From NCBI GenBank assembly GCA_021786295.1, contig JAJYNO010000021.1:1-64000 (forward strand): a DNA stretch of 64,000 nt, written 5' to 3'. Position numbers and translations under genes: made by a program. The DNA comes from a bacterium (GTDB lineage: Bacteria; Elusimicrobiota; Elusimicrobia; Elusimicrobiales; UBA9959). The notes under the pieces are model-generated. The model saw nothing but the letters and a program-made list of their open reading frames with translations. It had not been told where the DNA came from and made no database searches. How positions within the stretch are numbered: the first letter of the stretch is position 1; every line of letters begins with the position of its first letter. Shown here in pieces: positions 1 through 64,000 of this stretch.

Positions 1-87
1 AAGCTGCTGGTGATCTTGAACACGATGATTCGGAACAATCAGATGTGGACCGGAGGGATAATACGACGGTGCGAGGTGGAAGCCTAA
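1..87 (+). CDS. C-terminal end of an IS110-family transposase (partial)
   Basis: Frame 1 is open from the first base to a TAA at 85-87 and encodes 28 residues. They begin KLLVILNTMIRNNQMW, which matches the typical end of IS110/IS116/IS902 transposases (a basic residue, then LL-x-IL-N, then a polar stretch ending in W). The RuvC-like DEDD domain and the catalytic-serine domain would lie to the left, outside the window. Only the tail is visible, so subgroup and intactness cannot be judged. The family call rests on one short motif, but that motif is distinctive. The last twelve residues after the Trp have no clear counterpart. Confidence 0.65.
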   Translation, partial: KLLVILNTMIRNNQMWTGGIIRRCEVEA

Positions 88-505
88 GGGTAAAAAATTA
101 CGCCTGTCAGACATCACAGTTGCTCCTGTGCGCTGGCCGAGGCACGGCCAGCTCCCGGCTCCGCCGAACGGCGCGGTATGGGGAACCTTACGCTCGCGTC
201 GCAGTTGGCGGCCGCACCAGCGGCGGCCAACTGCCCCGCTCGCCGGATTTCTGCTCCCCGGCCCGGCCCGAACAAAGACAATTTCGGATTTTTGCAGAAT
301 TCTCCGCAAAAGCGATAAAAAGAATTCTGCCACGCGCTCCCCGTCAGGCGCGGCATTCCTTCTATTCCCGGTTTCCAAAGATCGGCGCTGCTCGGCTTCG
401 GCTCCGGGGATTCCATGTTGAAGTAAGACTCTTGGTGCAAACCCCGCATATAGTATTGCATACGACTTGAAGCCGCGCAAGAGCGATTATTTATTCCCGT
501 CGTGT
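88..505. other. Hairpin-rich non-coding region between transposase tail and recombinase
   Basis: No convincing gene is seen in these 418 bases; the short open frames have no recognisable protein features. Several inverted repeats are visible: CACAG/CTGTG (115-119 with 126-130), GCTGGCCG/CGGCCAGC (132-139 with 145-152, perfect), a 13-bp stem with one mismatch and an ACCA loop (203-215 with 220-232), and GCAGAATTC/GAATTCTGC (294-302 with 322-330, perfect). This could be the right non-coding end of the IS110 element, which in IS1111-type members encodes a guide RNA, plus unrelated flank. The element boundary is not visible. Confidence 0.4.
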
Positions 506-1519
506 TCATACGCGCACCGCGCCACGGTTCCGCCGCTCTTCGGGGTGGAACCGGTTATACATCTTCCTCAAGCCCGCTAAATTGACCTTCGCGTAGTTCT
601 GCGTCGTCTCTAGTCTCTCGTGCCCCATGAACTCTTGGATATACCTTATGTCCATGCCGTTTTCCAGCAAGTGCGAGGCTATGGTGTGGCGCAGTACCAT
701 GCACGTTACGCGCTTATCTATCCCCGCCGCTTTCGTCGTGCGCCGGAAGATATCATGGAGCCGGTTTAAGCATAGCGGACTGCCGGTGTAGTTCATGAAC
801 AGTATCCCGTCGTCGTGCTTTTTGCTTTTCGCAAACTTCGGGCGCACCCGGCCAACGTATTCCTTCAAATAGCCTGCGGCTATCATGGGTAAGGGAAGGA
901 TTCTGTCCTTGCCGCCTTTGCCCTCACGCACAAACAGCGTCCGCGCTTTCTCGTCGAAGTCCTGCACTTTCAGGCGCAGCAGCTCCGCAACGCGGATGCC
1001 GGTAGAATAGACCACTTCCAACAAAGCCTTGTCCCGGTAGCCGACGGGGCTTTTAAGGTCCGGCGCGTCCAGCAACCTTTGGGCCTCTTTCTGCGTCAGG
1101 ATCGTCCGCGGCAACTGCGCCGGAAGTCTCGGCAGCTCCATGTTCTCCGCCGGGTTTACGAATACCACCATCTGCTCGACCAGCCAGCCGAAGAACTGCT
1201 TTACCCCGAAAAGACGGTGCAGAACGTGCGAAAGGCTTATTGTCCGGTTCTCGTGGACGCTGTGGCGCTGCTTCCTCAAAGCCAGAGAATAATCCGAAAG
1301 CAAATCCTCCGTTACGTCGGCTATGCGCTCAATTCCCCGCGTCTCCAAATACCGCAGGAACCATTCAAGATCATACTTGCTGCCTTTTATGGTTTCCTCG
1401 GAATAGCGCGAAGCCGCCATCCACGCCAGGTAGCGGTCGGCAAGCTCCCGCGCCTCGCTCCGGGGGGCGGCGCGGGCTATGGCCTTTTTGGGCTTCGGTT
1501 TTTCTTCAAGCCGCAGCAT
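506..1519 (-). CDS. Tyrosine recombinase / XerC-XerD-like phage integrase
   Basis: 337 aa. An N-terminal SAM-like core-binding domain (about residues 25-115) precedes the catalytic domain (about 140-325). Catalytic positions can be read as R in TGIRVAEL, K in GKGGKDR, R in VLRHTIASHLL, H in FMGHERLETT, and the tyrosine nucleophile in QNYAKV. The first His of the HxxR box, three residues before the second catalytic Arg, is Met here, which is unusual. There is no IntI-specific insertion, so it is not an integron integrase. It starts inside a 34-codon open frame and lies next to a broken response-regulator fragment and an IS110 tail, so it is probably a mobile or accessory recombinase rather than chromosomal Xer. 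Confidence 0.85.
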   Translation of the reverse strand: MLRLEEKPKPKKAIARAAPRSEARELADRYLAWMAASRYSEETIKGSKYDLEWFLRYLETRGIERIADVTEDLLSDYSLALRKQRHSVHENRTISLSHVLHRLFGVKQFFGWLVEQMVVFVNPAENMELPRLPAQLPRTILTQKEAQRLLDAPDLKSPVGYRDKALLEVVYSTGIRVAELLRLKVQDFDEKARTLFVREGKGGKDRILPLPMIAAGYLKEYVGRVRPKFAKSKKHDDGILFMNYTGSPLCLNRLHDIFRRTTKAAGIDKRVTCMVLRHTIASHLLENGMDIRYIQEFMGHERLETTQNYAKVNLAGLRKMYNRFHPEERRNRGAVRV

Positions 1520-1610
1520 ACGCTTTTGCCTTCGCGCTCTTTTCCTCGTCTATGAATATCTGCAAGTTCTCCCGCGCCAGCTCGCGGGGATGGTATTTCC
1601 GCAGGAACAT
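1506..1610 (-). CDS. Possible 34-aa ORF overlapping the recombinase start
   Basis: A short open frame begins MFLRKYHPRELARENL and is rich in charged residues; its TGA overlaps the first codons of the recombinase. No Shine-Dalgarno sequence is evident. It may be a translationally coupled leader peptide or the remnant end of a gene fused here by recombination, since it sits in the segment that replaced the rest of the receiver domain at 1626-1800. No function can be assigned. Confidence 0.25.
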   Translation of the reverse strand: MFLRKYHPRELARENLQIFIDEEKSAKAKAYAAA

Positions 1611-1800
1611 ACCAGTGGGATAGTTCCGTCCTCAAGATGGTAATCCAGGACGAAGCAATCCGGAAGGACGGCGGAGGCGACTTCAACGGCTTCAACGCAG
1701 GTACGCGCCGTATGAACGGTAAAACCTTCCAGGCTGAACAGCCTGGCCAGCATTTTGAGCGTCTGCTCAAGATCTTCAGCTATAAGTACAGTGTTGCCAA
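1550..1800 (-). pseudogene. Truncated response-regulator receiver fragment
   Basis: Reading leftward from about 1800, the frame encodes NTVLIAEDLEQTLKMLARLF and continues to FVLDYHLEDG at about 1626. That is the first half of a CheY-like receiver: acidic pocket ED near the start and phospho-acceptor Asp in VLDYHL. The receiver similarity then stops abruptly, and the frame runs through unrelated residues to a stop near 1550. The T/S, the Lys and the last two beta-alpha units are missing, so it cannot be a working receiver. An in-frame stop lies just upstream (1820-1822) and no normal start codon is seen. The breakpoint faces the recombinase gene, suggesting rearrangement. Confidence 0.6.
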
Positions 1801-1928
1801 TTCCTAACCGGGAATTATTTTACCAAAATCCTGTTGCAGCGTTCCCGAGATCATGCTGCGGGAAATGCGAATTATGTATTGTGTCCCCGGAAATAGGGTA
1901 CTGAGCCCGGGCTCCGGGCAAAAAGAAG

Positions 1929-1963
1929 ACCGCCGGGTTCCAAGCCCGGCGGTCCTCTTTTTC
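1929..1963 (-). terminator. Intrinsic terminator after PPK2
   Basis: Perfect 10-bp stem GACCGCCGGG/CCCGGCGGTC (1929-1938 with 1946-1955) lies just beyond the PPK2 stop. On the minus strand a T-rich tract (TCTTCTTTTT) follows. The plus strand also has CTCTTTTTC after the stem, so it may work in both directions. Confidence 0.75.
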
Positions 1964-1974
1964 GGCGCGGCCGG

Positions 1975-2817
1975 CTATTTCTTCTTCCGGGCGAGGGCGG
2001 CCTGGTGGTACTTGCGGCGGATGTCCTCTATGTCCACGTGCGGCGCGGGCAGCTTCATATTCATGGCCTCCAGCGTGTCGGCCACTATCTCCGCCACCGC
2101 GATGTTGCGGAACCACTTGTGGTTGGCCGGGACGACGTACCACGGCGCGTGCTTCTTGCTGGTCTTCGAGAGCGCCTCCTCGTAGGCGGCAGTATACCGC
2201 GGCCAGAGCTTGCGCTCGGAATAGTCGGACTCGCTTATCTTCCAATGACGGGAGGGATCGTCCAGGCGGTCGTGGAAACGCGCGAGCTGTTCCTCCGGGC
2301 TGATGTGCAGGAAGAACTTTATGATGTGCGTGCCGTTCTGCGCGAGCCTTTCCTCGAAATCGTTTATCAGGTCGTAGCGTTTGGACCATACTTCTTTTGG
2401 CACCAGGTCGTGCACGCGGGCCACCAGCACGTCCTCGTAATGGGAGCGGTTGAAGATGGCTATCTCGCCTTTGGCCGGAGCGCGCTTCTCTATGCGCCAG
2501 AGGAAATCGTGGGAAAGCTCTTCGGGGGTCGGGGCCTTGAAGCCCCAGACGCGCGTCCCCTGGGGGTTGAACGCGCCGAACGCGTGGCGTATGGTCCCGT
2601 CCTTGCCGGCCGCGTCCAGCGCCTGCAGGCAGATGAGCACCGAGCGCCTGTCCTCGGCGTACAGGTGGAACTGCAGGTCGCGCAGCCGGCGGGAAAGCTT
2701 CTCCAGCTTTTTCAGCGACGAGGCCTTGTTCTCGTTCCTGTCGTGGAAGCCCGGGTCTATCTTCCGCAGGTCTACCTTCCCCCCGTGCTCCACCCTGAAC
2801 ATCTTAGCGTAATTCAT
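1975..2817 (-). CDS. ppk2: Polyphosphate:nucleotide phosphotransferase, PPK2 family
   Basis: 280 aa, within the usual single-domain PPK2 length. It transfers phosphate between polyphosphate and nucleoside mono- or diphosphates in the cytoplasm. The Walker A-like loop DAAGKDGT (about residue 65), the conserved RSHYEDVL segment, and the lid-region run ISESDYSERKLWPRYTAAYE fit the family. The ATG at 2817 is preferred over one eight codons upstream because AGGAGG sits seven bases before it. Transcribed alone, divergent from the M55 peptidase, and closed by a strong terminator. Whether it prefers AMP or ADP cannot be read from the sequence. Confidence 0.9.
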   Translation of the reverse strand: MNYAKMFRVEHGGKVDLRKIDPGFHDRNENKASSLKKLEKLSRRLRDLQFHLYAEDRRSVLICLQALDAAGKDGTIRHAFGAFNPQGTRVWGFKAPTPEELSHDFLWRIEKRAPAKGEIAIFNRSHYEDVLVARVHDLVPKEVWSKRYDLINDFEERLAQNGTHIIKFFLHISPEEQLARFHDRLDDPSRHWKISESDYSERKLWPRYTAAYEEALSKTSKKHAPWYVVPANHKWFRNIAVAEIVADTLEAMNMKLPAPHVDIEDIRRKYHQAALARKKK

Positions 2818-2965
2818 GAAAGTTCCTCCTGCTGTTGCCACATATTTTGATTATGCTTTTTTAGCGCCGGCCCGGCAAGAAGCGCCTGACTTCGCGCCGG
2901 GACGCGCTTTAACGGCGCGCCGGGTTTTGGTAGGATACTTTGGGACACGAACGCGGAGGAAAGAC

Positions 2966-3763
2966 ATGAAAGTTTTCATAACTGCGGACATAGAGGGGAT
3001 CAGCGGCGTTTCCGCCTGGGAGGAGATAGCGGCCGGCAGCCCGGACTACGAGGCAGCCCGCCGGCAGATGACGGCCGAGGTGAAGGCCGCCTGCGAAGGG
3101 GCCCTCTCCGCCGGCGCGGACGAGCTGCTGGTGCGCGACGCGCACGGCACGGCCAGGAACATCATCCATTCCGAGCTGCCGCGCCAGGCCAGGCTGGTGC
3201 GCTGCTGGAGCGGCGGCCCGATGATGATGATGGACGGCCTGGAGCGGGGTTTTTCCGCCGCCGTCTACATCGGCTACCACGCCCGCGCGGGCTCGGCCGA
3301 GAGCCCGATGTCGCACACCATGTCCACCACGCTCTCCGAGTTCCGCGTCGACGGCAGGCCGGTCTCCGAGTTCGAGCTGAACGCCTGGGCCGCGGCGGAG
3401 CTGAAGGTGCCCAGCGTCTTCATCTCCGGCGACGCCAACGCCTGCGCCCACGCCCGGCGGCTGCTGCCGCGCATAGGCGCCGTGATCACCAAGAAGAACA
3501 TAGGCGAGGCCACCGTCCATGTTCACCCGGCCGAGGCCGCGGAGCGCATTTCAGCCGGCGTGCAGGCGGCCCTGCTCTCTAAGGCGGCCCGCGCGCTGCC
3601 AAAACCGCCGAAGAGGCCGGTGGTGGACCTGAAGTTCAAGGAGACGCGCCGCGCGCGGCGCTTCTCTTTCTACCCGGGCGCCGTCCGCACCGGGGACCTG
3701 TCCGTGCGCCTGCGCTGCGCCGACTGCTACGAGGTCCTGCGCGCCGTGCAGTTCATATATTGA
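2966..3763 (+). CDS. M55 family D-aminopeptidase (DppA-like)
   Basis: 265 aa. Metal ligands expected for Bacillus DppA are in place: Asp8 and Glu10 in TADIEG, His60 in RDAHG, His105 in IGYHAR and Glu135 in SEFELNA; the catalytic His is likely His117 in MSHTMS. The enzyme hydrolyses D-amino-acid peptides as a cytoplasmic zinc oligomer and is usually linked to recycling of peptidoglycan-derived D-Ala-D-Ala. The start is the ATG at 2966 behind GGAGGAAAG; the open frame upstream is not conserved-looking. A promoter for the next gene overlaps its stop codon. Confidence 0.9.
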   Translation: MKVFITADIEGISGVSAWEEIAAGSPDYEAARRQMTAEVKAACEGALSAGADELLVRDAHGTARNIIHSELPRQARLVRCWSGGPMMMMDGLERGFSAAVYIGYHARAGSAESPMSHTMSTTLSEFRVDGRPVSEFELNAWAAAELKVPSVFISGDANACAHARRLLPRIGAVITKKNIGEATVHVHPAEAAERISAGVQAALLSKAARALPKPPKRPVVDLKFKETRRARRFSFYPGAVRTGDLSVRLRCADCYEVLRAVQFIY

Positions 3764-3788
3764 GTTTTCCTGGACAAAGTATTAGAAT
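3760..3788 (+). promoter_or_regulatory. Sigma70-like promoter of the PRC-barrel gene
   Basis: TTGAGT (3760-3765), a 17-base spacer and TAGAAT (3783-3788). The -35 overlaps the TGA of the preceding gene. A hairpin GCCGCGG/CCGCGGC (3807-3813 with 3821-3827) then lies in the 5' leader, just before the AGGGGGG ribosome binding site. Confidence 0.55.
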
Positions 3789-3840
3789 GGCCGTAAGTCA
3801 GCCTTAGCCGCGGCTCCTAACCGCGGCACAGGGGGGAATT

Positions 3841-4617
3841 ATGCTGAGGAACGTCAAAAGTCTTCTGGGCCACAGGATACACGCCACGGACGGCGAACTG
3901 GGCTCGGTGGAGGACTTCTATTTCGACGACCGCACCTGGGACCTGCGCTATCTGGTGGTCAGCACCGGCGGCTGGCTGGCCGGGCGCAAGGTGCTGATAG
4001 CTCCGGTGGCGCTGGAGACCCCGGACTGGAAGGCCGGGACGCTGCCGGTCAGGCTCACCCGCGAGCAGGTGCGCAACAGCCCGGACATAGACACCAAAAA
4101 GACCGTTTCCCGCCGGCACGAGCTGGAGCTTTACAGGCATTACGCCTGGCCGCTCTACTGGGGCGACGGCTTCTACGCGGGCGGCATGTCGGGAGGGCCC
4201 GTCTTCCCGGACGCCTCGGCGATGAAGGAAGAGAAGCCGGAGCCGGTATCGGAGGAGGAGTCCTCGCTGCAGGGCGTGCGCGCCGTCACAGGCTACAAGC
4301 TTCACGCGGCCGACGGGCCCATCGGACACGTGGACGACTTCATCATGGACGACGCCGAGTGGGCCATCTCCTATCTCGTGGCCGACACCGGCATCTGGCT
4401 GCCGGGGCGCAAGGTGCTGGTGTCCCCGCACTGGATAGAGCGCGTGGACTGGGACACCTCGGAGGTCTTCGTGGACCTGACGCGCGAGGCCATCAGGCTG
4501 AGCCCCGGATTCGACCCGGCGCAGCCTGTCAGCGAGGATTACGAGAGCGCCCTTTTCGACCACTACGGCCGCCCGAAGTTCGAGGACCGGGAACCGGCCC
4601 GGAAACCGCGGCGCTAG
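3841..4617 (+). CDS. Tandem PRC-barrel domain protein
   Basis: 258 aa with two PRC-barrel repeats, about residues 4-75 and 147-220. Each begins with a parallel motif (LLGHRIHATDGELGSVEDFYF and the equivalent VTGYKLHAADGPIGHVDDF), followed by a W-x-x-RYLVV/ISYLVA strand and a GRKVL strand; each is followed by a short linker ending in a Tyr/His-rich segment. PRC-barrels occur in photosynthetic reaction centre H subunits, RimM and many stress or envelope proteins of unknown role. No signal peptide. An AGGGGGG ribosome binding site precedes the ATG. Specific function unknown. Confidence 0.8.
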   Translation: MLRNVKSLLGHRIHATDGELGSVEDFYFDDRTWDLRYLVVSTGGWLAGRKVLIAPVALETPDWKAGTLPVRLTREQVRNSPDIDTKKTVSRRHELELYRHYAWPLYWGDGFYAGGMSGGPVFPDASAMKEEKPEPVSEEESSLQGVRAVTGYKLHAADGPIGHVDDFIMDDAEWAISYLVADTGIWLPGRKVLVSPHWIERVDWDTSEVFVDLTREAIRLSPGFDPAQPVSEDYESALFDHYGRPKFEDREPARKPRR

Positions 4618-4656
4618 AGCGGCGCGCGCCTCCCGGAGAACCGGAAGGAGGATGGC

Positions 4657-5244
4657 ATGAAAGAAGCGGGGAACTTCCTGATAGGCCTGGCGGCCTGCCT
4701 CCTGTGCGGCTGCCCGTACAGCTCCAAGGTCCCTGCCGAACCGGCCGCGGAGGCGGCGGCCGAACCCGGCCTGACCGGAGCGTGGGTCTCCTGCTCCGGC
4801 CGGGAACCCGCCGACTGCATGCGCCTCTCAGTCTACCGCTTCGGCGGGACCGACCTCTACGCCGAGACCTCCGAGCCCTCCTACTCCGGGGACGGGAAGA
4901 CGCTGTCCGTCAGGACGGGGCGCTACCGCGCTTTCCCGCTTGGCCGGGAACAGGGCGGTCTGCTGGACCTGCAGGAGCTTGAACTCACGGCCGGAGTACG
5001 GCCGGACAACATCTTCGTGCGCGCGGTGCCGGACGGGGCGGACGGGCTGAAGATCTACTACGTTTCCGACAACTACGTAAAAGAACGATTCTCCTCCCCG
5101 GAGGAGCTGTCTTCCTACCTTCGGGCGAACCTGGATAAGCCGGGCTTCTTCGAATACCTGGGCGAGTTCAAAAGGGCCCAAAAGCAGGCGGCCCCTCCGG
5201 AGGGAAGGGCCGCCTCAGGCCGCGAGCCGCCGGGGAAGAGCTAG
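4657..5244 (+). CDS. Putative lipoprotein of unknown function
   Basis: 195 aa. A short hydrophobic N-terminus ends in LLCGC, giving a lipobox with the lipidated Cys at residue 19, followed by an Ala/Glu/Pro linker. The remainder contains GAWVSCSGREPADCM and alternating hydrophobic segments compatible with a small beta-rich domain; no family is recognised. AAGGAGG lies seven bases before the ATG. The stop codon is shared with the convergent TPR gene: the palindrome CTAG at 5241-5244 supplies TAG to both strands. Confidence 0.65.
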   Translation: MKEAGNFLIGLAACLLCGCPYSSKVPAEPAAEAAAEPGLTGAWVSCSGREPADCMRLSVYRFGGTDLYAETSEPSYSGDGKTLSVRTGRYRAFPLGREQGGLLDLQELELTAGVRPDNIFVRAVPDGADGLKIYYVSDNYVKERFSSPEELSSYLRANLDKPGFFEYLGEFKRAQKQAAPPEGRAASGREPPGKS

Positions 5245-6005
5245 ACCGACCGCTCCAGCTGCTTCGCGGTGTAGTTCTCCGGGTCCAGCGCTATGGCCTT
5301 GTCCAGGTACTTCTTGGCTTCGGCCGGTTTGCCGTCCTTGTAATAAAGGTAGCCCAGGCGCGCGAAGACGCGCGCGTCCTCTTTGGCGGGCGCTATGTCC
5401 TTGAGCGACAGTTCGGCCGCCTTCTCCATCACCGCGATGGCGTCCTTGCGCTGCAGAGCGGCCTCATAGACGCTGGCCGCGTACATGTAGATATAGGTGT
5501 TCTCCGGGTCCTGCTGCAGCGCCTGGTTAAGCAGGTCCAGCACCTCGTCCAGCCCGTCGTGGGAGTTGAACATGAACTTCTGCGCGGCCTGGTTGAGCAG
5601 TTTGACTGCCAGCGCCTCCTTGTAATCCGGCTTAAGCGCCGCGGCCCGGTCCGCGTACTGGGCCACTTTCACGCACTCCCAGCCGCTCCTGATCCCGGAG
5701 TTCCAGGCCAGCAGGTACGGGATATCGGCCTGTCCGGGAGCCGCCGCGGCCGCCTTCTCCAGGGCAGCCTCGGCCTTGTCGTAATCGCCGGCCCTGTGAT
5801 AGGCCTCGCCCAGCGCGTAGAGCAGCTTGGGGTCGTTGGGTTTCTTGGCGGCCTGGGTCTCCAGATCGGCTATCTTCAGAGAGGAAGCGCCGGAGGAACC
5901 GAAACCGGAACCCTGCGGCAGGAAAGGAGTGCCGCAGTACTGGCAGACGCTGCTGGAGAAATCGGAGACCCCTCCGCAGCAGGGGCAGGTATAGGTATCG
6001 CCCAT
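5241..6005 (-). CDS. Zinc-ribbon and TPR repeat protein
   Basis: 254 aa. Residues 6-27 form a zinc ribbon (CPCC followed by CQYC). A Ser/Gly linker leads into several TPR units from about residue 48: one is KLLYALGEAYHRAGDYDKAE and the last is ARLGYLYYKDGKPAEAKKYL. No signal peptide, so cytoplasmic. It starts two bases after the SPFH stop, with a GGGAG site inside that gene's end, so the two are probably co-transcribed and coupled. Likely a scaffold or adaptor for the SPFH protein; that role is inferred from linkage only. Confidence 0.75.
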   Translation of the reverse strand: MGDTYTCPCCGGVSDFSSSVCQYCGTPFLPQGSGFGSSGASSLKIADLETQAAKKPNDPKLLYALGEAYHRAGDYDKAEAALEKAAAAAPGQADIPYLLAWNSGIRSGWECVKVAQYADRAAALKPDYKEALAVKLLNQAAQKFMFNSHDGLDEVLDLLNQALQQDPENTYIYMYAASVYEAALQRKDAIAVMEKAAELSLKDIAPAKEDARVFARLGYLYYKDGKPAEAKKYLDKAIALDPENYTAKQLERSV

Positions 6006-6007
6006 TT

Positions 6008-7171
6008 TTAAGCTCCCAGCTTGGAGTTGCAGTTGGGGCAGACCGGGACGCCGGGGGGCACCGGGTGCTTGCAGTACGGGCAGACGTTGGTGGACATCTT
6101 TATGCCGCAGTGGCCGCAGAACTTGGCCCCGACCGGCACCTCCATGCCGCAGGAAGGGCAGACGGCGTTGGGAGTGACCAGCGCGGCCCCGCAGGAAGTG
6201 CAGAACTTGAACGTGGACATCGTCTTGTTGCCGCAGACGCCGCAGGTCACCATGCCGTCGGCCGGTCCCGGCAGGGCCTTGGCAGGCTGCACCGGCCCTA
6301 TGGCCGCCATAGCGCCCCCGGCCACCCCGGCGAAGCTGGAGCCGGCCCCCATGCCCATGCCCATGCCGAGACCAGCGCCCATGAAGTTACCGCCGCCCTC
6401 GTTCTTGGCCGCTCCCTCGAGCACGTCGAAGGTGCGCTTCATCCTGTAGTCCTGCTCCCCCATGATGCGGATCTCCGCCTTGTTGGCCATAGCCTGCTTG
6501 AGGTGCTGTACCTCCGGGTCGTCATCCGGGACGTCTATGGAGTTCACGAAGAAATTGGCGATCTCCAGGCCGTACATCGCGAAGTCCGCGCTCAGCTTGT
6601 CCTTGAGCGCCTCCGACATCTCGGTCAGGTGGGCGCTGACGGTCAGTATGGACAGCTTGCGCTCTATCAGCTGTGAGGCGATATAGTCCTTGGTCTTGGT
6701 CAGGATCACGCCCCTGAAGTAATTGGAGATCTCCTCCTTGGAGAGCGTGGCCACCGTGCCGACGAGCTGCACCACCAGTTTTCGCGAATCGTTTACGCGG
6801 AAACCGAACTGCCCGTTGGCGCGTATCGGCAGGAAGACGTTCAGCAGCGGGTCCAGGATCTGCACCGGGCGCGGCGTGCCCCATTTCACGTCCAGCAGCG
6901 TCGCCCTGTCCACGAAATAGACCTCGGCCGGGAACGGCGTGCGGTTGCCGAAAGGGATGTTGACGAAGCTCTTCAGCAGCGGGATGTTGTCGGTCTCCAG
7001 CGTATGCCGGCCCGGGCCCAGCACGTCCAGCGCCTGGCCGTCCTTGTAGAAGATGGCCTCCTGCGTCTGGTTCACTATGACCTGGCTCCCCCAGGAGATC
7101 TGGTCTCCCGGCCACTTCCAGACCAGCACGTCGTTGGGGCCTTCGTACTTTACCACGTCAAAAATAGCCAT
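6008..7171 (-). CDS. SPFH-domain protein with three C-terminal zinc ribbons
   Basis: 387 aa. The first ~240 residues are an SPFH/band-7-like domain of the YdjI / virion-core-protein-like group, lacking an N-terminal membrane anchor. A Gly/Met-rich linker (GAGLGMGMGMGAG) follows, then three zinc ribbons with paired CxxC knuckles: CGVC...CTSC, CPSC...CGHC and CPYC...CPNC. SPFH proteins form membrane-associated oligomeric scaffolds. AAGGAG precedes the ATG. First gene of a two-gene unit with the zinc-ribbon TPR protein. The exact role is unknown; zinc-ribbon decoration suggests protein or membrane targeting. Confidence 0.8.
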   Translation of the reverse strand: MAIFDVVKYEGPNDVLVWKWPGDQISWGSQVIVNQTQEAIFYKDGQALDVLGPGRHTLETDNIPLLKSFVNIPFGNRTPFPAEVYFVDRATLLDVKWGTPRPVQILDPLLNVFLPIRANGQFGFRVNDSRKLVVQLVGTVATLSKEEISNYFRGVILTKTKDYIASQLIERKLSILTVSAHLTEMSEALKDKLSADFAMYGLEIANFFVNSIDVPDDDPEVQHLKQAMANKAEIRIMGEQDYRMKRTFDVLEGAAKNEGGGNFMGAGLGMGMGMGAGSSFAGVAGGAMAAIGPVQPAKALPGPADGMVTCGVCGNKTMSTFKFCTSCGAALVTPNAVCPSCGMEVPVGAKFCGHCGIKMSTNVCPYCKHPVPPGVPVCPNCNSKLGA

Positions 7172-7249
7172 AGATTCTCCTTGGTGCGAAGCACAACGAT
7201 TAATCTAACAATATTGAGGATTTCGGCGCAACCCCCGCCGCACCCGGCT

Positions 7250-7258
7250 TGCTATAAT
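7250..7258 (+). promoter_or_regulatory. Extended -10 promoter of the phosphatase gene
   Basis: TGCTATAAT, an extended -10 with a consensus hexamer at 7253-7258. Only six bases separate it from the ATG at 7265 and there is no ribosome binding site, so transcription would begin at or next to the start codon (a leaderless mRNA). Confidence 0.55.
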
Positions 7259-7264
7259 TGGACT

Positions 7265-8596
7265 ATGCGAATATACTGCTCTCTCGCGGCTGGCCTGCTG
7301 GCCGGCCTCTGCGCCTGCTCGCCGCGGACCGCGCCGGGCTATCTGGCCACCGATACCCCGTACCGCCCCCCCGCCTCCTCCGAGGCCCGGCCGGCCGGGC
7401 TGGAGCCGGTCTTCATAGACCACCTGGGCCGCCACGGCTCCAGGTACTTCACCTCCCCGAAGGACCTGGAGAAGATGGCGGCGACCCTGGAATACGCGCG
7501 CTCCGCGGGAGCGCTGAACCGGCGCGGGAAGACCCTGGAAGCCTCGGTAAGGGAGTTCCTGAAGATTAGCGCTTTCGGCCAGGTCACGCCGCTGGCGGCC
7601 GAGCAGCAGCGGGGCATAGCCCTGCGCATGTACCGCCGCGCCCCAGGGCTGTTCAGGTATCCAGGCGGCAGGAAGGTGCTCGCCTCCGCCACCTACAAGA
7701 AGCGCGCGCAGGACACGCGCGACGCCTTCCTGGCGGAGCTGGCCTCGCTCTCCGGCGCCGACCCGGGGACAGATTTTGAGACGACGGTGAGCACAGGCTG
7801 CCAGCCGCTGAGGTTCTTCGACTGCGACGCGGACTACCGGGCCTACAAGAAGGCCCGTTCCTGGCTGATGACCCCCTATTACCTGTCGCTGGCCTCCCGT
7901 ACCAGGGAGGTTTCGCGCGCGGTGCTGGGCGGGTTCCTCTCCAAGGGCTTCCTGGACGGGCTGGATTCCGGGAAACAAGTCCCGGAAGGGACGTTCTCCT
8001 CCTCCGCGGAGATGGCCGGCGCGCTCTACAAGATCTACGCCATGGAGCAGGAACTGCCTGAGAGGCGCTTCGGCTTCCGGAAGTACTTCGACCGGGCGCA
8101 GCTGGCCTGGTTCGAATACCTGGACGACTACAACGCCTTCTACGGGAAGGGCCCGGGCTACCCCGGCAGCGGCATCACCTTCGCCATGGGACGGCAGCTG
8201 CTGCGCGACTTCCTGGACACGACGGAACGCGCCGCGGAGGACCCGGCCGGCTCGCCGGCGGCCGTGCTGCGCTTCGCCCACGCCGAGACCGTGCTGCCGA
8301 TGGCGGCCCTGATGAGGCTGAACGGAGCCTCGGAACAGGCGGGAGCGTATCCGTTCGAGGGAAGGCGCTGGAAGAGCGCCGAGGTCGCGCCGATGTCCGC
8401 CAACATACAATGGATACTTTTCAGCCGGAAGGACGGCGGGGACCGCGAATTGGAGATACTTCTCAACGAACGGCCGGTCCTGATAGACGCGCCGCTGCCC
8501 CATGACGGCTATTTCTACGACTGGCCGGCGGTCAGGGGATTCTACGAGGGCCTGCTGGGCCGGCTTCAGGCCCAGGCGGCGCCCCCCGACCGCTGA
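7265..8596 (+). CDS. Histidine acid phosphatase (MINPP/phytase-like), lipoprotein
   Basis: 443 aa. The N-terminus is a lipoprotein signal ending LCAC, with Cys18 as the likely lipid site. The branch-2 histidine phosphatase signature RHGSR is at residues 56-60 (His57 nucleophile) and the distal motif is HAET rather than HD, as in multiple inositol polyphosphate phosphatases. The enzyme should hydrolyse phosphomonoesters, possibly inositol phosphates, at the outer or periplasmic surface. The start is taken at the ATG at 7265, where the signal peptide begins; the longer open frame upstream has no start signal. Converges with pyk, two bases apart. Confidence 0.8.
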   Translation: MRIYCSLAAGLLAGLCACSPRTAPGYLATDTPYRPPASSEARPAGLEPVFIDHLGRHGSRYFTSPKDLEKMAATLEYARSAGALNRRGKTLEASVREFLKISAFGQVTPLAAEQQRGIALRMYRRAPGLFRYPGGRKVLASATYKKRAQDTRDAFLAELASLSGADPGTDFETTVSTGCQPLRFFDCDADYRAYKKARSWLMTPYYLSLASRTREVSRAVLGGFLSKGFLDGLDSGKQVPEGTFSSSAEMAGALYKIYAMEQELPERRFGFRKYFDRAQLAWFEYLDDYNAFYGKGPGYPGSGITFAMGRQLLRDFLDTTERAAEDPAGSPAAVLRFAHAETVLPMAALMRLNGASEQAGAYPFEGRRWKSAEVAPMSANIQWILFSRKDGGDRELEILLNERPVLIDAPLPHDGYFYDWPAVRGFYEGLLGRLQAQAAPPDR

Positions 8597-8598
8597 GC

Positions 8599-10119
8599 TC
8601 AGATCTCGTCGTGGAAGGCCTCGTCGCCCACCGTCTCGCAGCGGATCGTGTTGGTCGGGCGCCTCTTGCCGAACGGGCTTGAGCCCATGAACACCAGCTT
8701 GTCCCCGGCGGTTATCGCCCCCTTCTTGCGAAGGCGCTCCATCGCCAGGCGCGCCACCTCGCTGAAGCGGTGCCCCTCCGGGGCCTCTATCAGGCACGGG
8801 ATCACGCCCCAGTTAAGGGCCAGCTGGTGGTAGAGGGTCTCGTTGTGCGTGAAGGCGTAGATCGGCACGCTGGGCCGGTACTTGGAGAGCGAGCGCGCCC
8901 CTATGCCGCTGGCGGTTATCACGCAGATGGCCCCGGCGTTCCAGTCGTGCGCCATCTCCACCACGCTGAAGGCCATGATGTTGGTGATGTTGTCGCGGTC
9001 CACGTAGTCGTGCGTGATGCGCGCCAGCGTGCGGTAGTCGGCGGCGGACTCGGTCCTGTCTATGATGCGGCCCATCATGTTGACCACGCGGGCCGGGTGC
9101 GCGCCCTTGGCGGTCTCGCCCGAGAGCATCACGGCCGAGGTCAGGTCCATCACCGCGTTGGCGGTGTCGGTCACCTCGGCGCGCGTCGGGTAGGGCCGCT
9201 CGGTCATCGACTCCAGCATCTGCGTGGCCACGATGACCGGTTTGCCGGCCAGGTAGCAGCGTTTGACGATGTTCTTCTGCAGGCCGGGCAGTTCCTCTAT
9301 CGGCACCTCTATACCCAGGTCGCCGCGGGCGACCATGATGCCGTCGGAGTCGCGGATGATGTCGTAGATGTTGGCGAGCGCCTGCTTGTCCTCTATCTTG
9401 GCTATCAGCATCACCGGCGAAGCCGGGTCGGTCTCCTTCACCAGCGCCTTCACGTCGGCTATGTCCTTGGCCGTACGCACGAAGGACAGCGCTATGTACT
9501 CGAAGCCGTTCTTCACCGCGAAGCGTATGTCGGCCCTGTCCTTCTCGGACAGGAACGGGATTGGGTAGTCGGCCCCGGGCACGGCCAGGTGGGTCTTTTC
9601 GCTGATGGTCCCGGTGTTGAGCACGCGCACGGTCACGGCGCCGGCCCTGCCCGGGTGCAGCTGCGTCACTTCGGCCTCTATGAAGCCGTCCTGCAGCAGC
9701 ACGCGGGTGCCGGCCTGGCAGAGGCTGCTGATGCGGGGCAGGTTGGTGTAGAAATGGCGCTGCTCCGGCGGCTCCTGCCGCAACTCCCCCGGCTGCTTGT
9801 CGGTGCTCTCTATGTAGAGCGTCTCCCCGGCGGAAAGCTGCACGCCGCCGGAATAGCCGAACATCCGCACCTCCGGCCCCTTGGTGTCCAGCATGACGGC
9901 CAGCGGCACGTCCAGCTCGGCCCTGGCCTCGCGCAGCAGCCGCACCGTCTCCAGGGCGCCCTCGTAGTCGGCGTGCGAGAAGTTTATGCGCGCCACGTCC
10001 ATGCCCTCTCGGATAAGCTCCCGGATCCGGTCCGGGGTGTTGGACGCGGGACCTATGGTGCAGATGATCTTGGTCCTGCGGAAAGCCCTTTTAGTCGCCT
10101 GCGAAGCTGAGAGTATCAT
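8599..10119 (-). CDS. pyk: Pyruvate kinase
   Basis: 506 aa. It converts phosphoenolpyruvate and ADP to pyruvate and ATP in the last step of glycolysis. The N-terminus RRTKIICTIGPAS, the catalytic MVARGDLGIE and the metal/substrate segment VATQMLESM are intact; the C-terminal regulatory domain (about residues 370-490) is present. AAGGAGG is eight bases before the ATG. Single gene, divergent from the barstar leader. The C-terminus ends a few residues after VGDEAFHDEI. Confidence 0.95.
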   Translation of the reverse strand: MILSASQATKRAFRRTKIICTIGPASNTPDRIRELIREGMDVARINFSHADYEGALETVRLLREARAELDVPLAVMLDTKGPEVRMFGYSGGVQLSAGETLYIESTDKQPGELRQEPPEQRHFYTNLPRISSLCQAGTRVLLQDGFIEAEVTQLHPGRAGAVTVRVLNTGTISEKTHLAVPGADYPIPFLSEKDRADIRFAVKNGFEYIALSFVRTAKDIADVKALVKETDPASPVMLIAKIEDKQALANIYDIIRDSDGIMVARGDLGIEVPIEELPGLQKNIVKRCYLAGKPVIVATQMLESMTERPYPTRAEVTDTANAVMDLTSAVMLSGETAKGAHPARVVNMMGRIIDRTESAADYRTLARITHDYVDRDNITNIMAFSVVEMAHDWNAGAICVITASGIGARSLSKYRPSVPIYAFTHNETLYHQLALNWGVIPCLIEAPEGHRFSEVARLAMERLRKKGAITAGDKLVFMGSSPFGKRRPTNTIRCETVGDEAFHDEI

Positions 10120-10204
10120 AGGTTCGGCCTCCTTCGTCCTTCTCTAAAGGATTATATATCTTTGCCGGTCCGTCCGCCCCTTTCGCTGGGCGGGCCGATT
10201 TTGC

Positions 10205-10380
10205 TATAATATTCCGGTAGTAATCCGTATCTTACAAGCCGCCGGGGTATTCAAAAATTCCCAAGGCTACCCAGGGCGGCGATGTCCTTCCAGAATTCTC
10301 GGAAGGCGCGTTAAGTTTCCACCCACCGAACCGGAACTTAGCACAAAGTATCGGAAATATAGAAGCTTATATTTCGGAGG
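10205..10380 (+). ncRNA. Candidate structured RNA or leader upstream of the barstar gene
   Basis: Transcription probably starts just after TATAAT (10205-10210), which has an extended -10 TG. The next 170 bases hold successive stems: 10238-10249 with 10268-10280 (GCCGCC and GGGTA arms, one bulge); CCTTCC/GGAAGG (10286-10291 with 10301-10306); an AAGTTTCC/GGAACTT stem (10313-10320 with 10333-10339); and GAAATATA/TATATTTC (10354-10361 with 10368-10375). TTCCGGT (10212-10218) is also fully complementary to ACCGGAA (10330-10336), which would compete with the third stem. It ends at GGAGG before the ATG. No known RNA family is recognised. Confidence 0.45.
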
Positions 10381-10390
10381 CTTTTTGCTT

Positions 10391-10939
10391 ATGAAAACCA
10401 TTGTAATTATCGCTATCGCCGTATCCGCTTTCTCTTCCGCCGCTTCCGCCGGCCAGTCCGCCGGCGCTTTCGGCTCCCTGCTCGCCGCCGTTCCTACGGC
10501 GGAGGCCACGCAGGCCGCGCCATCGGCCGCCGCCCCTGCGCCGGCCCAGCCCGGGCTGAACCTCTCCTCCGGGCTTTCGGACCTGACCGCGGCCCAGGCC
10601 GGCGCGCTGACCGGGACCGCCCGCACAGCCGGTTTCGCCGTGTTCGAACTCGACGGCGCAAGAATGACCTCCAAGCCGGAGCTGCTGGCTTACGTCTCCG
10701 GGACGCTCGGCCTGCCCGCCGACATGGACAACTGGGACGCCATGATAGACTACCTGGGGGACATGTCCCAGTTCCACCACAACAGCCGCGTCCTGATCGT
10801 CATAAAGAACGCCGGGGCTATACGCCGGGCCGACCCCAAGCTCTACTCCGACCTGCGCGACGTCGCTGAGGATTCCTGCGAGAACGCCAGCCAGTGGAGC
10901 CGCAGCACGGTGACGCTCAAGTTCGCTTTCGTGGACTGA
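10391..10939 (+). CDS. Secreted barstar-like protein
   Basis: 182 aa. Residues 1-20 are a signal peptide ending ASA; an Ala/Pro-rich linker follows. From about residue 80 the sequence resembles barstar, the small inhibitor of barnase-type ribonucleases: VFELDGARMTSKPELL, then a Leu-Gly-Leu-Pro turn and DNWDAMIDYLGDMS, matching the barstar LDG and NWDAL-x-D-x-L motifs. Barstars are normally cytoplasmic, so export is unusual. GGAGG lies ten bases before the ATG; a TTG two codons earlier is also in frame. Closed by a strong terminator. No barnase gene is adjacent, so inhibitor activity is not implied. Confidence 0.75.
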   Translation: MKTIVIIAIAVSAFSSAASAGQSAGAFGSLLAAVPTAEATQAAPSAAAPAPAQPGLNLSSGLSDLTAAQAGALTGTARTAGFAVFELDGARMTSKPELLAYVSGTLGLPADMDNWDAMIDYLGDMSQFHHNSRVLIVIKNAGAIRRADPKLYSDLRDVAEDSCENASQWSRSTVTLKFAFVD

Positions 10940-10960
10940 CCGGAGCAGGCGCCGGTTGAA

Positions 10961-10989
10961 AGGCCCGGGACCACCCCGGGCCTTTTTTG
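10961..10989 (+). terminator. Intrinsic terminator after the barstar gene
   Basis: Perfect 9-bp stem AGGCCCGGG/CCCGGGCCT (10961-10969 with 10975-10983) followed by a run of T. Confidence 0.85.
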
Positions 10990-11042
10990 CGCCCCAAAGG
11001 CGCGCCGGACGCCTCCCATTTTGTAACATATAACGGACCCGC

Positions 11043-12770
11043 ATGCTCAAGCTCCTCAGGCTGCTCAAACCGCACAGGACCGCTATCGCCGCCGTGCTCG
11101 GCCTGCTCTTCCTGCAGGCCATGGCGGACCTGTCCCTGCCCAACCTGCTGGCCGACATCGTCAACAACGGCATAGCCTCCGGGGACGTGCGCTACATCCT
11201 GCGCATGGGCGGCCTGATGGTGCTGATAGCGCTGTTCGGCATCGCCTGCTCGGCCGCCGGGAACTACCTTTCCTCCGGCGTGGCGTTCGCCTTCGGCCGC
11301 GGCCTGCGCGCGCGCGTCTTCGCCAGGGTGGAGAGCTTCTCCCCGGCCGAGTTCGACAGGGCCGGCACGGCCTCGCTGATAACGCGCACCACCAACGACG
11401 TCACGCAGGTGCAGCAGTCCGTCACGCTGATGCTCAGCATGATGGTGCGGGCGCCGATCATGTGCGTAGGCGGCATCATCATGGCTGCCGAGCGCGACGC
11501 CAGGCTTTCGCTGGTCTTCGCGGCCGCGGTGCCGGCGCTGGGCCTCATCATCGCCGCCGTCATGCGCTACGCCCTGCCGCTCTTCAGGCTGATCCAGTCC
11601 CGGCTGGACGGTCTCAACCTGGTGCTGCGCGAGAAGCTCTCCGGCATACGGGTGGTGCGCGCCTTCGGCAGGGAGGAACGGGAGCGGCGGCGGTTCGAGG
11701 GCGCCAGCTCGGAGCTGCTGGACACCTCGCTCGAGCTGGCGTCGGTCATGGCCGCGCTGGGCCCGGCCATGATGATAGTGATGAATTTCACGCTGATAGC
11801 GGTGCTGTGGTTCGGCAGCTTGCGCGTCGCGGCCGGAGGCATGCGGGTGGGCGACGTCATGGCCTTCACCCAGTACCTGATGCAGATCCTTTTCGCGCTG
11901 ATCATGCTCTCCATGCTGTTCATCGTCATACCGCGCTCGCAGGCCTCGGCCGACAGGATAAACGAGGTGCTGGAGACCGAGCCGGGCATAAAGGACCCGG
12001 AGGATCCGGCCCCCTCCCCGGAACGGCGCGGCCTGGTGGAGTTCCGGGACGTCTCCTTCCGGTACCACGGCGCCGAGCGCGACGCGGTCAGCGGCGTTTC
12101 TTTCAAGGCCGGACCGGGCGAACTGACGGCGGTAATAGGCGGGACCGGCTCCGGCAAGTCCACGCTGGCCGGCCTGGTGCCGCGCTTCTACGACGCGGTC
12201 TCCGGCAGCGTGCTGGTGGACGGCGCGGACGTGCGCGGCCTGACGCAGAAGGACCTGCGCTCGCGCATAGGCTTCGTGCCGCAGAAGGCCACGCTGTTCA
12301 CGGGCACCGTGGCGGACAACGTCCGCTTCGGCTCCGACGGGCTCGGAGAGGCCGCGGTCAGAGAGGCGGCCGCGGTGGCGCAGGCGGAAGGCTTCGTCTC
12401 GGCCATGAAGGACGGCTTTTCTTCGGCGGTCTCCCAGGGCGGGGTCAACCTCTCCGGGGGCCAGAAGCAGCGCCTGGCCATAGCCCGCGCGGTGGCCAGG
12501 AAGCCGGACATCTACATCTTCGACGACAGCTTCTCCGCGCTGGACTTCAGGACCGAGGCCGCCCTGCGCGCGGCGCTCAGGAAGGAGACCGGCGGCTCGA
12601 CCGTAATCATGGTGGCCCAGCGCGTTACCAGCGTGAGGGACGCGGACCGCATCGTCGTGCTGGACGAGGGGCGCGTGGCCGGGATAGGCCGCCACAGGGA
12701 GCTGCTGGAGACCTGCGCCGTCTACCGCGAGATAGCCTACTCCCAGCTCTCCAGGGAGGAACTGGAATGA
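11043..12770 (+). CDS. ABC exporter subunit with a degenerate ATP site
   Basis: 575 aa, type-IV ABC exporter half-transporter: six-helix membrane domain (about residues 10-315) and an ATPase domain. Walker A is GGTGSGKST, the signature LSGGQKQ. Walker B reads IYIFDDSFSALD, with Asp where the catalytic Glu normally lies, and the switch residue is Gln (VAQRVTSV) rather than His. This is the pattern of the non-canonical half of heterodimeric exporters such as TM287/288. It overlaps its partner by four bases (ATGA). No ribosome binding site; TATAAC lies eight bases before the ATG, suggesting a leaderless start. Confidence 0.88.
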   Translation: MLKLLRLLKPHRTAIAAVLGLLFLQAMADLSLPNLLADIVNNGIASGDVRYILRMGGLMVLIALFGIACSAAGNYLSSGVAFAFGRGLRARVFARVESFSPAEFDRAGTASLITRTTNDVTQVQQSVTLMLSMMVRAPIMCVGGIIMAAERDARLSLVFAAAVPALGLIIAAVMRYALPLFRLIQSRLDGLNLVLREKLSGIRVVRAFGREERERRRFEGASSELLDTSLELASVMAALGPAMMIVMNFTLIAVLWFGSLRVAAGGMRVGDVMAFTQYLMQILFALIMLSMLFIVIPRSQASADRINEVLETEPGIKDPEDPAPSPERRGLVEFRDVSFRYHGAERDAVSGVSFKAGPGELTAVIGGTGSGKSTLAGLVPRFYDAVSGSVLVDGADVRGLTQKDLRSRIGFVPQKATLFTGTVADNVRFGSDGLGEAAVREAAAVAQAEGFVSAMKDGFSSAVSQGGVNLSGGQKQRLAIARAVARKPDIYIFDDSFSALDFRTEAALRAALRKETGGSTVIMVAQRVTSVRDADRIVVLDEGRVAGIGRHRELLETCAVYREIAYSQLSREELE

Positions 12771-14626
12771 GCGCCGAAGACCGCCGCGAGGCCCCGGCCC
12801 GCCACGGCCTTTTCGGAGGCGGCTTCATGCGCGCCGTGGAGAAGCCGAAGGACCTGCGGGGCACGATGAGGCGCATGGCCGCCTACCTGCGTCCGTACCG
12901 CGCGCGCCTGGCCCTGATGTTCTCCCTGACCGCGGCCGGGGCCGTCATGACCACTATAACCCCGAAGATCACGGGCCTGATCATAACCAAGCTCTACCAC
13001 GGCGCCGCGGCCGAAGTGGCCCGCGCGCCGGGCGCCGCGATAGACTTCAACTACATCCTGCGCGCGCTGCTGCTGCTGGCCGCGCTGTTCCTGGGCAGCG
13101 CGCTGGCAAGCTTCGTCGTCAACAGGAGCATGGCCGTCATAGCCCAGCGCACGGTCTTCCGGCTGCGCCTGGACGCCGGAGCCAAGCTGGACCGCCTGCC
13201 GCTGAGCTACTACGACTCCCGCCCCCACGGCGAGGTAATGAGCCGCCTCACCAACGACATAGACAACATAGCCAACACGCTGCAGCAGGGCCTCGCGCAG
13301 CTGATCTCCTCCGCGGTGGGCATAGTCGGCGCGGTGGCGATGATGCTGGTGATCAGCCCGCTGCTCACGCTGCTGACCATCTTCACGCTGCCGCTCTCCT
13401 TCGGCGTCACCGTCCTGCTGGCTAAGAGGTCGCGCGGCTACTTCAAGGACCAGCAGCGCGAGCTCGGCAGGCTGAACGGCCACGTGGAGGAGATGTATTC
13501 CGGCCACCGCACCGTCAAGGTGTTCGGCTACGAGGAGAAGGCCGTGCGGGAGTTCGAGGAGATCAACGGCCGGCTCTACAGGGCCGGGCGCATGGCGCAG
13601 TTCGTCTCCGGCTTCATCTTCCCGCTGATGAACTTCATCAACAACCTGGGCTACGTGGCCGTCGCGGTGGCGGGAGGGGTCCTGGTGGCCAGGAAGCGCC
13701 TGGAGCTGGGCGACGTGCAGGCGTTCATCCAGTACATCCGGATGTTCACCCAGCCGGTGGCGCAGAGCGCCGGCGTCATCAACTCGCTGCAATCGGCCGC
13801 CGCCTCGGCCGAGCGCGTCTTCGAGATCCTGGACGAGGAGGAGGAGCCGGCCGACGCGCCCGGCGCGGCCGGGCCGGAAGCCGCGGAGGGGCGCGTGGTC
13901 TGCGAAGGGGTCAGGTTCGGCTACAGCCCGGACGTGCCGGTGCTGGAGGGTCTCAGCATCGACGTCAAGCCCGGCCAGACCGTGGCCATCGTCGGCCCCA
14001 CCGGCGCCGGCAAGACCACGCTGGTCAACCTGCTGATGCGCTTCTACGACCTGCAGGGAGGCAGGATAACCGTGGACGGCAGGGACGTCAGGGAGTTCAG
14101 GCGGAGAGACCTGCGCGGCCTGTTCGGGATGGTGCTGCAGGACACCTGGCTCTTCAACGGGACGATAAGCGAGAACATAGCGTACGGCCGCGAGGGCGCG
14201 GCGCGGGAGGAGATAACGGCCGCGGCGGCCGCGGCCCACGCCGACCATTTCATCCGCGCGCTGCCGGACGGCTACGCCACGCGCCTGGGAGAGGAGGCCT
14301 CCAATCTCTCGCAGGGCGAGAAGCAGCTGCTGACGATAGCCCGCGCCGTGCTGGCCGACCCGCCTATGCTGATCCTGGACGAGGCCACCAGCAGCGTGGA
14401 CACGCGCACCGAGGTGCTGGTGCAGAAGGCCATGAAAGACCTGATGAAGGGCCGCACCTCTTTCGTGATAGCGCACCGTCTTTCCACGATCCGCGACGCG
14501 GCCGTCATCCTGGTGATGAACGAGGGCCGGATAATAGAGAAGGGGGACCACGCCTCGCTGATGGCCGCGGGCGGCTTCTACGCGGAGATGTACCGCACGC
14601 AGTTCGCGGGCGAGCCCGCCGCCTGA
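12767..14626 (+). CDS. ABC exporter subunit, canonical half of the heterodimer
   Basis: 619 aa. It starts at the ATG overlapping the previous stop; the long in-frame extension upstream is a shadow of the first subunit. An N-terminal cytoplasmic segment precedes six membrane helices (about residues 45-350). The ATPase domain has Walker A GPTGAGKTT, Q-loop LQDTWLF, signature LSQGEKQ, Walker B with the normal Glu in LILDEATSSVD, and switch His in IAHRLSTI. Together with the degenerate partner it should form a heterodimeric exporter with one active site, moving lipids, peptides or drugs across the inner membrane. The substrate is unknown. Confidence 0.9.
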   Translation: MSAEDRREAPARHGLFGGGFMRAVEKPKDLRGTMRRMAAYLRPYRARLALMFSLTAAGAVMTTITPKITGLIITKLYHGAAAEVARAPGAAIDFNYILRALLLLAALFLGSALASFVVNRSMAVIAQRTVFRLRLDAGAKLDRLPLSYYDSRPHGEVMSRLTNDIDNIANTLQQGLAQLISSAVGIVGAVAMMLVISPLLTLLTIFTLPLSFGVTVLLAKRSRGYFKDQQRELGRLNGHVEEMYSGHRTVKVFGYEEKAVREFEEINGRLYRAGRMAQFVSGFIFPLMNFINNLGYVAVAVAGGVLVARKRLELGDVQAFIQYIRMFTQPVAQSAGVINSLQSAAASAERVFEILDEEEEPADAPGAAGPEAAEGRVVCEGVRFGYSPDVPVLEGLSIDVKPGQTVAIVGPTGAGKTTLVNLLMRFYDLQGGRITVDGRDVREFRRRDLRGLFGMVLQDTWLFNGTISENIAYGREGAAREEITAAAAAAHADHFIRALPDGYATRLGEEASNLSQGEKQLLTIARAVLADPPMLILDEATSSVDTRTEVLVQKAMKDLMKGRTSFVIAHRLSTIRDAAVILVMNEGRIIEKGDHASLMAAGGFYAEMYRTQFAGEPAA

Positions 14627-14652
14627 CAGCCGCGCGGGGCAATTTATATAAT
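14623..14652 (+). promoter_or_regulatory. Promoter of the exported 300-aa protein gene
   Basis: CTGACA (14623-14628), an 18-base spacer and TATAAT (14647-14652). The -35 overlaps the TGA stop of the ABC gene. A leader of about 50 bases follows, ending in AAGGAG before the ATG. Confidence 0.55.
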
Positions 14653-14711
14653 TTCCCAAGTCGGCCGCCCCTGGCGCCGCCACTGAACGCGCAGACCCAA
14701 GGAGAAGAACG

Positions 14712-15614
14712 ATGAGAACTTTCCTGCGAACAGCCGCCCTCGCGGCCGCCCTGCTGGCCCCGGCCCTGTCCTCCACCGCCGCCGCGGCGGAGACCGCGCT
14801 GAAACCCTACGTGCTGGCCTACGTCAGCACCGGCACGGCGGAGAGCGAGCTGCCGCTGGTGAAGACGGCCCTGGAGAAGGAAGGCTTTCAGGCCGTCGGC
14901 GATTATTCCCCCTACAAGGGCGTGCGGGTACTGGTCGTCACCAGCCAAGAGCTGAAGGCCAACGCCGCCAAGTCCGGCTTCGGCGCCTACGGGGCGGCCG
15001 AGCGCGTGGCGCTGACCGAGACCCCCTCCGGCCTGCAGGTCTCCTACTTCAACCCGCTTTATATGGCGCAGGCCTACCGCATGGACGGGGACCTCTCCTC
15101 CGTGGCCGCGGAAATGCAGAAGGCCCTCGGCCGGGAACAGGATTTCGGCTCGGAGAAAGGGCTCAAGCCCTCCAAGCTGCGCAAATACCACTACATGATA
15201 GCCATGCCCTACTTCACCAGCCAGGTGAAGCTGGCTGAATACCCCGACCAGGCCGCCGCGCTCAAGGCCGTGGAGGAAGGCCTGGCCGCGCACAGGGGCG
15301 GCACGGCGGAGGTCTACCGCGTGGACGTCCCCGGCAAGGACGAGTCGCTCATCGGCGTGGCCTTAACCGAGGGCAAAGGTTCCGACGCTACGGTGATGGC
15401 GGCGACCGACAGGGCGGAGCTGAAGCATTCCGCCCACCTGCCCTACGAGCTGGTGGTCTCGGGAGGCAAGGTCTACATGCTGCCCGGCAAGTTCCGTATA
15501 GCGCTGGACTTCCCCGACCTGACCATGGGAACGTTCATGAAGATCTCCGGCGCCCCCGGCGCCATAGAGAAGGCCCTGAAGCAGGCCTCCAACCCCGGAA
15601 AGAACCGCGAGTAG
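14712..15614 (+). CDS. Exported protein of unknown function
   Basis: 300 aa. Residues 1-26 form a signal peptide ending AAAA, so the product is probably periplasmic. Two halves are similar in style: near residue 34 YVLAYVSTGTAESELPLVKT and near residue 160 KYHYMIAMPYFTSQVKLAEY, each followed by an amphipathic helix and a strand, as in ferredoxin-like or DUF302-like folds. The assignment is not firm. Small-domain composition without catalytic motifs suggests a binding or stress role. Single gene between its own promoter and a strong terminator; AAGGAG precedes the ATG. Confidence 0.6.
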   Translation: MRTFLRTAALAAALLAPALSSTAAAAETALKPYVLAYVSTGTAESELPLVKTALEKEGFQAVGDYSPYKGVRVLVVTSQELKANAAKSGFGAYGAAERVALTETPSGLQVSYFNPLYMAQAYRMDGDLSSVAAEMQKALGREQDFGSEKGLKPSKLRKYHYMIAMPYFTSQVKLAEYPDQAAALKAVEEGLAAHRGGTAEVYRVDVPGKDESLIGVALTEGKGSDATVMAATDRAELKHSAHLPYELVVSGGKVYMLPGKFRIALDFPDLTMGTFMKISGAPGAIEKALKQASNPGKNRE

Positions 15615-15642
15615 CGGCGGCCGCTCCCGGACTGAAGACGAA

Positions 15643-15673
15643 AAAGCGCCGGGCGTGAACCCGGCGCTTTTTT
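15643..15673 (+). terminator. Intrinsic terminator
   Basis: Perfect 11-bp stem AAAGCGCCGGG/CCCGGCGCTTT (15643-15653 with 15660-15670) followed by TTT. The run of A before the stem means it can also serve the converging lipoprotein gene on the minus strand. Confidence 0.85.
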
Positions 15674-15692
15674 AGCGTTAGGACAGCGGATA

Positions 15693-16460
15693 TCACTTCA
15701 GCTTCTTCTTGAGCTCCCTTATGGTGTCGGCCAGCCTGGCCTTTATCATCTTCCTGGAGGTGAAGGCCATGGCTTTCTGGTAATTGGCCACGGCCTCCGC
15801 GATGTTCCCGGTCCTCTCCTGGCAGTAGCCCAGCCCCAGGTAGGCGTTGGCCAGGTCCTCTCCGGAGGAGCCGACATCGCCGGCCTTGGCGATGGCGGCC
15901 TTGAAATCCTCCTGCGCCTTCTCCAGCCGGCCGGCCCTCAGCAGCATGGCTCCCTGCCGCTCCAGCAGGTAGACGGCGCGCGCGTCCCCGGCCGGCAGGA
16001 ACCGCAGCGCGGCCTTGAACTCGGCGGCGGCGGAAAGATACTTCTTCCTGGCGTAATATCTCCTGGCCGCGGCGAGATGGAACTTCAGGTCGCGGGGATC
16101 CGCGGCAGGCTCCGCGCCGGCCGCCGGAGCGGACGAGGCGGACGGAGCGGCGGACGGAGCGGCCTTGCCTGCCGGCGCCAGTATATAGACGGGCTCGGCC
16201 GAAGCGGAGGACGGGGCGGAATTCTTGTCGGCCGGCTCCACCTCTACGGTGCCGCTCCCGGACGGCGCCGCGGCAGGCTTCGCCGCCGGCTCCTCCTTGT
16301 AGTTGCGCAGAGGAACCCCCGGCAGCGCGAAACTCGGCGGCATGGATATGTCCTTCCCGCCCCCCAGGTCGTCGGCGCCGGAGGCCGCGGCCCCGCGCCG
16401 CGTGCCGGAACAGCCGGCCAGCAGCGCTATCATGGTCAAAGCGGCGAATATCTCCTTCAT
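15693..16460 (-). CDS. TPR-repeat lipoprotein
   Basis: 255 aa. Lipoprotein signal ending LLAGC, with Cys17 as the lipid site, then a long low-complexity Ala/Pro/Ser region to about residue 115. The C-terminal half holds tetratricopeptide repeats (for example FHLAAARRYYARKKYLSAAA and NAYLGLGYCQERTGNIAEAV). Such proteins act as envelope scaffolds or outer-membrane assembly partners; no specific partner is evident. There is no properly spaced ribosome binding site. TATTAT (16469-16474) lies eight bases before the ATG and TTAACC 17 bases further out, so the transcript may be leaderless. Confidence 0.75.
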   Translation of the reverse strand: MKEIFAALTMIALLAGCSGTRRGAAASGADDLGGGKDISMPPSFALPGVPLRNYKEEPAAKPAAAPSGSGTVEVEPADKNSAPSSASAEPVYILAPAGKAAPSAAPSASSAPAAGAEPAADPRDLKFHLAAARRYYARKKYLSAAAEFKAALRFLPAGDARAVYLLERQGAMLLRAGRLEKAQEDFKAAIAKAGDVGSSGEDLANAYLGLGYCQERTGNIAEAVANYQKAMAFTSRKMIKARLADTIRELKKKLK

Positions 16461-16468
16461 AATCCTAA

Positions 16469-16497
16469 ATAATACAAAAAAGCGCCGCCCCGGTTAA
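16469..16497 (-). promoter_or_regulatory. Promoter of the TPR lipoprotein gene
   Basis: Read on the minus strand: TTAACC (16497-16492), a 17-base spacer and TATTAT (16474-16469), eight bases before the ATG at 16460. Confidence 0.45.
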
Positions 16498-16509
16498 CCC
16501 ATACTGCCG

Positions 16510-17280
16510 TCATAGACCGCCGAAAAGCCAGAGGAAAGCCCCCGGGAAACGTCTTTTCCAGGCCTCCTCGTTGTGGAGTCCGCCCTCCTCTATCAGCAGT
16601 TTCTGCTCCACTCCGGGCTTGCCGGAAAGCAGGGAGGAAACGGCCCTGGCGTCGGCCACGTACTCCTCCTTCCTGAAGCCTTCTTCGGTGCCGGCGTCCA
16701 TGTATACCCTGAACCCGGGCGCCGGCGACGCCGCGCGGACGAAGTCGGTCACGGCGGACCTGGCGAACCAGAAGGCCGGCGAGAGGACGCCCGCCATGGA
16801 ATAGACCTCCGGATATTTCAGCGCGGCGTAAAGCGAGATCAGGCCTCCCAAGGAGCTTCCGGCCACGGCGGTGTGGCGGCGGCCGGGCAGCGTCCTGAAG
16901 CGGGAGTCGACAAGGCGCTTAAAGTCCCCGGCGAGGAACTCCGCGTACTCGGCCCCTCGCCCTCCTCGGCGGCCGGTGAAGTCAGGCCAGGGCGAATACT
17001 CGGCCAGCCTCTCCTCGCGGCCGTTCTCAAGCCCGGCTACTATGACCCCTCTGGTCCGGCCCTCGGCGAAGAGCCGGTCCAGCGTCTTGTCCACGCCCCA
17101 CTCCCCGGCATAGGAGGCCGCCGGGTCGAAGAGGTTCTGCCCGTCCTGCATATAGAGCACGGGGTAGCGTTCCTCCGTATCCCCGTAGCCAGGCGGCAGG
17201 TAGCACCAGACCCTCCTGCCTTTGACCCCTAGCGGCGGGATATCCGTTTCGAAGGTCGTCACCCGGCCCGTGGCGGTCAT
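16510..17280 (-). CDS. Alpha/beta-hydrolase, esterase D / IroE-like
   Basis: 256 aa. The fold resembles Fes/IroE/esterase D: early WCYLPPGYG strand, VLYMQDGQNLF oxyanion segment, nucleophile elbow GSSLGG, an acidic residue in YMDAGTEE and His in GGLHNEEAW. No signal peptide, so cytoplasmic. Its ATG overlaps the stop of the upstream oxidoreductase (ATGA), so the two are translationally coupled. The natural substrate is unknown; relatives cleave enterobactin-type esters, S-formylglutathione or acetylated sugars. The longer open frame upstream is the oxidoreductase shadow. Confidence 0.8.
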   Translation of the reverse strand: MTATGRVTTFETDIPPLGVKGRRVWCYLPPGYGDTEERYPVLYMQDGQNLFDPAASYAGEWGVDKTLDRLFAEGRTRGVIVAGLENGREERLAEYSPWPDFTGRRGGRGAEYAEFLAGDFKRLVDSRFRTLPGRRHTAVAGSSLGGLISLYAALKYPEVYSMAGVLSPAFWFARSAVTDFVRAASPAPGFRVYMDAGTEEGFRKEEYVADARAVSSLLSGKPGVEQKLLIEEGGLHNEEAWKRRFPGAFLWLFGGL

Positions 17281-18347
17281 GCGGCCCGCCCGAACGCCCG
17301 CAGGTACTGCGGCGGCGGCGCGGCGGCGGCGCGCAGCCTGGCAGCGGCCCGCAGCGGCCAGCAGGGGTCGCGCAGCAGCTCGCGGCCGAGCAGCACCAGG
17401 TCTGCCTGTCCGGTCCGCAGCACGGTCTCGGCCTGCTCGGGGGAGGTGATCATGCCGACGGCCCCGGTCATCACCCCGGCCTCCCGGCGTATCTTCTCGG
17501 CGAAAGGCACCTGGAAGCCAGGACCGGCGGGTATGGCCGCTTCGCGCGAGGTCCCGCCGGAGGAGCAGTCCACCAGGTCGGCCCCTTCCGCCTTCAGCGC
17601 GCGGGCCAGTTCTACGGCCTGCTCCTCGTCCCAGGAGCCCTCCCCCAGCCAATCGGTGGCGGAGACCCGCACCAGCAGCGGCAGGCGCTCCGGCCAGACG
17701 GCGCGCACGGCGCGCGCCGTCTCCAGCGTCAGGCGCATCCGGTTGGGCAGGGAACCGCCGTAGGCGTCCCGCCGCCTGTTGGAGACCGGCGAAAGGAACT
17801 GGTGGAGCAGGTAGCCGTGGGCGGCGTGTATCTCCACCGCCTGGAAGCCGGCGGCCAGCGCCCGCCGCGCGGCCCCGGCGAAGGCCGCCGCTATGCCGGG
17901 CAGCTCGGCGGCGGAGAGCTCCAGCGGCTCCGGGAAGCCGGGCGCGAAAGGGACCGGGCTGGGGCCGACCGGCCGCCAGCCGCCGCGTCCGGGCGGCAGC
18001 GGCGAATCCCCGTCCCAGGGCCTGGTGACCGAGGCCTTGCGCCCGGCGTGCGCCAGCTGCACCGCCGGCGCGGCGCCCTGGGACTTTATGAAATCCGTTA
18101 TCCTGCGGAAGCCCTCCGCCTGGGCGTCGTTCCAGAGCCCGACGTCGTGCGGCGTTATCCGGCCGCGCTCCTCGACCGCCGCCGCCTCCGCTATGACCAG
18201 ACCTGCCCCGCCGGCCGCGCGCGCGCCCAGGTGCACCAGGTGCCAGTCGTTAGGCAGGCCGTCCGAGGCCGAGTACTGGCACATCGGCGAGACCGCTATG
18301 CGGTTCCTAAGCGTCAAATCCCCGATCCTGAGTTCTTCAAAAAGCAT
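17277..18347 (-). CDS. namA: NADH:flavin oxidoreductase, YqjM/NamA-type old yellow enzyme
   Basis: 356 aa, FMN-binding TIM barrel that reduces activated C=C bonds with NAD(P)H. The class marker PMCQYS (Cys23, Tyr25) corresponds to the redox-tuning Cys26/Tyr28 of YqjM. Active-site QLAHAGRKA and the HAAHGYLLHQFLSP helix are present, as is the C-terminal FMN-phosphate region around ELLRDPCWPLRAA. Upstream partner in a two-gene operon with the esterase-like hydrolase. Family certain; physiological substrate unknown. Confidence 0.88.
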   Translation of the reverse strand: MLFEELRIGDLTLRNRIAVSPMCQYSASDGLPNDWHLVHLGARAAGGAGLVIAEAAAVEERGRITPHDVGLWNDAQAEGFRRITDFIKSQGAAPAVQLAHAGRKASVTRPWDGDSPLPPGRGGWRPVGPSPVPFAPGFPEPLELSAAELPGIAAAFAGAARRALAAGFQAVEIHAAHGYLLHQFLSPVSNRRRDAYGGSLPNRMRLTLETARAVRAVWPERLPLLVRVSATDWLGEGSWDEEQAVELARALKAEGADLVDCSSGGTSREAAIPAGPGFQVPFAEKIRREAGVMTGAVGMITSPEQAETVLRTGQADLVLLGRELLRDPCWPLRAAARLRAAAAPPPQYLRAFGRAA

Positions 18348-18503
18348 GACAGCACCTCCTCCCGCGGCTTTCCGCGCTTACATTATATAACGCCGCGGGC
18401 CGCACAAACTCGCCGGGCCTCGTTACGGCGCGCCCCGGCCGCCCCTGCGGACCGGACCCGGAAATTGTGTATCATGTGGGAAAGCGCCGCAAGGGGAGGC
18501 GGA

Positions 18504-19136
18504 ATGATAACGCTGAACATCTCGAGGCAGTTCGGCAGCGGAGGCGCGTACGTGGGGCGCAGGCTGGCCAGAAAGCTTGGTTTCAAGTACGCGGACAGGG
18601 AGATCTTGACGCTGGCCGCCAGGCGGCTGGATGTCCCGGTGGAGGAACTCTCGCTGAAAGAGGAGAAGGCGCCGGGCTTCTGGGAGGACTTCTTCCGGAG
18701 CTTCACGTTCGGCGCGCCTGACACGGGCTTCTACACCCCCCCGCCGCTGCGGACCGTCAGCGACGAAAGTCTCCTGGAGGCGGAAGCGGACATAATCCGG
18801 AACATCTCGGGGCGCTACGACGCGGTGATAATCGGCAGGGCGGCCTTCCACGTGCTGGCCGGCAGACCCGGGGCCGTCAACGTCTTCCTGCACGCCCCGC
18901 TGGAGTTCCGCGTAAAGCGGGTAATGGAGCTCTACAGGCTGAAGACGCGCTCCGAGGCCGAGGCCATGATAGACAGGAACGACGAAGCCCGCGAAAGGTT
19001 CGTGCGCGTCGTCACCGGCAGGGACTGGATGGAGGCGGACAACTTCCATCTCTGCGTGGACACCGCGGCCGCCGGCTTCGATCTCGCCGAAGAGATGATA
19101 GAGGGTCTCGTCAGAAAGACGAAAGCGGGGCTCTGA
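18504..19136 (+). CDS. Cytidylate-kinase-like P-loop protein
   Basis: 210 aa. The start SRQFGSGGAYVGRRLARKLG is the P-loop of the cytidylate-kinase-like family (PF13189 type), related to but distinct from CMP kinase. A Pro-rich middle and the conserved YDAVIIGRAAFHVL and VFLHAPLEFRVKRV segments follow, then an Arg-rich lid and a C-terminal NFHLCVDT strand. Presumed cytoplasmic nucleotide kinase of unknown acceptor. AGGGGAGG is a clear ribosome binding site, and TATCAT (18470-18475) a possible -10. It converges with prc. Confidence 0.75.
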   Translation: MITLNISRQFGSGGAYVGRRLARKLGFKYADREILTLAARRLDVPVEELSLKEEKAPGFWEDFFRSFTFGAPDTGFYTPPPLRTVSDESLLEAEADIIRNISGRYDAVIIGRAAFHVLAGRPGAVNVFLHAPLEFRVKRVMELYRLKTRSEAEAMIDRNDEARERFVRVVTGRDWMEADNFHLCVDTAAAGFDLAEEMIEGLVRKTKAGL

Positions 19137-19146
19137 GGCGGACGGC

Positions 19147-21390
19147 CTATTTCAGCGCGGCCTCGCCGCGCTTCCGGGAGACGGTCCTCCCGTTCGCCGC
19201 CGGCCGCGGCTCCACCATGTCCGCCATCACCCTGGCGGCCTCCTCCAGCATGAAATCGCTCTCCGGGGGGGCCTTCGCGTAGCCCCCGGCCGCCGCTGTG
19301 GAGACCTGGACCCCGGAGGCGGACGAAGTCGAAGCCTGAACCCGGACGCTCCCAGAGGAGACCTCGCCGGAAAAGCCCTCCGCGGCCGTTGTGGAGTCGA
19401 ACACCGGCGCCCTGCCGGCGGCAATATCCTCCAGCGTTATGCCCGCCACGGCCAGCGGCCGCTCCTTGCGGGCCGCGCGCTCCGCGGCGCGCGCCTTCAT
19501 CCTGGCCTCTTCGGCCTTGCGCTCGGCCAGCCTCCTGGCGTAGTTGAGGGATATCGTCCTTTCCCGCTTGCGCCGCAGATAGAGTTCTATATCCTGCCTG
19601 ACGTACCTGAAATCGGGAGAGGCGGCCACGCGCGCTGCGGAGTCCGCGGCCAGCCGGACCGTCTCGGCCGTGGTCACGTCGCCGTCGGGAACGTAGCGGG
19701 CCGGGGCTATCTGATCGTACGGCAGGGCGTTGGGCAGGGAGGATTCGGTCTGGCCCACGTAGTCCTCCAGCGAAGGCAGACGGATGTCGGGCCGCACCCC
19801 GCGGTTCTGAGTGGAACCGCCGGAGACGCGGTAGAACTTCTGGAAGGTCAGCTTCAGCCCCCCGGCCTTGTAGCCGCGCAGCGCGTAAGGCATGTACGGG
19901 TCGAGGTCCACCACGGCCTGCACGGTCCCCTTGCCGAAAGTGCTCTTCTCCCCCACCAGCACGGCTCGCCTGTAATCCTTCAGGGCCGCGGAGACTATCT
20001 CGGAGGCGGAGGCCGAGAAGCGGGAATCCAGCACCACTACCGGCCCCGCATAATCCGGGGTCTTCTCGTCCGAGCGCAGCACGCTTACTTCGCCGCGGCT
20101 GTCCCGCACCTGGACCACCGGACCCCCGCCGATGAAAAGACCGGCGATGTTCACCGCCTCGTCCAGCGAGCCGCCGCCGTTGTCGCGCAGGTCCAGTATC
20201 ACGCCGGCCACGCCCTGTCCCTTCAGGTAATCCAGCAGCGTCTTCACGTCCCGGCCTGCGCTCTCCCCGCCCGAGGGGCCCATCCTGGTATAGAAGGACG
20301 GCAGTTTTATCACGCCGACCGACAGCGTCCCGCCTTTCTTGACGGGCACCCGCACTATCTTGGCGCTGGCCTGCTGGTCGCGCAGCAGGATCTTCTCCCT
20401 GACCAGCGGCACCGTCACGCGGGTAGAGGGGTCCAGCGCGTCTGCCGGGGCGATCTTCAGGCGGACCACGGTCCCCTTCTCGCCCCGTATCAGCTTGACC
20501 AGATTGTCGAGCTTCATGCCGGCAGCCTGCACGAAGGCGCCGTCGTCGCCCTGTGCCACGGCCTCTATCCTGTCGTTGGGATGCAGCAGCTTGCTCTTGG
20601 CCGCCGGCCCTCCGGGCACTATGGAGACTATCTTGGCCGACCCCTCGTCCTGCTGCAGCACCACGCCTATGCCCACCAGCGAAAGGCTCATCGTGATGTC
20701 GAAGTTCTCCTCGGCGGTGGCGGCCATGTACTCGCTGTGCGGGTCGTAACAGTTGGCCAGCGCGGTCAGGTAGCTCTGCAGCACGTCCCCGGGCTCCAGC
20801 TCCTCGTAGTTCTCCAGGAGCCTGTCGTAGTTCTTGACCACCTCGGAGCCGGCGGCGGCCGGCTTCATGCCGTTCAGCTTGTCCTGCAGCAGTTCCAGCT
20901 CCACTTCTCTGCGCCACAGCGAGCGCGCCGCCGTCCGGTCGGCCGGCCAGGGCGCCTTGCTGCGGTCCGCCAGCATGACGGCGTCGGAGGTGAAGGTGTA
21001 CGTGGAGCGCGCGAACTCGTGCACCCACGCCACTCGCTCCGAGAGGCGCTTCATGAAGCGGTTGAAGACGAAATAGCCTGGCTCCACGTGCCCCTCTTTG
21101 ACGCGCGGCGCCATGTCCGGCTGGAAGCGGGCGTTGAACTCCGCTATGTCGGCGGCGGTGAAGAACATCCTGGCGGGGTCGTACATGCGCAGATAGAGCC
21201 GCAGCATCTCGGGGGAGGTATTCCGCGTGATGGGCTTTCGTTCGTACTGGCCCTCCTCCAGTATGCGCGCCACCAGCTGGGCGATGACCGGGGCGGACAC
21301 GTCAGGCTCCAGCAGGGGGACCTGGGCCGCGGCGCAGGGCTGCGACGAGAGGAGGAGGACGATGAAAGCGTATCTCAAAAGTGTTTTCAT
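19147..21390 (-). CDS. prc: C-terminal processing protease, Prc/Tsp family (S41)
   Basis: 747 aa, longer than E. coli Tsp. Signal peptide (1-22), N-terminal Tsp-like helical domain, PDZ domain (about 230-320), then the S41 protease core. The Ser/Lys dyad is likely Ser461 in FSASASE and Lys487 in TFGKGTVQ; LDLRDNGGGSLDEA is also typical. The Tsp C-terminal domain follows, with a final ~100-residue Ser/Ala-rich extension that is not usual. It degrades or trims periplasmic proteins from their C-termini. No obvious ribosome binding site; TATCAT sits about 40 bases upstream on the minus strand. Confidence 0.92.
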   Translation of the reverse strand: MKTLLRYAFIVLLLSSQPCAAAQVPLLEPDVSAPVIAQLVARILEEGQYERKPITRNTSPEMLRLYLRMYDPARMFFTAADIAEFNARFQPDMAPRVKEGHVEPGYFVFNRFMKRLSERVAWVHEFARSTYTFTSDAVMLADRSKAPWPADRTAARSLWRREVELELLQDKLNGMKPAAAGSEVVKNYDRLLENYEELEPGDVLQSYLTALANCYDPHSEYMAATAEENFDITMSLSLVGIGVVLQQDEGSAKIVSIVPGGPAAKSKLLHPNDRIEAVAQGDDGAFVQAAGMKLDNLVKLIRGEKGTVVRLKIAPADALDPSTRVTVPLVREKILLRDQQASAKIVRVPVKKGGTLSVGVIKLPSFYTRMGPSGGESAGRDVKTLLDYLKGQGVAGVILDLRDNGGGSLDEAVNIAGLFIGGGPVVQVRDSRGEVSVLRSDEKTPDYAGPVVVLDSRFSASASEIVSAALKDYRRAVLVGEKSTFGKGTVQAVVDLDPYMPYALRGYKAGGLKLTFQKFYRVSGGSTQNRGVRPDIRLPSLEDYVGQTESSLPNALPYDQIAPARYVPDGDVTTAETVRLAADSAARVAASPDFRYVRQDIELYLRRKRERTISLNYARRLAERKAEEARMKARAAERAARKERPLAVAGITLEDIAAGRAPVFDSTTAAEGFSGEVSSGSVRVQASTSSASGVQVSTAAAGGYAKAPPESDFMLEEAARVMADMVEPRPAANGRTVSRKRGEAALK

Positions 21391-21455
21391 AATTTCTGGC
21401 CGCGGCGCGCCGCGCGGGCGGGCCCCACTATGATATCAAAAAGCCGCGGCGAGGT

Positions 21456-21484
21456 TTGACTTTTGCCGCCGCGTCTGCGACAAT
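21456..21484 (+). promoter_or_regulatory. Promoter of the HAD hydrolase gene
   Basis: TTGACT (21456-21461), an exact 17-base spacer and GACAAT (21479-21484). Seven bases separate the -10 from the ATG at 21492 and no ribosome binding site fits, so the mRNA is probably leaderless. Confidence 0.6.
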
Positions 21485-21491
21485 ATCCGCG

Positions 21492-22184
21492 ATGAAGGGA
21501 GTGAAGGTCATCGGCTTCGACGCGGACGATACGCTGTGGGAAACGGAGACCCATTTCCAGGCCGCAGGCAGGGAGTTCTGCGCGCTGCTGGCGCCGTGGG
21601 CGCCGCCGGAAAAGGCGGCCGAGGAGCTGTTCCGCACAGAGACGGCGAACCTGGGCCTCTACGGCTACGGCGCCAAGAGCGTCATGCTCTCCATGGTCGA
21701 GACCGCGCTGCGCCTGGGGGGCGACGGGGTCACGGCCGCCGTGCTGGGCCGGCTGCTGGAGACCGGACGGCGCCTGCTGGACTACCCGATAGAACCGTTG
21801 CCGGGAGTAAAGAAGACTCTCGGCGAGCTGAAGCCCCGCTACCGCCTGGTGCTGATCACGAAGGGCGACCTGCTGGACCAGGAGCGCAAGCTGGAGAGGT
21901 CGGGGCTGAAGAACTATTTTCATCGCGCGGAAATACTGAGCGAGAAGCGCGAGCAGGACTATCTGGATTTGCTGGCCGAGCTGGGAACGGAACCGCGCGA
22001 TTTCCTTATGGTGGGGAACTCGATCAGGTCCGACATCCTGCCTGTGCTCGGCATAGGCGGCCGCGGGGTCCACATCCCTTTCCGAGTCACCTGGCGCCAC
22101 GAGCAGGCCGAGCCCCCGGCCCAGGACCCTGATCGTTTCCGCGAACTGACCGACATCCGCGCCCTCCCCGCCCTGCTAAAATAG
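21492..22184 (+). CDS. HAD-superfamily hydrolase
   Basis: 230 aa. Motif I is FDADDTLW (two catalytic Asp), motif II LITKGD, motif III the Lys in ILSEKREQDY, and motif IV VGNSIRSDI. A helical cap (about residues 20-95) places it with YjjG/phosphoglycolate-phosphatase-like small-molecule phosphatases. Start chosen at the ATG beside the promoter; the earlier in-frame start would precede the -35. The stop TAG and last Lys codon lie inside the left arm of a perfect inverted repeat, so the original C-terminus may have been altered by insertion of that element. Confidence 0.82.
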   Translation: MKGVKVIGFDADDTLWETETHFQAAGREFCALLAPWAPPEKAAEELFRTETANLGLYGYGAKSVMLSMVETALRLGGDGVTAAVLGRLLETGRRLLDYPIEPLPGVKKTLGELKPRYRLVLITKGDLLDQERKLERSGLKNYFHRAEILSEKREQDYLDLLAELGTEPRDFLMVGNSIRSDILPVLGIGGRGVHIPFRVTWRHEQAEPPAQDPDRFRELTDIRALPALLK

Positions 22185-22260
22185 GGACAGACACCTATTT
22201 ACATCTATTTCCCCTAAGTTGTGCCTTCTAGGGAATAAAATAGGTGTCTGTCCCTATTTT
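22178..22260. repeat. Perfect 23-bp inverted repeat, REP/MITE-like element
   Basis: The left arm (22178-22200) and right arm (22238-22260) are exact reverse complements containing GGGACAGACACC / GGTGTCTGTCCC. Between them is a second imperfect stem (TATTTCCCCTA with TAGGGAATA). The arms are AT-flanked, unlike the GC-rich surroundings. Related GGTGTCTGTCCCTA motifs are common around REP-associated tyrosine transposases (RAYT/IS200-like) in other bacteria, from memory; no transposase is in this window. It may also act as a terminator for the HAD gene. Confidence 0.75.
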
Positions 22261-22307
22261 CAGTTATTTAATAAAATGTTGGGAATAACGGTACGAGAGG
22301 TAAATAT

Positions 22308-23861
22308 ATGGCCAAGAACAAAGTGCTGCTCATAATACGCGACGGGTGGGGCATGGCGAAACCCGACAAGTTCAACGCGGTGGACAACGCCAGAAAGCCC
22401 AACATGGACCGCTACCTCAAGACCTACCCCAATTCCGTGCTCGAGCCCGCCGGCGAGGCTGTGGGCCTGCCCGCGGGGTACCAGGGCTCCTCCGAGGTCG
22501 GCCACCTCAACATGGGCGCCGGCCGCATAGTAGTGCAGGAACTCAAGCGCATAAAGGACATGATAGAGGACGGCACCTTCTTCGGCCGCCCCGCCCTCAA
22601 GGCAGTTTACGACAACTGCGTGGCCAAGGGCAGCGCCCTCCACCTGATGGGCCTGGTGCAGGACGAAGGCGTGCACGCCCACCAGGACCACCTCTACGCC
22701 CTCATGCGCGAAGCCAGGCGCCGCGGCATAAAGAAGGTGTGGGTGCACTTCTTCTCCGACGGCCGCGACACCCCCCCGCGCAGCGCCCTCTCCTTCGTCA
22801 AGATGCTCGACGAGGTCATCAAGGAGGTCGGCAACGCCTCCGTTGGCACCATCATGGGCCGCTACTACGCCATGGACCGCGGCGAGAAATGGAAGCTCAC
22901 CGACCAGACCTACAACGCCCTCACCAGGGCCGAGGGCGCAAAGGCCAAGTCCGCCGAGGAAGCCCTCAACACCGACTACGCCACCCTGAAGAACCCCAAC
23001 GGCCAGCCCATAGTGGACGAGTACATCCCGCCCACCATCATAGAAGGCTACCCCGGCATGAAGGACGGCGACTCCGTGGTGCACTTCAACTTCCGCCAGG
23101 ACCGCGCCATCCAGCTCACCAAGTGCTTCGTCGAGGATGAGTACCCCGGCAACCGCTGGAAGAAGCTCGACGTCACGTACTGCGGCCTCACCCGCTACTA
23201 CGACGAGTTCAAGTTCAGCGCGCTGCCCCCCATGGACGAGGGCGGCGGCATGGACCAGCTGCTCGGCCAGGTCATCTCCGAGCACGGCCTCAAGCAGCTG
23301 CGCCTCGCCGAGACGCAGAAGTTCAAGCACGTCACCTCGTTCTTCAACGGCAAGCGCACCGAGCCTTACGCCGGCGAGGACCAGGTGGAGATAAAGGGCT
23401 CCTGGGACCCGGCCACCTTCGGCGAGCACCCCGAGATGGACGCCCCCGCCGTGCGCGAGCGCGCCCTCAAGGAGATAGCCTCCGGCAAGTACGACTTCAT
23501 CCTCGTCAACTTCGCCAACTGCGACATGGTGGGCCACACCGGCATCTACGAGGCGGCCAAGCGGGCCGTGGAGATCACCGACGAGAGCGTGGGCATGCTG
23601 GTGCCCGAGGCCCTGAAGCACGGCTACACCGTGCTGATCACCTCGGACCACGGCAACGCCGAGGAGATGTGGGACTACAAGATAAACATGCCCAAGACCT
23701 CCCACACCACCAACCCGGTGGAGTTCATCTACGTGGCCAACGACACCGCCGGCGTGAAGCTGCGCCCGCACGACGTGCTCTCGGCCGTGGCGCCCACGGT
23801 GCTGCAGGTGCTGGGCCTGCCGCAGCCCAAGGACATGACTTCGAAATCGCTCTTGGCCTGA
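22308..23861 (+). CDS. gpmI: 2,3-bisphosphoglycerate-independent phosphoglycerate mutase
   Basis: 517 aa, a glycolytic/gluconeogenic enzyme interconverting 3- and 2-phosphoglycerate with two Mn ions. Metal Asp in IIRDGWG, phosphoserine nucleophile in GSSEVGHLNMGAGR, and the alkaline-phosphatase-fold ligands in NFANCDMVGHTG and TSDHGNAEEM are present. GAGAGG precedes the ATG. Codon use is visibly more C-ending (CTC, CCC, AAG) than in neighbouring genes, as expected for high expression. It overlaps the downstream DUF167 gene by one base (TGATG). Confidence 0.95.
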   Translation: MAKNKVLLIIRDGWGMAKPDKFNAVDNARKPNMDRYLKTYPNSVLEPAGEAVGLPAGYQGSSEVGHLNMGAGRIVVQELKRIKDMIEDGTFFGRPALKAVYDNCVAKGSALHLMGLVQDEGVHAHQDHLYALMREARRRGIKKVWVHFFSDGRDTPPRSALSFVKMLDEVIKEVGNASVGTIMGRYYAMDRGEKWKLTDQTYNALTRAEGAKAKSAEEALNTDYATLKNPNGQPIVDEYIPPTIIEGYPGMKDGDSVVHFNFRQDRAIQLTKCFVEDEYPGNRWKKLDVTYCGLTRYYDEFKFSALPPMDEGGGMDQLLGQVISEHGLKQLRLAETQKFKHVTSFFNGKRTEPYAGEDQVEIKGSWDPATFGEHPEMDAPAVRERALKEIASGKYDFILVNFANCDMVGHTGIYEAAKRAVEITDESVGMLVPEALKHGYTVLITSDHGNAEEMWDYKINMPKTSHTTNPVEFIYVANDTAGVKLRPHDVLSAVAPTVLQVLGLPQPKDMTSKSLLA

Positions 23862-24079
23862 TGTTCATAAAGCTCAAGGTGCACCCGGGCGAACGGCGCG
23901 ACAAGATAATGAAGAAAGCGCCGGACGCCTACGAGGTCTGGACCAAGGCCCCGCCCGAGCGGGGCCTGGCCAACGCCTCGGCCATACGCCTGCTGGCCCT
24001 GCAGCTGGGCACGGACCCGAAGCGCATACTGCTGGTCAAGGGCGCAGCTTCCCCGGCCAAGATAGTCAAGGTGATCTGA
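23861..24079 (+). CDS. DUF167 / YggU-family protein
   Basis: 72 aa. The pattern IKLKVHPGERRDKI, the WTKAPPERGLANA segment and the Lys-rich final strand (ILLVKGAASPAKIVKV) match the small YggU/DUF167 family, whose members form a compact alpha/beta fold and usually sit in two-gene units with housekeeping genes. The ATG shares one base with the gpmI stop, so translation is coupled. Biochemical role unknown. Confidence 0.8.
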   Translation: MFIKLKVHPGERRDKIMKKAPDAYEVWTKAPPERGLANASAIRLLALQLGTDPKRILLVKGAASPAKIVKVI

Positions 24080-24125
24080 TCCGCGCGCCGGCGCTGCGCG
24101 TGTAGATTTCGCGCGACAACTTCGC

Positions 24126-24131
24126 TATAAT
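24126..24131 (+). promoter_or_regulatory. -10 hexamer of the DsbA-like operon
   Basis: TATAAT seven bases before the ATG at 24139. No -35 match is obvious and there is no ribosome binding site, so a leaderless transcript is likely. Confidence 0.5.
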
Positions 24132-24138
24132 TAAAAAC

Positions 24139-24780
24139 ATGAAGAACAGGACAAACGCGCGCCTGACGGCCGCGGCGTTGATGATAGTCTTCGTCTCCGC
24201 GGTGGCAGTGCTGCTGGCCCGCCAGCTCAACGTCGCCCCCATGCGCCCGGAACCGGCCTACCGCACTTTCGGGCCTGCGGACGCCCCGATACAGATCTAC
24301 GAGTTCACGGACTTCTCCTGCCCATTCTGCCGCATGGCCCATACCAAGCTGGACGAGCTGATGAAGCTTTACCCGGGGAAGATCCGGCTGGTCTTCAAGC
24401 ATTACCCCCTGCTGGGCATCCATCCCTGGTCCCTGTACGCGGCGGCCTACGCCGACTGCGCCGGAGAACAGGGCAAGTTCAAGCAGTACGCCGATCTGCT
24501 GTTCGACAACCAGGAAACCTGGGCCTTCGAAAAGGGCGAGCCCGGGGAGTTCAGGGAATACGCCCTGAAGCTGGGCCTGGACTGGGACAAGATGCAGTCC
24601 TGCGCCGGCTCGACCGAGACCCTTCGCGCCCTGAAACTGGACATGTCGGAGGCGGAAATGAAGAACGTGGACTCCACGCCGACGTTCTTCATAAACGGCA
24701 AGCGGGCGGTGGGCGCTGGACAACTGCTGGACGCCGCCAAGAACTTCGACAATATCATAGCCAAGGCGGGAAAGCCATGA
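24139..24780 (+). CDS. DsbA-like thiol-disulfide oxidoreductase
   Basis: 213 aa. An N-terminal membrane anchor or signal (about 9-27) is followed by a thioredoxin fold with inserted helices. The active site is FSCPFCRMAH (CPFC) and the cis-Pro loop VDSTPTFFING. This layout (thioredoxin_4 type) serves periplasmic disulfide formation or, with a VKOR/MauE partner, substrate oxidation. First gene of a tightly overlapping three-gene operon with a MauE/DoxX membrane protein and an exported protein. An extra Cys pair (DCAGEQ and SCAGST) is worth noting. Confidence 0.85.
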   Translation: MKNRTNARLTAAALMIVFVSAVAVLLARQLNVAPMRPEPAYRTFGPADAPIQIYEFTDFSCPFCRMAHTKLDELMKLYPGKIRLVFKHYPLLGIHPWSLYAAAYADCAGEQGKFKQYADLLFDNQETWAFEKGEPGEFREYALKLGLDWDKMQSCAGSTETLRALKLDMSEAEMKNVDSTPTFFINGKRAVGAGQLLDAAKNFDNIIAKAGKP

Positions 24781-25229
24781 AACAGGGAACAAAGGACCTG
24801 ATCGGGCTGCTGGCCCGCCTGGCGGTGGCGGGGGTCTTCGTCTACGCCGGCGTTCTCAAACTGCTGGCCCCGGCGGAGGAGTTCGGCTACGCGATAGAGA
24901 CCTACAGGGTGCTGAATTCGCAGCTCTCGCTCTACGTGGCGTATGTGCTGCCCTGGCTGGAGCTCTGGGTCGGCCTGCTGCTGGCGGCCGGCGTCTTCAC
25001 CCGAGTTTCGGCGCTCGCCTCCGGCCTCATGCTGGCCGTATTCGAGGCCATGCTGGCGCAGGCTTGGCTGCGCGGTCTTCCCGTCACCTCCTGCGGCTGC
25101 TTCGGCAGCTCCCACAGCCATTCGCTGGGGCACGAATTCCTGCAGAACCTGGTCTGCCTGGCGCTGGTCTGGCTGGCCTTCAGGTACGGCTCTCGCTGGT
25201 CCCTGGACAAATACATGGAGGGACTGTGA
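24777..25229 (+). CDS. MauE/DoxX-like membrane protein
   Basis: 150 aa with four predicted membrane helices (about 10-27, 47-68, 75-97 and 115-135). The loop SCGCFGSSHSHS matches the CGCFG signature of MauE-type proteins, which partner with periplasmic thioredoxins in disulfide chemistry. It overlaps the DsbA-like gene (ATGA) and the next gene (GTGA), so all three are coupled. Probable role: passing electrons from or to the DsbA-like protein at the inner membrane, inferred from motif and context. Confidence 0.8.
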   Translation: MKQGTKDLIGLLARLAVAGVFVYAGVLKLLAPAEEFGYAIETYRVLNSQLSLYVAYVLPWLELWVGLLLAAGVFTRVSALASGLMLAVFEAMLAQAWLRGLPVTSCGCFGSSHSHSLGHEFLQNLVCLALVWLAFRYGSRWSLDKYMEGL

Positions 25230-26071
25230 TCCGCCGCCTGCCGCTCGCGGTCCTGGCGATGCTGTCCGCCGCGTTCCTTACGGCCTACCGGCCCTACGGT
25301 CTCAGGGCTAGGCCGGAGGCGGCGTGGATGACGGTCTCGTCCCTCAAGACCGGGCGGGAATACTACCTGGAGGTTTCCGAGGACGGGTCCGCCGTTATGC
25401 GCGAGGAGACCCAGACCAGCCTGATCACCCGCCGCGGGACCATCGCAAAGCAGCTCGTCAGCGACTTCTTCCGCGAGATCGACAACTCCGAGGTCATAAA
25501 CTCCCAGGGGGACGCCGGCGGCAAACTCGTCTTCTACCGCGGCGACATGCTGAAGATCTCCGCCTACATCAACGGCGAACTGACGCGCACCTCCGCGCCG
25601 CTGAAGAACTTCGGCGACGCCTTCGCCTACGCGTTCGGAGAGGTCAGAAAGGCCGTGGCCGCCCTGCCGCAGGAAAGGAAGCTTAAGGCCTTCCTGCGCG
25701 CGGTACCGGCCACAGGCGAGGACCTGGCCTCCTACCGCCCGGACTCGGGGCGCGGCGGGGACGGCAGGATCGTTGAGACAGCCGAGATCATGAAGGTCAA
25801 GCCGCTGATGTCGGCCATCGAGGAGCCCTACCGCCTCATCCCGATCGAGGACGAAGCCGGGCTTAAACAGCTCCAGGACTTCGTCTCGGCTAAACAGCTC
25901 CACGGTCTGCGCACCCTTTTCTACCTGCCCAGCACGCGCGGCACCTTCAAATGCCAGGTGCTTGACGCCTGGCGCGGCGACCTGGCGGCCGGAGACAAAG
26001 CAGGGAAGGACGCCAAAAAGGCCAGGCGACGCCTCAGGCGTCCGCGCCGGCGGCCGGCCGAGGTAAAATAA
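25226..26071 (+). CDS. Exported protein of unknown function in the DsbA-MauE operon
   Basis: 281 aa. A GTG start overlaps the previous stop and begins a signal peptide (VIRRLPLAVLAMLSAAFLTA). The mature part has a beta-rich segment (TGREYYLEVSEDGSAVMREE) and two helical regions; the C-terminus is a strongly basic tail (KKARRRLRRPRRRP). No family recognised and only one Cys (in FKCQVL), so it is not itself a thioredoxin. Coupled translation suggests a role alongside the thiol-redox pair, or that it is a substrate or accessory of that pair. Confidence 0.55.
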   Translation: MIRRLPLAVLAMLSAAFLTAYRPYGLRARPEAAWMTVSSLKTGREYYLEVSEDGSAVMREETQTSLITRRGTIAKQLVSDFFREIDNSEVINSQGDAGGKLVFYRGDMLKISAYINGELTRTSAPLKNFGDAFAYAFGEVRKAVAALPQERKLKAFLRAVPATGEDLASYRPDSGRGGDGRIVETAEIMKVKPLMSAIEEPYRLIPIEDEAGLKQLQDFVSAKQLHGLRTLFYLPSTRGTFKCQVLDAWRGDLAAGDKAGKDAKKARRRLRRPRRRPAEVK

Positions 26072-26099
26072 ACGCATTTATTTGTTAGAATGGACTGAT

Positions 26100-26519
26100 A
26101 TGCCGGAAGAAAGAAGGATCAGGGTAGCAGCGATAGACGACGACGAGACGATACTCGAGATCTACGAGACCGGCCTTGCCGCTGAAGGCTGCGAGATACG
26201 CACTTTCCAGGACCCGAAAAAGGCCCGCGAATTCTTCTCCTCCGCCAAACCGGAGGAGATCCCGGACGTCATCCTGATGGATATCATGATGCCGGGCGTG
26301 GACGGCATCAGCCTGATGGGCGACATCCGCGGCAGGGAAGCCGCGGCCCACGTTCCGATAATAGCGGTCAGCGGCCTCAACGACGCCGCCACGCTCAACG
26401 ACGCGCTGCTGTTCGGCGCCATGGATTATCTGGTTAAGCCGTTCGAGATGGGAGCGCTGATGGCCAAGGTGAAGAAGGCCGCCGAACTGGCCCGGAAGAG
26501 GGCGCCCAAGACCCGATAA
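26100..26519 (+). CDS. Stand-alone response-regulator receiver
   Basis: 139 aa, a single CheY-like domain: acidic pocket IDDDE, phospho-acceptor Asp in VILMDIMMPG, Ser in IAVSGLN and Lys in YLVKPFE. No output domain, so it acts by protein contact. Start taken at the ATG at 26100; TAGAAT lies eight bases upstream with no ribosome binding site, again suggesting a leaderless mRNA. No kinase is adjacent, making it an orphan here. Terminator at 26535-26563. Confidence 0.88.
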   Translation: MPEERRIRVAAIDDDETILEIYETGLAAEGCEIRTFQDPKKAREFFSSAKPEEIPDVILMDIMMPGVDGISLMGDIRGREAAAHVPIIAVSGLNDAATLNDALLFGAMDYLVKPFEMGALMAKVKKAAELARKRAPKTR

Positions 26520-26534
26520 GGGCGCGCGAAGTCC

Positions 26535-26563
26535 GGCCGCCCGCCACAGGGGCGGCCTATTTT
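26535..26563 (+). terminator. Intrinsic terminator
   Basis: Stem GGCCGCCC/GGGCGGCC (26535-26542 with 26550-26557) followed by TATTTT. Confidence 0.7.
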
Positions 26564-26585
26564 GCTAACCGAGGAGCTGCTGAAA

Positions 26586-27707
26586 ATGGGAAAACTGCTG
26601 AAAGGTCTGTTCTCAAGATCGGGGGAAGGCACCACGGAGAGGCTGCTCCAGTACTCCACCCTTTATTTCATGCTCTACGTGGTGACCGGCTACCTGGCCA
26701 AATACTTCGAGAAAGTGCTGGGCATGGGCGGCAACACCTACACCGTCTACAACACTATAGGCGGCCTGTTCATCTGCAACGCGGTCGTGCTGGTCTGGGG
26801 CTGGTACAAGTTCAAGTCCAGCGACTACACCAAGCTCCTCGGAGTCAGGATGCCGCGCGAGTTCCTTTACATCATCCCGTCCGGCATCTGCACCGCGGTC
26901 ATCATCCCGACGACCACGCTGATGTACGTGCTGCCGATCTCGGTGATGGTCGCGATGATCATCATGCGCGCCAGCGTCATCATCATCAGCCGCATCATAG
27001 ACACGATACAGATAGCGCAGGGCATCCTGCACAAGAAGGTCTACTGGGAGGAGAACGTCGCGGTCGTGTTCGCGCTGGCCGCCGTCTTCATCAAGTTCTA
27101 CTTCGTGCACGCCAGCGACTTCGACTTCCTGCACAACGTGGCCGCGATGACGATCCTGGGCTCGTACCTGGGAGCCTACACGATCCGCATCTACATCTTC
27201 AACTACTACAAGAACACCCGCAAGAAGGACGCCATCTACGACACCAACGGCTACTTCGCCGTGGAGCAGATCACCTCCTCGCTGGCCATCATCATAGCCG
27301 GCGCCATACTGTTCTTCTCGGTGAACCTCTCCACCGCGGCGCCAAGTTCCTTCGGTTTCCAGTTCAAGGACTCTCTGGTGCACATCCCGGCGCACTGGGG
27401 CGCGGCGATCATGTCGGGCCTGCCGTTCGGCATCTCGGCCTTCTTCTCGGTCTTCCTGTTCATGTTCAAGGGCCGCACCGCCACGTTCGCGGGCCTGGTC
27501 AACCGCCTGACCTCGCTGATGGCCGGCACCGCGTCCACGCTGTTCGTCTGGTGGCTGATAGCCGGCCAGAAGCCCCCCAAGGGCGACGACTGGCTGGCCC
27601 TGGCCGCCATCCTGATCGCGATCTTCTTCATGGGAAAGGGCGAAAGGAAGCGCGCCGCCGAGCTGGCGCTGAACAGGGAGCTGGAGGCCGCGCCGGCGAA
27701 AGCCTGA
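26586..27707 (+). CDS. Polytopic membrane protein of unknown function
   Basis: 373 aa with about ten hydrophobic segments (for example YFMLYVVTGYLAKYF, TAVIIPTTTLMYVLPISVMV and ALAAILIAIFFMG). The arrangement resembles small drug/metabolite-type transporters, but no signature fixes a family. A run of Ile and Met in helices 4-5 is striking. The ATG at 26586 follows GAGGAG; eight in-frame codons upstream are less likely. The C-terminus is a charged helix (GERKRAAELALNRELE). Flanked by terminators on both sides, so a single-gene unit. Confidence 0.6.
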   Translation: MGKLLKGLFSRSGEGTTERLLQYSTLYFMLYVVTGYLAKYFEKVLGMGGNTYTVYNTIGGLFICNAVVLVWGWYKFKSSDYTKLLGVRMPREFLYIIPSGICTAVIIPTTTLMYVLPISVMVAMIIMRASVIIISRIIDTIQIAQGILHKKVYWEENVAVVFALAAVFIKFYFVHASDFDFLHNVAAMTILGSYLGAYTIRIYIFNYYKNTRKKDAIYDTNGYFAVEQITSSLAIIIAGAILFFSVNLSTAAPSSFGFQFKDSLVHIPAHWGAAIMSGLPFGISAFFSVFLFMFKGRTATFAGLVNRLTSLMAGTASTLFVWWLIAGQKPPKGDDWLALAAILIAIFFMGKGERKRAAELALNRELEAAPAKA

Positions 27708-27734
27708 CGCGGGCCCGGCGGGCCGGCAGCGAAC

Positions 27735-27771
27735 GGGGTCAGGTCCTGATCTTTGGCCTGACCCCCTTTTT
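27735..27771 (+). terminator. Terminator or REP-like hairpin abutting the next start codon
   Basis: Perfect stem GGGGTCAGG/CCTGACCCC (27735-27743 with 27757-27765) followed by CTTTTTAT. It ends a few bases before the ATG of the response regulator at 27778, leaving no room for a ribosome binding site. GGGGTCAGG is also a motif seen in REP-type repeats elsewhere. Confidence 0.65.
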
Positions 27772-27777
27772 ATCCCG

Positions 27778-28452
27778 ATGAGGATACTGATAGCCGAGGA
27801 CGAGAAGAAGATAGCCGACTTCATCAGGCGCGGCCTGAAGGAGGAAGGCTACGCCGCCGACCTGGCCGCCTCCGGCCCGAAGGCCCTGGAGCTGGCCACC
27901 GAGAACGACTACGACCTGCTGCTGCTGGACCTGATGCTGCCCGGCAAGGACGGCTTCGCCGTCTGCTCCGAGCTGCGGGCCGCCGGCTTTTCCGCGCCGA
28001 TCCTGATGCTGACCGCCAAGGACACGGTCGAGGACAAGGTAAAGGGCCTGGATTCCGGCGCCAACGACTACCTGACCAAGCCCTTCGCTTTCGAGGAACT
28101 GCTGGCCCGCGTGCGCGCGCTGCTGCGCACCCGTCCTGGGGAGAGTTCCCTGGTGCTGAAGGCCGGCGCGCTGGAACTGGACCTGCCAGCCCACAAGGCC
28201 AGCCTCTCAGGCAGGGAGCTGGAGCTCAGCGCCAAGGAGTTCGCCCTGCTGGAATACCTGGTCCGCAACAAGGGCAGGATCGTGACCCGCACGATGATAG
28301 CCGAGCACGTCTGGGACATCAACTTCGACACCGGCACCAACGTCATCGACGTCTACATAAATTACCTGCGCCGCAAGCTCGAGAAGGGCCGCGCGAAAGG
28401 GGTCATACAGACCGTGCGCGGCAAAGGCTACGTCCTGAAGCCGGATGTTTAA
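27778..28452 (+). CDS. OmpR/PhoB-family response regulator
   Basis: 224 aa. Receiver (1-115): acidic pocket AEDE, phospho-acceptor in LLLDLMLPG, T in MLTAKD, Lys in YLTKPFAF. Winged-helix output (about 128-222) with LSAKEFALLEYLVRNKG and VRGKGYVL. Pairs with the kinase that overlaps its end by eight bases, in the manner of CusRS/QseBC. It regulates unknown target genes. The ATG is conserved in position but has only a terminator-like hairpin before it and no ribosome binding site. Confidence 0.9.
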   Translation: MRILIAEDEKKIADFIRRGLKEEGYAADLAASGPKALELATENDYDLLLLDLMLPGKDGFAVCSELRAAGFSAPILMLTAKDTVEDKVKGLDSGANDYLTKPFAFEELLARVRALLRTRPGESSLVLKAGALELDLPAHKASLSGRELELSAKEFALLEYLVRNKGRIVTRTMIAEHVWDINFDTGTNVIDVYINYLRRKLEKGRAKGVIQTVRGKGYVLKPDV

Positions 28453-29899
28453 ATCGGTAAGGTTCCGCATAACCCTCTGGTACGCGGCCGCCCTGGCCGT
28501 CACGCTCACTCTTTTCAGCTGGCTGGTCTACAACAGTCTGGCGACGAGCCTGACCGAGAACACCGACCAGCTGCTGGCCTACCGCGCCGAGGGCGTGGCC
28601 GACGCGCTTCAGACCTACCTGGAGACGGAGCGCATAGAGGTGGGGCGGCATTCGCGGGCGGCGGCCAAGCAGAAAGCCTTCTACAAGATAGCCAAGGATC
28701 TGGTGCAGCTGCAGGCCGACGACCCGCGCCAGGCGGCTGTGGACCTGCGCATCATGGACCCTACGGGCAAGGAGCTGATAAACTCCGGCAACGCGGACCT
28801 GGCGCCCGACCTGCCGGACCGCACCCTGAATGACGCGCTCAACGGCAACGCCGCCTACGACACCATAGTCATGCCCCGCAGCGGCGCCGCTCCGGTCACC
28901 TACCGCTCCTACACCACCCCCACGGTCGGCAGCTCGGGCACGGCCTACATAGTGCAGGCCTACCGCCCCACCTATCATACCCAGTTCGCGCTCAGGAACC
29001 TGCGCTACATGATGGTGGCGCTGGTGCCGTTCATCGTCTTCCTGACTGGCGCCTTCGGCATGTTCTTCGCGCGCGTGGCGCTCCGGCCGGTGGCGGACAT
29101 GGCCAAGACCATCAGGCAGATAACCGCGGCCAACCTCAGCCTGCGCCTCGCCCCCCCGCGCACAAAGGACGAGATCCGCGAGCTCGCCGACCTCTTCAAC
29201 GCCATGCTCTCGCGCCTGGAGGACTCCTTCCTCTCGGAGCGCCGTTTCATCCAGGACGCCTCGCACGAGCTCAAGACCCCCCTGACCATACTGAAAGGGG
29301 AGCTCGAGGTGGCTTTGAAGAAGCCGCGCTCGCCGGCCGAGTACGAGGAGACCCTGCGCAGCAACCTGGAGGAGACGGAGAAGATGTCCAGCATCGTGGG
29401 GGACCTGCTGACCCTGGCCCGGTTCGACAACAGGGAGGTGCGGCTCGAGCGCAAGCCGCTGGACCTCCTGGAGCTGCTGCGCGACGCCGCGGAAAGGCTG
29501 GCCGGCGTGGCCGGCAAGTCCGGGATAAGGATAACCGTGTCCGGGAGCGGGAGTGCCGAGGGCGACCACGCGCAGCTCTCGCGCCTCTTCCTGAACCTGC
29601 TGGACAACGCGGTCAAATACAGTCCCGAGGGTTCGGAGATAGTGGTGGAGATCTATACCGAGGGCGGCAGACCGGCCGTCAGGATAACAGACAAGGGAGC
29701 GGGCATCCCGGCCGATGACCTGCCGCACATCTTCAAGCGTTTCTACAGGGCCGATTCCTCCCGCAGTTCGGCGGGCTTCGGCCTGGGCCTGCCCATAGCC
29801 AAGTCCATAGCCGACGCCCACGGCGCACAGATCCGCGTGAAAAGCGCCCCCGGCAGCGGCTCCGCCTTCTCAGTGGTTTTTCCCAAGCCAGCGGCCTGA
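28445..29899 (+). CDS. Membrane sensor histidine kinase
   Basis: 484 aa. TM1 (about 13-33), a ~150-residue periplasmic sensor, TM2 (about 183-205), HAMP (about 205-255), HisKA with the phospho-His in QDASHELKTPLT, then HATPase with N-box NLLDNAVKYS, G1 DKGAGIP and G2 GLGLPIAKS. Translationally coupled to the OmpR-type regulator. No known ligand motif is seen in the periplasmic domain. Confidence 0.9.
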   Translation: MFKSVRFRITLWYAAALAVTLTLFSWLVYNSLATSLTENTDQLLAYRAEGVADALQTYLETERIEVGRHSRAAAKQKAFYKIAKDLVQLQADDPRQAAVDLRIMDPTGKELINSGNADLAPDLPDRTLNDALNGNAAYDTIVMPRSGAAPVTYRSYTTPTVGSSGTAYIVQAYRPTYHTQFALRNLRYMMVALVPFIVFLTGAFGMFFARVALRPVADMAKTIRQITAANLSLRLAPPRTKDEIRELADLFNAMLSRLEDSFLSERRFIQDASHELKTPLTILKGELEVALKKPRSPAEYEETLRSNLEETEKMSSIVGDLLTLARFDNREVRLERKPLDLLELLRDAAERLAGVAGKSGIRITVSGSGSAEGDHAQLSRLFLNLLDNAVKYSPEGSEIVVEIYTEGGRPAVRITDKGAGIPADDLPHIFKRFYRADSSRSSAGFGLGLPIAKSIADAHGAQIRVKSAPGSGSAFSVVFPKPAA

Positions 29900-29906
29900 G
29901 CCGCCG

Positions 29907-31280
29907 TCACTTCCACACGCAGGCGCAGGAGGCGTTCAGGCGCTGGGCCATTATCCTCCATTTACCTTCGGCCTTTTCTTTCCAGGCCACCAGGAACCCG
30001 CCTTTTCCGTCAGGCTCCACCTGCGGAAACAGATGGTCCCGGCCGCTGTTGTCCACCCGGGCTCCGCCGGCCGGCCAGAGCCTGGCCCCGGCGGCCGAGA
30101 AGCGCTGGGCGAAGATATCCAGCGGACCGTAGCGGTCCTCGTTCCAGACCACGATGGCCCCCCCGGAGCCGTCCGGGACCAGCGAGGGGACGGACTGCCT
30201 GCTGTCGGAAGGGCATACCGTGACGGCGTCAGCTCCCCAGAGCGGGCGGCCGTCGGGCCCCAGCCTCTGCATCTTGAGCTGCCACTGCGAACCCTGGTTG
30301 TCGTCTATCCACGCGCAGAAAAAACCGCCTTTGCCGTCCGGCGCTATGACCGGATTCCAGCTGTTCCCGTCCGTGACCGCCAGCGGGACCCCGTCCGTGC
30401 GCCACATCACGGCGCCCGCGGAGCTGATCTGCTGGGCGTAAAGGTCTATGTTCCCGTTACGGCCGTCCTCCCAGACCACATAGGCGCCGCCAAGGCCGTT
30501 GGAGGTTATCTGCGCGGAGGATTTGTAGCCGAAGGCGTCGCTGGCCTGCACGTCGAGGGGCCAGGCCGAGCCGTCAGCCGAGAACTTGCGCACCACGATC
30601 CCCCTGTCCCCGTTATCTATAAGCCTGAAAGCGGCCAGCACGCCGCCGTCCCCGGACGGCGCCACCACCGGCGCCATATAGCGCTCCCCCCGGCTCCGGT
30701 CGCCCATGATGCGCTGCCAGCGAACCCCCGCCGGCCCAAGCTCGGCCACGCCGACGTAGGTGGTGTCGAGCCCCGGGTCCAGGTCCTCCCAGGCCGCGGC
30801 GGCCGTCCCTCCGGGAAGAGGGACGACGACGTTGCTGCCGCGGCTTACCCGGGAAAGGCCGTAGATCCTGTCCTTCAGGGGCAGCGTGCTCCCGTTCACT
30901 CCGAAGGCCTCGGCGTTCAGCGTTATGGAACCGCCCGCCACCTCGTCCCAGGCCGCGAAGATGGCGGAGGAGGAGGCCGCTATCCTGGCCTCGAACTCCC
31001 TGCCGGCCCCGCCGCGCGCCATGGCCGGGGCCGCCCGCCACAGCTCGCGGCCGGCCGCGTCCACGCAGAGCAGCGAGACCGAGGAGGCCCCGCTGCCGGC
31101 TACGGAAGTCCAGGAAAAGAAGGAGCGGTCCGTGCCTGGATCGTGCTCCAGGTCGAAATCGGGCTCCGTCCGCATCCCCTCGGCCACGGTGATCCCCCAA
31201 TGCCTCACGGCCGCCGGGCGGCCTCCCGCGCAGGCCGCCAGCAGGCCGGCCACAGCCATCAAGAGCGATAGTCTGATCAT
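29907..31280 (-). CDS. Lipoprotein with propeller-like repeats
   Basis: 457 aa. Lipoprotein signal MIRLSLLMAVAGLLAAC, with Cys17 as the lipid site. The mature protein is built of recurring ~45-60-residue units around a W-x-D/E motif with GG and an aromatic strand (AYVVWEDGRNGNIDLYAQQI, AIVVWNEDRYGPLDIFAQRF, FLVAWKEKAEGKW), suggesting a beta-propeller exposed at the cell surface or in the periplasm. Start set at the ATG at 31280 behind AGGGACGGGG; the longer frame lacks a signal peptide. It converges with the kinase gene. Function unknown, probably ligand binding or cell-surface structure. Confidence 0.7.
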   Translation of the reverse strand: MIRLSLLMAVAGLLAACAGGRPAAVRHWGITVAEGMRTEPDFDLEHDPGTDRSFFSWTSVAGSGASSVSLLCVDAAGRELWRAAPAMARGGAGREFEARIAASSSAIFAAWDEVAGGSITLNAEAFGVNGSTLPLKDRIYGLSRVSRGSNVVVPLPGGTAAAAWEDLDPGLDTTYVGVAELGPAGVRWQRIMGDRSRGERYMAPVVAPSGDGGVLAAFRLIDNGDRGIVVRKFSADGSAWPLDVQASDAFGYKSSAQITSNGLGGAYVVWEDGRNGNIDLYAQQISSAGAVMWRTDGVPLAVTDGNSWNPVIAPDGKGGFFCAWIDDNQGSQWQLKMQRLGPDGRPLWGADAVTVCPSDSRQSVPSLVPDGSGGAIVVWNEDRYGPLDIFAQRFSAAGARLWPAGGARVDNSGRDHLFPQVEPDGKGGFLVAWKEKAEGKWRIMAQRLNASCACVWK

Positions 31281-31455
31281 ATCCCCGTCCCTTTCCTTAA
31301 TATATCCGTCCCGATATAATACAATACTTGTCCGCGCCAAGGCTTCCCCGCAGGCTTGCCAAGATTAAAATCTTTTAATCCTTTTTTAAGGATGATTTAA
31401 TGGGGTCAATGCTACACTATATTGCGTTAGAAGGATAAATCTGGAGGACACTAAA

Positions 31456-31902
31456 ATGAAATACGTAATAGCTGTAGTCACCCTTGCCGCTTTCACCGGC
31501 ATAGGCTTCGCCCAGCAGGCGCCGGCCGAGAAGCCGGCCGAGAAGCCCGCTGTCGCGGCCCCCGCCAAGAAGGCCGAGCATCATCCCGTCAAGAGGCACG
31601 AGTGGAAGCGGGCCGAAGTCACCATCGGCGAGATAGCTTCCATCAACGCCCAGAAGAACGAGATCGTCGTGAAGACCCGGAAGGGCGACAAGACCTTCCC
31701 CGTCGAGAGCGTCGCCAACCTGACCCAGGGCGCCAAGGTGCGCGTCGTCGTCAAGGACGGCAAGACCATCGTGAAGGAGATAAAGGAGCACAAGGGCAAG
31801 CACGAGGTCCGCAAGCACGAGATGAAGAAGCACGAGATGAAGAAGCAGGAGAAGGCGCCCGAGGCCCCGAAGGCCGCGGAGGCTCCCGCCGCCGGCCAGT
31901 AA
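31456..31902 (+). CDS. Small exported His/Lys-rich protein
   Basis: 148 aa. Signal peptide (1-20, ending GFA), then an Ala/Pro/Lys linker. The middle section (EVTIGEIASINAQKNEIVVK, then a Lys/Gly turn and an AKVRVVVKDGKTIVKEI strand pair) looks like a small OB-type beta-barrel. The tail repeats HEVRKHEMKKHEMKKQ, potentially metal-binding or nucleic-acid-binding. GGAGG precedes the ATG; TGCTACACT (31410-31418) is a possible extended -10. No family name is certain. Confidence 0.6.
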   Translation: MKYVIAVVTLAAFTGIGFAQQAPAEKPAEKPAVAAPAKKAEHHPVKRHEWKRAEVTIGEIASINAQKNEIVVKTRKGDKTFPVESVANLTQGAKVRVVVKDGKTIVKEIKEHKGKHEVRKHEMKKHEMKKQEKAPEAPKAAEAPAAGQ

Positions 31903-31927
31903 GATAGCCAGCTGAAGGCATAAAAAA

Positions 31928-31962
31928 GGACCGGCCGGGGCTAACCGGCCGGTCCGCTTTTT
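31928..31962 (+). terminator. Intrinsic terminator
   Basis: Perfect 11-bp stem GGACCGGCCGG/CCGGCCGGTCC (31928-31938 with 31945-31955) followed by GCTTTTTAT. The run of A on the other side lets it also end the converging isochorismatase-like gene. Confidence 0.85.
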
Positions 31963-31979
31963 ATACCCCCCTCAGCGTT

Positions 31980-32609
31980 TCAGCCGTTAACGGCCCCCAG
32001 AACGGCGGACGAACTTTCAACGACAGCCAGCCGCTTCATGTTCTCGAGCGAACGCTCATGCGCAGCCTTGTCCATGGAGGACACGCAGTCGGACACCACC
32101 ACCGGGTAGAAGCCCCTGTTGGAGGCGTCCCTGGCGGAGGATTCCACCCCGATCTCCGTGGCTATACCGGTGAAAATTACGGTCTTTATCCCGCGCGCGC
32201 GCAGCAGGTTCTCGAAATTGGTGCCGATGAATATGCTGGCCGCCGGTTTCTCCAGGACCACGTCCCCCCCGGCCGGCCGGACCGTCTCCGGCACCTCGCG
32301 CTCCGGAGTGCCGGGGGCCATGAAGGCGGGCAGTTTGGCCGGGTCCTTTATCCCGTAGCGGCGCATCATGGTGAAATAGCCCCAGCCCGAGGTGAACTGC
32401 CGCGGCGGCGGGGTTATCAGCGTATAGAACACCGGCATTTTTCCCCGCAGGCCGGCCAGCAGGCGCGCCGTGTTGCCCAGAAATTCGTCCTTATTGTAGA
32501 TCCTGTCCACCAGCCCGTTCTGCACGTCCCACACCACAAGGCAGCTGTGCTTGGGGTCCGCGATCTCCTCCAGTTCCTCATAGATCTCCACACCGTTCAG
32601 CATTTTCAT
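31980..32609 (-). CDS. Isochorismatase-family hydrolase lacking the usual Cys
   Basis: 209 aa. Catalytic Asp in VVWDVQNG and Lys in VLEKPAASIF are present. At the position of the nucleophilic Cys of nicotinamidases (G-x-x-T-x-x-CV) the sequence is GIATEIGVESSARDA, with Gly instead. Isochorismatases such as PhzD and EntB also lack that Cys, so a non-thiol hydrolase or an inactive homologue is more likely than a nicotinamidase. ATG at 32609 chosen for GGAGG six bases upstream. Cytoplasmic, single gene. Confidence 0.75.
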   Translation of the reverse strand: MKMLNGVEIYEELEEIADPKHSCLVVWDVQNGLVDRIYNKDEFLGNTARLLAGLRGKMPVFYTLITPPPRQFTSGWGYFTMMRRYGIKDPAKLPAFMAPGTPEREVPETVRPAGGDVVLEKPAASIFIGTNFENLLRARGIKTVIFTGIATEIGVESSARDASNRGFYPVVVSDCVSSMDKAAHERSLENMKRLAVVESSSAVLGAVNG

Positions 32610-32636
32610 ACGCACCTCCATCCTCTTTCCATAGTA

Positions 32637-32675
32637 CAAAAAAACCGCCCGCTTTTTGGGCGGGCGGCCTTTTTG
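32637..32675 (-). terminator. Terminator of the first clostripain-like gene
   Basis: Stem CCGCCCGC/GCGGGCGG (32645-32652 with 32660-32667). On the minus strand it is followed by a run of seven T. Confidence 0.75.
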
Positions 32676-32691
32676 GTCGAGGCTTTTCGGC

Positions 32692-33963
32692 TTACTTCGC
32701 CATGTAGGCGATGAAGTCGTCCCAGTTGGAAGCCTTGGCCCACTGCAGGGCGGCGTACGTGGACGGCGCGGCCTTGCCGGGCAGGTACACGGCTATGCCG
32801 TTGGAGTTGGCGTAGCTCGTGGGACCGTACCAGCCGCCGGAACTGTCGGTGGTGCGGTTCTCGCGGATCAGGGTGTTCTTGATGTAGTCCATCAGGGCCT
32901 GACCCTTGGCCTTCACGTCCGCGTTCTTGGTGTTGGCCACGACCAGCCGGGCGAAGTCGTAGAGGTCCTTGTTCTCCGGGTAGGCGTACTTCTGCGCGGA
33001 GTTCATGGCGGTGGTCGCCGCGGCCTTGTCGCCGGCTTTCATGATCGCGGAAGCGAAGGCGTCCGTGGCGTTCAGGAAACCGGGCAGGTCCGAGGTCTTG
33101 AGGAAGCTCTGCGTGGAGCCGTCGCCGGTGGTCTGGTAGTGGTCCGCGTAGGCGTCGACGGCCTGCCTGGCCACCTGCTCGGGGGTCATGGCGGGGTTGG
33201 CCACCAGCGGTCCCAGGAAGGTGTTGTAGGTGTAGCCGTCGCCCGGCTCGGTCTCCTCGGAGCCGACGATGTACTGCGCGTAGTCCTTCAGCTCGTAGTC
33301 CACCTCGGCCATCTGCATCAGGCAGGCGTCGGAGCCGTACACGTCCACGCCGCCGATCTGCTTAAGCACCTGTCCCAGCTGCGGGGTGTCGATGTGATGG
33401 TTGGTCACCTCGTCGTAAGAGATGCCCTTGGTAGCGGGGGGCAGCCCCTTTATCCAGCCTGCGCCGTGGTTCCAGATGATCAGCATGTAGTGCTTGGCGG
33501 GATAGTTGGCCTTGGCCCAGTCGGCGAAGTCTATCACGCTGTGGTAGTCGCCCATGTCCACGCTCTGCAGCTCCTGCACCACCGGGGAGGCGATGTGGGA
33601 GGGATCGGCGTCCTTCTTCACGAGGTAGCGGCGCACGGTCTTCCAGTCGCCGTCCGAGGTGTCGTAGCCGTTCATGCGGCCCACCTCGGTGACGATGTTG
33701 ACCTTGTCGCTGGAGCCGACCTGCTCCATCTCGTTCATGTCCTTCAGCGCGAACTGCTCAAGGTTGTTCTTGCCGTTCACGAAGACCATTATGGTCCAGT
33801 CCTTCTGCGCGCCTGCGGGTTTTACCGCCGGCGCGGGGACCTTGAGAGCGAGGTCGGAGATCTCGTTCTTAAGGTCGAAGTTGCCATTGTCGAAGTCCAC
33901 CGCGGCCAGGGCTAACTGGGCGCAGCATGACATGGCAAATACAGCTATTGCCAGCTTCTTCAT
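32692..33963 (-). CDS. Clostripain-like secreted protease A (C11 family)
   Basis: 423 aa. Signal peptide about 1-20, then a short propeptide-like segment and the C11 core: WTIMVFVNGKNNL opens the caspase-type fold; the catalytic dyad is His166 in IIWNHGAGW and Cys214 in GSDACLMQM. C11 proteases cleave after Arg or Lys and are often calcium-activated and self-processing. Start is ATG at 33963 with GGAGG six bases before; TATAGT (34019-34024, minus) is a likely -10. It is close to protease B at 40335 and separated from it by five signalling genes on the same strand. Confidence 0.9.
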   Translation of the reverse strand: MKKLAIAVFAMSCCAQLALAAVDFDNGNFDLKNEISDLALKVPAPAVKPAGAQKDWTIMVFVNGKNNLEQFALKDMNEMEQVGSSDKVNIVTEVGRMNGYDTSDGDWKTVRRYLVKKDADPSHIASPVVQELQSVDMGDYHSVIDFADWAKANYPAKHYMLIIWNHGAGWIKGLPPATKGISYDEVTNHHIDTPQLGQVLKQIGGVDVYGSDACLMQMAEVDYELKDYAQYIVGSEETEPGDGYTYNTFLGPLVANPAMTPEQVARQAVDAYADHYQTTGDGSTQSFLKTSDLPGFLNATDAFASAIMKAGDKAAATTAMNSAQKYAYPENKDLYDFARLVVANTKNADVKAKGQALMDYIKNTLIRENRTTDSSGGWYGPTSYANSNGIAVYLPGKAAPSTYAALQWAKASNWDDFIAYMAK

Positions 33964-34089
33964 CAACTTCCTCCATTGTTCCCCTTAGGGATGGGATGTT
34001 ACGACGTATCACAAGGCTACTATAATCCGCTTTCCGAAGGCAAGGAAAAAAGGGGAAGAACCCTACTGAGCCGCGGAGGGGGCTCCCCC

Positions 34090-34446
34090 TCACCGCGAAT
34101 GGGCTTTGACCGCCGCCTTGAGCTCGTCCATATCGAACGGCTTCCTGAGGAGCGCGCAGGCCCGGCCGCAGGCCTCCTCGGCGCGCGCCTCCACAGCATA
34201 GCCGGTCATCAGGACCACCGGGATGTCAGGGCGGCGTTCCGTTACCGCCCGTACCACGTCAAGACCGTCCAGCCCGGGCATGCGCATGTCCGTTATCACC
34301 AGCGAGACTCCCCCCCCGTCCAGCGCGGCCATGGCCTCAGCGCCGCAGCTGGCCGTCAGCACGCTGAAACCTTCCCCGGAAAGCTCGTAGGAGAGCAGGT
34401 CCCTGTAACCGGCCTCGTCGTCCACCACGAGTATGGTCCTTGCCAT
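34090..34446 (-). CDS. Stand-alone receiver, last gene of the signalling cluster
   Basis: 118 aa. CheY-like: acidic pocket VDDE, phospho-acceptor in VITDMRMPG, Thr in VLMTGY and Lys in LLRKPFD. No output domain. It lies 45 bases downstream of the four-PAS kinase and is probably its partner or a phosphate sink. No ribosome binding site was resolved. Immediately upstream of the protease A promoter region. Confidence 0.88.
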   Translation of the reverse strand: MARTILVVDDEAGYRDLLSYELSGEGFSVLTASCGAEAMAALDGGGVSLVITDMRMPGLDGLDVVRAVTERRPDIPVVLMTGYAVEARAEEACGRACALLRKPFDMDELKAAVKAHSR

Positions 34447-34491
34447 GCGGATATCTTAGCCGAAAACCGCGGCCGCCGCAAGCGGCCGGGC

Positions 34492-37400
34492 TCAGATGCC
34501 GGAGCCGCGGTCGTAAAATCCAGCGGCCTTTCCGGAGGCGCGCAGCGGCAGGGCAATAGTGAACACGGTCCCTTCCCCTTCCCGGCTCTCCGCATCTATG
34601 CTGCCGCCGTGCTTCTTGACTATCTCGTACACCAGCGACAACCCCAGCCCGGTGCCCTTGCCGGCCTCCTTGGTAGTGAAGAAAGGTTCGAAGATCCGCG
34701 AACGTATCTCCTTCGGTATGCCCGTGCCGGTGTCCCGCACCGTTATGACCGCTCGCCCCTCCGCTGATAGCGCCGTGCGCACCGTTATCTTCCCGCCGCG
34801 GGGCATGGCGTCCACGGCGTTGTTGGCAAGGTTCACTATTATCTGCTGCAGCTGGTTCCTGTTCACCTGCCCCCTGAGCGGCACCGGGGACCTTTCCAGC
34901 GCTATCTCCACCCCGCCCGCCCGTGCCCTGGCCTCGACCAGCGGCAGGGCGCCCTCTATGACCTCGTCCAGGTCGGCCTCGTCGCGCTGCTCGTTCCTGG
35001 AGCTGCGCGAGAAGACCAGCAGGCTCTGCACCAGGTTCTTGCTCCTGAGGGCCTCGCGCTCTATGGACCGGAGCGGCATCGCGGCCGGGTCACCGTCCTT
35101 CATGCGCTTCACCAGCCCCTGCGCAAAGCCCAGTATTATGCCGAGCGGGTTGTTTATCTCGTGCGCCACGCCGGCCGCGAGCTGCCCTACGGCGGACATC
35201 TTCTCCGACTGCACCAGCCTGTCCCGCGCCAGCTCCAGTTCCTCGGTGCGCTTCCTGACCCGCTCTTCCAGTTCGGCGTTCAGCCTGCGCACCTCTTCCT
35301 CGGCCTTCTTGCGCGCGGTCACGTCGCGGAAGGTGATGACCGCCCCCTGTGTGCGGCCGGCCCGCACGATGGGCCGCGCGGAATAGCTGGCATAGAAACC
35401 GGAGCCGTCCTTGCGCCAGAGCAGTTCGTCCTCCACGTGGCCGACGGCGCTGTCGGTATAGGCAGCCGCCATCGGGCACCTCTCCACAGGGTACCGGCTG
35501 CCGTCCGGCCGGGTGTGGTGTATCAGGGGATGCAGCTTCCTGCCCTTCATCTCGTCCAGCGTCCAGCCCAGCGCGCTCTGCGCCGCGCCGTTGGCGAACA
35601 GCACCTCGCCGCGTCCGTTCACGCCTATTATCCCGTCGCCGGCCGATTCGAGTATGAGCCTCGTGCGCTCCTCCTCCTCCCTCAGCGCGGTCTCCATCCG
35701 CTTGCGCCCGGTAATGTCCTGCATGGTGCCTATGATGGCCGGGCGGCCTTCGTACGCCGTTGCGGAAACGTAGACCTCTATATCCTTCACCCGCCCGTCC
35801 TTGTCCCTGGCCCTGTGCTCCCGGAGGTCGTACGCCATCTCCCCGGACAGCAGCTTGCTTATATGGCTGCCCACCACAGGCATTTCCTCCGGCAGCAGGA
35901 AGTCCTCCGCCCGCATCTTCCCCACCACCTCCTCCCGAGTGCGCCCAAGGATCTCCAGCATCTTCGGGTTGACGTACTTCATTACGCCGTCCTGCGCCAG
36001 GAATATCCCCACCAGCGACCTTTCCGCCAGCGTCTTGAACTTGTTCTCCGACTCCTGCAGCGCGTCTTCCGCCAGCCTGCGCTGCGTGACGTCCACCAGC
36101 GTGCCTATCACCGCCGGCTTGCCGGCGCGCACCGTCCTGGAGCCGTAGACCTCCACATAGATGGTCCCGCCGCCCTTCCGCCTGCCCCTGAACCCGTACG
36201 CGACCGAATCGGTCTCACCGCTGACCCGCTTGATCAGATTTTCCCTGACCAGCGGCCAGTCCTCCGGGGCTACCAGCAGCTCCGGACCTGCCTTGTCCGT
36301 AAGATCTTCCGGCGCGTAGCCGAAGATCTCGGCCAGACGCGGATTGACGTAGCGGAAAAGGCCGTCCTGTATCAGGTAAACCCCGGCCAGGGACTTCTCG
36401 GTGAGCGTCTTGAACTTCTCCTCCGATTCGGCCAGGCGCTCCTCGGCCCGCCTCCGGTCGGTGACGTCGCGAACGCTCTCTATGGCCCCGTAGACGTTGC
36501 CTTCTGCGTCCCGCAGGGCCGAGGCCGTTGTCCACACGTGGGCGCCCCTGCCGCCGTAGAGCAGCGGGACGAACGCCTCCGCCTGCAAAGCCCCGTCCGG
36601 GGTGGTTTGCACGTATTCGTAGTTGTGCGCCTCCCCGCCCCCCCCGGCGGTGATCAGGTCAACCAGTATGGGGCGTCGTTCTCCCCAGAACGGCACGGCG
36701 TACGCGTAATCGCCTTTGCCGAGCATCTCTTCCTTCCGGACGCCGGTCAGCCTTTCCAGCGCGCGGTTCCAGGCTATCACGCGGCGCCCGCCGTCCACCA
36801 CGAACGTCGCGTCGGGCAGAAAATCTATTATATCCTGCAGCCGCCGGCGCGCGTCCTTGAGCGCAGCTATCGTTTCCATATTGAGGACTCGCATCACCCC
36901 GAGTATCCCCCAGACCGCGGCCACGGCGCAAAGCGCCCGGAAGAACTGCACCGGCAGGCCCGTGATCCGCAGGAACGCGTCGGCATTGAGCAGGCTGGCC
37001 GGGAAGAAGCTCCCGGCGGGCACGATGAGCCCCCCTATGAAGCCGTAGACCAGGAAGGCCCAGCCGGCCAGCGCGAAGTAGCCGCTGACCATCATACGGG
37101 AGCCTCTGCCGCCCGGCTTGCGATAACTGAGCAGGCACAGTCCCGCCAGCTCCGCGCCCGGAAAGCCCAACAGGTATCTTATGAACGCCGGTACCGCGCC
37201 CGCGCCTCCAGCGGCGGCGCCGGCTGCGGCGGCCAGCAGCAGCAGGGCCGGCGCCAGCAGTTTACGGCCTAACAGCCTGGCCGCCCCGGCGCAGCAGGCG
37301 ACCCCGTCGGCAGAAGCGGCCAGCAGCAGCCTGCGGCCGAACTCCAGCAGGAAAACGTACGACACGGCCAGCGCAGCGTCCTGGAACCAAAAGAAGGCGC

Positions 37401-37620
37401 GGCCCTCCGGGCGTTTTATAAGCGCCCACATCTCCAGAAACTCGTTCAGTCCGTGGGTCAGGCCGAAGGCCGACAGCAGCCAGAGCGTGGAGGCAAGGGC
37501 CAGGGCGCTCTCCATCCGGCGGCGGACGAAGATGACCCCGCCCAAGTAGAAGAAGGCCAAACCGTAGAGGAACAGCACTACGTCCATGTTGGCGTTGATC
37601 CAGACCGTGAGCGGACCCAT
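34492..37620 (-). CDS. Membrane histidine kinase with four PAS domains
   Basis: 1042 aa. About seven hydrophobic segments occupy residues 10-245. Four PAS domains follow (about 262-390, 398-515, 522-640 and 650-775), each linked by a short helix such as EEKFKTLTEKS; several end in DVT/DIT with a basic pair. A coiled coil (VRRLNAELEERVRKRTEEL) leads to HisKA with phospho-His in [11 protein letters not shown] and a HATPase with N-box NLANNAVDA, DTGTGIP and [10 protein letters not shown] multi-input sensor; no haem or flavin residue is assigned. Cluster gene four of five. Confidence 0.9.
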   Translation of the reverse strand: MGPLTVWINANMDVVLFLYGLAFFYLGGVIFVRRRMESALALASTLWLLSAFGLTHGLNEFLEMWALIKRPEGRAFFWFQDAALAVSYVFLLEFGRRLLLAASADGVACCAGAARLLGRKLLAPALLLLAAAAGAAAGGAGAVPAFIRYLLGFPGAELAGLCLLSYRKPGGRGSRMMVSGYFALAGWAFLVYGFIGGLIVPAGSFFPASLLNADAFLRITGLPVQFFRALCAVAAVWGILGVMRVLNMETIAALKDARRRLQDIIDFLPDATFVVDGGRRVIAWNRALERLTGVRKEEMLGKGDYAYAVPFWGERRPILVDLITAGGGGEAHNYEYVQTTPDGALQAEAFVPLLYGGRGAHVWTTASALRDAEGNVYGAIESVRDVTDRRRAEERLAESEEKFKTLTEKSLAGVYLIQDGLFRYVNPRLAEIFGYAPEDLTDKAGPELLVAPEDWPLVRENLIKRVSGETDSVAYGFRGRRKGGGTIYVEVYGSRTVRAGKPAVIGTLVDVTQRRLAEDALQESENKFKTLAERSLVGIFLAQDGVMKYVNPKMLEILGRTREEVVGKMRAEDFLLPEEMPVVGSHISKLLSGEMAYDLREHRARDKDGRVKDIEVYVSATAYEGRPAIIGTMQDITGRKRMETALREEEERTRLILESAGDGIIGVNGRGEVLFANGAAQSALGWTLDEMKGRKLHPLIHHTRPDGSRYPVERCPMAAAYTDSAVGHVEDELLWRKDGSGFYASYSARPIVRAGRTQGAVITFRDVTARKKAEEEVRRLNAELEERVRKRTEELELARDRLVQSEKMSAVGQLAAGVAHEINNPLGIILGFAQGLVKRMKDGDPAAMPLRSIEREALRSKNLVQSLLVFSRSSRNEQRDEADLDEVIEGALPLVEARARAGGVEIALERSPVPLRGQVNRNQLQQIIVNLANNAVDAMPRGGKITVRTALSAEGRAVITVRDTGTGIPKEIRSRIFEPFFTTKEAGKGTGLGLSLVYEIVKKHGGSIDAESREGEGTVFTIALPLRASGKAAGFYDRGSGI

Positions 37621-37641
37621 ATATCCTCCGGGCCGGCAGCC

Positions 37642-38025
37642 TCAGGCTCCGAGGTCCAGCCTGCACTTCACCGCGGCCTCCAGGCTCTCCACCGCGAAAG
37701 GCTTGAGCAGCACGCCGTCAGCTCCGCCGGCCAGCGCGGCCAGTTCCCCGGCCTCCTCATCGCCATCGACGAACGCGGTTATTATCAGTACCCCGGCCAG
37801 CGGGAATTTAGCGCGCGCCGCCCTGACCGCCTCCAGGCCACAGCCGTCGGGCAGGCGCATGTCGGCGACCAGCGCGTCCAGGCGCTCCAGCCCGGTGAGC
37901 TTTTCCAGGGCCTCGCATAGTGTCCCGGCGAAGAGCGGCTCCAGCCCCATGGAGGCCAGCACGCGCCCGCAGAGCCTGCGCATGGGCTCCTCGTCGTCCA
38001 GCACCAGTACGACTTGACCGCTCAT
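37642..38025 (-). CDS. Stand-alone receiver
   Basis: 127 aa. CheY-like with acidic DDEE, phospho-acceptor in LVADMRLPDG, Thr in IITAFV and Lys in VLLKPFA. Its ATG overlaps the stop of the upstream receiver-GAF kinase (ATGA), so it is translationally coupled to that kinase and is the most likely phosphorylation partner. Cluster gene three of five. Confidence 0.88.
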   Translation of the reverse strand: MSGQVVLVLDDEEPMRRLCGRVLASMGLEPLFAGTLCEALEKLTGLERLDALVADMRLPDGCGLEAVRAARAKFPLAGVLIITAFVDGDEEAGELAALAGGADGVLLKPFAVESLEAAVKCRLDLGA

Positions 38026-39623
38026 ACGGCCTCCTCTCCCGCCTCGCGCATGGCAGGCAGCTCGACGACGAACGCCGCTCCGCCGCCGGGCACGTTCTCC
38101 GCGCGTATGGTCCCCTTATGTTCCTGTATTATGCCGTAAGAGACTGACAGCCCCAGCCCCGTGCCCTTGCCGGACGGCTTCGTTGTGAAGAACGGCTCGA
38201 ATATCCTGTCCAGGTTCTCCACCGGGATGCCGGTGCCGTTGTCCTCGAAGCGCAGCGTCACCCTGCCGTCCGCAGCGGAGGCCAGCACCCGCAGCCGGCC
38301 GCCCTTCCCGCCCTCCATGGCGTGGCAGGCGTTCATAACCACGTTCAGGAACACCTGCTGCAGCTGACCGCCGTCGCCGCGCACCTTTGGCAGCCCAGGA
38401 GCGAGGGACCTCTCCACCGCTATGCCGGCGCGGCGCAGCTCGAACGCCGCCAGCCGCAACGCGGACTCCAGGGCGCCGGCCAGGTCCACCGGCTCGCTTT
38501 TCCCCATCCCGCCCCGCCCGAAGCGGAGCAGGTCCTGCACGATGTCGCGCAGGCGCCTGCTCTCCCGCAGTATCGTCTCCGCGTCTTCGCGCTGCTGGCC
38601 TGAGAGGCCGCTCTTCAGCAGCATCTCGGCGAAACCCATGATGCCGCCCAGCGGGTTGTTTATCTCGTGCGCTATGCCGGCAGAAAGCTGCCCCACCGCG
38701 GCCAGCCTCTCCGAGCGCACCAGCTGCGCCTGCATCCCCTGTATCTCCTTCAGGCGCTCCCCGAGCCGCCGGTAGAGCTCGGCGTTCCTGATGGCCTGCG
38801 AGATCTGCGAGCAGAAGACCGCGGCGTAGCGCAGGTCGGCCGCCGTGAACTGTTCGGGCCGCCCGACCCTGTTGACGTTCAGGACCCCCAGCAGCCCGGC
38901 ATCGGCATACAACGGGTATACTATGGCGGAAGTTATGGCGTACGAACTCTCCAGGCCTCCGAAGCGCGGGTCGTCTTTCAGAGGCCCGTTTATTATAACC
39001 GGCTCGCCGTCCTGCGCCACCAGTCCGGCCACACTCTCGCCAGGCAGCAGGCAGGCGTTGCCCCGTTCCCGCGAAAGCCCGGCCGCCGCGGCCACTTCCA
39101 GGCAGCCGGATCCCGAGCGCAGCATGATGGACGCGTCGTCGGCCTTCAGCACCTTCACCGCGAGGCCGGCCACCAGCGGAAGCAGTTCTTCCAGCTTAAG
39201 CGAGGAGAGCACGGCCTTGCTGCTCTCGTAGACCCCCAGCACGGCCTTCAGTTCGGTCTTCTCCAGCGCCTTTTCCACCAGCGCGGCCATCTCGTCCAGG
39301 TTGAAGGGCTTCTGGATGAAGTCATAGGCGCCTTTCTTCATAGCGCCCACGGCCGTCTCTATAGTGCCGAAGCCGGTGGACATTATGACCTCCACGCCGG
39401 GGTCCAGCTTCTTGAGGGCTTCAAGCATCTGGATCCCGCCCATCTTCGGCATCTTCACGTCGCTGATCACCAGCTGGAACCTCTCTGCGCGCAGCCTGGC
39501 CATGGCCTCCTCGCCGTTGGCCGCGGAGGCGACCTCGTAGCCGCGCTGGCCCAGCTCGAACGCCAGCATCTCCCGCATGCCCGGTTCGTCGTCCACCACG
39601 AGTATCTTCGCCAAAAAGTCCAT
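38022..39623 (-). CDS. Receiver-GAF-histidine kinase, soluble hybrid
   Basis: 533 aa. An N-terminal receiver (1-120: VDDEPGM, Asp in [12 protein letters not shown], Lys in FIQKPFN), a GAF domain (about 130-285), HisKA with phospho-His in [12 protein letters not shown], and HATPase with [16 protein letters not shown] and GKGTGLGLS. No membrane segment, so cytoplasmic; the receiver at the front suggests it is itself phosphorylated by another kinase, forming a cascade. ATG at 39623 is chosen over a GTG three codons upstream for its GGAGG. Cluster gene two of five. Confidence 0.9.
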
Positions 39624-39642
39624 GACCCTCACCTCCCGTCTC

Positions 39643-40263
39643 TTACGCCCCCTCCGGGACCAGCTTGCGCAGACTTTCCGAGAGCGCGGACAGCTCGAAC
39701 GGCTTGGCCAGGAAGGCGTCGGCCCCTGCCGCGAGGATCTCGCTGCCGGAATCCGCCGTATTGTAGCCGGTGGTAGCCAATATCTTGACGTCCCCCATAT
39801 CCGCGTCCTCGCGTATCATGGCGCAGACCTTGAAGCCGTCCAGCATCGGCAGCTGCAGGTCCAGCAGTATCAGCGAGGGGCGGAAAGAGTAGATCTTCGC
39901 CCCGGCCTCGAAACCGTCCACAGCCTCCGCCACCTCCGCCCGTGGATACTCGCGGGTCACCACCCGTTTCACCAGCCCGCGTATCTCCGCGTCGTCGTCC
40001 ACTATAAGTATCCTGAGCGGCGCGCCGGTCCCCAGTTCCGGCGGGACCGGAATGTTGTGCTCCCGCATGAAAGCGGCCAGGTCGCTGTCCCATACTCTGC
40101 GATGGCCGCCGCCGGTCGTGAAAAAACGCAGTTTCCCTTCCTCCATCCAGCGTATTATTGTTGGCGGAGTTACATGGCAGAGGCGCCCCACTTCGTGGGT
40201 TCCAAAAGCTTTTTTTACTTTCTTTTCTTTCATACCTTTTGTTTCTTTTATTACCTTTGTCAT
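39643..40263 (-). CDS. MerR/excisionase-type HTH fused to a C-terminal receiver
   Basis: 206 aa. Residues ~18-70 form an excisionase/MerR-like HTH (TPPTIIRWMEEGKL followed by the wing GGGHRRVWDSDLAAFM). A short linker leads to a receiver (about 83-200): VDDDAE, Asp in LLDLQLPMLDG, Thr in ATTGYN and Lys in FLAKPFE. DNA-binding output before the receiver is the reverse of most response regulators. First gene of the five-gene cluster and probably its transcriptional output, with the proteases as candidate targets. Met10 is an alternative start, preceded by AAAAGGT. Confidence 0.85.
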   Translation of the reverse strand: MTKVIKETKGMKEKKVKKAFGTHEVGRLCHVTPPTIIRWMEEGKLRFFTTGGGHRRVWDSDLAAFMREHNIPVPPELGTGAPLRILIVDDDAEIRGLVKRVVTREYPRAEVAEAVDGFEAGAKIYSFRPSLILLDLQLPMLDGFKVCAMIREDADMGDVKILATTGYNTADSGSEILAAGADAFLAKPFELSALSESLRKLVPEGA

Positions 40264-40281
40264 GTCAAGGATATAAAATAA

Positions 40282-40311
40282 GGAAGGGCCGGCTTTTCGG
40301 CCGGCCCTTCC
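40282..40311 (-). terminator. Terminator of the second clostripain-like gene
   Basis: Perfect 11-bp stem GGAAGGGCCGG/CCGGCCCTTCC (40282-40292 with 40301-40311), 24 bases past the protease stop, then TTATTTTAT on the minus strand. It separates protease B from the signalling cluster. Confidence 0.8.
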
Positions 40312-40334
40312 GGGATACGCTGAACTGAACTATC

Positions 40335-41606
40335 TCAATTCTCGTACCACTTTATGAACTCTTCCCACTGGGAGGCCTTGGCCCACTGCAGGTCGTTATA
40401 GGCGCTCTCGAAGCCGTAGGTAGGCATATAGGCGTCTATGCCGTGGGAGTTGGTATAGCCGCTGCCCACCGGCCTGTTGACGAGCACCAGCGTGTTGCTG
40501 ATGTAGTCCATCAGGGCCTGGGCGGCGGACTTCACGGCCGGGCTCTTCGTGGTCTGGCTCATCAGCGAAGCGAAGTGCCAGATGTCGTGGTTGTCGGCCA
40601 CGGCGTAGCTCTGCGAGTTGTTGATCGCGTTCTTGACCGTGTCCTTGTCTCCGGCCTGCATCATCGCGCTGGCGAAGTTGTTCATCAGCACGGTGAACTG
40701 CGGGATAGCGGCGGACTTCACCAGGCTCTGCGTGGAGCCCTGGTTGCCCTCCTGCTGGTAGTGGTCGGCGTAGGCGTTCACGGCCAGCTCGCCCACCTGC
40801 TCCGGGGTCATGGAGGGGTTGGCCGCCAGGGGCCCCAGGAAGGTGTTGTAGGTGTAGCCGTCGCCGGGCTCGGTCTCTTCGGAGCCCACGATATAGGTCA
40901 CGTAGTCCTTGATCTCGTAGTCCACCTCGGCCATCTGCATCAGGCAGGCGTCGGAGCCGTACACGTCCACGCCGCCGACCTGCTTGAGGATCTGCCCCAT
41001 CTGAGGGGTGTTGATGTGGTTGCCGGTCTCGTCGTCGTAGGAGATGCCCTTGGTGACGCCCTGGGGCATGGACTTGTCCCAGCCGGAACCGTGGTTCCAG
41101 ATGATCAGCATGTAGTGCTTGGCCGGGTAGTTCTGCTTGGCCCAGTTGACGAAGTCGACCACGCTGGTATAGTTGCCCATGTCCACGCTGCCCATGTCCT
41201 GCAGGACCGGGGAGGTGACGGTGTTGGTGTCGTTGTCCTTCTTTATAAGGAAGCGGCGGGTGCCGGTGAAGGGAACATCGCCGTAGCCGGAGACCAGGCC
41301 GGTCTCGGTGACGACGTTGATCCTGCTGGTGGAGCCCACCTGCTCCATCTCGTTCATATCCTTTACCGCGTAAGGGGCCAGGTTGTTCTTGCCGTTGACG
41401 AAGACCATGATGGTCCAGTCCTTGGCGGACCGGGACGCGGCCACGGAGTTCGCATCGGCTTTCACGGGCGCGGGCACATTGACGGCCTGCGCGGCTATTT
41501 CCTGGTTGAGGCTGGTCTTGTTGGGGGAATCAAAAGAGATCTCCGCCGACACCAGGGGGGAAACCATCGCTACTATACCTAACGCTGCAGCTGCTTTCCT
41601 TAACAT
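40335..41606 (-). CDS. Clostripain-like secreted protease B (C11 family)
   Basis: 423 aa, the same length as protease A and clearly its paralogue. Signal peptide ending at about Ala21 (LVSA). Catalytic dyad His172 in IIWNHGSGW and Cys221 in GSDACLMQM. Long identical stretches (NYPAKHYMLIIWNHG, then VGSEETEPGDGYTYNTFLGP) point to a fairly recent duplication, with divergence concentrated in the propeptide and the C-terminal third. ATG at 41606 has GGAGG. Preceded by a near-consensus promoter at 41672-41701. Confidence 0.9.
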   Translation of the reverse strand: MLRKAAAALGIVAMVSPLVSAEISFDSPNKTSLNQEIAAQAVNVPAPVKADANSVAASRSAKDWTIMVFVNGKNNLAPYAVKDMNEMEQVGSTSRINVVTETGLVSGYGDVPFTGTRRFLIKKDNDTNTVTSPVLQDMGSVDMGNYTSVVDFVNWAKQNYPAKHYMLIIWNHGSGWDKSMPQGVTKGISYDDETGNHINTPQMGQILKQVGGVDVYGSDACLMQMAEVDYEIKDYVTYIVGSEETEPGDGYTYNTFLGPLAANPSMTPEQVGELAVNAYADHYQQEGNQGSTQSLVKSAAIPQFTVLMNNFASAMMQAGDKDTVKNAINNSQSYAVADNHDIWHFASLMSQTTKSPAVKSAAQALMDYISNTLVLVNRPVGSGYTNSHGIDAYMPTYGFESAYNDLQWAKASQWEEFIKWYEN

Positions 41607-41671
41607 GCACTCCTCCAATACTGCGGTTTGGTCTGGTCTGGAACCTACCCAGATATTTTAACTTCCTATTG

Positions 41672-41701
41672 ATTATAATCAAGGACAAAGGTCCCAGTCA
41701 A
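41672..41701 (-). promoter_or_regulatory. Near-consensus sigma70 promoter of protease B
   Basis: Read on the minus strand: TTGACT (41701-41696), an 18-base spacer and TATAAT (41677-41672). Expected leader about 60 bases, ending in GGAGG. The strongest promoter match in the window. Confidence 0.7.
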
Positions 41702-41789
41702 GCCCTAGTCTTTCGGCCTATTGCGGCCGGGCCCGAGGTCCTATTGACCAGTCAACAGGAAATCGCAGGCCGTGACGGCGGCCCATGGG

Positions 41790-41817
41790 GGCCGGCCATA
41801 AGCCGGCCGTTCTTTTT
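41790..41817. terminator. Hairpin beyond lnt, likely terminator
   Basis: Stem GGCCGGC/GCCGGCC (41790-41796 with 41802-41808) with GTTCTTTTT on the plus side. It sits about 28 bases past the lnt stop on the minus strand, where no T tract follows, so it may be weak for lnt. Confidence 0.45.
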
Positions 41818-41836
41818 AGCGCTTTTCAAGGAAGCG

Positions 41837-43333
41837 TCAGACCAGCAGCAGGACGAGCAGGAAGGCGGAGACGGCCAGCAGGACGCCTGCGGCCAGCAGA
41901 CGGCCGTAGAACGGGAAGAGGGCCCGGACGGCGTAGACCGGGGCCGAAGCGCGCAGCACCGTTCGCTCGTCCAAGGCCGTGACGGCCGTCACGCGGCCCC
42001 ACGGGTCTATCACCCCGGAGATGCCGTTGTTGGCCGCGCGCGCCACCGAGCGGCGGTTCTCCACGGCGCGGAACACGCTGGCGATGAAATGCTGGTACGG
42101 GGCGGCCGTGTCCAGGTACCAGCCGTCGTTGGTGATGTTGACGAACAGGTCCGCCCCGGCGAGGGTGTCCCCCGAGAACAGGTACGGGAAGATGGACTCG
42201 TAGCAGAGCGTAGCTCCTATCTTATAGCCACGGAAAACCATCAGCGGCTGGTCCGACGCGCCGGGCTCGAACTCCCCCAGCTCCCCCACCGGTTTTATGT
42301 ACCTGCCCAGCAGACCGCGCAGCGGCACGTACTCGCCGAAAGGCACCAGTTGCCGCTTGTCGTACGAAGCCGTTATGGTGCCGGAGCTGTCCAGCAAAAA
42401 AGCCGAAACATGCTTCCCCTCTCCGCGCGAGACGGAACCGACGAAGCTGCCCTCCACCCCGGAGGAGGAGGCCGCTTTCCTGAGCCAGCCGCGGCAGGCG
42501 GAGTCGTTTATCCAGCAAGGCAGCGCGTTCTCCGGCCAGACCGCCAGGTCGGCGCCTTTCGCCTGCGCGGCCTGCAAGGCCATCAGGGCCAGTATCTTCC
42601 CGGCCTGGGTCTCGTCCCATTTGGCGTACTGGTCTATGGACGGCTGCAGCAGCGCCAAGTGCAGCACCCTTACCGGCGCCGGAACGTTCGCGAGCTCGTA
42701 ACGGCCGAAGGCCCAGAGCCCGGCCAGCACCGCCGCCGCCGGCAGCATGCGCAGCGCCCGGCCAGGCCAGGAAAGCTCGCGCGCCAGCAGCGAACCGGCC
42801 AGCGCCCCACAGAAGGCCAGGGCCGCGCTCAGGCCGTACACGCCGGTGACCGAGGCTATCTGTATCAGCGGGATATAATGCCACTGCGTGTAGCCCAGCA
42901 TGAACCACGGGAACCACACCGCCTTGGCGGCCAGCCACACCTTGCCGTGCTCCAGCAGGAACCAGCCCAGCGCGAAGAAGTATGGCCAGACCGCGGCGCC
43001 CGCCTTCTTCAGGTAATGGCCGTAAAGCGAGATCAGGACGAACTCAGAGGACATCAGCAGCGCCAGCAGCACCAGCCCCAGCGCCGAGACGAAAGGACCC
43101 ACGCCGCCGGCGCGCATGGTGGGATAGACCCAGTACAGGATGCCAGCGTAGAACAGGAAGCCGGCGGCCAGCCCCCCCGCCGCCGCGTCCCGGCGCCTCT
43201 TGGCCTTGAGCAGGAAATAGCACAGCGGCGCCAGCGCCACCCACGCCAGCCACCCCTGCCCGAACTTCGGGTAGCTCAGCACCAGCAACAGCGCCGTCAG
43301 CGCCGGCCACGCGATCTGTGGTATTTTCTTCAT
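41837..43333 (-). CDS. lnt: Apolipoprotein N-acyltransferase
   Basis: 498 aa. Membrane domain (six or more helices in the first ~210 residues) and a periplasmic nitrilase-like domain. The catalytic Glu-Lys-Cys triad is read as Glu in AVWPENAL, Lys in SYDKRQLVPFGEY and Cys in TLCYESIFP. It adds the third acyl chain to lipoproteins in the inner membrane, supporting a diderm envelope and the several lipoproteins encoded nearby. A final hydrophobic helix closes the protein. Upstream lies the structured element at 43382-43513; no ribosome binding site was seen. Confidence 0.93.
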   Translation of the reverse strand: MKKIPQIAWPALTALLLVLSYPKFGQGWLAWVALAPLCYFLLKAKRRRDAAAGGLAAGFLFYAGILYWVYPTMRAGGVGPFVSALGLVLLALLMSSEFVLISLYGHYLKKAGAAVWPYFFALGWFLLEHGKVWLAAKAVWFPWFMLGYTQWHYIPLIQIASVTGVYGLSAALAFCGALAGSLLARELSWPGRALRMLPAAAVLAGLWAFGRYELANVPAPVRVLHLALLQPSIDQYAKWDETQAGKILALMALQAAQAKGADLAVWPENALPCWINDSACRGWLRKAASSSGVEGSFVGSVSRGEGKHVSAFLLDSSGTITASYDKRQLVPFGEYVPLRGLLGRYIKPVGELGEFEPGASDQPLMVFRGYKIGATLCYESIFPYLFSGDTLAGADLFVNITNDGWYLDTAAPYQHFIASVFRAVENRRSVARAANNGISGVIDPWGRVTAVTALDERTVLRASAPVYAVRALFPFYGRLLAAGVLLAVSAFLLVLLLV

Positions 43334-43381
43334 CTACAGAATGGTACCGCGTCAGCGGGCATGTCCGTTTCTAAACCATGA

Positions 43382-43513
43382 GGGGATGCGGGGGTATGGG
43401 TTCCGAAGGCTGTCACGGAGGCCCGAGCTTACGTAAGCGCGAGGGCCGAGTGACAAGGGGCGGCAACGGTGTTGCCGACCCCGTGCCTGAGGGGCCCATA
43501 CCCCCGCGTCCCC
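43382..43513. repeat. Three-stem structured element A (secA-lnt intergenic)
   Basis: A 19-bp outer stem with one mismatch (43382-43400 with 43495-43513) encloses two inner hairpins. Hairpin 1: TGTCAC/GTGACA (43411-43416 with 43450-43455), GGCCC/GGGCC (43420-43424 with 43443-43447) and a GCTTACGTAAGC tip (43427-43438). Hairpin 2: GGGGCGGCAAC with GTTGCCGACCCC (43457-43467 with 43471-43482), closed by a GGT triloop with one bulged A. Fills nearly the whole gap between the secA stop and the lnt start. See element B at 50925-51059 for a second copy of the architecture. Confidence 0.7.
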
Positions 43514-43521
43514 GAACACCG

Positions 43522-46146
<2,625 letters not shown>

Positions 46147-46240
46147 ATGGGCATATTAAACAACTTTTAAACGCGCTTATAAAAGGCGGTCCCGTTTTTA
46201 CACCGCCGCCGGCCGGAAGCCCGTCGGCTGCGGCCCGGCA

Positions 46241-46269
46241 TTTAAAGCGGACGTTTTATTTGCTTAAAT
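46241..46269 (+). promoter_or_regulatory. Promoter of the glycan-cluster methyltransferase
   Basis: TTTAAA (46241-46246), a 17-base spacer and TTAAAT (46264-46269) with an extended -10 TGC. Six bases before the GTG start; no ribosome binding site. Confidence 0.45.
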
Positions 46270-46275
46270 TCTCTG

Positions 46276-47196
46276 GTGCCGAAACTCAAGGAACTGCTCC
46301 TGCGCAGCGGACCGTGCGCCGACAGCGTTACGGCGCTGCGCCTGTACCTGGCCGCGCTGAGGACCCCGCTTCTGCGCTGGACGGCGATCCTGTCCAGGCT
46401 GAAGTTCACGCCGGCCGTGCTGGACGCGGTGCGGGCCTCGGAACTGCCGTCCGAGGAGAAAGGAGCGCTTTTTTCCGCCGCAATGACCATCTTCCGCAGC
46501 GGGCCTTCCTTTAAGACCACCGCCGCCGGCCGCACCCCCTTGACCGACACCGCCATCCTTGGCCGGCTCAGGCCCGGAAGCCTGCTGCTCGAGACCGGCG
46601 TTTCCGACGGCTCCTCCTCGCTGGCGCTGCTGGAGGCGGCCGGCGGAGCGGACGTCCGGCTCTCAGACAGACAGGCCTTCTACTCTTACGCCGACAAGGG
46701 TCCCTTCCGGATCTTCTATGGGGCCGAGAACGGCCTGCTCTCGGTCAGACTGCCCGGATTCTATCTCTGCACAGGGACGGCCGCTCCGCCACCTCCGCCG
46801 GGCGCCCGCCGGGTGGAGCTGCTCAATCCGGTCCTGCAGCTCCGCTTCCCGGCCGTCCGGCTCGAGCAGTTCGACGTATTTTCCGGGAGGCTGGAGCGGA
46901 AGGCGGATATAATAAAATGCGCCAACGTCCTGAACTCCGCCTATTTCTCCTACCCGGAGATAGCAGGAGCGCTGAGGAACCTCTCCGACAACCTGGCCGA
47001 AGGGGGCTGGCTTTTCGTGTCCCAGAACAACGCGCGCTACCCGAACGGGGAAGCCTATCTCGCCCTGCGCAAGGAAGGCGCGTCCCTAATTCTCCGCGAG
47101 GAGGTCAACGGCCACGAACTGCTCCCCCGGCTGCGGTCACGGGAATTCGCGGGGCTGGTTAGCGGCGCCCCCGGGGAAGACGCGCAGGCCGGTTGA
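46276..47196 (+). CDS. Putative SAM-dependent methyltransferase
   Basis: 306 aa with a GTG start. The N-terminal ~95 residues are helical; a Rossmann-type motif LLETGVSDGSSSLALLE sits near residue 105. Later IIKCANVLNSAYFSYPEI and LAEGGWLFVSQNN resemble the acceptor and post-II strands of CheR-like or small-molecule methyltransferases. The motif I glycines are poorer than usual, so activity is uncertain. First gene of the plus-strand glycan cluster. Stops nine bases before the flippase. Confidence 0.6.
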   Translation: MPKLKELLLRSGPCADSVTALRLYLAALRTPLLRWTAILSRLKFTPAVLDAVRASELPSEEKGALFSAAMTIFRSGPSFKTTAAGRTPLTDTAILGRLRPGSLLLETGVSDGSSSLALLEAAGGADVRLSDRQAFYSYADKGPFRIFYGAENGLLSVRLPGFYLCTGTAAPPPPPGARRVELLNPVLQLRFPAVRLEQFDVFSGRLERKADIIKCANVLNSAYFSYPEIAGALRNLSDNLAEGGWLFVSQNNARYPNGEAYLALRKEGASLILREEVNGHELLPRLRSREFAGLVSGAPGEDAQAG

Positions 47197-47205
47197 GCCC
47201 TGTCC

Positions 47206-48477
47206 ATGACAGACGGAATATTCAACTCCCTATACCGCCGCCTCTCCGGGGAGCACCCCGGAGAGGGAGCCATCGAATTCTTGCGCAACCTGGGCTGGAT
47301 AGGGGGCTGTTTCGCGCTGGCCAAGATCGGCTCCGCTCTGGTGAACATAGCCGCCGGCAGAACGCTCGGCCCGGCCGAATTCGGGAAGGTCAACGTGCTC
47401 GTCTCCACCGGCACGATGATAGCCCCGTTCCTGATCGCCGGCCTTAACACCTCGCTCATAAAGTACGGCGCCTCGGCGGAGGACAGGACGCGCGTATTCG
47501 GGACCGCCGCGGCGCTGGTCCTGGCGCTGACGCTGGCTTCAGGCTCCCTGGTGCTGCTTTTCAGGGGCCGGCTGGGCGTTCTGCTGGGGATAGACCAGCG
47601 GACGCTGCTGCTGGCGCTGGGCTACGCCATGGCCACGGACATCTTTCTGCTCTCCACCGCCATGCATCAGGCCGCCGGGAATTTCCGCCTGAGAGGGCTG
47701 GGCGAGATAGCCTTCAGCCTGACGCTGGCGGCGGCGTTCTTCTCCGGGATGAGGGTCTTCGGAAGGTCCTATCAGGCTATGGGCTGGGCCTATGTCCTCG
47801 CGTTCGGCGGAGTAGGCTCAGTTCTGCTGCTCAAAGCCGGCATCCTGAAAAGGACCGGCTGGCTTGGAAAGGAGAAATTCAGCTCGCTGGTAAAGTACGG
47901 CGCCTATTCGTTCGGCAGCGGGATAGGCTCGTTCCTGATACTAAACGTGCAGGGACTGATCATGAATTCCATCCTTTCTCCGGGCGAGGTCGGGAAGTAC
48001 GCGGCCTACTACACGGCTACCATAGGCATAGCCGCCTATCTTGGGTATATGATAGGCACGGTCCTGTTCCCCAAGGCCTCCGCCAGCAGCAACCGCAGAA
48101 GATTGTGGAACATGACCGTCTCCGGCTGGACCGGACTCGCCCCGGCCGCGGTGCTGCTGTTCATAGCCTCGCAGGCCGCCGTGCTGACCCTGATGGGAAG
48201 GCACCAGTACGGCATGCAGCCGGGCATGATGCTGCTCTTCGCGCTCTGCGGCGCCGTCATGATGGCGTACAGCTCCCTGGCCCAGATAGTTTTTTCGGAA
48301 GGGATAAGAGCGGCAAGGCTTTCGCTGCTGATGGCACTGGGTGGCGGAGCGATCAACCTGACCGCGTGCCTGATACTGATACCGATATTCAAAGTAAGCG
48401 GGGCCGCGATATCCTTCCTGCTCACCTACGTTTTTCTGACGCTCTGGCTCTGGGCCGCGAAGGGTTCGTACCTCTAG
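47206..48477 (+). CDS. Polysaccharide flippase, Wzx/MATE-like
   Basis: 423 aa with about twelve hydrophobic segments. An oligosaccharide-flippase start (GCFALAKIGSALVNIAAGRTLGPAEFGKVN), followed by a MATE-like pattern with TM pairs and short basic loops, supports a lipid-linked oligosaccharide flippase in the inner membrane. Neighbouring methyltransferases and glycosyltransferases fit an O-antigen or exopolysaccharide locus. No ribosome binding site; probably coupled to the preceding gene. Confidence 0.8.
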   Translation: MTDGIFNSLYRRLSGEHPGEGAIEFLRNLGWIGGCFALAKIGSALVNIAAGRTLGPAEFGKVNVLVSTGTMIAPFLIAGLNTSLIKYGASAEDRTRVFGTAAALVLALTLASGSLVLLFRGRLGVLLGIDQRTLLLALGYAMATDIFLLSTAMHQAAGNFRLRGLGEIAFSLTLAAAFFSGMRVFGRSYQAMGWAYVLAFGGVGSVLLLKAGILKRTGWLGKEKFSSLVKYGAYSFGSGIGSFLILNVQGLIMNSILSPGEVGKYAAYYTATIGIAAYLGYMIGTVLFPKASASSNRRRLWNMTVSGWTGLAPAAVLLFIASQAAVLTLMGRHQYGMQPGMMLLFALCGAVMMAYSSLAQIVFSEGIRAARLSLLMALGGGAINLTACLILIPIFKVSGAAISFLLTYVFLTLWLWAAKGSYL

Positions 48478-48503
48478 TTTGATATACTTTTCACTGCGGA
48501 ACG

Positions 48504-49349
48504 ATGAAAATTTTCTCTAAGATCGCCCAGAACGCCAGAGCGCACGACCGGATAGCGGGGCGCTACGAATCGGAGCACCTCGAGATCTTCAACGCTGTAG
48601 AGCAGGCCAGGCTCGGCGCCAAACTGGCGGAAGCGGCGGAGCATATCCGGGCCGGCGCCGAGGAGCGCGCCGCGCTGGACCTCGGCTGCGGGAGCGGCAA
48701 CCTCACCTCGCATCTGCTGAGGCTGGGCTTCCGGGTAACGGCCGCCGATATCTCCGACAGATTCCTGGAGCTGGTGAGAGGGAAGTTCGGCGGGAACCCG
48801 CGGCTGACGACCGCTAGGATAAACGGCCGCGATCTGGCGCTCTTTCCGGATAACAGCTTCGACCTCTCTGCCGCCTATTCGGTGCTCCATCACGCGCCAG
48901 ACTACCGCGGAATAGTCCGCGAAATGGGAAGAGTGACGAAGCCCGGCGGCGTTATCTACATCGATCACGAATCCTCCCCGGCCTACTGGGGCCCCAGGCC
49001 CGAGTACGACGCCTTTATAGCGGAGGCAAGCCCGCCGCGGGCGGCGCCTCCGGCGTCCCGCTTCCTGAAATTATCCACCTACCTCGGAAAGCTGCGCCTG
49101 CTGATCGACCCGAGGTATATAGCGGAAGGCGACATCCATGTCTGGCCGGACGACCACATCGAGTGGGACGTCGTTTCCGGGATATTGGCCGCCGCCGGCT
49201 TCGAGCCGCTCTTTTCCGAAGATTACCTGCTGTTCAGGCAAGGCTACCCGCCAGCGGTTTACGACAGGTACAAGTTCAAGTGCAGCGACATCCGGGTCTT
49301 CGCGGCGAGGAAGAAAACGGAGGCTGGGCCGCTCGGGACGGGGCGATGA
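48504..49349 (+). CDS. Class I SAM-dependent methyltransferase
   Basis: 281 aa. Motif I is LDLGCGSGNLTSHLL near residue 55, followed by VTAADISDRFLELV (acidic SAM-binding), AAYSVLHHAPD (motif IV) and MGRVTKPGGVIYID (post-II). Typical of glycan or lipid O-methyltransferases. TATACT (48483-48488) and GCGGAACG before the ATG are weak signals. Its stop overlaps the next ATG (ATGA), coupling it to the glycosyltransferase. Confidence 0.85.
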   Translation: MKIFSKIAQNARAHDRIAGRYESEHLEIFNAVEQARLGAKLAEAAEHIRAGAEERAALDLGCGSGNLTSHLLRLGFRVTAADISDRFLELVRGKFGGNPRLTTARINGRDLALFPDNSFDLSAAYSVLHHAPDYRGIVREMGRVTKPGGVIYIDHESSPAYWGPRPEYDAFIAEASPPRAAPPASRFLKLSTYLGKLRLLIDPRYIAEGDIHVWPDDHIEWDVVSGILAAAGFEPLFSEDYLLFRQGYPPAVYDRYKFKCSDIRVFAARKKTEAGPLGTGR

Positions 49350-50446
49350 GGATAACCCTCGTCATAAACTCCCTGGGCGGCGGCGGGGCGGAGCGGGTGC
49401 TGACGCGCCTCGCCGGAGGCCTGGCCCGGGCAGGGCACCGGACGGACATAGTCACGCTGGACCCCTCGATACCTGATTTTTACCAGGTCCCTTCCGGGGT
49501 CGCCAGGACGGCCGCGAAAGCCCCGGCCGGGGAATGCCGATGGTACCAGCTGTCCCGCCAGCTCGCCCGCATGCGCGCGTTGCGCCGCGCGGCCTCCGGA
49601 CAGGGCCCGGACCTGCTGATAAGCTTCGTGGACGCGACCAACATCCTGACGCTGGCGGCTTTCAGGGGCTCGGGCGTGCCGGTGATAGTCTGCGAACACA
49701 CCGACCCCTCCATGCACCGCATAGGCCCGCACTGGGAGCTGCTCAGAAGGCTGCTCTATCCATCGGCCGCGCGCGTGGTCATGCTCACGGAAGACGCCCT
49801 GCGTCGGGCGCGCTCGATGGTCCCGGCCTGGAACGCGGTCGCCATCCCGAACCCCGTCCCGGCGCCGGTCTTCGCTCCGGGCGCGGCGCGGCCCGCCTTC
49901 TTCGGCCCGGGCAGGAACGCCGTCGCCATGGGGCGGCTCTACGACTACAAGGGCTTCGACCTGCTGCTGCGCGCCTTCGCCGGCCTGGCCGGCCGGTTCC
50001 CGGACTGGAACCTGACCATCCTCGGCGAGGGACCGGAACGGGCGGCGCTGGAAACGCTGCGCTCGGAGCTCGGCCTGGCCGGCAGGGTCGCGATGCCGGG
50101 GGCCTCCCCCGCGCCCCACGACGCGCTGAAGTTCGCGGACCTCTTCGTGCTGCCCTCGCGCTACGAGGGCTTCGGCATGGCGCTGGCCGAAGCCATGGCC
50201 TGCGGCGTGGCGCCGGTCAGCTTCGACTGCCCGTCCGGCCCCGGGACGATAATCCGGCACGGGGTGGACGGCCTGCTGGTGCCGCCGGGCGATACCGGGG
50301 AACTGGCGGAAGCCATGGCCTCGCTGATGGGCGACGACGCCGGAAGGAAGGCGCTGGCCGCCAGGGCGCCGGAAGTGGTAGAGCGCTTCAGCGAGGAGAA
50401 CTACCTGAAGGCCTGGGAAGAACTGATACGGGCCGTCCGCCCCTGA
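49346..50446 (+). CDS. GT4-family glycosyltransferase
   Basis: 366 aa, GT-B fold: N-terminal INSLGGGGAERVLTRLA and C-terminal UDP-sugar domain with ILGEGPERAALETL and the E-x7-E motif EGFGMALAEAMACG. A retaining glycosyltransferase using a nucleotide-activated sugar, working on the cytoplasmic face of the inner membrane; sugar and acceptor unknown. ATGA overlap with the upstream methyltransferase. Converges with trmL five bases later. Confidence 0.88.
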   Translation: MRITLVINSLGGGGAERVLTRLAGGLARAGHRTDIVTLDPSIPDFYQVPSGVARTAAKAPAGECRWYQLSRQLARMRALRRAASGQGPDLLISFVDATNILTLAAFRGSGVPVIVCEHTDPSMHRIGPHWELLRRLLYPSAARVVMLTEDALRRARSMVPAWNAVAIPNPVPAPVFAPGAARPAFFGPGRNAVAMGRLYDYKGFDLLLRAFAGLAGRFPDWNLTILGEGPERAALETLRSELGLAGRVAMPGASPAPHDALKFADLFVLPSRYEGFGMALAEAMACGVAPVSFDCPSGPGTIIRHGVDGLLVPPGDTGELAEAMASLMGDDAGRKALAARAPEVVERFSEENYLKAWEELIRAVRP

Positions 50447-50451
50447 GGCGG

Positions 50452-50913
50452 CTACCGGCCGGCGCCGCGCGTGCGCCTGAGGGCCTCGTAGAGCGCGACC
50501 CCGGCGGACGTGGAAAGGTTGAGCGAGCGGACCCGGTCGGACCACATCGGTATGCGGTACAGCCTGTCCGCGTACTTCTCGTAGATCTCTTCGGGGAAAC
50601 CGGCCGTTTCCGCCCCGAAGACAAGGCAGGAGTCCTCCCGGTACGGCGCCTCCCAGTAGCTCTTTCCCCCGCGGGTCGAGAAGAAGACGAGCGAAGGGTC
50701 CGGCGGCAGCGACGCCAGGAACGCCTCGAAGTCCTTGTGCACCGAGTACTTCAGGAACTGCCAGTAGTCCAGCCCCGAACGCCTTATCTCCTTGTCGCTC
50801 AGGCTGAACCCCATCTTCCCCACGAACGCCAGCTCCGTGCCGGTGGCCACGCAGGTGCGCCCGATGTTCCCCGCGTTCCACGGGATATCCGGATTAATAA
50901 GCACAATTTTCAT
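50452..50913 (-). CDS. trmL: tRNA (cytidine/uridine-34 2'-O)-methyltransferase
   Basis: 153 aa, a minimal SPOUT enzyme. The N-terminal MKIVLINPDIPWNAGNIGRT matches TrmL; the trefoil-knot region includes LVFGAETAGFPEEI and RIPMWSDRVRSLNLSTSAGVALYE. It methylates the wobble ribose of leucine tRNAs. ATG at 50913 with AGGGGTGA. It is isolated from the glycan genes by function and lies directly beside structured element B. Confidence 0.92.
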   Translation of the reverse strand: MKIVLINPDIPWNAGNIGRTCVATGTELAFVGKMGFSLSDKEIRRSGLDYWQFLKYSVHKDFEAFLASLPPDPSLVFFSTRGGKSYWEAPYREDSCLVFGAETAGFPEEIYEKYADRLYRIPMWSDRVRSLNLSTSAGVALYEALRRTRGAGR

Positions 50914-50924
50914 GTTCACCCCTC

Positions 50925-51059
50925 GCCGGGCTGCCGACGCGGCAGGATAAGCAAAACCGTCGTTGAGCCCGCCGCTTGCGTCGCGCGGCGGGCGAATACC
51001 GGGTGAGGCCACGGTGTGGCCGAACGCGTTTTGCGTTCCTGCCGGGGCGGAAGCCCGGC
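50925..51059. repeat. Three-stem structured element B (asnB-trmL intergenic)
   Basis: Outer arms pair in blocks: GCCGGGCT/AGCCCGGC (50925-50932 with 51052-51059), GGCAGGA/TCCTGCC (50941-50947 with 51037-51043) and GCAAAAC/GTTTTGC (50951-50957 with 51028-51034). Inside are hairpin 1 GCCCGCCG/CGGCGGGC (50967-50974 with 50986-50993) and hairpin 2 GGCCAC/GTGGCC (51007-51012 with 51016-51021), again with a GGT triloop and followed by GA, as in element A. Shared bases also include GTGA before hairpin 2. Confidence 0.7.
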
Positions 51060-51066
51060 ACGCGCG

Positions 51067-52974
51067 CTACAGCCTGAAATCGTCGGCGTACTGCCGGTGC
51101 CAGAGCTCGAGCATCAGCAGCGCCCACAGCTTGTAGCCGTGGTCCGCGCGCCCCTGCTGGTGCTCGTCCCACAGCCTGTACACCGCCTCGGGCCTGAAAT
51201 AGCCGCGCCCGAGCGCCTTCTGCGACAGGCACGTCCCGGCCCAGTAGTCCTTCAGCTCGCCGCGGAACCAGATGCCGAGCGGTATTCCGAAGCCCATCTT
51301 CCCGCGCCGGTAGATGTCAGGGGGCAGCATGCCGCGGAAGGTCTCCTTGAGTATCCACTTCGTCCGGTTGAAGCCCTTCAGTTTCATGCCGCCCGGCAGC
51401 GCGAAGGCGAATTCCAGCACCTTGTGGTCCAGGAACGGCGAGCGCGTCTCCAGGGAATTGGCCATCGAGGCTATGTCCATCTTGGTCATCAGGCATTCCG
51501 GAAGGTAGGAACGCAGGTCCACGTAGCTCATGCGGTTCAGGAGGTCGTCGTCCGGGACCAGCGAGAAGAGCCTGGCTAGGTAGCGCTCCGCGTAGCCTTT
51601 GTCAGCCCCCAGCCTGTTGGCGAAGGCGTCAGAATAGAACGCGTCCGTCTCACCGGGACCGAAGAAAGAGACGGTGGACAGATACCGGCGCGGCAGCGTC
51701 TCCATGACCGAGAACTTCAGGAACTTCTCCAGCCGCCAGAAGAAATTGAACGGTGCCGTCTTCGGCGCCGCGGCTATCGCCTTCAGCGCGGCCAGTTTGG
51801 CGGAGCGCGGCGCCCACGAGACCAGGCGCTCCGCCTTCATCCCGACGTAGCGCAGGTAGCCGCCGAAGGCCTCGTCGCCGCCGTCGCCGTTGAGCGCCAC
51901 CGTGACCGCCTTGCGCGTCTCGCGCGAGACGAAGTACGAAGGCAGCGCGCTGGAGTCGGCGTAGGGCTCCCCGTAATGCCAGGCCAGTTTCTCCAGCACG
52001 TCGGCCATGCGCGCCTCCACCGTGAACTCGGTGTGCGCGGTGCCGTACATCTTCGCGACCTGCCTGGCGTAGGGAAGCTCCGAGAAGCGCTCCTCCCTGA
52101 AGCCTATCGAGAAGGTCTTCACCGGACGCTCGGAATGCCTCGCCATCAGCGCCACGACCACGGAGGAATCTATGCCGCCTGACAGGAAGGCTCCCAGCGG
52201 AACCTCCGACATCAGCCTGACCTTCACGGCCTCCGACAGCTCGGCCAGCAGCCGTTCCTTGAGCTCCGGCAGCGGCACGTACGACAGTTTCTCCTCTCCG
52301 AGCGGCAGGTCCCAGTAGCGCTCCTCGGAGAACTGGCCGTCCTCGAAGACCAGCACCGAGGCCGGCTGCAGCTTCCTCACCCCCCTGAATATGCTCAGCG
52401 GGCTCGGGATGTACTGCAGCGCCAGGTAGGCGTCTATCGCCGCCGGGTCCACCTCGCGCTTGACGTCGGGGCGGGTCAGCAGGCAGCGGAGTTCGGAGGC
52501 GAAGACGAAACTGCCGGGAGTGCGGACGTAGAAGAGCGGTTTCTTGCCCAGCCGGTCGCGCGCCAGCACCAGGCGCTTCTTTTTGCCGTCCCAGATCGCG
52601 ACGGCGAACATGCCGCGCAGCTCCTTCGGGAAGTCGGCCCCCTTCTCCTCGTAGAGGTGCAGGATGACCTCGGTGTCGCTTCTGGTCTTGAACTTATGGC
52701 CGCGGGAGAGCAGCCCCTCGCGCAGCTCGAGGTAGTTGTAGATCTCGCCGTTGAAGACTATCCAGGCGGTCCCGTCCTCGCTGGAGATCGGCTGGTGGCC
52801 GGTGGAAAGGTCTATGATCGAGAGCCGCCTCATAGCCAGGCCGACGTTCCGGTCCTGGAAATAGCCCTCGTCGTCCGGGCCGCGGTGGACGATCAGGTCG
52901 TTCATGGCCTTCAGGTCCCCGCGCTCCACGGCGAGGCCGGAACCGTAGTTGTAAAGTCCGCATATTCCGCACAT
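51067..52974 (-). CDS. asnB: Asparagine synthase (glutamine-hydrolysing)
   Basis: 635 aa. Cys2 nucleophile at MCGICGLYNYG, class-II glutaminase domain to about residue 190, then the synthetase domain with PPi-loop LSGGIDSSVV and GDGGDEAFGGY. The length and the position among glycan genes resemble exopolysaccharide/PEP-CTERM-associated amidotransferases, which amidate surface sugars, but free asparagine synthesis is equally possible. GGGAG precedes the ATG. Start of a minus-strand segment leading to trmL through element B. Confidence 0.9.
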   Translation of the reverse strand: MCGICGLYNYGSGLAVERGDLKAMNDLIVHRGPDDEGYFQDRNVGLAMRRLSIIDLSTGHQPISSEDGTAWIVFNGEIYNYLELREGLLSRGHKFKTRSDTEVILHLYEEKGADFPKELRGMFAVAIWDGKKKRLVLARDRLGKKPLFYVRTPGSFVFASELRCLLTRPDVKREVDPAAIDAYLALQYIPSPLSIFRGVRKLQPASVLVFEDGQFSEERYWDLPLGEEKLSYVPLPELKERLLAELSEAVKVRLMSEVPLGAFLSGGIDSSVVVALMARHSERPVKTFSIGFREERFSELPYARQVAKMYGTAHTEFTVEARMADVLEKLAWHYGEPYADSSALPSYFVSRETRKAVTVALNGDGGDEAFGGYLRYVGMKAERLVSWAPRSAKLAALKAIAAAPKTAPFNFFWRLEKFLKFSVMETLPRRYLSTVSFFGPGETDAFYSDAFANRLGADKGYAERYLARLFSLVPDDDLLNRMSYVDLRSYLPECLMTKMDIASMANSLETRSPFLDHKVLEFAFALPGGMKLKGFNRTKWILKETFRGMLPPDIYRRGKMGFGIPLGIWFRGELKDYWAGTCLSQKALGRGYFRPEAVYRLWDEHQQGRADHGYKLWALLMLELWHRQYADDFRL

Positions 52975-52992
52975 ATAGCTCCCGTTGCTCCG

Positions 52993-54150
52993 CTAGCCGC
53001 CGCCGTATATCGCCATCAGCTCGTCGGCGACGCGCGCCATGGAGTACCTCTCCACGGCCGTCCGGCGGGCCCGCTCGCCCATCCTGGCGGCCAGGCCGCG
53101 GTCGGCCAGATGCGCCCGCAGGCACTGCTTGAGTTCCGCCCGGTTCAGCGGGTCGAACAGGCAGCCGCTGACCCCCGGCTCCACGGCTTCGCGCGCGCCT
53201 CCGACGCGGCTGGCCAGCACGGCCACGCCGCAGGACATCGCCTCCAGCATCGAATTGGACAGGCCCTCAGAGATAGACGGCAGGATGAACACGTCGGCCG
53301 CGCGGTAGTAAGGCAACAGGTCCTCCTTTCTGCCGGCCAGCGTCACGCTGCCGGAAAGCCCGGGGTCCGCCGCCGCCATCTCCAGCGCGGGCCTCTCTGG
53401 ACCGTCGCCCACTATCAGCAGACGCGCCCTTGGCCGCTGTGTCCCCTCGGACAGCAGTTCGGCCCAGACCTCCAGGAACTCCCTCACGCGCTTCTCCGGA
53501 GACAGCCTGCCCACGAAAAGGAAGAGCTGGGAATTGTCCAGGCCCAGAGCTGCCTTGGCGTTGATCTTCTCGTTGTACAGCAGCGGCGTGTAGTGGCCGG
53601 TGTCCACGCCGTTGCGGAAGAGACGCAGCCCCAGGCCGGAATACCCGGGCATAGCCTTAAGCCAGTCGTAGACCTCGCGGTTCATGACCAGCAGCTCGGG
53701 GCGGAAGGCGCGGAAGAAGGCCAGCTTCAGCCGCCCCAGCGCGGTGCGCATGGAAAGCGTTATCTCGTCCACCCCGCGGCCGCCGCCCAGTTTCACCACG
53801 GTCTTTTTGCCGGTGAGGCGGGAGGCCAGCACGGCCGCCACCGCGGGAGAGGATGCCAGGTGCACGTGCACCGCGTCGTAGGAGTCCCGGTTGTAGAGCA
53901 GCCAGAAGAAGCTCTTAAGCATGAACACGGCCGAATCCACCGAGCGCGGACCGAAGACGCCCAGCCGCAGCACGCGGAAGCCGTCCAGTTCCTCTTCGCC
54001 CGGCAGGCCGCCGGGCCGCCTCGTCAGCACCGTCACCTCCACCCCACGCCCGGCCAGCGCGCGGGAGAGCTCCAGCGCCTGCTTCTCCGAGCCGCCGAGG
54101 TACGGGTAGAAGGTCTGCGTCAGCATCACCACCCTCTTCACTGGCGTCAT
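52993..54150 (-). CDS. GT4-family glycosyltransferase
   Basis: 385 aa, GT-B fold: TFYPYLGGSEKQALELSRAL at the start and LFVGRLSPEKRVREFLEV with the later ISEGLSNSMLEAMSCG (E-x7-E) motif. Acts on lipid-linked or cell-surface glycan; sugar unknown. ATG overlaps the UPF0104 stop (ATGA), so both are made together. The stop lies about 20 bases before the asnB start, consistent with one transcript running from 55142 to 51067. Confidence 0.88.
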   Translation of the reverse strand: MTPVKRVVMLTQTFYPYLGGSEKQALELSRALAGRGVEVTVLTRRPGGLPGEEELDGFRVLRLGVFGPRSVDSAVFMLKSFFWLLYNRDSYDAVHVHLASSPAVAAVLASRLTGKKTVVKLGGGRGVDEITLSMRTALGRLKLAFFRAFRPELLVMNREVYDWLKAMPGYSGLGLRLFRNGVDTGHYTPLLYNEKINAKAALGLDNSQLFLFVGRLSPEKRVREFLEVWAELLSEGTQRPRARLLIVGDGPERPALEMAAADPGLSGSVTLAGRKEDLLPYYRAADVFILPSISEGLSNSMLEAMSCGVAVLASRVGGAREAVEPGVSGCLFDPLNRAELKQCLRAHLADRGLAARMGERARRTAVERYSMARVADELMAIYGGG

Positions 54151-55142
54151 GCGCGCTCCTTCCGGACCGCAGAGAATTCCGCCCAGACCTTCTCCAGCGA
54201 ATGGCCCATCCGGTAGATGAAGAACAGCCCCAGCAGCGTTACGATCAGATAACCGGTCACATGGGCGCAGAAGACATAGGCGAACCCGGCGTCAGCGGGA
54301 ACTCCCCAGGCGCCCAGCACCCGCGTGAGCACCAGCTCGTAGTTGCCGAAATAGCCCGGCATCCCCGGCATAGAAGCGGCCGCCGCTCCGGCGAAGATGA
54401 GGGCCATACCCTTGAACAGGTCTATCGCGGCCCCCAGACCGAAGGCCAGCCCCAGCAGGTACATGTTAAGCGCGTCCACAATCCACTGGGCCGCCGCGAA
54501 GCCGATTATCAGCGCCCCGCTGCGCAAGGAATGGAAGCCTTTCACGCCCATGGCCACGCGCTCGAACAGCGCGCGGAACCTGGGGAACCTCCGGAAAAAG
54601 CCCGAGAACCAGGCGTGAGCGACCAGTTCGTCCGAGAAAATCAGGGCCGCTATCCCGGCCGCCGCCCCGGCGGCCAGGGTCCACAGCGCGCCGCCGTAGG
54701 CCAGCATCCCTCCGGTCAGGCCGCCGAGCCTGGCCGCCAGAGCGAACAGCAGGAACAGCACCACCACGTCCAGCAGGCGCTCCACCAGTATCGTGGCCAG
54801 CACCGTGACCAGCGGCGCGCCGAAGACCCTGGCGCCGAAGGTGGCGCGGGCCAGTTCGCCCAGCCGCAGCGGCAGGATGTTGTTGAGCGCCAGCCCGGCC
54901 GTTTCCAGCCTGAACGCGTCCGCGACGCGCGCCGACGGGCTGGAAGGCCTCAGCAGCAGGCGCCAGCGCGCCCCGCGCAGGAACAGTTCCGCCACTACCA
55001 GCAGCGCCGACGGCAGCAGGTATATCTTCCGCATACCGGCGTAAGCCGCGGCCAGACGGCCGAAGTCTATGTGGCGCAGCGCCAGCCACAGCAGCAGCGA
55101 GCCGACCAGGGAACCCGCTATTATCGAGAGCGTCTTTTTCAT
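54147..55142 (-). CDS. UPF0104 / LPG-synthase-TM-like membrane protein
   Basis: 331 aa with eight or so membrane helices. The pattern NNILPLRLGELARATFGARV and the later GYFGNYELVLTRVLGAWG (charged residues within helices) match the lysylphosphatidylglycerol-synthase-TM / flippase-like family found in glycan and lipid loci. Likely moves or anchors lipid-linked sugars. It opens the minus-strand glycan segment; no clear ribosome binding site. Confidence 0.8.
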   Translation of the reverse strand: MKKTLSIIAGSLVGSLLLWLALRHIDFGRLAAAYAGMRKIYLLPSALLVVAELFLRGARWRLLLRPSSPSARVADAFRLETAGLALNNILPLRLGELARATFGARVFGAPLVTVLATILVERLLDVVVLFLLFALAARLGGLTGGMLAYGGALWTLAAGAAAGIAALIFSDELVAHAWFSGFFRRFPRFRALFERVAMGVKGFHSLRSGALIIGFAAAQWIVDALNMYLLGLAFGLGAAIDLFKGMALIFAGAAAASMPGMPGYFGNYELVLTRVLGAWGVPADAGFAYVFCAHVTGYLIVTLLGLFFIYRMGHSLEKVWAEFSAVRKERA

Positions 55143-55171
55143 GCCGGGGAACCGGTCCCCCGCCCTTTTCC

Positions 55172-57118
55172 CTAGGCCGCGCCTATGCTCTTCAGGAACG
55201 CGTCCTCCGTCGACGCCCGGCCCAGGAATTTCTCCACCTGGCCGGCCTCGTCGTAGCTGCGGCCGGGCGCCAGGATCAGTTCGCGGTAGCGCGCCCCGGT
55301 CCCCGGGTCCATGACGCCGGCGGCCTCGAAGGCTCCGAACAGGTCCGCCGCTATCACCAGCGACCAGAGGTAGCTGTAGTAGCCGGCCTCGTAGCCGCCC
55401 ATCAGGTGGCCGAAACTCGCCTGCGGGTGAGTGCCGGGACTCATGGGAATGAGCGCTATCCGCTTCATCAGTTTTTCATAGACCTTCGTCGTGTCCACCC
55501 CGCCCCTGGCGGTGTGGTACTTCATGTCCAGCAGCCCGAAGAAGATCTGGCGCAGATAGGCCAGGCCGGAGTCCATGTTCTTGGCGTCTATCAGCCTCTT
55601 TATGGTCGCGTCGGGCAGCTTCTCCGCCGGGTTCCGGTAATGGCCGGAGATGCGGCGCAGCACTTCCGGGGAGTAGGCCCAGTTCTCCAGCATCTGCGAA
55701 GGCACCTCCACGAAGTCCCGGGAGACGCTGGTGCCGGAGAAGGTGGCGTACCTGGCGCGCGTGAAGATGTTGTGCGTGACGTGGCCGAACTCGTGGAACA
55801 GCGTGACCACCTCGTCGAACTTCAGCAGCGGCGGGACGTTCCCCGACGGCGGCGAGAAGTTGGCGACGATGGCGGCGGCGGGCGTCTCGTAGGAGCCGTC
55901 CTCCAGTTCGCGGCCGGACCTGACCCCGAAGCAGGCCGCGTGCTTGTACTTGCCGTCGCGCGGGAACAGGTCCATGTAGAAATAGGCGGCGGTGGAGCCG
56001 TCGGCGTTCTTCACCTCGTAGGCGCGCACGTCCCTGTGCCAAACAGGCAGGTCCGCCGGCGCGAACCTGGCCCCGAGCACCTCGCCGAAGACCTCCAGCA
56101 TGCCCCTCAGCACCGTCTCCAGCGGAAAGTACTCCTTTATCTTCTCGTGGTCTATGGAGTACTTCGTCTTCTTCAGCAGGTTGTTGTAATAGGCCGTCTC
56201 CCAGGCGTTGAGCGTACGGGCGCCGTCGCCCTTGAGCTTCAGGCGCTCCCGCAGTTCCCTGCGGGCCTTGCGTCTGAGCCTGTCCTGAGTGCGCGCGAGG
56301 AAGGAGAGCACGGTGGCGCTGTTCTTGGCCATCCTGTCGTCGAGCACGTAGTCGGCGAAAGTGGGGAAGCCCAGCAGCCCGCCTATCTTGCGGCGCAGGG
56401 CCAGCGCGTCCTCCATCAGCTTGATGTTGACCGCGGCGCAGCGGTCGTTGAACATGGCCTCGAGACGCCTGCGGGCGTCGGCGTTCTCGGCGTTCTGCAT
56501 GAACGGGACGTAGTCCGGGTAGTTCATCGTCACCAGCCAGCCGCCCTTCCCGCCCCTCTTGAGCCTGGCCCTGTAGTCCTCCGGCAGGCCCTTTAGCTCG
56601 TCGTCGGTCAGCTCCAGCGCGTCGTTGACCTCGCGCAGGTTCTTCTCGAAATCCAGCTCCAGCGCGATGAGCTCCTTCATCAGCTTCTTTACCCTGTTCT
56701 TTTTGCGCGGTTCCAGCCCCAGGCCGTTGCGCCTGAAATCGCGCAGCGTCTTCTCCAGCAGGCGGGCGTCCACAGGGTCCAGTTTTTCGCCTTTCCCGGC
56801 GTACTCGCTGAGCGCGCCGAAGACGTCCTCGCGCGTCATGAGGTCCACGGAATACTGGTTGACCTTGAGTTCCAGTTCCTGGCTGGCCTGGCGCAGCTCG
56901 GCGTTGTCGGAGATATAGGCCAATATGGACGGGATATGGACGGCCTCTCCGAAATCGGCGGTGGCCCGCTCAAAGGCGAGCATCGTGTTGGAGAAATCGC
57001 GCCGCGGGCCGGGAACGGCGACCAGGGCCTTCAGCTTCTCCTCCAGTTCCTTGACGGCCGAATCAAAGAGCCCCCTCACCTGCTCCGGAGTAAACGAGAA
57101 TTGCGGCGCCTTGGACAT
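55172..57118 (-). CDS. M3-family oligopeptidase (thimet/PepF-like)
   Basis: 648 aa, cytoplasmic zinc peptidase. The zinc site is LFHEFGHVTHN, with the third ligand expected in the downstream helix near FVEVPSQMLENW. The helical N-terminal prolyl-oligopeptidase-M3 half is present. ATG at 57118 chosen for GGAGG four bases upstream; the 67-codon extension upstream has no support. Cleaves short peptides; probably peptide recycling. Divergent from the pentose-phosphate operon. Confidence 0.9.
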   Translation of the reverse strand: MSKAPQFSFTPEQVRGLFDSAVKELEEKLKALVAVPGPRRDFSNTMLAFERATADFGEAVHIPSILAYISDNAELRQASQELELKVNQYSVDLMTREDVFGALSEYAGKGEKLDPVDARLLEKTLRDFRRNGLGLEPRKKNRVKKLMKELIALELDFEKNLREVNDALELTDDELKGLPEDYRARLKRGGKGGWLVTMNYPDYVPFMQNAENADARRRLEAMFNDRCAAVNIKLMEDALALRRKIGGLLGFPTFADYVLDDRMAKNSATVLSFLARTQDRLRRKARRELRERLKLKGDGARTLNAWETAYYNNLLKKTKYSIDHEKIKEYFPLETVLRGMLEVFGEVLGARFAPADLPVWHRDVRAYEVKNADGSTAAYFYMDLFPRDGKYKHAACFGVRSGRELEDGSYETPAAAIVANFSPPSGNVPPLLKFDEVVTLFHEFGHVTHNIFTRARYATFSGTSVSRDFVEVPSQMLENWAYSPEVLRRISGHYRNPAEKLPDATIKRLIDAKNMDSGLAYLRQIFFGLLDMKYHTARGGVDTTKVYEKLMKRIALIPMSPGTHPQASFGHLMGGYEAGYYSYLWSLVIAADLFGAFEAAGVMDPGTGARYRELILAPGRSYDEAGQVEKFLGRASTEDAFLKSIGAA

Positions 57119-57208
57119 AGAACCTCCGTTGCTGTATAGATATTTTAAATTATACCAAGCCGGGAGGCGCCGAATCTGCATCTTCCTCGCCGCGCGCCGA
57201 AAGGCGTG

Positions 57209-57237
57209 TTGCCAACGGCCGTCCATCCCGGTATAAT
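57209..57237 (+). promoter_or_regulatory. Promoter of the pentose-phosphate operon
   Basis: TTGCCA (57209-57214), an exact 17-base spacer and consensus TATAAT (57232-57237). A ~30-base leader follows with GGGAGG before the gnd ATG. Confidence 0.7.
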
Positions 57238-57275
57238 ACAGGGGTCGCGCCCTCCGCGCGGCAGGGAGGCCAACG

Positions 57276-58175
57276 ATGAAGATAGGATTCGTAGGACTGG
57301 GCAAGATGGGCGCCAGCATGACGGAGCGCCTGCTCGGCGGCGGCCACGAGGTGGTCGCTTACGACCTCAGCGAGGACGCGCGCGAAGCCGCGCGCAAGAA
57401 GGGCGCCGGAACCGCAGACTCCCTGCGCGCGCTGGTAAAAGCCCTGCCGGCGCCGCGCGTCGTCTGGGTCATGGTCCCCTCCGGGAAACCCACCGAAATG
57501 ACGATCTCCTCGCTGGCCGAGCTGCTGGAGGACGGCGACATCCTGATAGACGGCGGCAATTCGCGCTACACGGACTCCGTCAGAAGGGGCGAGGCCCTCA
57601 GGAACAAAGGGATCGCCTTCCTGGACGCCGGCACCAGCGGCGGCGTCTGGGGCCTGAAAGAAGGCTACTGTCTGATGGTCGGCGGCGACGAGGCCGCCTA
57701 CGGAACGGCGGAGCCCGTCTTCAAAACGCTGGCCCCCGAAAACGGCTGCGCGCGCGTGGGCAAGAGCGGCGCCGGGCACTACGTGAAGATGGTGCACAAC
57801 GGCGTGGAGTACGCCCTGCTCGAGGCCTACGCGGAAGGCTTCGAGATCATGCAGGCCAAGAAGGAATACTCGCTGGACCTCGGCGCGATATCGGCGCTCT
57901 GGAACCGCGGCAGCGTTGTGCGCTCGTGGCTTCTGGAGCTGGCCGAGACCGCCTTCAGGAACGAGCCGGGGCTCGCTTCGGTCAAGGGCTACGTGGAAGA
58001 CACCGGCGAGGGACGCTGGACGGTGCTGGAGGCGCTGGAGGAGAACGTGCCCGCGCCTGCGATAACGCTGTCGCTGCTGCAGCGCGTGCGCTCGCGGCAG
58101 CAGGAGAGTTTCGGCGCCAAGGTGATAGCCGCGCTCAGGAACGCCTTCGGCGGCCACGCCGTGAGGAAGGAATAA
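57276..58175 (+). CDS. gnd: 6-phosphogluconate dehydrogenase, short (GndA/YqeC) type
   Basis: 299 aa, the short decarboxylating form. The nucleotide site is GLGKMGASM; the second strand ends AYDLSEDA, with Asp where NADP-dependent enzymes carry Arg/Thr, suggesting NAD preference. LDAGTSGGVWGLKEGYCLMVGG and the catalytic-Lys region KMVHNGVEYALLEAYAEG are intact. It produces ribulose-5-phosphate and CO2. First gene of gnd-tal-zwf-pgl; GGGAGG ribosome binding site. Confidence 0.92.
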   Translation: MKIGFVGLGKMGASMTERLLGGGHEVVAYDLSEDAREAARKKGAGTADSLRALVKALPAPRVVWVMVPSGKPTEMTISSLAELLEDGDILIDGGNSRYTDSVRRGEALRNKGIAFLDAGTSGGVWGLKEGYCLMVGGDEAAYGTAEPVFKTLAPENGCARVGKSGAGHYVKMVHNGVEYALLEAYAEGFEIMQAKKEYSLDLGAISALWNRGSVVRSWLLELAETAFRNEPGLASVKGYVEDTGEGRWTVLEALEENVPAPAITLSLLQRVRSRQQESFGAKVIAALRNAFGGHAVRKE

Positions 58176-58187
58176 GGGGGACCGCGA

Positions 58188-59270
58188 ATGCCTAAAGAGA
58201 TACTCGACGAACTTGCGGAGCTGGGACAGAGCGTCTGGATAGACGACATCGGCCGCGCTATGCTGGAGGACGGCACGCTGAAAGGGCTGATAGACCGCGG
58301 CCTGCGCGGCATGACCTCCAACCCGTCCATTTTCGAGAAGTCCATACGCGAAAGCCCGGCCTACGACGCCCAGATAAAGGAACTGGCCGTCTCCGGCGCC
58401 GGAGCGCAGCGGATATACGACGCGCTGACCATCGCCGACATACGCACGGCGGCGGACCTCTTCCGTCCGGTGCACGAAAGGACCGGCGGCCTGGACGGCT
58501 GGGTCAGCCTGGAGGTCAGCCCGGAACTGGCGCGCGACGCCTCCGGGACCATGGCCGAAGCAGCGCGGCTGCACAAGGCCGTGGGCCGGCCCAACGTGAT
58601 GATAAAGATCCCGGCCACCGAGGAAGGCTTCCCGGCGATAGAGGGGACGCTGGCGGCCGGCATCAGCGTCAACGTCACGCTGGTCTTCTCGCTGGCGCAG
58701 TACGAAAAAGCGGCCGAAGCCTACAAGCGCGGCATGGCCAGACTGGCCAGGGCCGGCGGCAGGACGGCGGCCGTGCGCTCGGTGGCCAGCGTCTTCGTCT
58801 CGCGCGTGGATACGGCCGTGGACAGGCTGCTGCGTGAGAAAGGGGCTCCTAAGGAGCTGCTGGGCACGGCCGCGGTGGCCAACTCCGCGCGGATCTACGG
58901 GAAATATCTCGAACTGTTCGGGAACGGCGGCGGGACGCAGCGCGTGCTGTGGGGCTCCACCAGCACCAAGGACCCGGCCTACAGCGACGTGAAATACGTG
59001 GAGGAACTGATAGGCCGCGGCACCGTCAACACGGTGCCGGGCAGGACGCTGACCGCCTTCCTCGGCCACGGCCGCTGCGCCGAGGCGCTGACGCCGGAGC
59101 GCTCGGCCCTGGCGGAGAAGGCGCTGAAGCGGCTGGCGGACGCCGGCGCGGACCTGGACGCGGTCTGCGCCAGGCTGCTCGAGGAGGGCCTGAAGGCCTT
59201 CGGCGACTCCTTCTCGGCGCTGCTGTCCGCGCTGGAGACCAAGACGGCCGCTCTGCGCCGGAAAGCCTGA
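58188..59270 (+). CDS. tal: Transaldolase
   Basis: 360 aa, TIM-barrel. Early MTSNPSIFEKSI and the Schiff-base Lys in NVMIKIPATEEG identify the TalAB group used with Zwf in cyanobacteria and actinobacteria. It links the oxidative branch to glycolysis by exchanging three-carbon units. Twelve bases after gnd, with GGGGGACCG before the ATG. The long downstream frame starting at 58949 is a shadow. Confidence 0.93.
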   Translation: MPKEILDELAELGQSVWIDDIGRAMLEDGTLKGLIDRGLRGMTSNPSIFEKSIRESPAYDAQIKELAVSGAGAQRIYDALTIADIRTAADLFRPVHERTGGLDGWVSLEVSPELARDASGTMAEAARLHKAVGRPNVMIKIPATEEGFPAIEGTLAAGISVNVTLVFSLAQYEKAAEAYKRGMARLARAGGRTAAVRSVASVFVSRVDTAVDRLLREKGAPKELLGTAAVANSARIYGKYLELFGNGGGTQRVLWGSTSTKDPAYSDVKYVEELIGRGTVNTVPGRTLTAFLGHGRCAEALTPERSALAEKALKRLADAGADLDAVCARLLEEGLKAFGDSFSALLSALETKTAALRRKA

Positions 59271-59285
59271 GGGAACGGGGGCGAC

Positions 59286-60824
59286 ATGAACGAACATATG
59301 GAGATAAAAGGCAGGCTGGCGAAGCTCTGCGGGGAGCCGGAGGACGACCTGTCGCTCGGCCGGTTCTCGATGGCCATCTTCGGCGGGGCAGGGGACCTGG
59401 CGCAGCGCAAGCTGCTGCCGGCGCTCTACCTGCTGTACCTCAAGGGGCGCATCGGCGGGGACTTTACGCTGGTGGGCCTCGGGCACCCGCAGCTGACCGA
59501 CGGGACCTACCGGGAGCTGGCCGCGAAAGCGATAAAGGAGTTCCTGCCGGGCAGCTTCGACGAGAAGAAGTGCGGGGAGTTCGTCTCCCATCTAGGCTAT
59601 CTCTCCGGCGACATGAACGACGCGGAGCTTTACGCGGCCCTCTCGCGGAAGCTGTCCGGCTGCGCCGGGGGCGGAGGGGCAGCCACCAATATCGTCCTGT
59701 ACCTGGCCGTCCCTCCGGACGTGCTGGAGGCCATCATCCTCAACCTGGGCCGGTCCGGGCTCTGCGCCGGAGCGCTGGCCGGCAAGATCATAGTCGAGAA
59801 GCCTTTCGGAGCGGACAGGGATTCCGCCGCCCGCCTCAACGCGCTGCTGCGGAGCAGTTTCAGCGAGGACCGCATCTACCGCATAGACCACTACCTCGGC
59901 AAGGACACGGTGCAGAACATGCTGTACTTCCGCTTCGGCAACAGCATCTTCGAACCGCTCTGGAACAGGCGCTATATCGACCACGTGCAGATCACGGTGG
60001 CAGAGGAGATAGGCATAGAGCACCGCGGCCGCTTCTACGAGCAGGCCGGCGTCGTGCGCGACATCATCCAGAACCACATGATGCAGCTGCTGGCGCTGAC
60101 CGCGATGGAACCGCCGGTAGGCTTCGACGCGGACCGGATCCGCGACGAGAAGGTGAAGGTGCTGCGCACCGTCAGGCCAGCCCCGCCGGACGGCGGCCCC
60201 TCGGCCGTGTTCGGCCAGTACGGCCCCGGCGCCGTAGGCGGCGCTCAGGCGAAAGGCTACCGCCAGGAGGACCGCGTCTCCCCCGCCTCCGACAGCCCCA
60301 CCTATTTCTGCGGCAAGTTCTTCCTCGACAGCTGGCGCTGGTCCGGAGTGCCGTTCTACCTGCGCAGCGGCAAGCGCCTGGCCGGCCGCCGGACCTCAGT
60401 CTACGTGCAGTTCAAGGCGGCCCCGCTGCAGATCTTCGGCGGCAGCTGCGAGGCGCTGGAACCGAACGCGCTGCTCTTCGATATACAGCCAAGGGAGAAG
60501 ATCTCGCTGCTGCTCAACGTCAAACAGCCCGGAGTCAGCAGAAGGCTGAGCAGCGTGGACATGGAACTGGACTACGAGGACAGTTTCGGGGCCAGGCGGC
60601 ATTCCCCGTACGAGCGCCTGCTGATAGACTGCGTCAGGGGCGACCTGACCCTCTTCGCCAGGGAGGACGAGATAGACACGACCTGGGGCATAGTCGACCC
60701 GCTGATACGGGCCTGGCGGGACGGCCCCGGGCCGGCTTTCCCGAATTACGCCGCGGGAAGCCAGGGCCCGGCGGAAGCCGCCCTGCTGATGGAGCGCGAC
60801 GGCAGGCGCTGGCTGGACCTCTGA
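59286..60824 (+). CDS. zwf: Glucose-6-phosphate 1-dehydrogenase
   Basis: 512 aa. The dinucleotide motif IFGGAGDLAQRK, substrate/catalytic RIDHYLGKDTVQN and the beta-sheet domain are typical. It oxidises glucose-6-phosphate, entering the oxidative pentose-phosphate pathway. An inserted segment around residues 295-340 (KVLRTVRPAPPDGG, then a Gly-rich loop) is normal for the family. ATG at 59286; ACGGGGGCGAC precedes it. One-base overlap (TGATG) with pgl. Confidence 0.95.
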   Translation: MNEHMEIKGRLAKLCGEPEDDLSLGRFSMAIFGGAGDLAQRKLLPALYLLYLKGRIGGDFTLVGLGHPQLTDGTYRELAAKAIKEFLPGSFDEKKCGEFVSHLGYLSGDMNDAELYAALSRKLSGCAGGGGAATNIVLYLAVPPDVLEAIILNLGRSGLCAGALAGKIIVEKPFGADRDSAARLNALLRSSFSEDRIYRIDHYLGKDTVQNMLYFRFGNSIFEPLWNRRYIDHVQITVAEEIGIEHRGRFYEQAGVVRDIIQNHMMQLLALTAMEPPVGFDADRIRDEKVKVLRTVRPAPPDGGPSAVFGQYGPGAVGGAQAKGYRQEDRVSPASDSPTYFCGKFFLDSWRWSGVPFYLRSGKRLAGRRTSVYVQFKAAPLQIFGGSCEALEPNALLFDIQPREKISLLLNVKQPGVSRRLSSVDMELDYEDSFGARRHSPYERLLIDCVRGDLTLFAREDEIDTTWGIVDPLIRAWRDGPGPAFPNYAAGSQGPAEAALLMERDGRRWLDL

Positions 60825-61552
60825 TGCCAGGCCGACCCCTGCTCCTGACGGCCGGGGACAGGCGCGGCGCGGCCGCCCTGGCCGTGAAGCTCTGGGCGAC
60901 TGCGGCCCGCCGGGCGCTGCGCCGCAAGAGGCGCTTCAGCGTCGCCGTCTCCGGAGGAAGAACGCCGCTGGAATTCTTCAGGGTCCTGGCGCGCTCCCGC
61001 CCGCCGGGCCTCTCCCGCACCCACGTCTTCCAGGTGGACGAGCGCTTCGTGCCGCGCGGTTCGCCGCAGAGCAATTACCGCGCGCTGGAGGCCGCGCTGC
61101 TGGGGCCGGCGGGGATCCCGCGCGCCAACGTCCATGGGATAAGCACGGAAGGGACGCCGGAGCTTTCGGCCAGCCGCTACGAGGCGGAGCTGCGCCGCTT
61201 CTTCAGGCCGCGCCGCGGCGCCTTCCCCCGCTTCGACCTGGTGCTGCTGGGCCTCGGGGCCGACGGCCACACGGCCTCCCTCTTCCCCGGAGCCCCGGCG
61301 CTCGGGGAGAACAGGCGCTTCGCGGCGGCCGCGCGCCCGCCCGGAGGGCTGCCCAGGGTCACGCTGACGCTGCCGGTGCTCAACGCGGCGCGCGAGGCGG
61401 TCTTCCTTGTGACCGGCAGGGAGAAGTCGGCTATAGCGCGGAAGGTACTGAACGGCGGCGGCGGGGTCCCGGCGGCGCTGGTAAGGCCGCGCCGCGGCAG
61501 CCTGGTTTTCCTGCTGGACGCGTCTGCGGCGGGGGGCCTGCGGCCCGGCTGA
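60824..61552 (+). CDS. pgl: 6-phosphogluconolactonase (DevB/SOL type)
   Basis: 242 aa. VAVSGGRTPLEFFRVL, FQVDERFVPRGSPQSNYRAL, LLGLGADGHTASLFPG and the final VFLVTGREKSA match the NagB-fold lactonases. It hydrolyses the lactone between Zwf and Gnd. Start is the ATG sharing a base with the zwf stop, so the longer frame beginning at 58949 is rejected. Last gene of the operon; converges with the cNMP-binding gene, 15 bases apart, with no clear terminator between. Confidence 0.9.
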   Translation: MPGRPLLLTAGDRRGAAALAVKLWATAARRALRRKRRFSVAVSGGRTPLEFFRVLARSRPPGLSRTHVFQVDERFVPRGSPQSNYRALEAALLGPAGIPRANVHGISTEGTPELSASRYEAELRRFFRPRRGAFPRFDLVLLGLGADGHTASLFPGAPALGENRRFAAAARPPGGLPRVTLTLPVLNAAREAVFLVTGREKSAIARKVLNGGGGVPAALVRPRRGSLVFLLDASAAGGLRPG

Positions 61553-61567
61553 ATCTCCGGAACGGCT

Positions 61568-62065
61568 TCAGAGCCTGCGGTTGTACTTGGCCAGCACTTC
61601 CATGAAGCTGTGGGCGGCCATCAGTTCGTCCGAGGTATGGCGCAGGCGCTTCAGCATTATCAGGACTAACCCTATCAGCAGGGAGGCGCCTTCCCGCGGA
61701 TGCCCGTCTATGAACCCGAGCAGCCTTTCGCGGTCCAGTTCCACCACTTCGGCGGCGGAGACCGCCCTCGCCTGGGCGAAGCGCGGACGCCCCTCCAGCA
61801 CGGCCATCTCGCCGAAACAGTCGCCCGGACTGAGCGTGGCCAGTTTGCGGAATTTCTGCCCGCCCCTGTCCAGCTTCTTCTCTATGGCGATCCCGCCGGA
61901 AAGTATGACGTAGAACGTGCTGCCCTCCTCGCCCTCGCGGAAGAGCACCTCGCCTCCGGCCAGCGGCACGCGGCGGAAGGCCTTGACGAAATCCTTCATC
62001 ACCTCTTCGGAGAAAGAGGAGAAAAGCCCTATCCCCTTAAGCTCCTCCAGCTCTTTTTTGTTCAT
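61568..62065 (-). CDS. Cyclic-nucleotide-binding domain protein
   Basis: 165 aa, a single cNMP-binding beta-roll: VPLAGGEVLFREGEEGSTFYVILSGG, GDCFGEMAVLEGRPRFAQARAVSA and a C-terminal helix. The phosphate-binding cassette FGEMAVLEGRPRFA is intact, but no HTH or other output follows, so it is a stand-alone sensor or regulatory subunit. Its ATG lies one base after the udk stop, implying co-transcription with udk. Confidence 0.85.
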   Translation of the reverse strand: MNKKELEELKGIGLFSSFSEEVMKDFVKAFRRVPLAGGEVLFREGEEGSTFYVILSGGIAIEKKLDRGGQKFRKLATLSPGDCFGEMAVLEGRPRFAQARAVSAAEVVELDRERLLGFIDGHPREGASLLIGLVLIMLKRLRHTSDELMAAHSFMEVLAKYNRRL

Positions 62066-62066
62066 A

Positions 62067-62708
62067 TCAGCGGAAGTGGTCGCGCATCATGCGCACCAGG
62101 CCCTCGGCGGCCTTGGCCGGGATCTCCTCCCCCTCCCAGTTTATGGAGAAATGCGCGTTCTTCTGCGAGGGCTTCACGTAGGTCTCGTACATCGGCAGCA
62201 CGGTGGCGAGGATCTGGTGCTTGATGCCCTCTATGTCGCGGCCGCGCTCGCTGATGTCGCGCTGCACGCGGCGCAGCATCGCGGTGACCATGCCGGTGGA
62301 GACGAAGATCTTGTAGTCGCACAGCGCCAGCAGCTTGGCGAAGTAAAGCGTGTAGAGGCCTTCCACCACTATGAGCTGGGTGGGCTCGCAGATCACCGGC
62401 TCCTTCTCGCGGGTATGCTGTTTGAAATCGTAGACCGGCTGGCGTATGGCCTTCCCTGAACAGAGGTCGTGCAGGTGCTTGACGGCCAGGGCGGAATCTA
62501 TAGCGTCGGGATGGTCGAAGTTGTAGGTCTTGCGCTCCTCGAAGCTCAGATGGTCCAGCGGCTGGTAGTAGTTGTCGAGCGAGAAGAGCTGGCCGGAGAT
62601 GCCGATCCTCGCGCACTGGTCTATCAGTTTGCCGGCCAGCGTGGTCTTGCCGGAGCCGGAACCGCCGGCTATGCCAAGGATGAAGCGCGATTTCTTTTTG
62701 GTGTCCAT
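62067..62708 (-). CDS. udk: Uridine kinase
   Basis: 213 aa. P-loop GIAGGSGSGKTTLA, FDHPDAIDSALAVKHL and VVEGLYTLYF match Udk, which phosphorylates uridine and cytidine in pyrimidine salvage. C-terminal ISERGRDIEGIKHQ and YETYVKPSQKNAHFSIN are also typical. First of a two-gene minus-strand unit with the cNMP-binding protein. Expected ribosome binding site weak (GGGAAAC). Confidence 0.88.
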   Translation of the reverse strand: MDTKKKSRFILGIAGGSGSGKTTLAGKLIDQCARIGISGQLFSLDNYYQPLDHLSFEERKTYNFDHPDAIDSALAVKHLHDLCSGKAIRQPVYDFKQHTREKEPVICEPTQLIVVEGLYTLYFAKLLALCDYKIFVSTGMVTAMLRRVQRDISERGRDIEGIKHQILATVLPMYETYVKPSQKNAHFSINWEGEEIPAKAAEGLVRMMRDHFR

Positions 62709-62847
62709 GTTTCCCGCCCGACGTGAGGATTTTATTCCGGCCGACGGGGAATATCATACAAAATTAGCGGCGGCGCGGCGCGCCGCCCGGATGGCTGTCA
62801 GGACCGCCCTATAATTTTGTAAAATCATTGCATAGAGATGTCCTTTC

Positions 62848-62904
62848 TTTACAGCCGGCTAGACGATACCCCCCCAGTACGGAGGCTTTCCCGATGGCTG
62901 TAAA
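62848..62904 (+). promoter_or_regulatory. Structured leader of rpsA
   Basis: A perfect 9-bp closing stem TTTACAGCC/GGCTGTAAA (62848-62856 with 62896-62904) encloses a C-rich, G-rich loop (CCCCCCC and GGAGG complementary segments). The -10-like TATAAT at 62810-62815 precedes it. The stem ends ~20 bases before the CAGGAG site of rpsA. Could be an S1 autoregulatory element; no known riboswitch is recognised. Confidence 0.45.
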
Positions 62905-62926
62905 TTTTATACCTCAGGAGACACCC

Positions 62927-64000
62927 ATGGAAACGGATCACGAAGAAAGTTTCGCGGAACTATTTGAAAAGAGCTACAAGGAGCCGGAGAGGATGGAGCC
63001 CGGCCACAAGGTGGAGGCCCCGATAGTCAAGCTCACCAAGGAATGGGCGCTGATAGAGGTGGGCGGCAAGGGCGAAGGTTATATCGCGATAGACGAACTG
63101 AAGGACGCCGAAGGCAACCTGATAGCCAACGAGGGCGACATAGTGCGCGCCTGGTTCCTGCGTTCAGAGGAAGGCGAGATGCGCTTCACCACCCGCATCG
63201 GCACCGGCCCAGCGGCCCGCGCGCAGCTCGAGGACGCTTTTAAGGACCACCTGCCGCTGGCGGGGCGCGTGGCCAGGGAGATAAAGGGCGGTTTCGAGAT
63301 CACGCTGCAGGGCGGCATGCGCGCCTTCTGCCCGTTCTCCCACATGGGGCTGCGGCGCGACGAGAGCCGAGAGGCCTACATCGGCACCGAGCTGGCCTTC
63401 CACATCATAGAGCTGGACAGGCGCAACATCGTGCTCTCCCGCCGCGAGATAGTGGAAGCCGAGCGCAAGGCCAAGCTGGCGGAGCTGAAGGAGACGCTGC
63501 ACGAGGGCGACCGCGTGCGCGGCGTGGTCACCTCGATACAGAAGTTCGGCGCTTTCGTGGACCTGGGCGGCGTGGAGGGACTGCTGCCCGTCTCAGAACT
63601 GTCCTGGGGCCGCACCGGCAAGGTGGGAGACCTGCTCTCCGCCGGCCAGCGCGTAGAAGTTCTGATCAAGTCCCTGGACTGGGAGAACCGCAGGATCTCG
63701 CTGAGCCTCAAGGACACGCTGCCCAATCCGTGGGACGCCGCCGCCCAGAACTGGCCCATCGGCACCTACCACACCGGTACCGTGTCGCGCCTGGCGCCGT
63801 TCGGCGCCTTCGTCACGCTGGGCGAGGGGATCGACGGCCTGATACACGTCTCGCGCCTCGGCGGCGACAAGCGCATCGGCCACCCGCAGGAGGTGCTGCA
63901 GGTGGGCCAGCAGATAGAGGTGCTGGTGGAGGACGTGGACGTCAAGAACCAGCGCATCTCCCTGGTGCCGGCCGAGATCAGCCGGGAAGAGGCCGAGAAC
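62927..64000 (+). CDS. rpsA: Ribosomal protein S1 / S1-domain RNA-binding protein (partial, cut by window end)
   Basis: 358 codons are visible and the frame is open at the window edge. After an acidic N-terminus (HEESFAELFEKSY) come four S1 domains at about residues 25-90, 110-170, 188-260 and 275-345, most clearly IQKFGAFVDLGGVEGLLPVS and LAPFGAFVTLGEGIDGLIHVS. Matches RpsA, the mRNA-binding 30S protein. ATG at 62927 with CAGGAG six bases before. The rest, including any further S1 repeats, lies outside. Confidence 0.85.
   Translation, partial: METDHEESFAELFEKSYKEPERMEPGHKVEAPIVKLTKEWALIEVGGKGEGYIAIDELKDAEGNLIANEGDIVRAWFLRSEEGEMRFTTRIGTGPAARAQLEDAFKDHLPLAGRVAREIKGGFEITLQGGMRAFCPFSHMGLRRDESREAYIGTELAFHIIELDRRNIVLSRREIVEAERKAKLAELKETLHEGDRVRGVVTSIQKFGAFVDLGGVEGLLPVSELSWGRTGKVGDLLSAGQRVEVLIKSLDWENRRISLSLKDTLPNPWDAAAQNWPIGTYHTGTVSRLAPFGAFVTLGEGIDGLIHVSRLGGDKRIGHPQEVLQVGQQIEVLVEDVDVKNQRISLVPAEISREEAEN

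What the first reader, a model, noticed from the sequence alone, without database searches (positions are those of the whole stretch)
43382..43513. Intergenic element A: outer stem enclosing two hairpins, filling the secA-lnt gap
A 19-bp outer stem (one mismatch) closes two internal hairpins, one with a palindromic GCTTACGTAAGC tip and one with a GGT triloop. This is far more ordered than a terminator: 132 bases form a near-complete three-way junction. It lies between co-oriented genes (secA stop, lnt start). It could be a structured RNA, a protein-binding DNA site or a mobile palindromic element. If lnt is leaderless, the element would be in the secA 3' UTR rather than the lnt leader.
Basis: seen in the sequence. 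Interest (0 to 1): 0.72.

Follow-up and report, generated by a model that had tools for sequence, protein, structure and literature searches.

The report
Mobile three-way-junction hairpin repeat in Elusimicrobiota
The fold between secA and lnt is one copy of a previously unlisted family of small repeats, scattered in up to about 100 copies per genome through one family of Elusimicrobiota, that come and go at the ends of genes and keep a conserved two-hairpin tip while the long stem below it changes almost completely yet stays paired.

Summary
In detail: 132 bases fold as an outer stem (23 pairs plus an inner 4) closing two hairpins, far beyond shuffled sequence (z = -10.3 on the + strand). It is not unique. 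It belongs to a dispersed family: 28 covariance-model hits in this genome, present in all 26 genomes examined in its genus (9 to 100 or more hits each), with 27 of 29 positive genomes of the phylum in one family, and no match in Rfam, phages, plasmids or E. coli. Copies lie between genes, usually just after a stop codon and never in divergent gaps. Orthologous empty sites lack both stem arms, so whole units are gained or lost. Covariation is very strong (92% of cells paired; 43 of 52 pairs with double changes), also among eight orthologous copies next to rnpB. The two-hairpin tip is a module: tips 97-99% identical sit on unrelated, well-paired stems. G-T outnumbers A-C in the stem, so the + strand seems to be the one that folds. 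No target duplication, U-tract, RAYT link or autonomous partner was found. Best reading: a new lineage-specific, structure-defined, non-autonomous mobile palindrome, resembling ERIC or REPIN but a member of neither. How it moves and what it does are inferred only.

The parts
43382..43513 (+). element A, whole fold (the finding)
   Evidence: R1 140.3 bits
43382..43404 (+). outer stem P1, 5' arm (sequence specific to this copy)
43491..43513 (+). outer stem P1, 3' arm
43407..43410 (+). inner part of P1, 5' side (pairs with 43485-43488; GA/GA internal loop outside it)
43485..43488 (+). inner part of P1, 3' side
43411..43455 (+). hairpin 1, with GGA/GA internal loop and tip GCTTACGTAAGC (43427-43438)
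43457..43482 (+). hairpin 2, with invariant ACGGTGT tip (GGT triloop 43468-43470)
50929..51055 (+). second copy in the window (element B), between genes at 50452-50919 (-) and 51067-52974 (-)
   Evidence: empty site in G009
43522..46146 (-). secA, upstream gene; its stop lies 8 nt from the element
41837..43333 (-). lnt, downstream gene

Best explanation
Element A is one copy of a non-autonomous mobile repeat defined more by fold than by sequence: a near end-to-end palindrome of about 130-190 bp whose + strand folds into a three-way junction (long outer stem, two hairpins with conserved tips). Shown: dispersed copies, gain or loss as whole units at orthologous sites, placement at gene 3' ends, and maintenance of pairing by compensatory change. 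Inferred: (1) a trans-acting enzyme, not identified, recognises the single-stranded + strand fold through the conserved tips and moves it without a target duplication; (2) the near-identical tips are spread and swapped between copies by movement or gene conversion, while each outer stem drifts under a pairing constraint only; (3) copies survive where they do no harm, after stop codons, and may affect the 3' ends of neighbouring transcripts.
For: 28 hits in own genome; 26/26 genomes of the genus, 9-100 hits each. Empty sites without either stem arm: winB vs G009, L013 vs G001, L018 vs G001 and G009, L009 pair vs G009, L010 vs G008, rnpB site in G022, G008, G010, G002, G005. 70 copies: 42 and 15 in co-oriented gaps (two orientations), 6 convergent, 0 divergent; G018 contig C11: 14 sites, 7 convergent, 7 co-oriented, 0 divergent, against 61 divergent of 184 gaps of 100 nt or more. 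Near-identical 172-nt units at three sites of one genome. Covariation: 92.2% of cells paired, 43/52 pairs with double changes, 0/500 shuffles. Isolated stem mismatches in copies: 59 G-T vs 18 A-C; 38 vs 10 copies, p = 6e-5. Cores 97-99% identical with outer arms 22-39% identical.
Against: No transposase or autonomous relative was found: no copy lies near the RAYT genes tested or, as a rule, near ORF6N genes. No target-site duplication (3.6% vs 4.3% shuffled). At the rnpB 3' end the element persists in many species with compensatory changes, which a purely selfish, decaying copy would not explain well. Polarity of gain and loss was not settled with a tree.
Confidence: 0.55

Rival explanations
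1. A genuine non-coding RNA or 3' end element of the host, duplicated to many loci and kept at each by selection on the fold, for example to protect, process or insulate transcripts.
For: Compensatory changes among eight orthologous copies at the rnpB 3' end (11 of 20 stem pairs with double changes, 0/500 shuffles); orthologous or repeated presence in the secA-lnt gap; strict placement after gene ends; G-T over A-C asymmetry.
Against: The better-folding strand is antisense to the upstream gene in most copies; orientation can flip at one locus (L049 in secA-lnt; L010 site in G009); many orthologous sites are empty; no U-tract or promoter-like flank stands out.
Confidence: 0.27
2. Neutral palindrome upkeep: template switching between the arms copies mutations from one arm to the other, so the stems stay paired without selection.
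For: Among nine independent pairs of related copies (87-97% identical), 25 changed stem pairs are coordinated Watson-Crick double changes and only 8 are single steps to or from G-T or A-C.
Against: G-T over A-C asymmetry and persistent asymmetric internal loops (GGA/GA, TTA/GTT) are not expected; some double changes are common variants of hairpin 2 that look exchanged between copies rather than newly mutated.
Confidence: 0.1
3. The tip is the mobile part and it inserts into the loop of pre-existing long hairpins such as terminators.
For: Nearly identical tips on unrelated, well-paired stems.
Against: Empty sites show neither arm; G000 and G009 share the rnpB-site flanks but carry different stems.
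Confidence: 0.04
4. It is an intrinsic transcription terminator of secA.
For: Lies 8 nt after the secA stop; many copies lie after stops.
Against: No T run after the stem on either strand beyond background; ordinary U-tract terminators exist separately in a relative and beside copies such as L012.
Confidence: 0.04

Closest known systems
ERIC (enterobacterial repetitive intergenic consensus) and other bacterial MITEs
   Same: About 130 bp, intergenic, palindromic end to end, tens to hundreds of copies, lineage-restricted, can lie at 3' ends of genes (PMC10969869, PMC2267715).
   Different: ERIC is predicted as one long stem-loop (PMC2267715); here there is a three-way junction. Copies here share the tips rather than the terminal repeats, and no target duplication is seen. 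No sequence match in E. coli genomes.
REP / REPIN / BIME (GTAG- and CGTC-tagged repeats)
   Same: Extragenic palindromes, frequent inverted head-to-head pairs, possible single-strand recognition of a fold.
   Different: REPs are 20-40 bp with an unpaired GTAG or CGTC tag (PMC3733652) and GTAG types go with RAYT genes; here about 130 bp and no RAYT link. The RAYTs here have other hairpins beside them.
BOX elements of Streptococcus pneumoniae
   Same: Modular, structured, dispersed, intergenic repeats.
   Different: Different phylum; not compared by sequence here. A recalled resemblance only.

Membership tests
REP/REPIN | 20-40 bp palindrome with a GTAG or CGTC tag at one end | tested here: not met
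   Unit is about 130-190 bp. Frequent words of the 5' arm do not include such a tag; definition from PMC3733652.
REP/REPIN | association with a RAYT (Y1) transposase gene | tested here: not met
   0 hits of R1 in 30 loci around PF01797 genes of the genus.
MITE | target-site duplication | tested here: not met
   Boundary repeats of 4 nt or more: 3.6% vs 4.3% in shuffled pairs, 84 copies.
MITE | conserved terminal inverted repeats shared by copies | tested here: not met
   Outer 19-nt arms average 52% identity among 70 copies, core 76%; near-identical cores with 22-39% arms.
MITE | parent autonomous element with a transposase | tested here: inconclusive
   Only RAYT and ORF6N neighbourhoods were examined.
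MITE (broad sense: small non-autonomous mobile repeat) | dispersed copies with presence/absence at orthologous sites | tested here: met
ERIC | sequence similarity to ERIC copies | tested here: not met
   No blastn match of element A in 5,426 E. coli genomes at E 1e-3.
Rfam RNA families (4227) | match at the gathering score | tested here: not met
   the only gathering match is RNase P RNA beside copy L016.
intrinsic terminator | T run directly after the hairpin | tested here: not met
   TTTTT in 6 of 84 3' flanks on the + strand, AAAAA in 11 of 84 5' flanks for the other strand.

The most novel reading that the evidence does not exclude
A mobile palindrome whose unit of spread is the folded tip: when the tip is copied to a new place it acquires a new, perfectly complementary stem there, for example because hairpin-primed synthesis makes an inverted copy of one flank, so that each copy carries its own stem from the moment of insertion. 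Sharp, symmetric breaks of identity in both arms (L031/L027, L193/L194) fit this, but symmetric breaks also follow from any model in which both stems stay paired.
Probability: 0.12. Interest if true: 0.85.

Novelty: new variant of a known kind. Interest (0 to 1): 0.6.

Why it matters
Small dispersed palindromes shape many bacterial genomes, but how they spread and why their folds persist is mostly unknown. This family gives an unusually clean case: hundreds of copies in a genus with many sequenced species, empty sites, conserved tips on freely varying but paired stems, and a strand asymmetry pointing to a single-stranded form. It makes two questions testable by comparative genomics: whether stem pairing is kept by selection or by arm-to-arm copying, and which host enzyme recognises the tips. 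It also warns that strong covariation alone does not prove a host non-coding RNA.

Tried and rejected
Rfam at gathering and at E 10: only chance miRNA-type hits far below threshold. RAYT/REP link: PF01797 genes occur in 22 of 26 genomes but with other hairpins. ORF6N partner: suggested by a four-gene array in G226, not general. Spread by phages or plasmids: no match; one exact-motif scan of IMG/VR found nothing, which is a narrow test. Terminator: no T run. Tip inserting into existing hairpins: empty sites lack arms. Literature search found no description of this family in Elusimicrobiota; the library covers open-licence papers only.

Full report
Observation. The + strand minimum energy is -104.1 kcal/mol against a shuffled mean of -62.1 (z -10.3); the - strand reaches -89.2 (z -6.7). 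The outer stem is 23 pairs plus an inner 4, with a GA/GA internal loop between. Hairpin 1 carries the GCTTACGTAAGC tip and hairpin 2 an ACGGTGT tip with a GGT triloop. The gap lies between secA and lnt, both on the - strand.

Family. BLAST finds 18 places in the same genome; all 24 same-genus relatives and none of 16 genomes of another family of the order match. A covariance model, R1, was built from 14 copies of this genome. It finds 28 copies here and 9 to 100 in each of 26 genomes of the genus. Only up to 131 candidates per genome were scored, so high counts are lower bounds. Over the phylum 29 of 247 genomes match, 27 of them in the same family (five genera of it) and one each in two other families of the class. 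By contig names and lengths the relatives are Elusimicrobia MAGs (for example G008 corresponds to GWD2_63_28). There is no Rfam, phage, plasmid or E. coli match.

Structure conservation. In 70 distinct copies 92.2% of stem cells form standard pairs; 43 of 52 pairs show double changes, 712 cells in all, and none of 500 shuffles reaches these values. That alignment was fitted to R1's structure, so it leans towards it. Sliding the partner by one to three columns drops pairing to about 40%. The MAFFT alignment of 14 BLAST-found copies, not fitted to a model, gives the same direction (77.6% vs 63.4% shuffled). The tips and the GGA/GA internal loop are nearly invariant.

Strand. All 70 distinct copies fold better as the + strand. 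To avoid the bias of RNA scoring, the outer arms were also aligned with symmetric DNA scores: isolated mismatches are 59 G-T and 18 A-C on the + strand, 38 versus 10 copies, p = 6e-5. Copies share ancestry, so the p value is optimistic. This points to a single-stranded + strand form, RNA or DNA. It is antisense to the upstream gene in most copies.

Placement. Of 70 copies with predicted neighbours, none lies in a divergent gap, 6 lie in convergent gaps, and 42 versus 15 of the co-oriented ones are antisense to their genes, typically 5-50 nt after a stop codon. On a 735-kb contig of G018, 14 sites are 7 convergent and 7 co-oriented, while 61 of 184 gaps of at least 100 nt are divergent; by binomial reasoning the absence of divergent sites has a chance of about 0.0035. 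Gene predictions come from a simple codon model trained on the window. Inverted pairs, always head to head (- then +), are common. In G000 a copy lies directly beyond the 3' end of RNase P RNA.

Gain and loss. Orthologous empty sites are clear. At element B, G009 has overlapping genes and no trace of arms. At L013, G001 has 5 nt where G000 has 158. At the rnpB site five species have 16-26 nt where others have about 160-235. Which state is ancestral at each site was not resolved with a tree. At one site different species can carry copies of opposite orientation or other large hairpins.

Modularity. Three sites in G012 share a 172-nt unit including its stem. Other copies share tips at 97-99% while their outer arms are 22-39% identical and still well paired, even between species. 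At orthologous sites of G000 and G009, flanks above 90% identical enclose elements with different stems and tip subtypes. Among eight rnpB-site copies the 20-bp stem has 11 pairs with double changes; their arms were cut by eye, and G000 and G009 are the least certain orthologues. Tip exchange by gene conversion, plus drift of the stem under a pairing constraint, is the simplest account; it is inference. In nine pairs of related copies coordinated double changes outnumber single steps 25 to 8, which also allows arm-to-arm copying; some of these are exchanges of common hairpin 2 variants.

Mechanism not found. No target duplication or T run appears at the borders of 84 copies. RAYT genes exist in the genus but have their own hairpins. 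An ORF6N array with one copy after each gene in G226 proved local. Ordinary terminators are present separately.

Verdict. A real, ordered and mobile family, new to the sources searched. It works most like ERIC or REPIN repeats, but fails their tested defining features, so it is filed as a new variant of dispersed bacterial palindromes. A host function for some copies, such as the one beyond rnpB, is quite possible.

Noticed in passing
L019 (about 975-1142), L023 (about 1014-1180), L012 flank: Variant of the element with an extra domain between the hairpins (about 168 nt shared, 90% identical between L019 and L023).
   Followed up: partly
L158 and L209 (G001): A second family of large hairpins with the inner motif GGGAACCGCGCAACGGTTCCC occupies gaps where G000 has the element.
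   Followed up: no
L052, L053, L065, L069 after the secA stop: A larger hairpin family (CGCTCATAAGCG ... AATCGCTCACAGGGAGC, tip CACACAGTG) fills the secA-lnt gap in several relatives.
   Followed up: no
L304 (G226:C66) 6028-9368: Four ORF6N genes beside rpsJ, with one copy of the element 49 nt after the stop of three of them and one between rpsJ and the first: a tandem array of about 850-bp units.
   Followed up: partly
L234, L237, L238, L242, L254 flanks: RAYT-like Y1 transposase genes flanked by REP-like hairpins such as GGGGACAGGCTACTTTTT and GGTGCCAGGCACCTTTT.
   Followed up: no
L055 and L060, start of lnt: Long GGTAACCGGT-type inverted repeats run into the predicted start of the lnt coding region.
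   Followed up: no
window 32692-33963 and 40335-41567: Two paralogous genes (the 40335 one looks like a secreted clostripain-type peptidase) with 300-nt stretches 88% identical.
   Followed up: no

Follow-up and report, generated by a model that had tools for sequence, protein, structure and literature searches.

The 64,000-nucleotide stretch of DNA analysed here, hereafter the window, contains two minus-strand genes, an asnB-type amidotransferase gene (51067-52974) and a trmL-type RNA methyltransferase gene (50455-50913, named from its sequence, with its start codon at 50913), which adjoin one another in much of the host genus. The intergenic gap between them (50914-51066) is filled by a plus-strand repeat, element B (50920-51062; covariance-model match at 50930-51057), which is antisense to both genes; the asnB-type gene, its upstream neighbour, ends just short of it, and trmL lies downstream. 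An initial annotation of this DNA had proposed for 50925-51059 an outer stem of three blocks enclosing two hairpins, the first GC-rich and the second closed by a GGT triloop and succeeded by GA, and this fold was recovered as claimed on the plus strand. The outer stem pairs a 5' arm (50925-50947) with a 3' arm (51037-51059), each of 23 nt, and is followed by an asymmetric internal loop, TAA (50948-50950) opposite GT (51035-51036), which is kept family-wide as TTA or TAA against GT. The inner stem is formed by GCAAAAC (50951-50957) and GTTTTGC (51028-51034), which mark the 5' and 3' border regions of a core that appears to be exchangeable between copies. Within it lie the GC-rich hairpin 1 (50967-50993, plus strand), with the loop region GCTTGCGT, and hairpin 2 (51007-51023, plus strand), which reads GGCCAC-GGT-GTGGCC and then GA. 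Compared with dinucleotide shuffles, the fold of element B has z-scores of -3.3 as plus-strand RNA, -4.8 as minus-strand RNA and -5.1 as plus-strand DNA.

A second copy in the window (43383-43515, plus strand) is intergenic, lying between two minus-strand genes, and folds with a z-score of -11.4; from its matching features it is presumably the element A with which the initial annotation had compared element B. A gene was probably duplicated elsewhere in the window, where two diverged, gene-sized stretches (32711-33804 and 40354-41423) form direct copies and reach 88% identity in some blocks.

Copy number and host range

The suggestion that the two elements define a repeat family was borne out by a genome-wide search, which found dozens of copies and not two sites only. 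In the 2.3 Mb host draft genome, BLAST with the element alone found seven further convincing sites, and a covariance model built from seven copies matched 30 places at E-values up to 0.013 (best 3e-26), corresponding to about 29 copies, one of the 30 places being a duplicate of another on the opposite strand. All 24 congener genomes searched carry the repeat, with 9 to at least 84 matches each. A second, larger model, built from 134 copies and applied to 295 genomes across the phylum Elusimicrobiota, all genomes in this work being draft metagenome bins, matched in five genera that belong to a single family; six other genera of this family and its sister family gave no match. Among the named Elusimicrobiota bins with exact core and model matches are GWA2_61_42, GWB2_63_22, CG1_02_56_21 and STB_10. 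Two single matches were observed outside the host family, in the same class (G200 of family f5, E = 1e-8, and G289 of family f13, E = 3e-6), and may reflect transfer, contamination or chance. Matches to a 19-base pattern in Bryobacterales, Nitrospira, Nitrospirota, Betaproteobacteria, Eggerthellaceae and Alphaproteobacteria were attributed to chance, as the model has no match there.

None of the Rfam 15 covariance models matched the repeat above its gathering cut-off, in agreement with the initial annotation, which had recognised no known family; weak matches to microRNA models fell far under their cut-offs and were discarded. A literature search found no description of it. The repeat, of about 135 nt and hosted by an uncultured lineage of Elusimicrobiota, is thus new to the libraries searched.

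Conserved structure and constrained strand

Throughout the family the outer arms consist of about 8 bp, a mismatch and 13 bp, followed by the TTA/GT loop, the inner stem and a two-hairpin junction. Variability is highest in the outer arms and the centre is the most conserved part. Among unpaired positions, conservation is strongest in GCTTGCnTAAGC (hairpin 1), CACGGTGTG (hairpin 2) and the GA that follows hairpin 2, so that the loop motifs noted in the first two copies hold family-wide, whereas the GTGA reported ahead of hairpin 2 is kept only loosely, as GaGnGaG. In 131 distinct copies, standard pairs occupy 92.1% of 5271 cells. Cells in which both sides have changed number 962, against 277 after shuffling and 90-141 when partners were slid by one to three columns. 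The shuffle count should not be taken as a probability, since the copies share descent and their alignment had been fitted to the model, but the slid controls are subject to equal relatedness. The covariation score behaves likewise, at 0.497 for the real pairs, 0.146 after shuffling and 0.04-0.07 in the slid controls. The earlier argument from two copies, that changed but complementary stems denote a selected structure, is therefore upheld across the family.

Among the non-Watson-Crick cells, G.T pairs far outnumber A.C pairs (235 against 30, or 150 against 30 when the pair bordering the internal loop is left out), with one subfamily contributing 25. This asymmetry indicates that the plus orientation is the constrained strand, either as RNA or as single-stranded DNA.

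Some copies (L022, L027, L031, L033 and G042:C32:84560-85010) contain extra short palindromes within the core, for example CACTGCAGTGGCC...GGCCAC and GTCGCTTCGCTCCA, which suggests that the element is invaded or extended by other small repeats. At L190, L035 and other loci a distinct short repeat, GTGGAGCGAAGCGACAC, was observed (7 exact matches in 1.7 Mb), and a NiCo riboswitch was observed at L189:3040-3117 (Rfam RF02683, 38.5 bits against a cut-off of 37).

Genomic placement, inverted pairs and mobility

The repeat is extragenic: none of 88 units falls within a called gene, and the median distance from a unit to the nearest gene is 40-50 bases, figures that are approximate since genes were called by a simple codon-bias script. 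The neighbours are ordinary conserved genes. At 10 of the 27 trmL loci with a recoverable start the element, found in both orientations, separates asnB from trmL; at many other trmL loci the two genes abut or nearly abut. One asnB-trmL gap (genome G024, locus L075, upstream of trmL) holds a different palindromic sequence, GTCATCCCGGCGAAGGCCGGGATCCAG, in place of the element. A replication-strand bias, which some transposons that move as single strands would be expected to show, was seen at first (18 of 25) but was not significant with more data (22 of 35, p = 0.18).

A copy stands either alone, as a monomer, or in an inverted pair. Where fewer than 400 bases separate two neighbours, the first is always in minus and the second in plus orientation, with their 5' ends inward; this holds for 27 of 27 pairs of a first set and for 20 of 20 from the genomes G018 and G042, the two sets overlapping through common copies. 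In many pairs one end has the form CCGCGAGAnGCnnAGTCGGGG and the other ends in GGTAGGCCGCCC, the flanks beyond being unrelated, and a spacer of about 45 bases is common to some of them.

Differences between G018 and G042, two related species whose flanks are mostly 89-98% identical, include one monomer and one inverted pair with clean presence or absence, and one further site also differs in this respect. For the cleanly differing monomer, the additional DNA comprises the palindrome plus its arms. No target-site duplication was seen in the one clean empty site or in the flanks of pairs. The mobility of the element, the fixed order of its inverted pairs and the exchange of cores between copies are additional to what the initial annotation had claimed.

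Separate histories of arms and cores

Within G018, some copies with identical cores have arms that are unrelated, the shared sequence ending near GGGTTAG at one border and near GTTCC at the other; the converse, different cores within identical arms and flanks, is also found. A comparison limited to one species pair and nine sites gave the same picture: in seven of the nine orthologous elements of G018 and G042 the core is closer to that of another locus (identity 0.90-1.00) than to its orthologue (identity 0.77-0.88), while in the same nine elements the outer arms and flanks still align between orthologues. Two of seven orthologous monomers are inverted, and some arms have changed in blocks of compensated pairs. 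The symmetry of the borders proves no mechanism, because the arms are self-complementary and symmetry follows from pairing. Insertion of cores into pre-existing palindromes was considered and rejected: the empty sites have no arms, and a search of about 1.9 Mb revealed no arms lacking a core. This absence makes replacement in place, for example by gene conversion or template switching, a better fit than docking into empty palindromes.

The best reading of these data is a repeat that is REP/REPIN-like in habit but much larger, and whose cores are exchanged between copies; we consider it probable that these copies, about 135 nt long and specific to a single Elusimicrobiota family, represent a foldback DNA repeat that is mobile but non-autonomous. 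The plus strand would fold as single-stranded DNA, probably at times when replication or repair exposes it, and a trans-acting enzyme would recognise the junction and the conserved loops and move the element singly or in pairs. The core of about 100 nt would be replaced through ectopic gene conversion or through template switching from one copy to another, and could be flipped by recombination between the inverted arms. It is also conceivable, but unlikely, that the exchange is a dedicated, cassette-like process, in which an enzyme that works on the folded strand would swap two-hairpin cores of about 100 nt between persistent paired arms, genome-wide, and could also flip them.

Mobile DNA or structured RNA

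A multiplied structured non-coding RNA, be it a gene or a regulatory element, would account for several of the structural features, namely the strand-specific fold, the tolerance of G.U-type pairs and the conserved unpaired loops, and the wobble asymmetry suits RNA equally with single-stranded DNA; selection would in that case act on the fold as RNA, for instance in protein binding or transcript stabilisation. Its placement is harder to reconcile with such a role. Orientation relative to co-directional neighbour genes is mixed (20 same, 32 opposite, from the same approximate gene calls), both orientations occur at the asnB-trmL site itself, copies are present or absent between close species, and no Rfam family is matched. 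We therefore regard an RNA as rather unlikely.

Mobilising enzyme and the REP/REPIN comparison

Searches for Y1, RAYT, reverse transcriptase and recurrent neighbour genes identified no mobilising enzyme. The initial annotation had recommended looking for a linked RAYT or other processing gene, and no linkage was found: in draft genomes, the contexts of 27 distinct Y1_Tnp genes (from 30 sources) yielded one model match, of chance quality (20 bits, E = 0.07, 39% GC). The best BLAST match at these contexts (20 nt) proved to be orthologous host flank, the others being short only. Y1 genes occur in most genomes, yet their presence does not follow that of the element, as they were detected in 11 of 12 genomes with the element and in 10 of 12 without it (both sets from other genera of the family), and four genomes of the host genus, all element-bearing, had none that could be found. 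Reverse transcriptase was rejected as the mobiliser, there being no RVT_1 match in G018 (listed as 100% complete, with at least 84 copies) or in G000. An autonomous version carrying a gene between distant minus/plus pairs was likewise discarded, since only ordinary genes were found there, and no transposase recurs among the neighbours of copies. A hairpin-binding HUH/Y1-type transposase would be the first candidate for the proposed enzyme; a Y1 protein acting in trans is put forward here as a hypothesis.

These results bear directly on whether the repeat is a strict REP/REPIN family, for which its own host genomes would encode the mobilising RAYT. The extragenic location, high copy number, palindromic form, inverted pairs with spacers of similar size and the Y1 transposase genes of most genomes would all agree with this, as would the sequence at the feet, since of 134 copies 38 have GTAG close to the 3' foot and 44 have GACG close to the 5' foot. 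The unit is, however, about 135 nt long instead of 20-40 nt, neither foot tag is general, no element lies beside Y1 genes and the two do not co-occur, so that strict membership appears quite improbable. Because three tested features fail (size and form, foot tag and linked RAYT), the repeat is set beside the REP/REPIN families and not within them.

A classical MITE, derived from a DDE transposon by internal deletion and bounded by terminal inverted repeats, would likewise be small and dispersed with inverted repeats at its ends, but here variability is greatest at the ends and conservation greatest in the centre, the reverse of a DDE MITE, which makes this origin very improbable; no target-site duplication was seen in the one clean empty site or in the flanks of pairs. 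Integron attC-like sites, of which one folded strand is the substrate and in which structure outweighs stem sequence, share with the repeat the single folded strand and stems that vary yet stay paired, but are scarcely credible as an explanation, as the copies lie between ordinary conserved genes and not in cassette arrays, the conserved hairpins are central, and it is the outer stem, not the terminal structure, that is hypervariable.

Relation to known repeats and significance

For the favoured reading, a mobile foldback DNA repeat, the closest parallel is the reported behaviour of REP/REPIN sequences and their RAYTs (PMC3116915, PMC3733652, PMC8266576). Both are high-copy extragenic palindromes that form inverted pairs with spacers as well as hetero-pairs, and they also have in common compensatory changes, strand-specific features and, probably, non-autonomy. 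The differences are considerable: REPs are single short stem-loops of 20-40 nt, whereas the Elusimicrobiota repeat places two hairpins on one stem in about 135 nt, has a variable outer stem and core exchange, and has neither a general GTAG or CGTC tag nor a linked RAYT. The enterobacterial repeats RU-1 (127 bp, ERIC) and RU-2 are intergenic and MITE-like (PMC2759123). The present repeat resembles them in its similar size, intergenic position and MITE-like character, a likeness of description, and it belongs to a different phylum. We know of no exchangeable two-hairpin core in RU-1 or RU-2.

Taken together, these data would add to a little-studied phylum an abundant and previously undescribed mobile repeat, far more elaborate than the REPs and with strong covariation support. 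At orthologous sites the history of the arms can be separated from that of the cores, which offers a direct way to study how pairing is maintained despite sequence change; selection on the fold, hairpin-templated correction and exchange between copies are the candidate ways in which palindromic repeats may stay paired. The repeat also poses a clear search, that for the enzyme that moves it.
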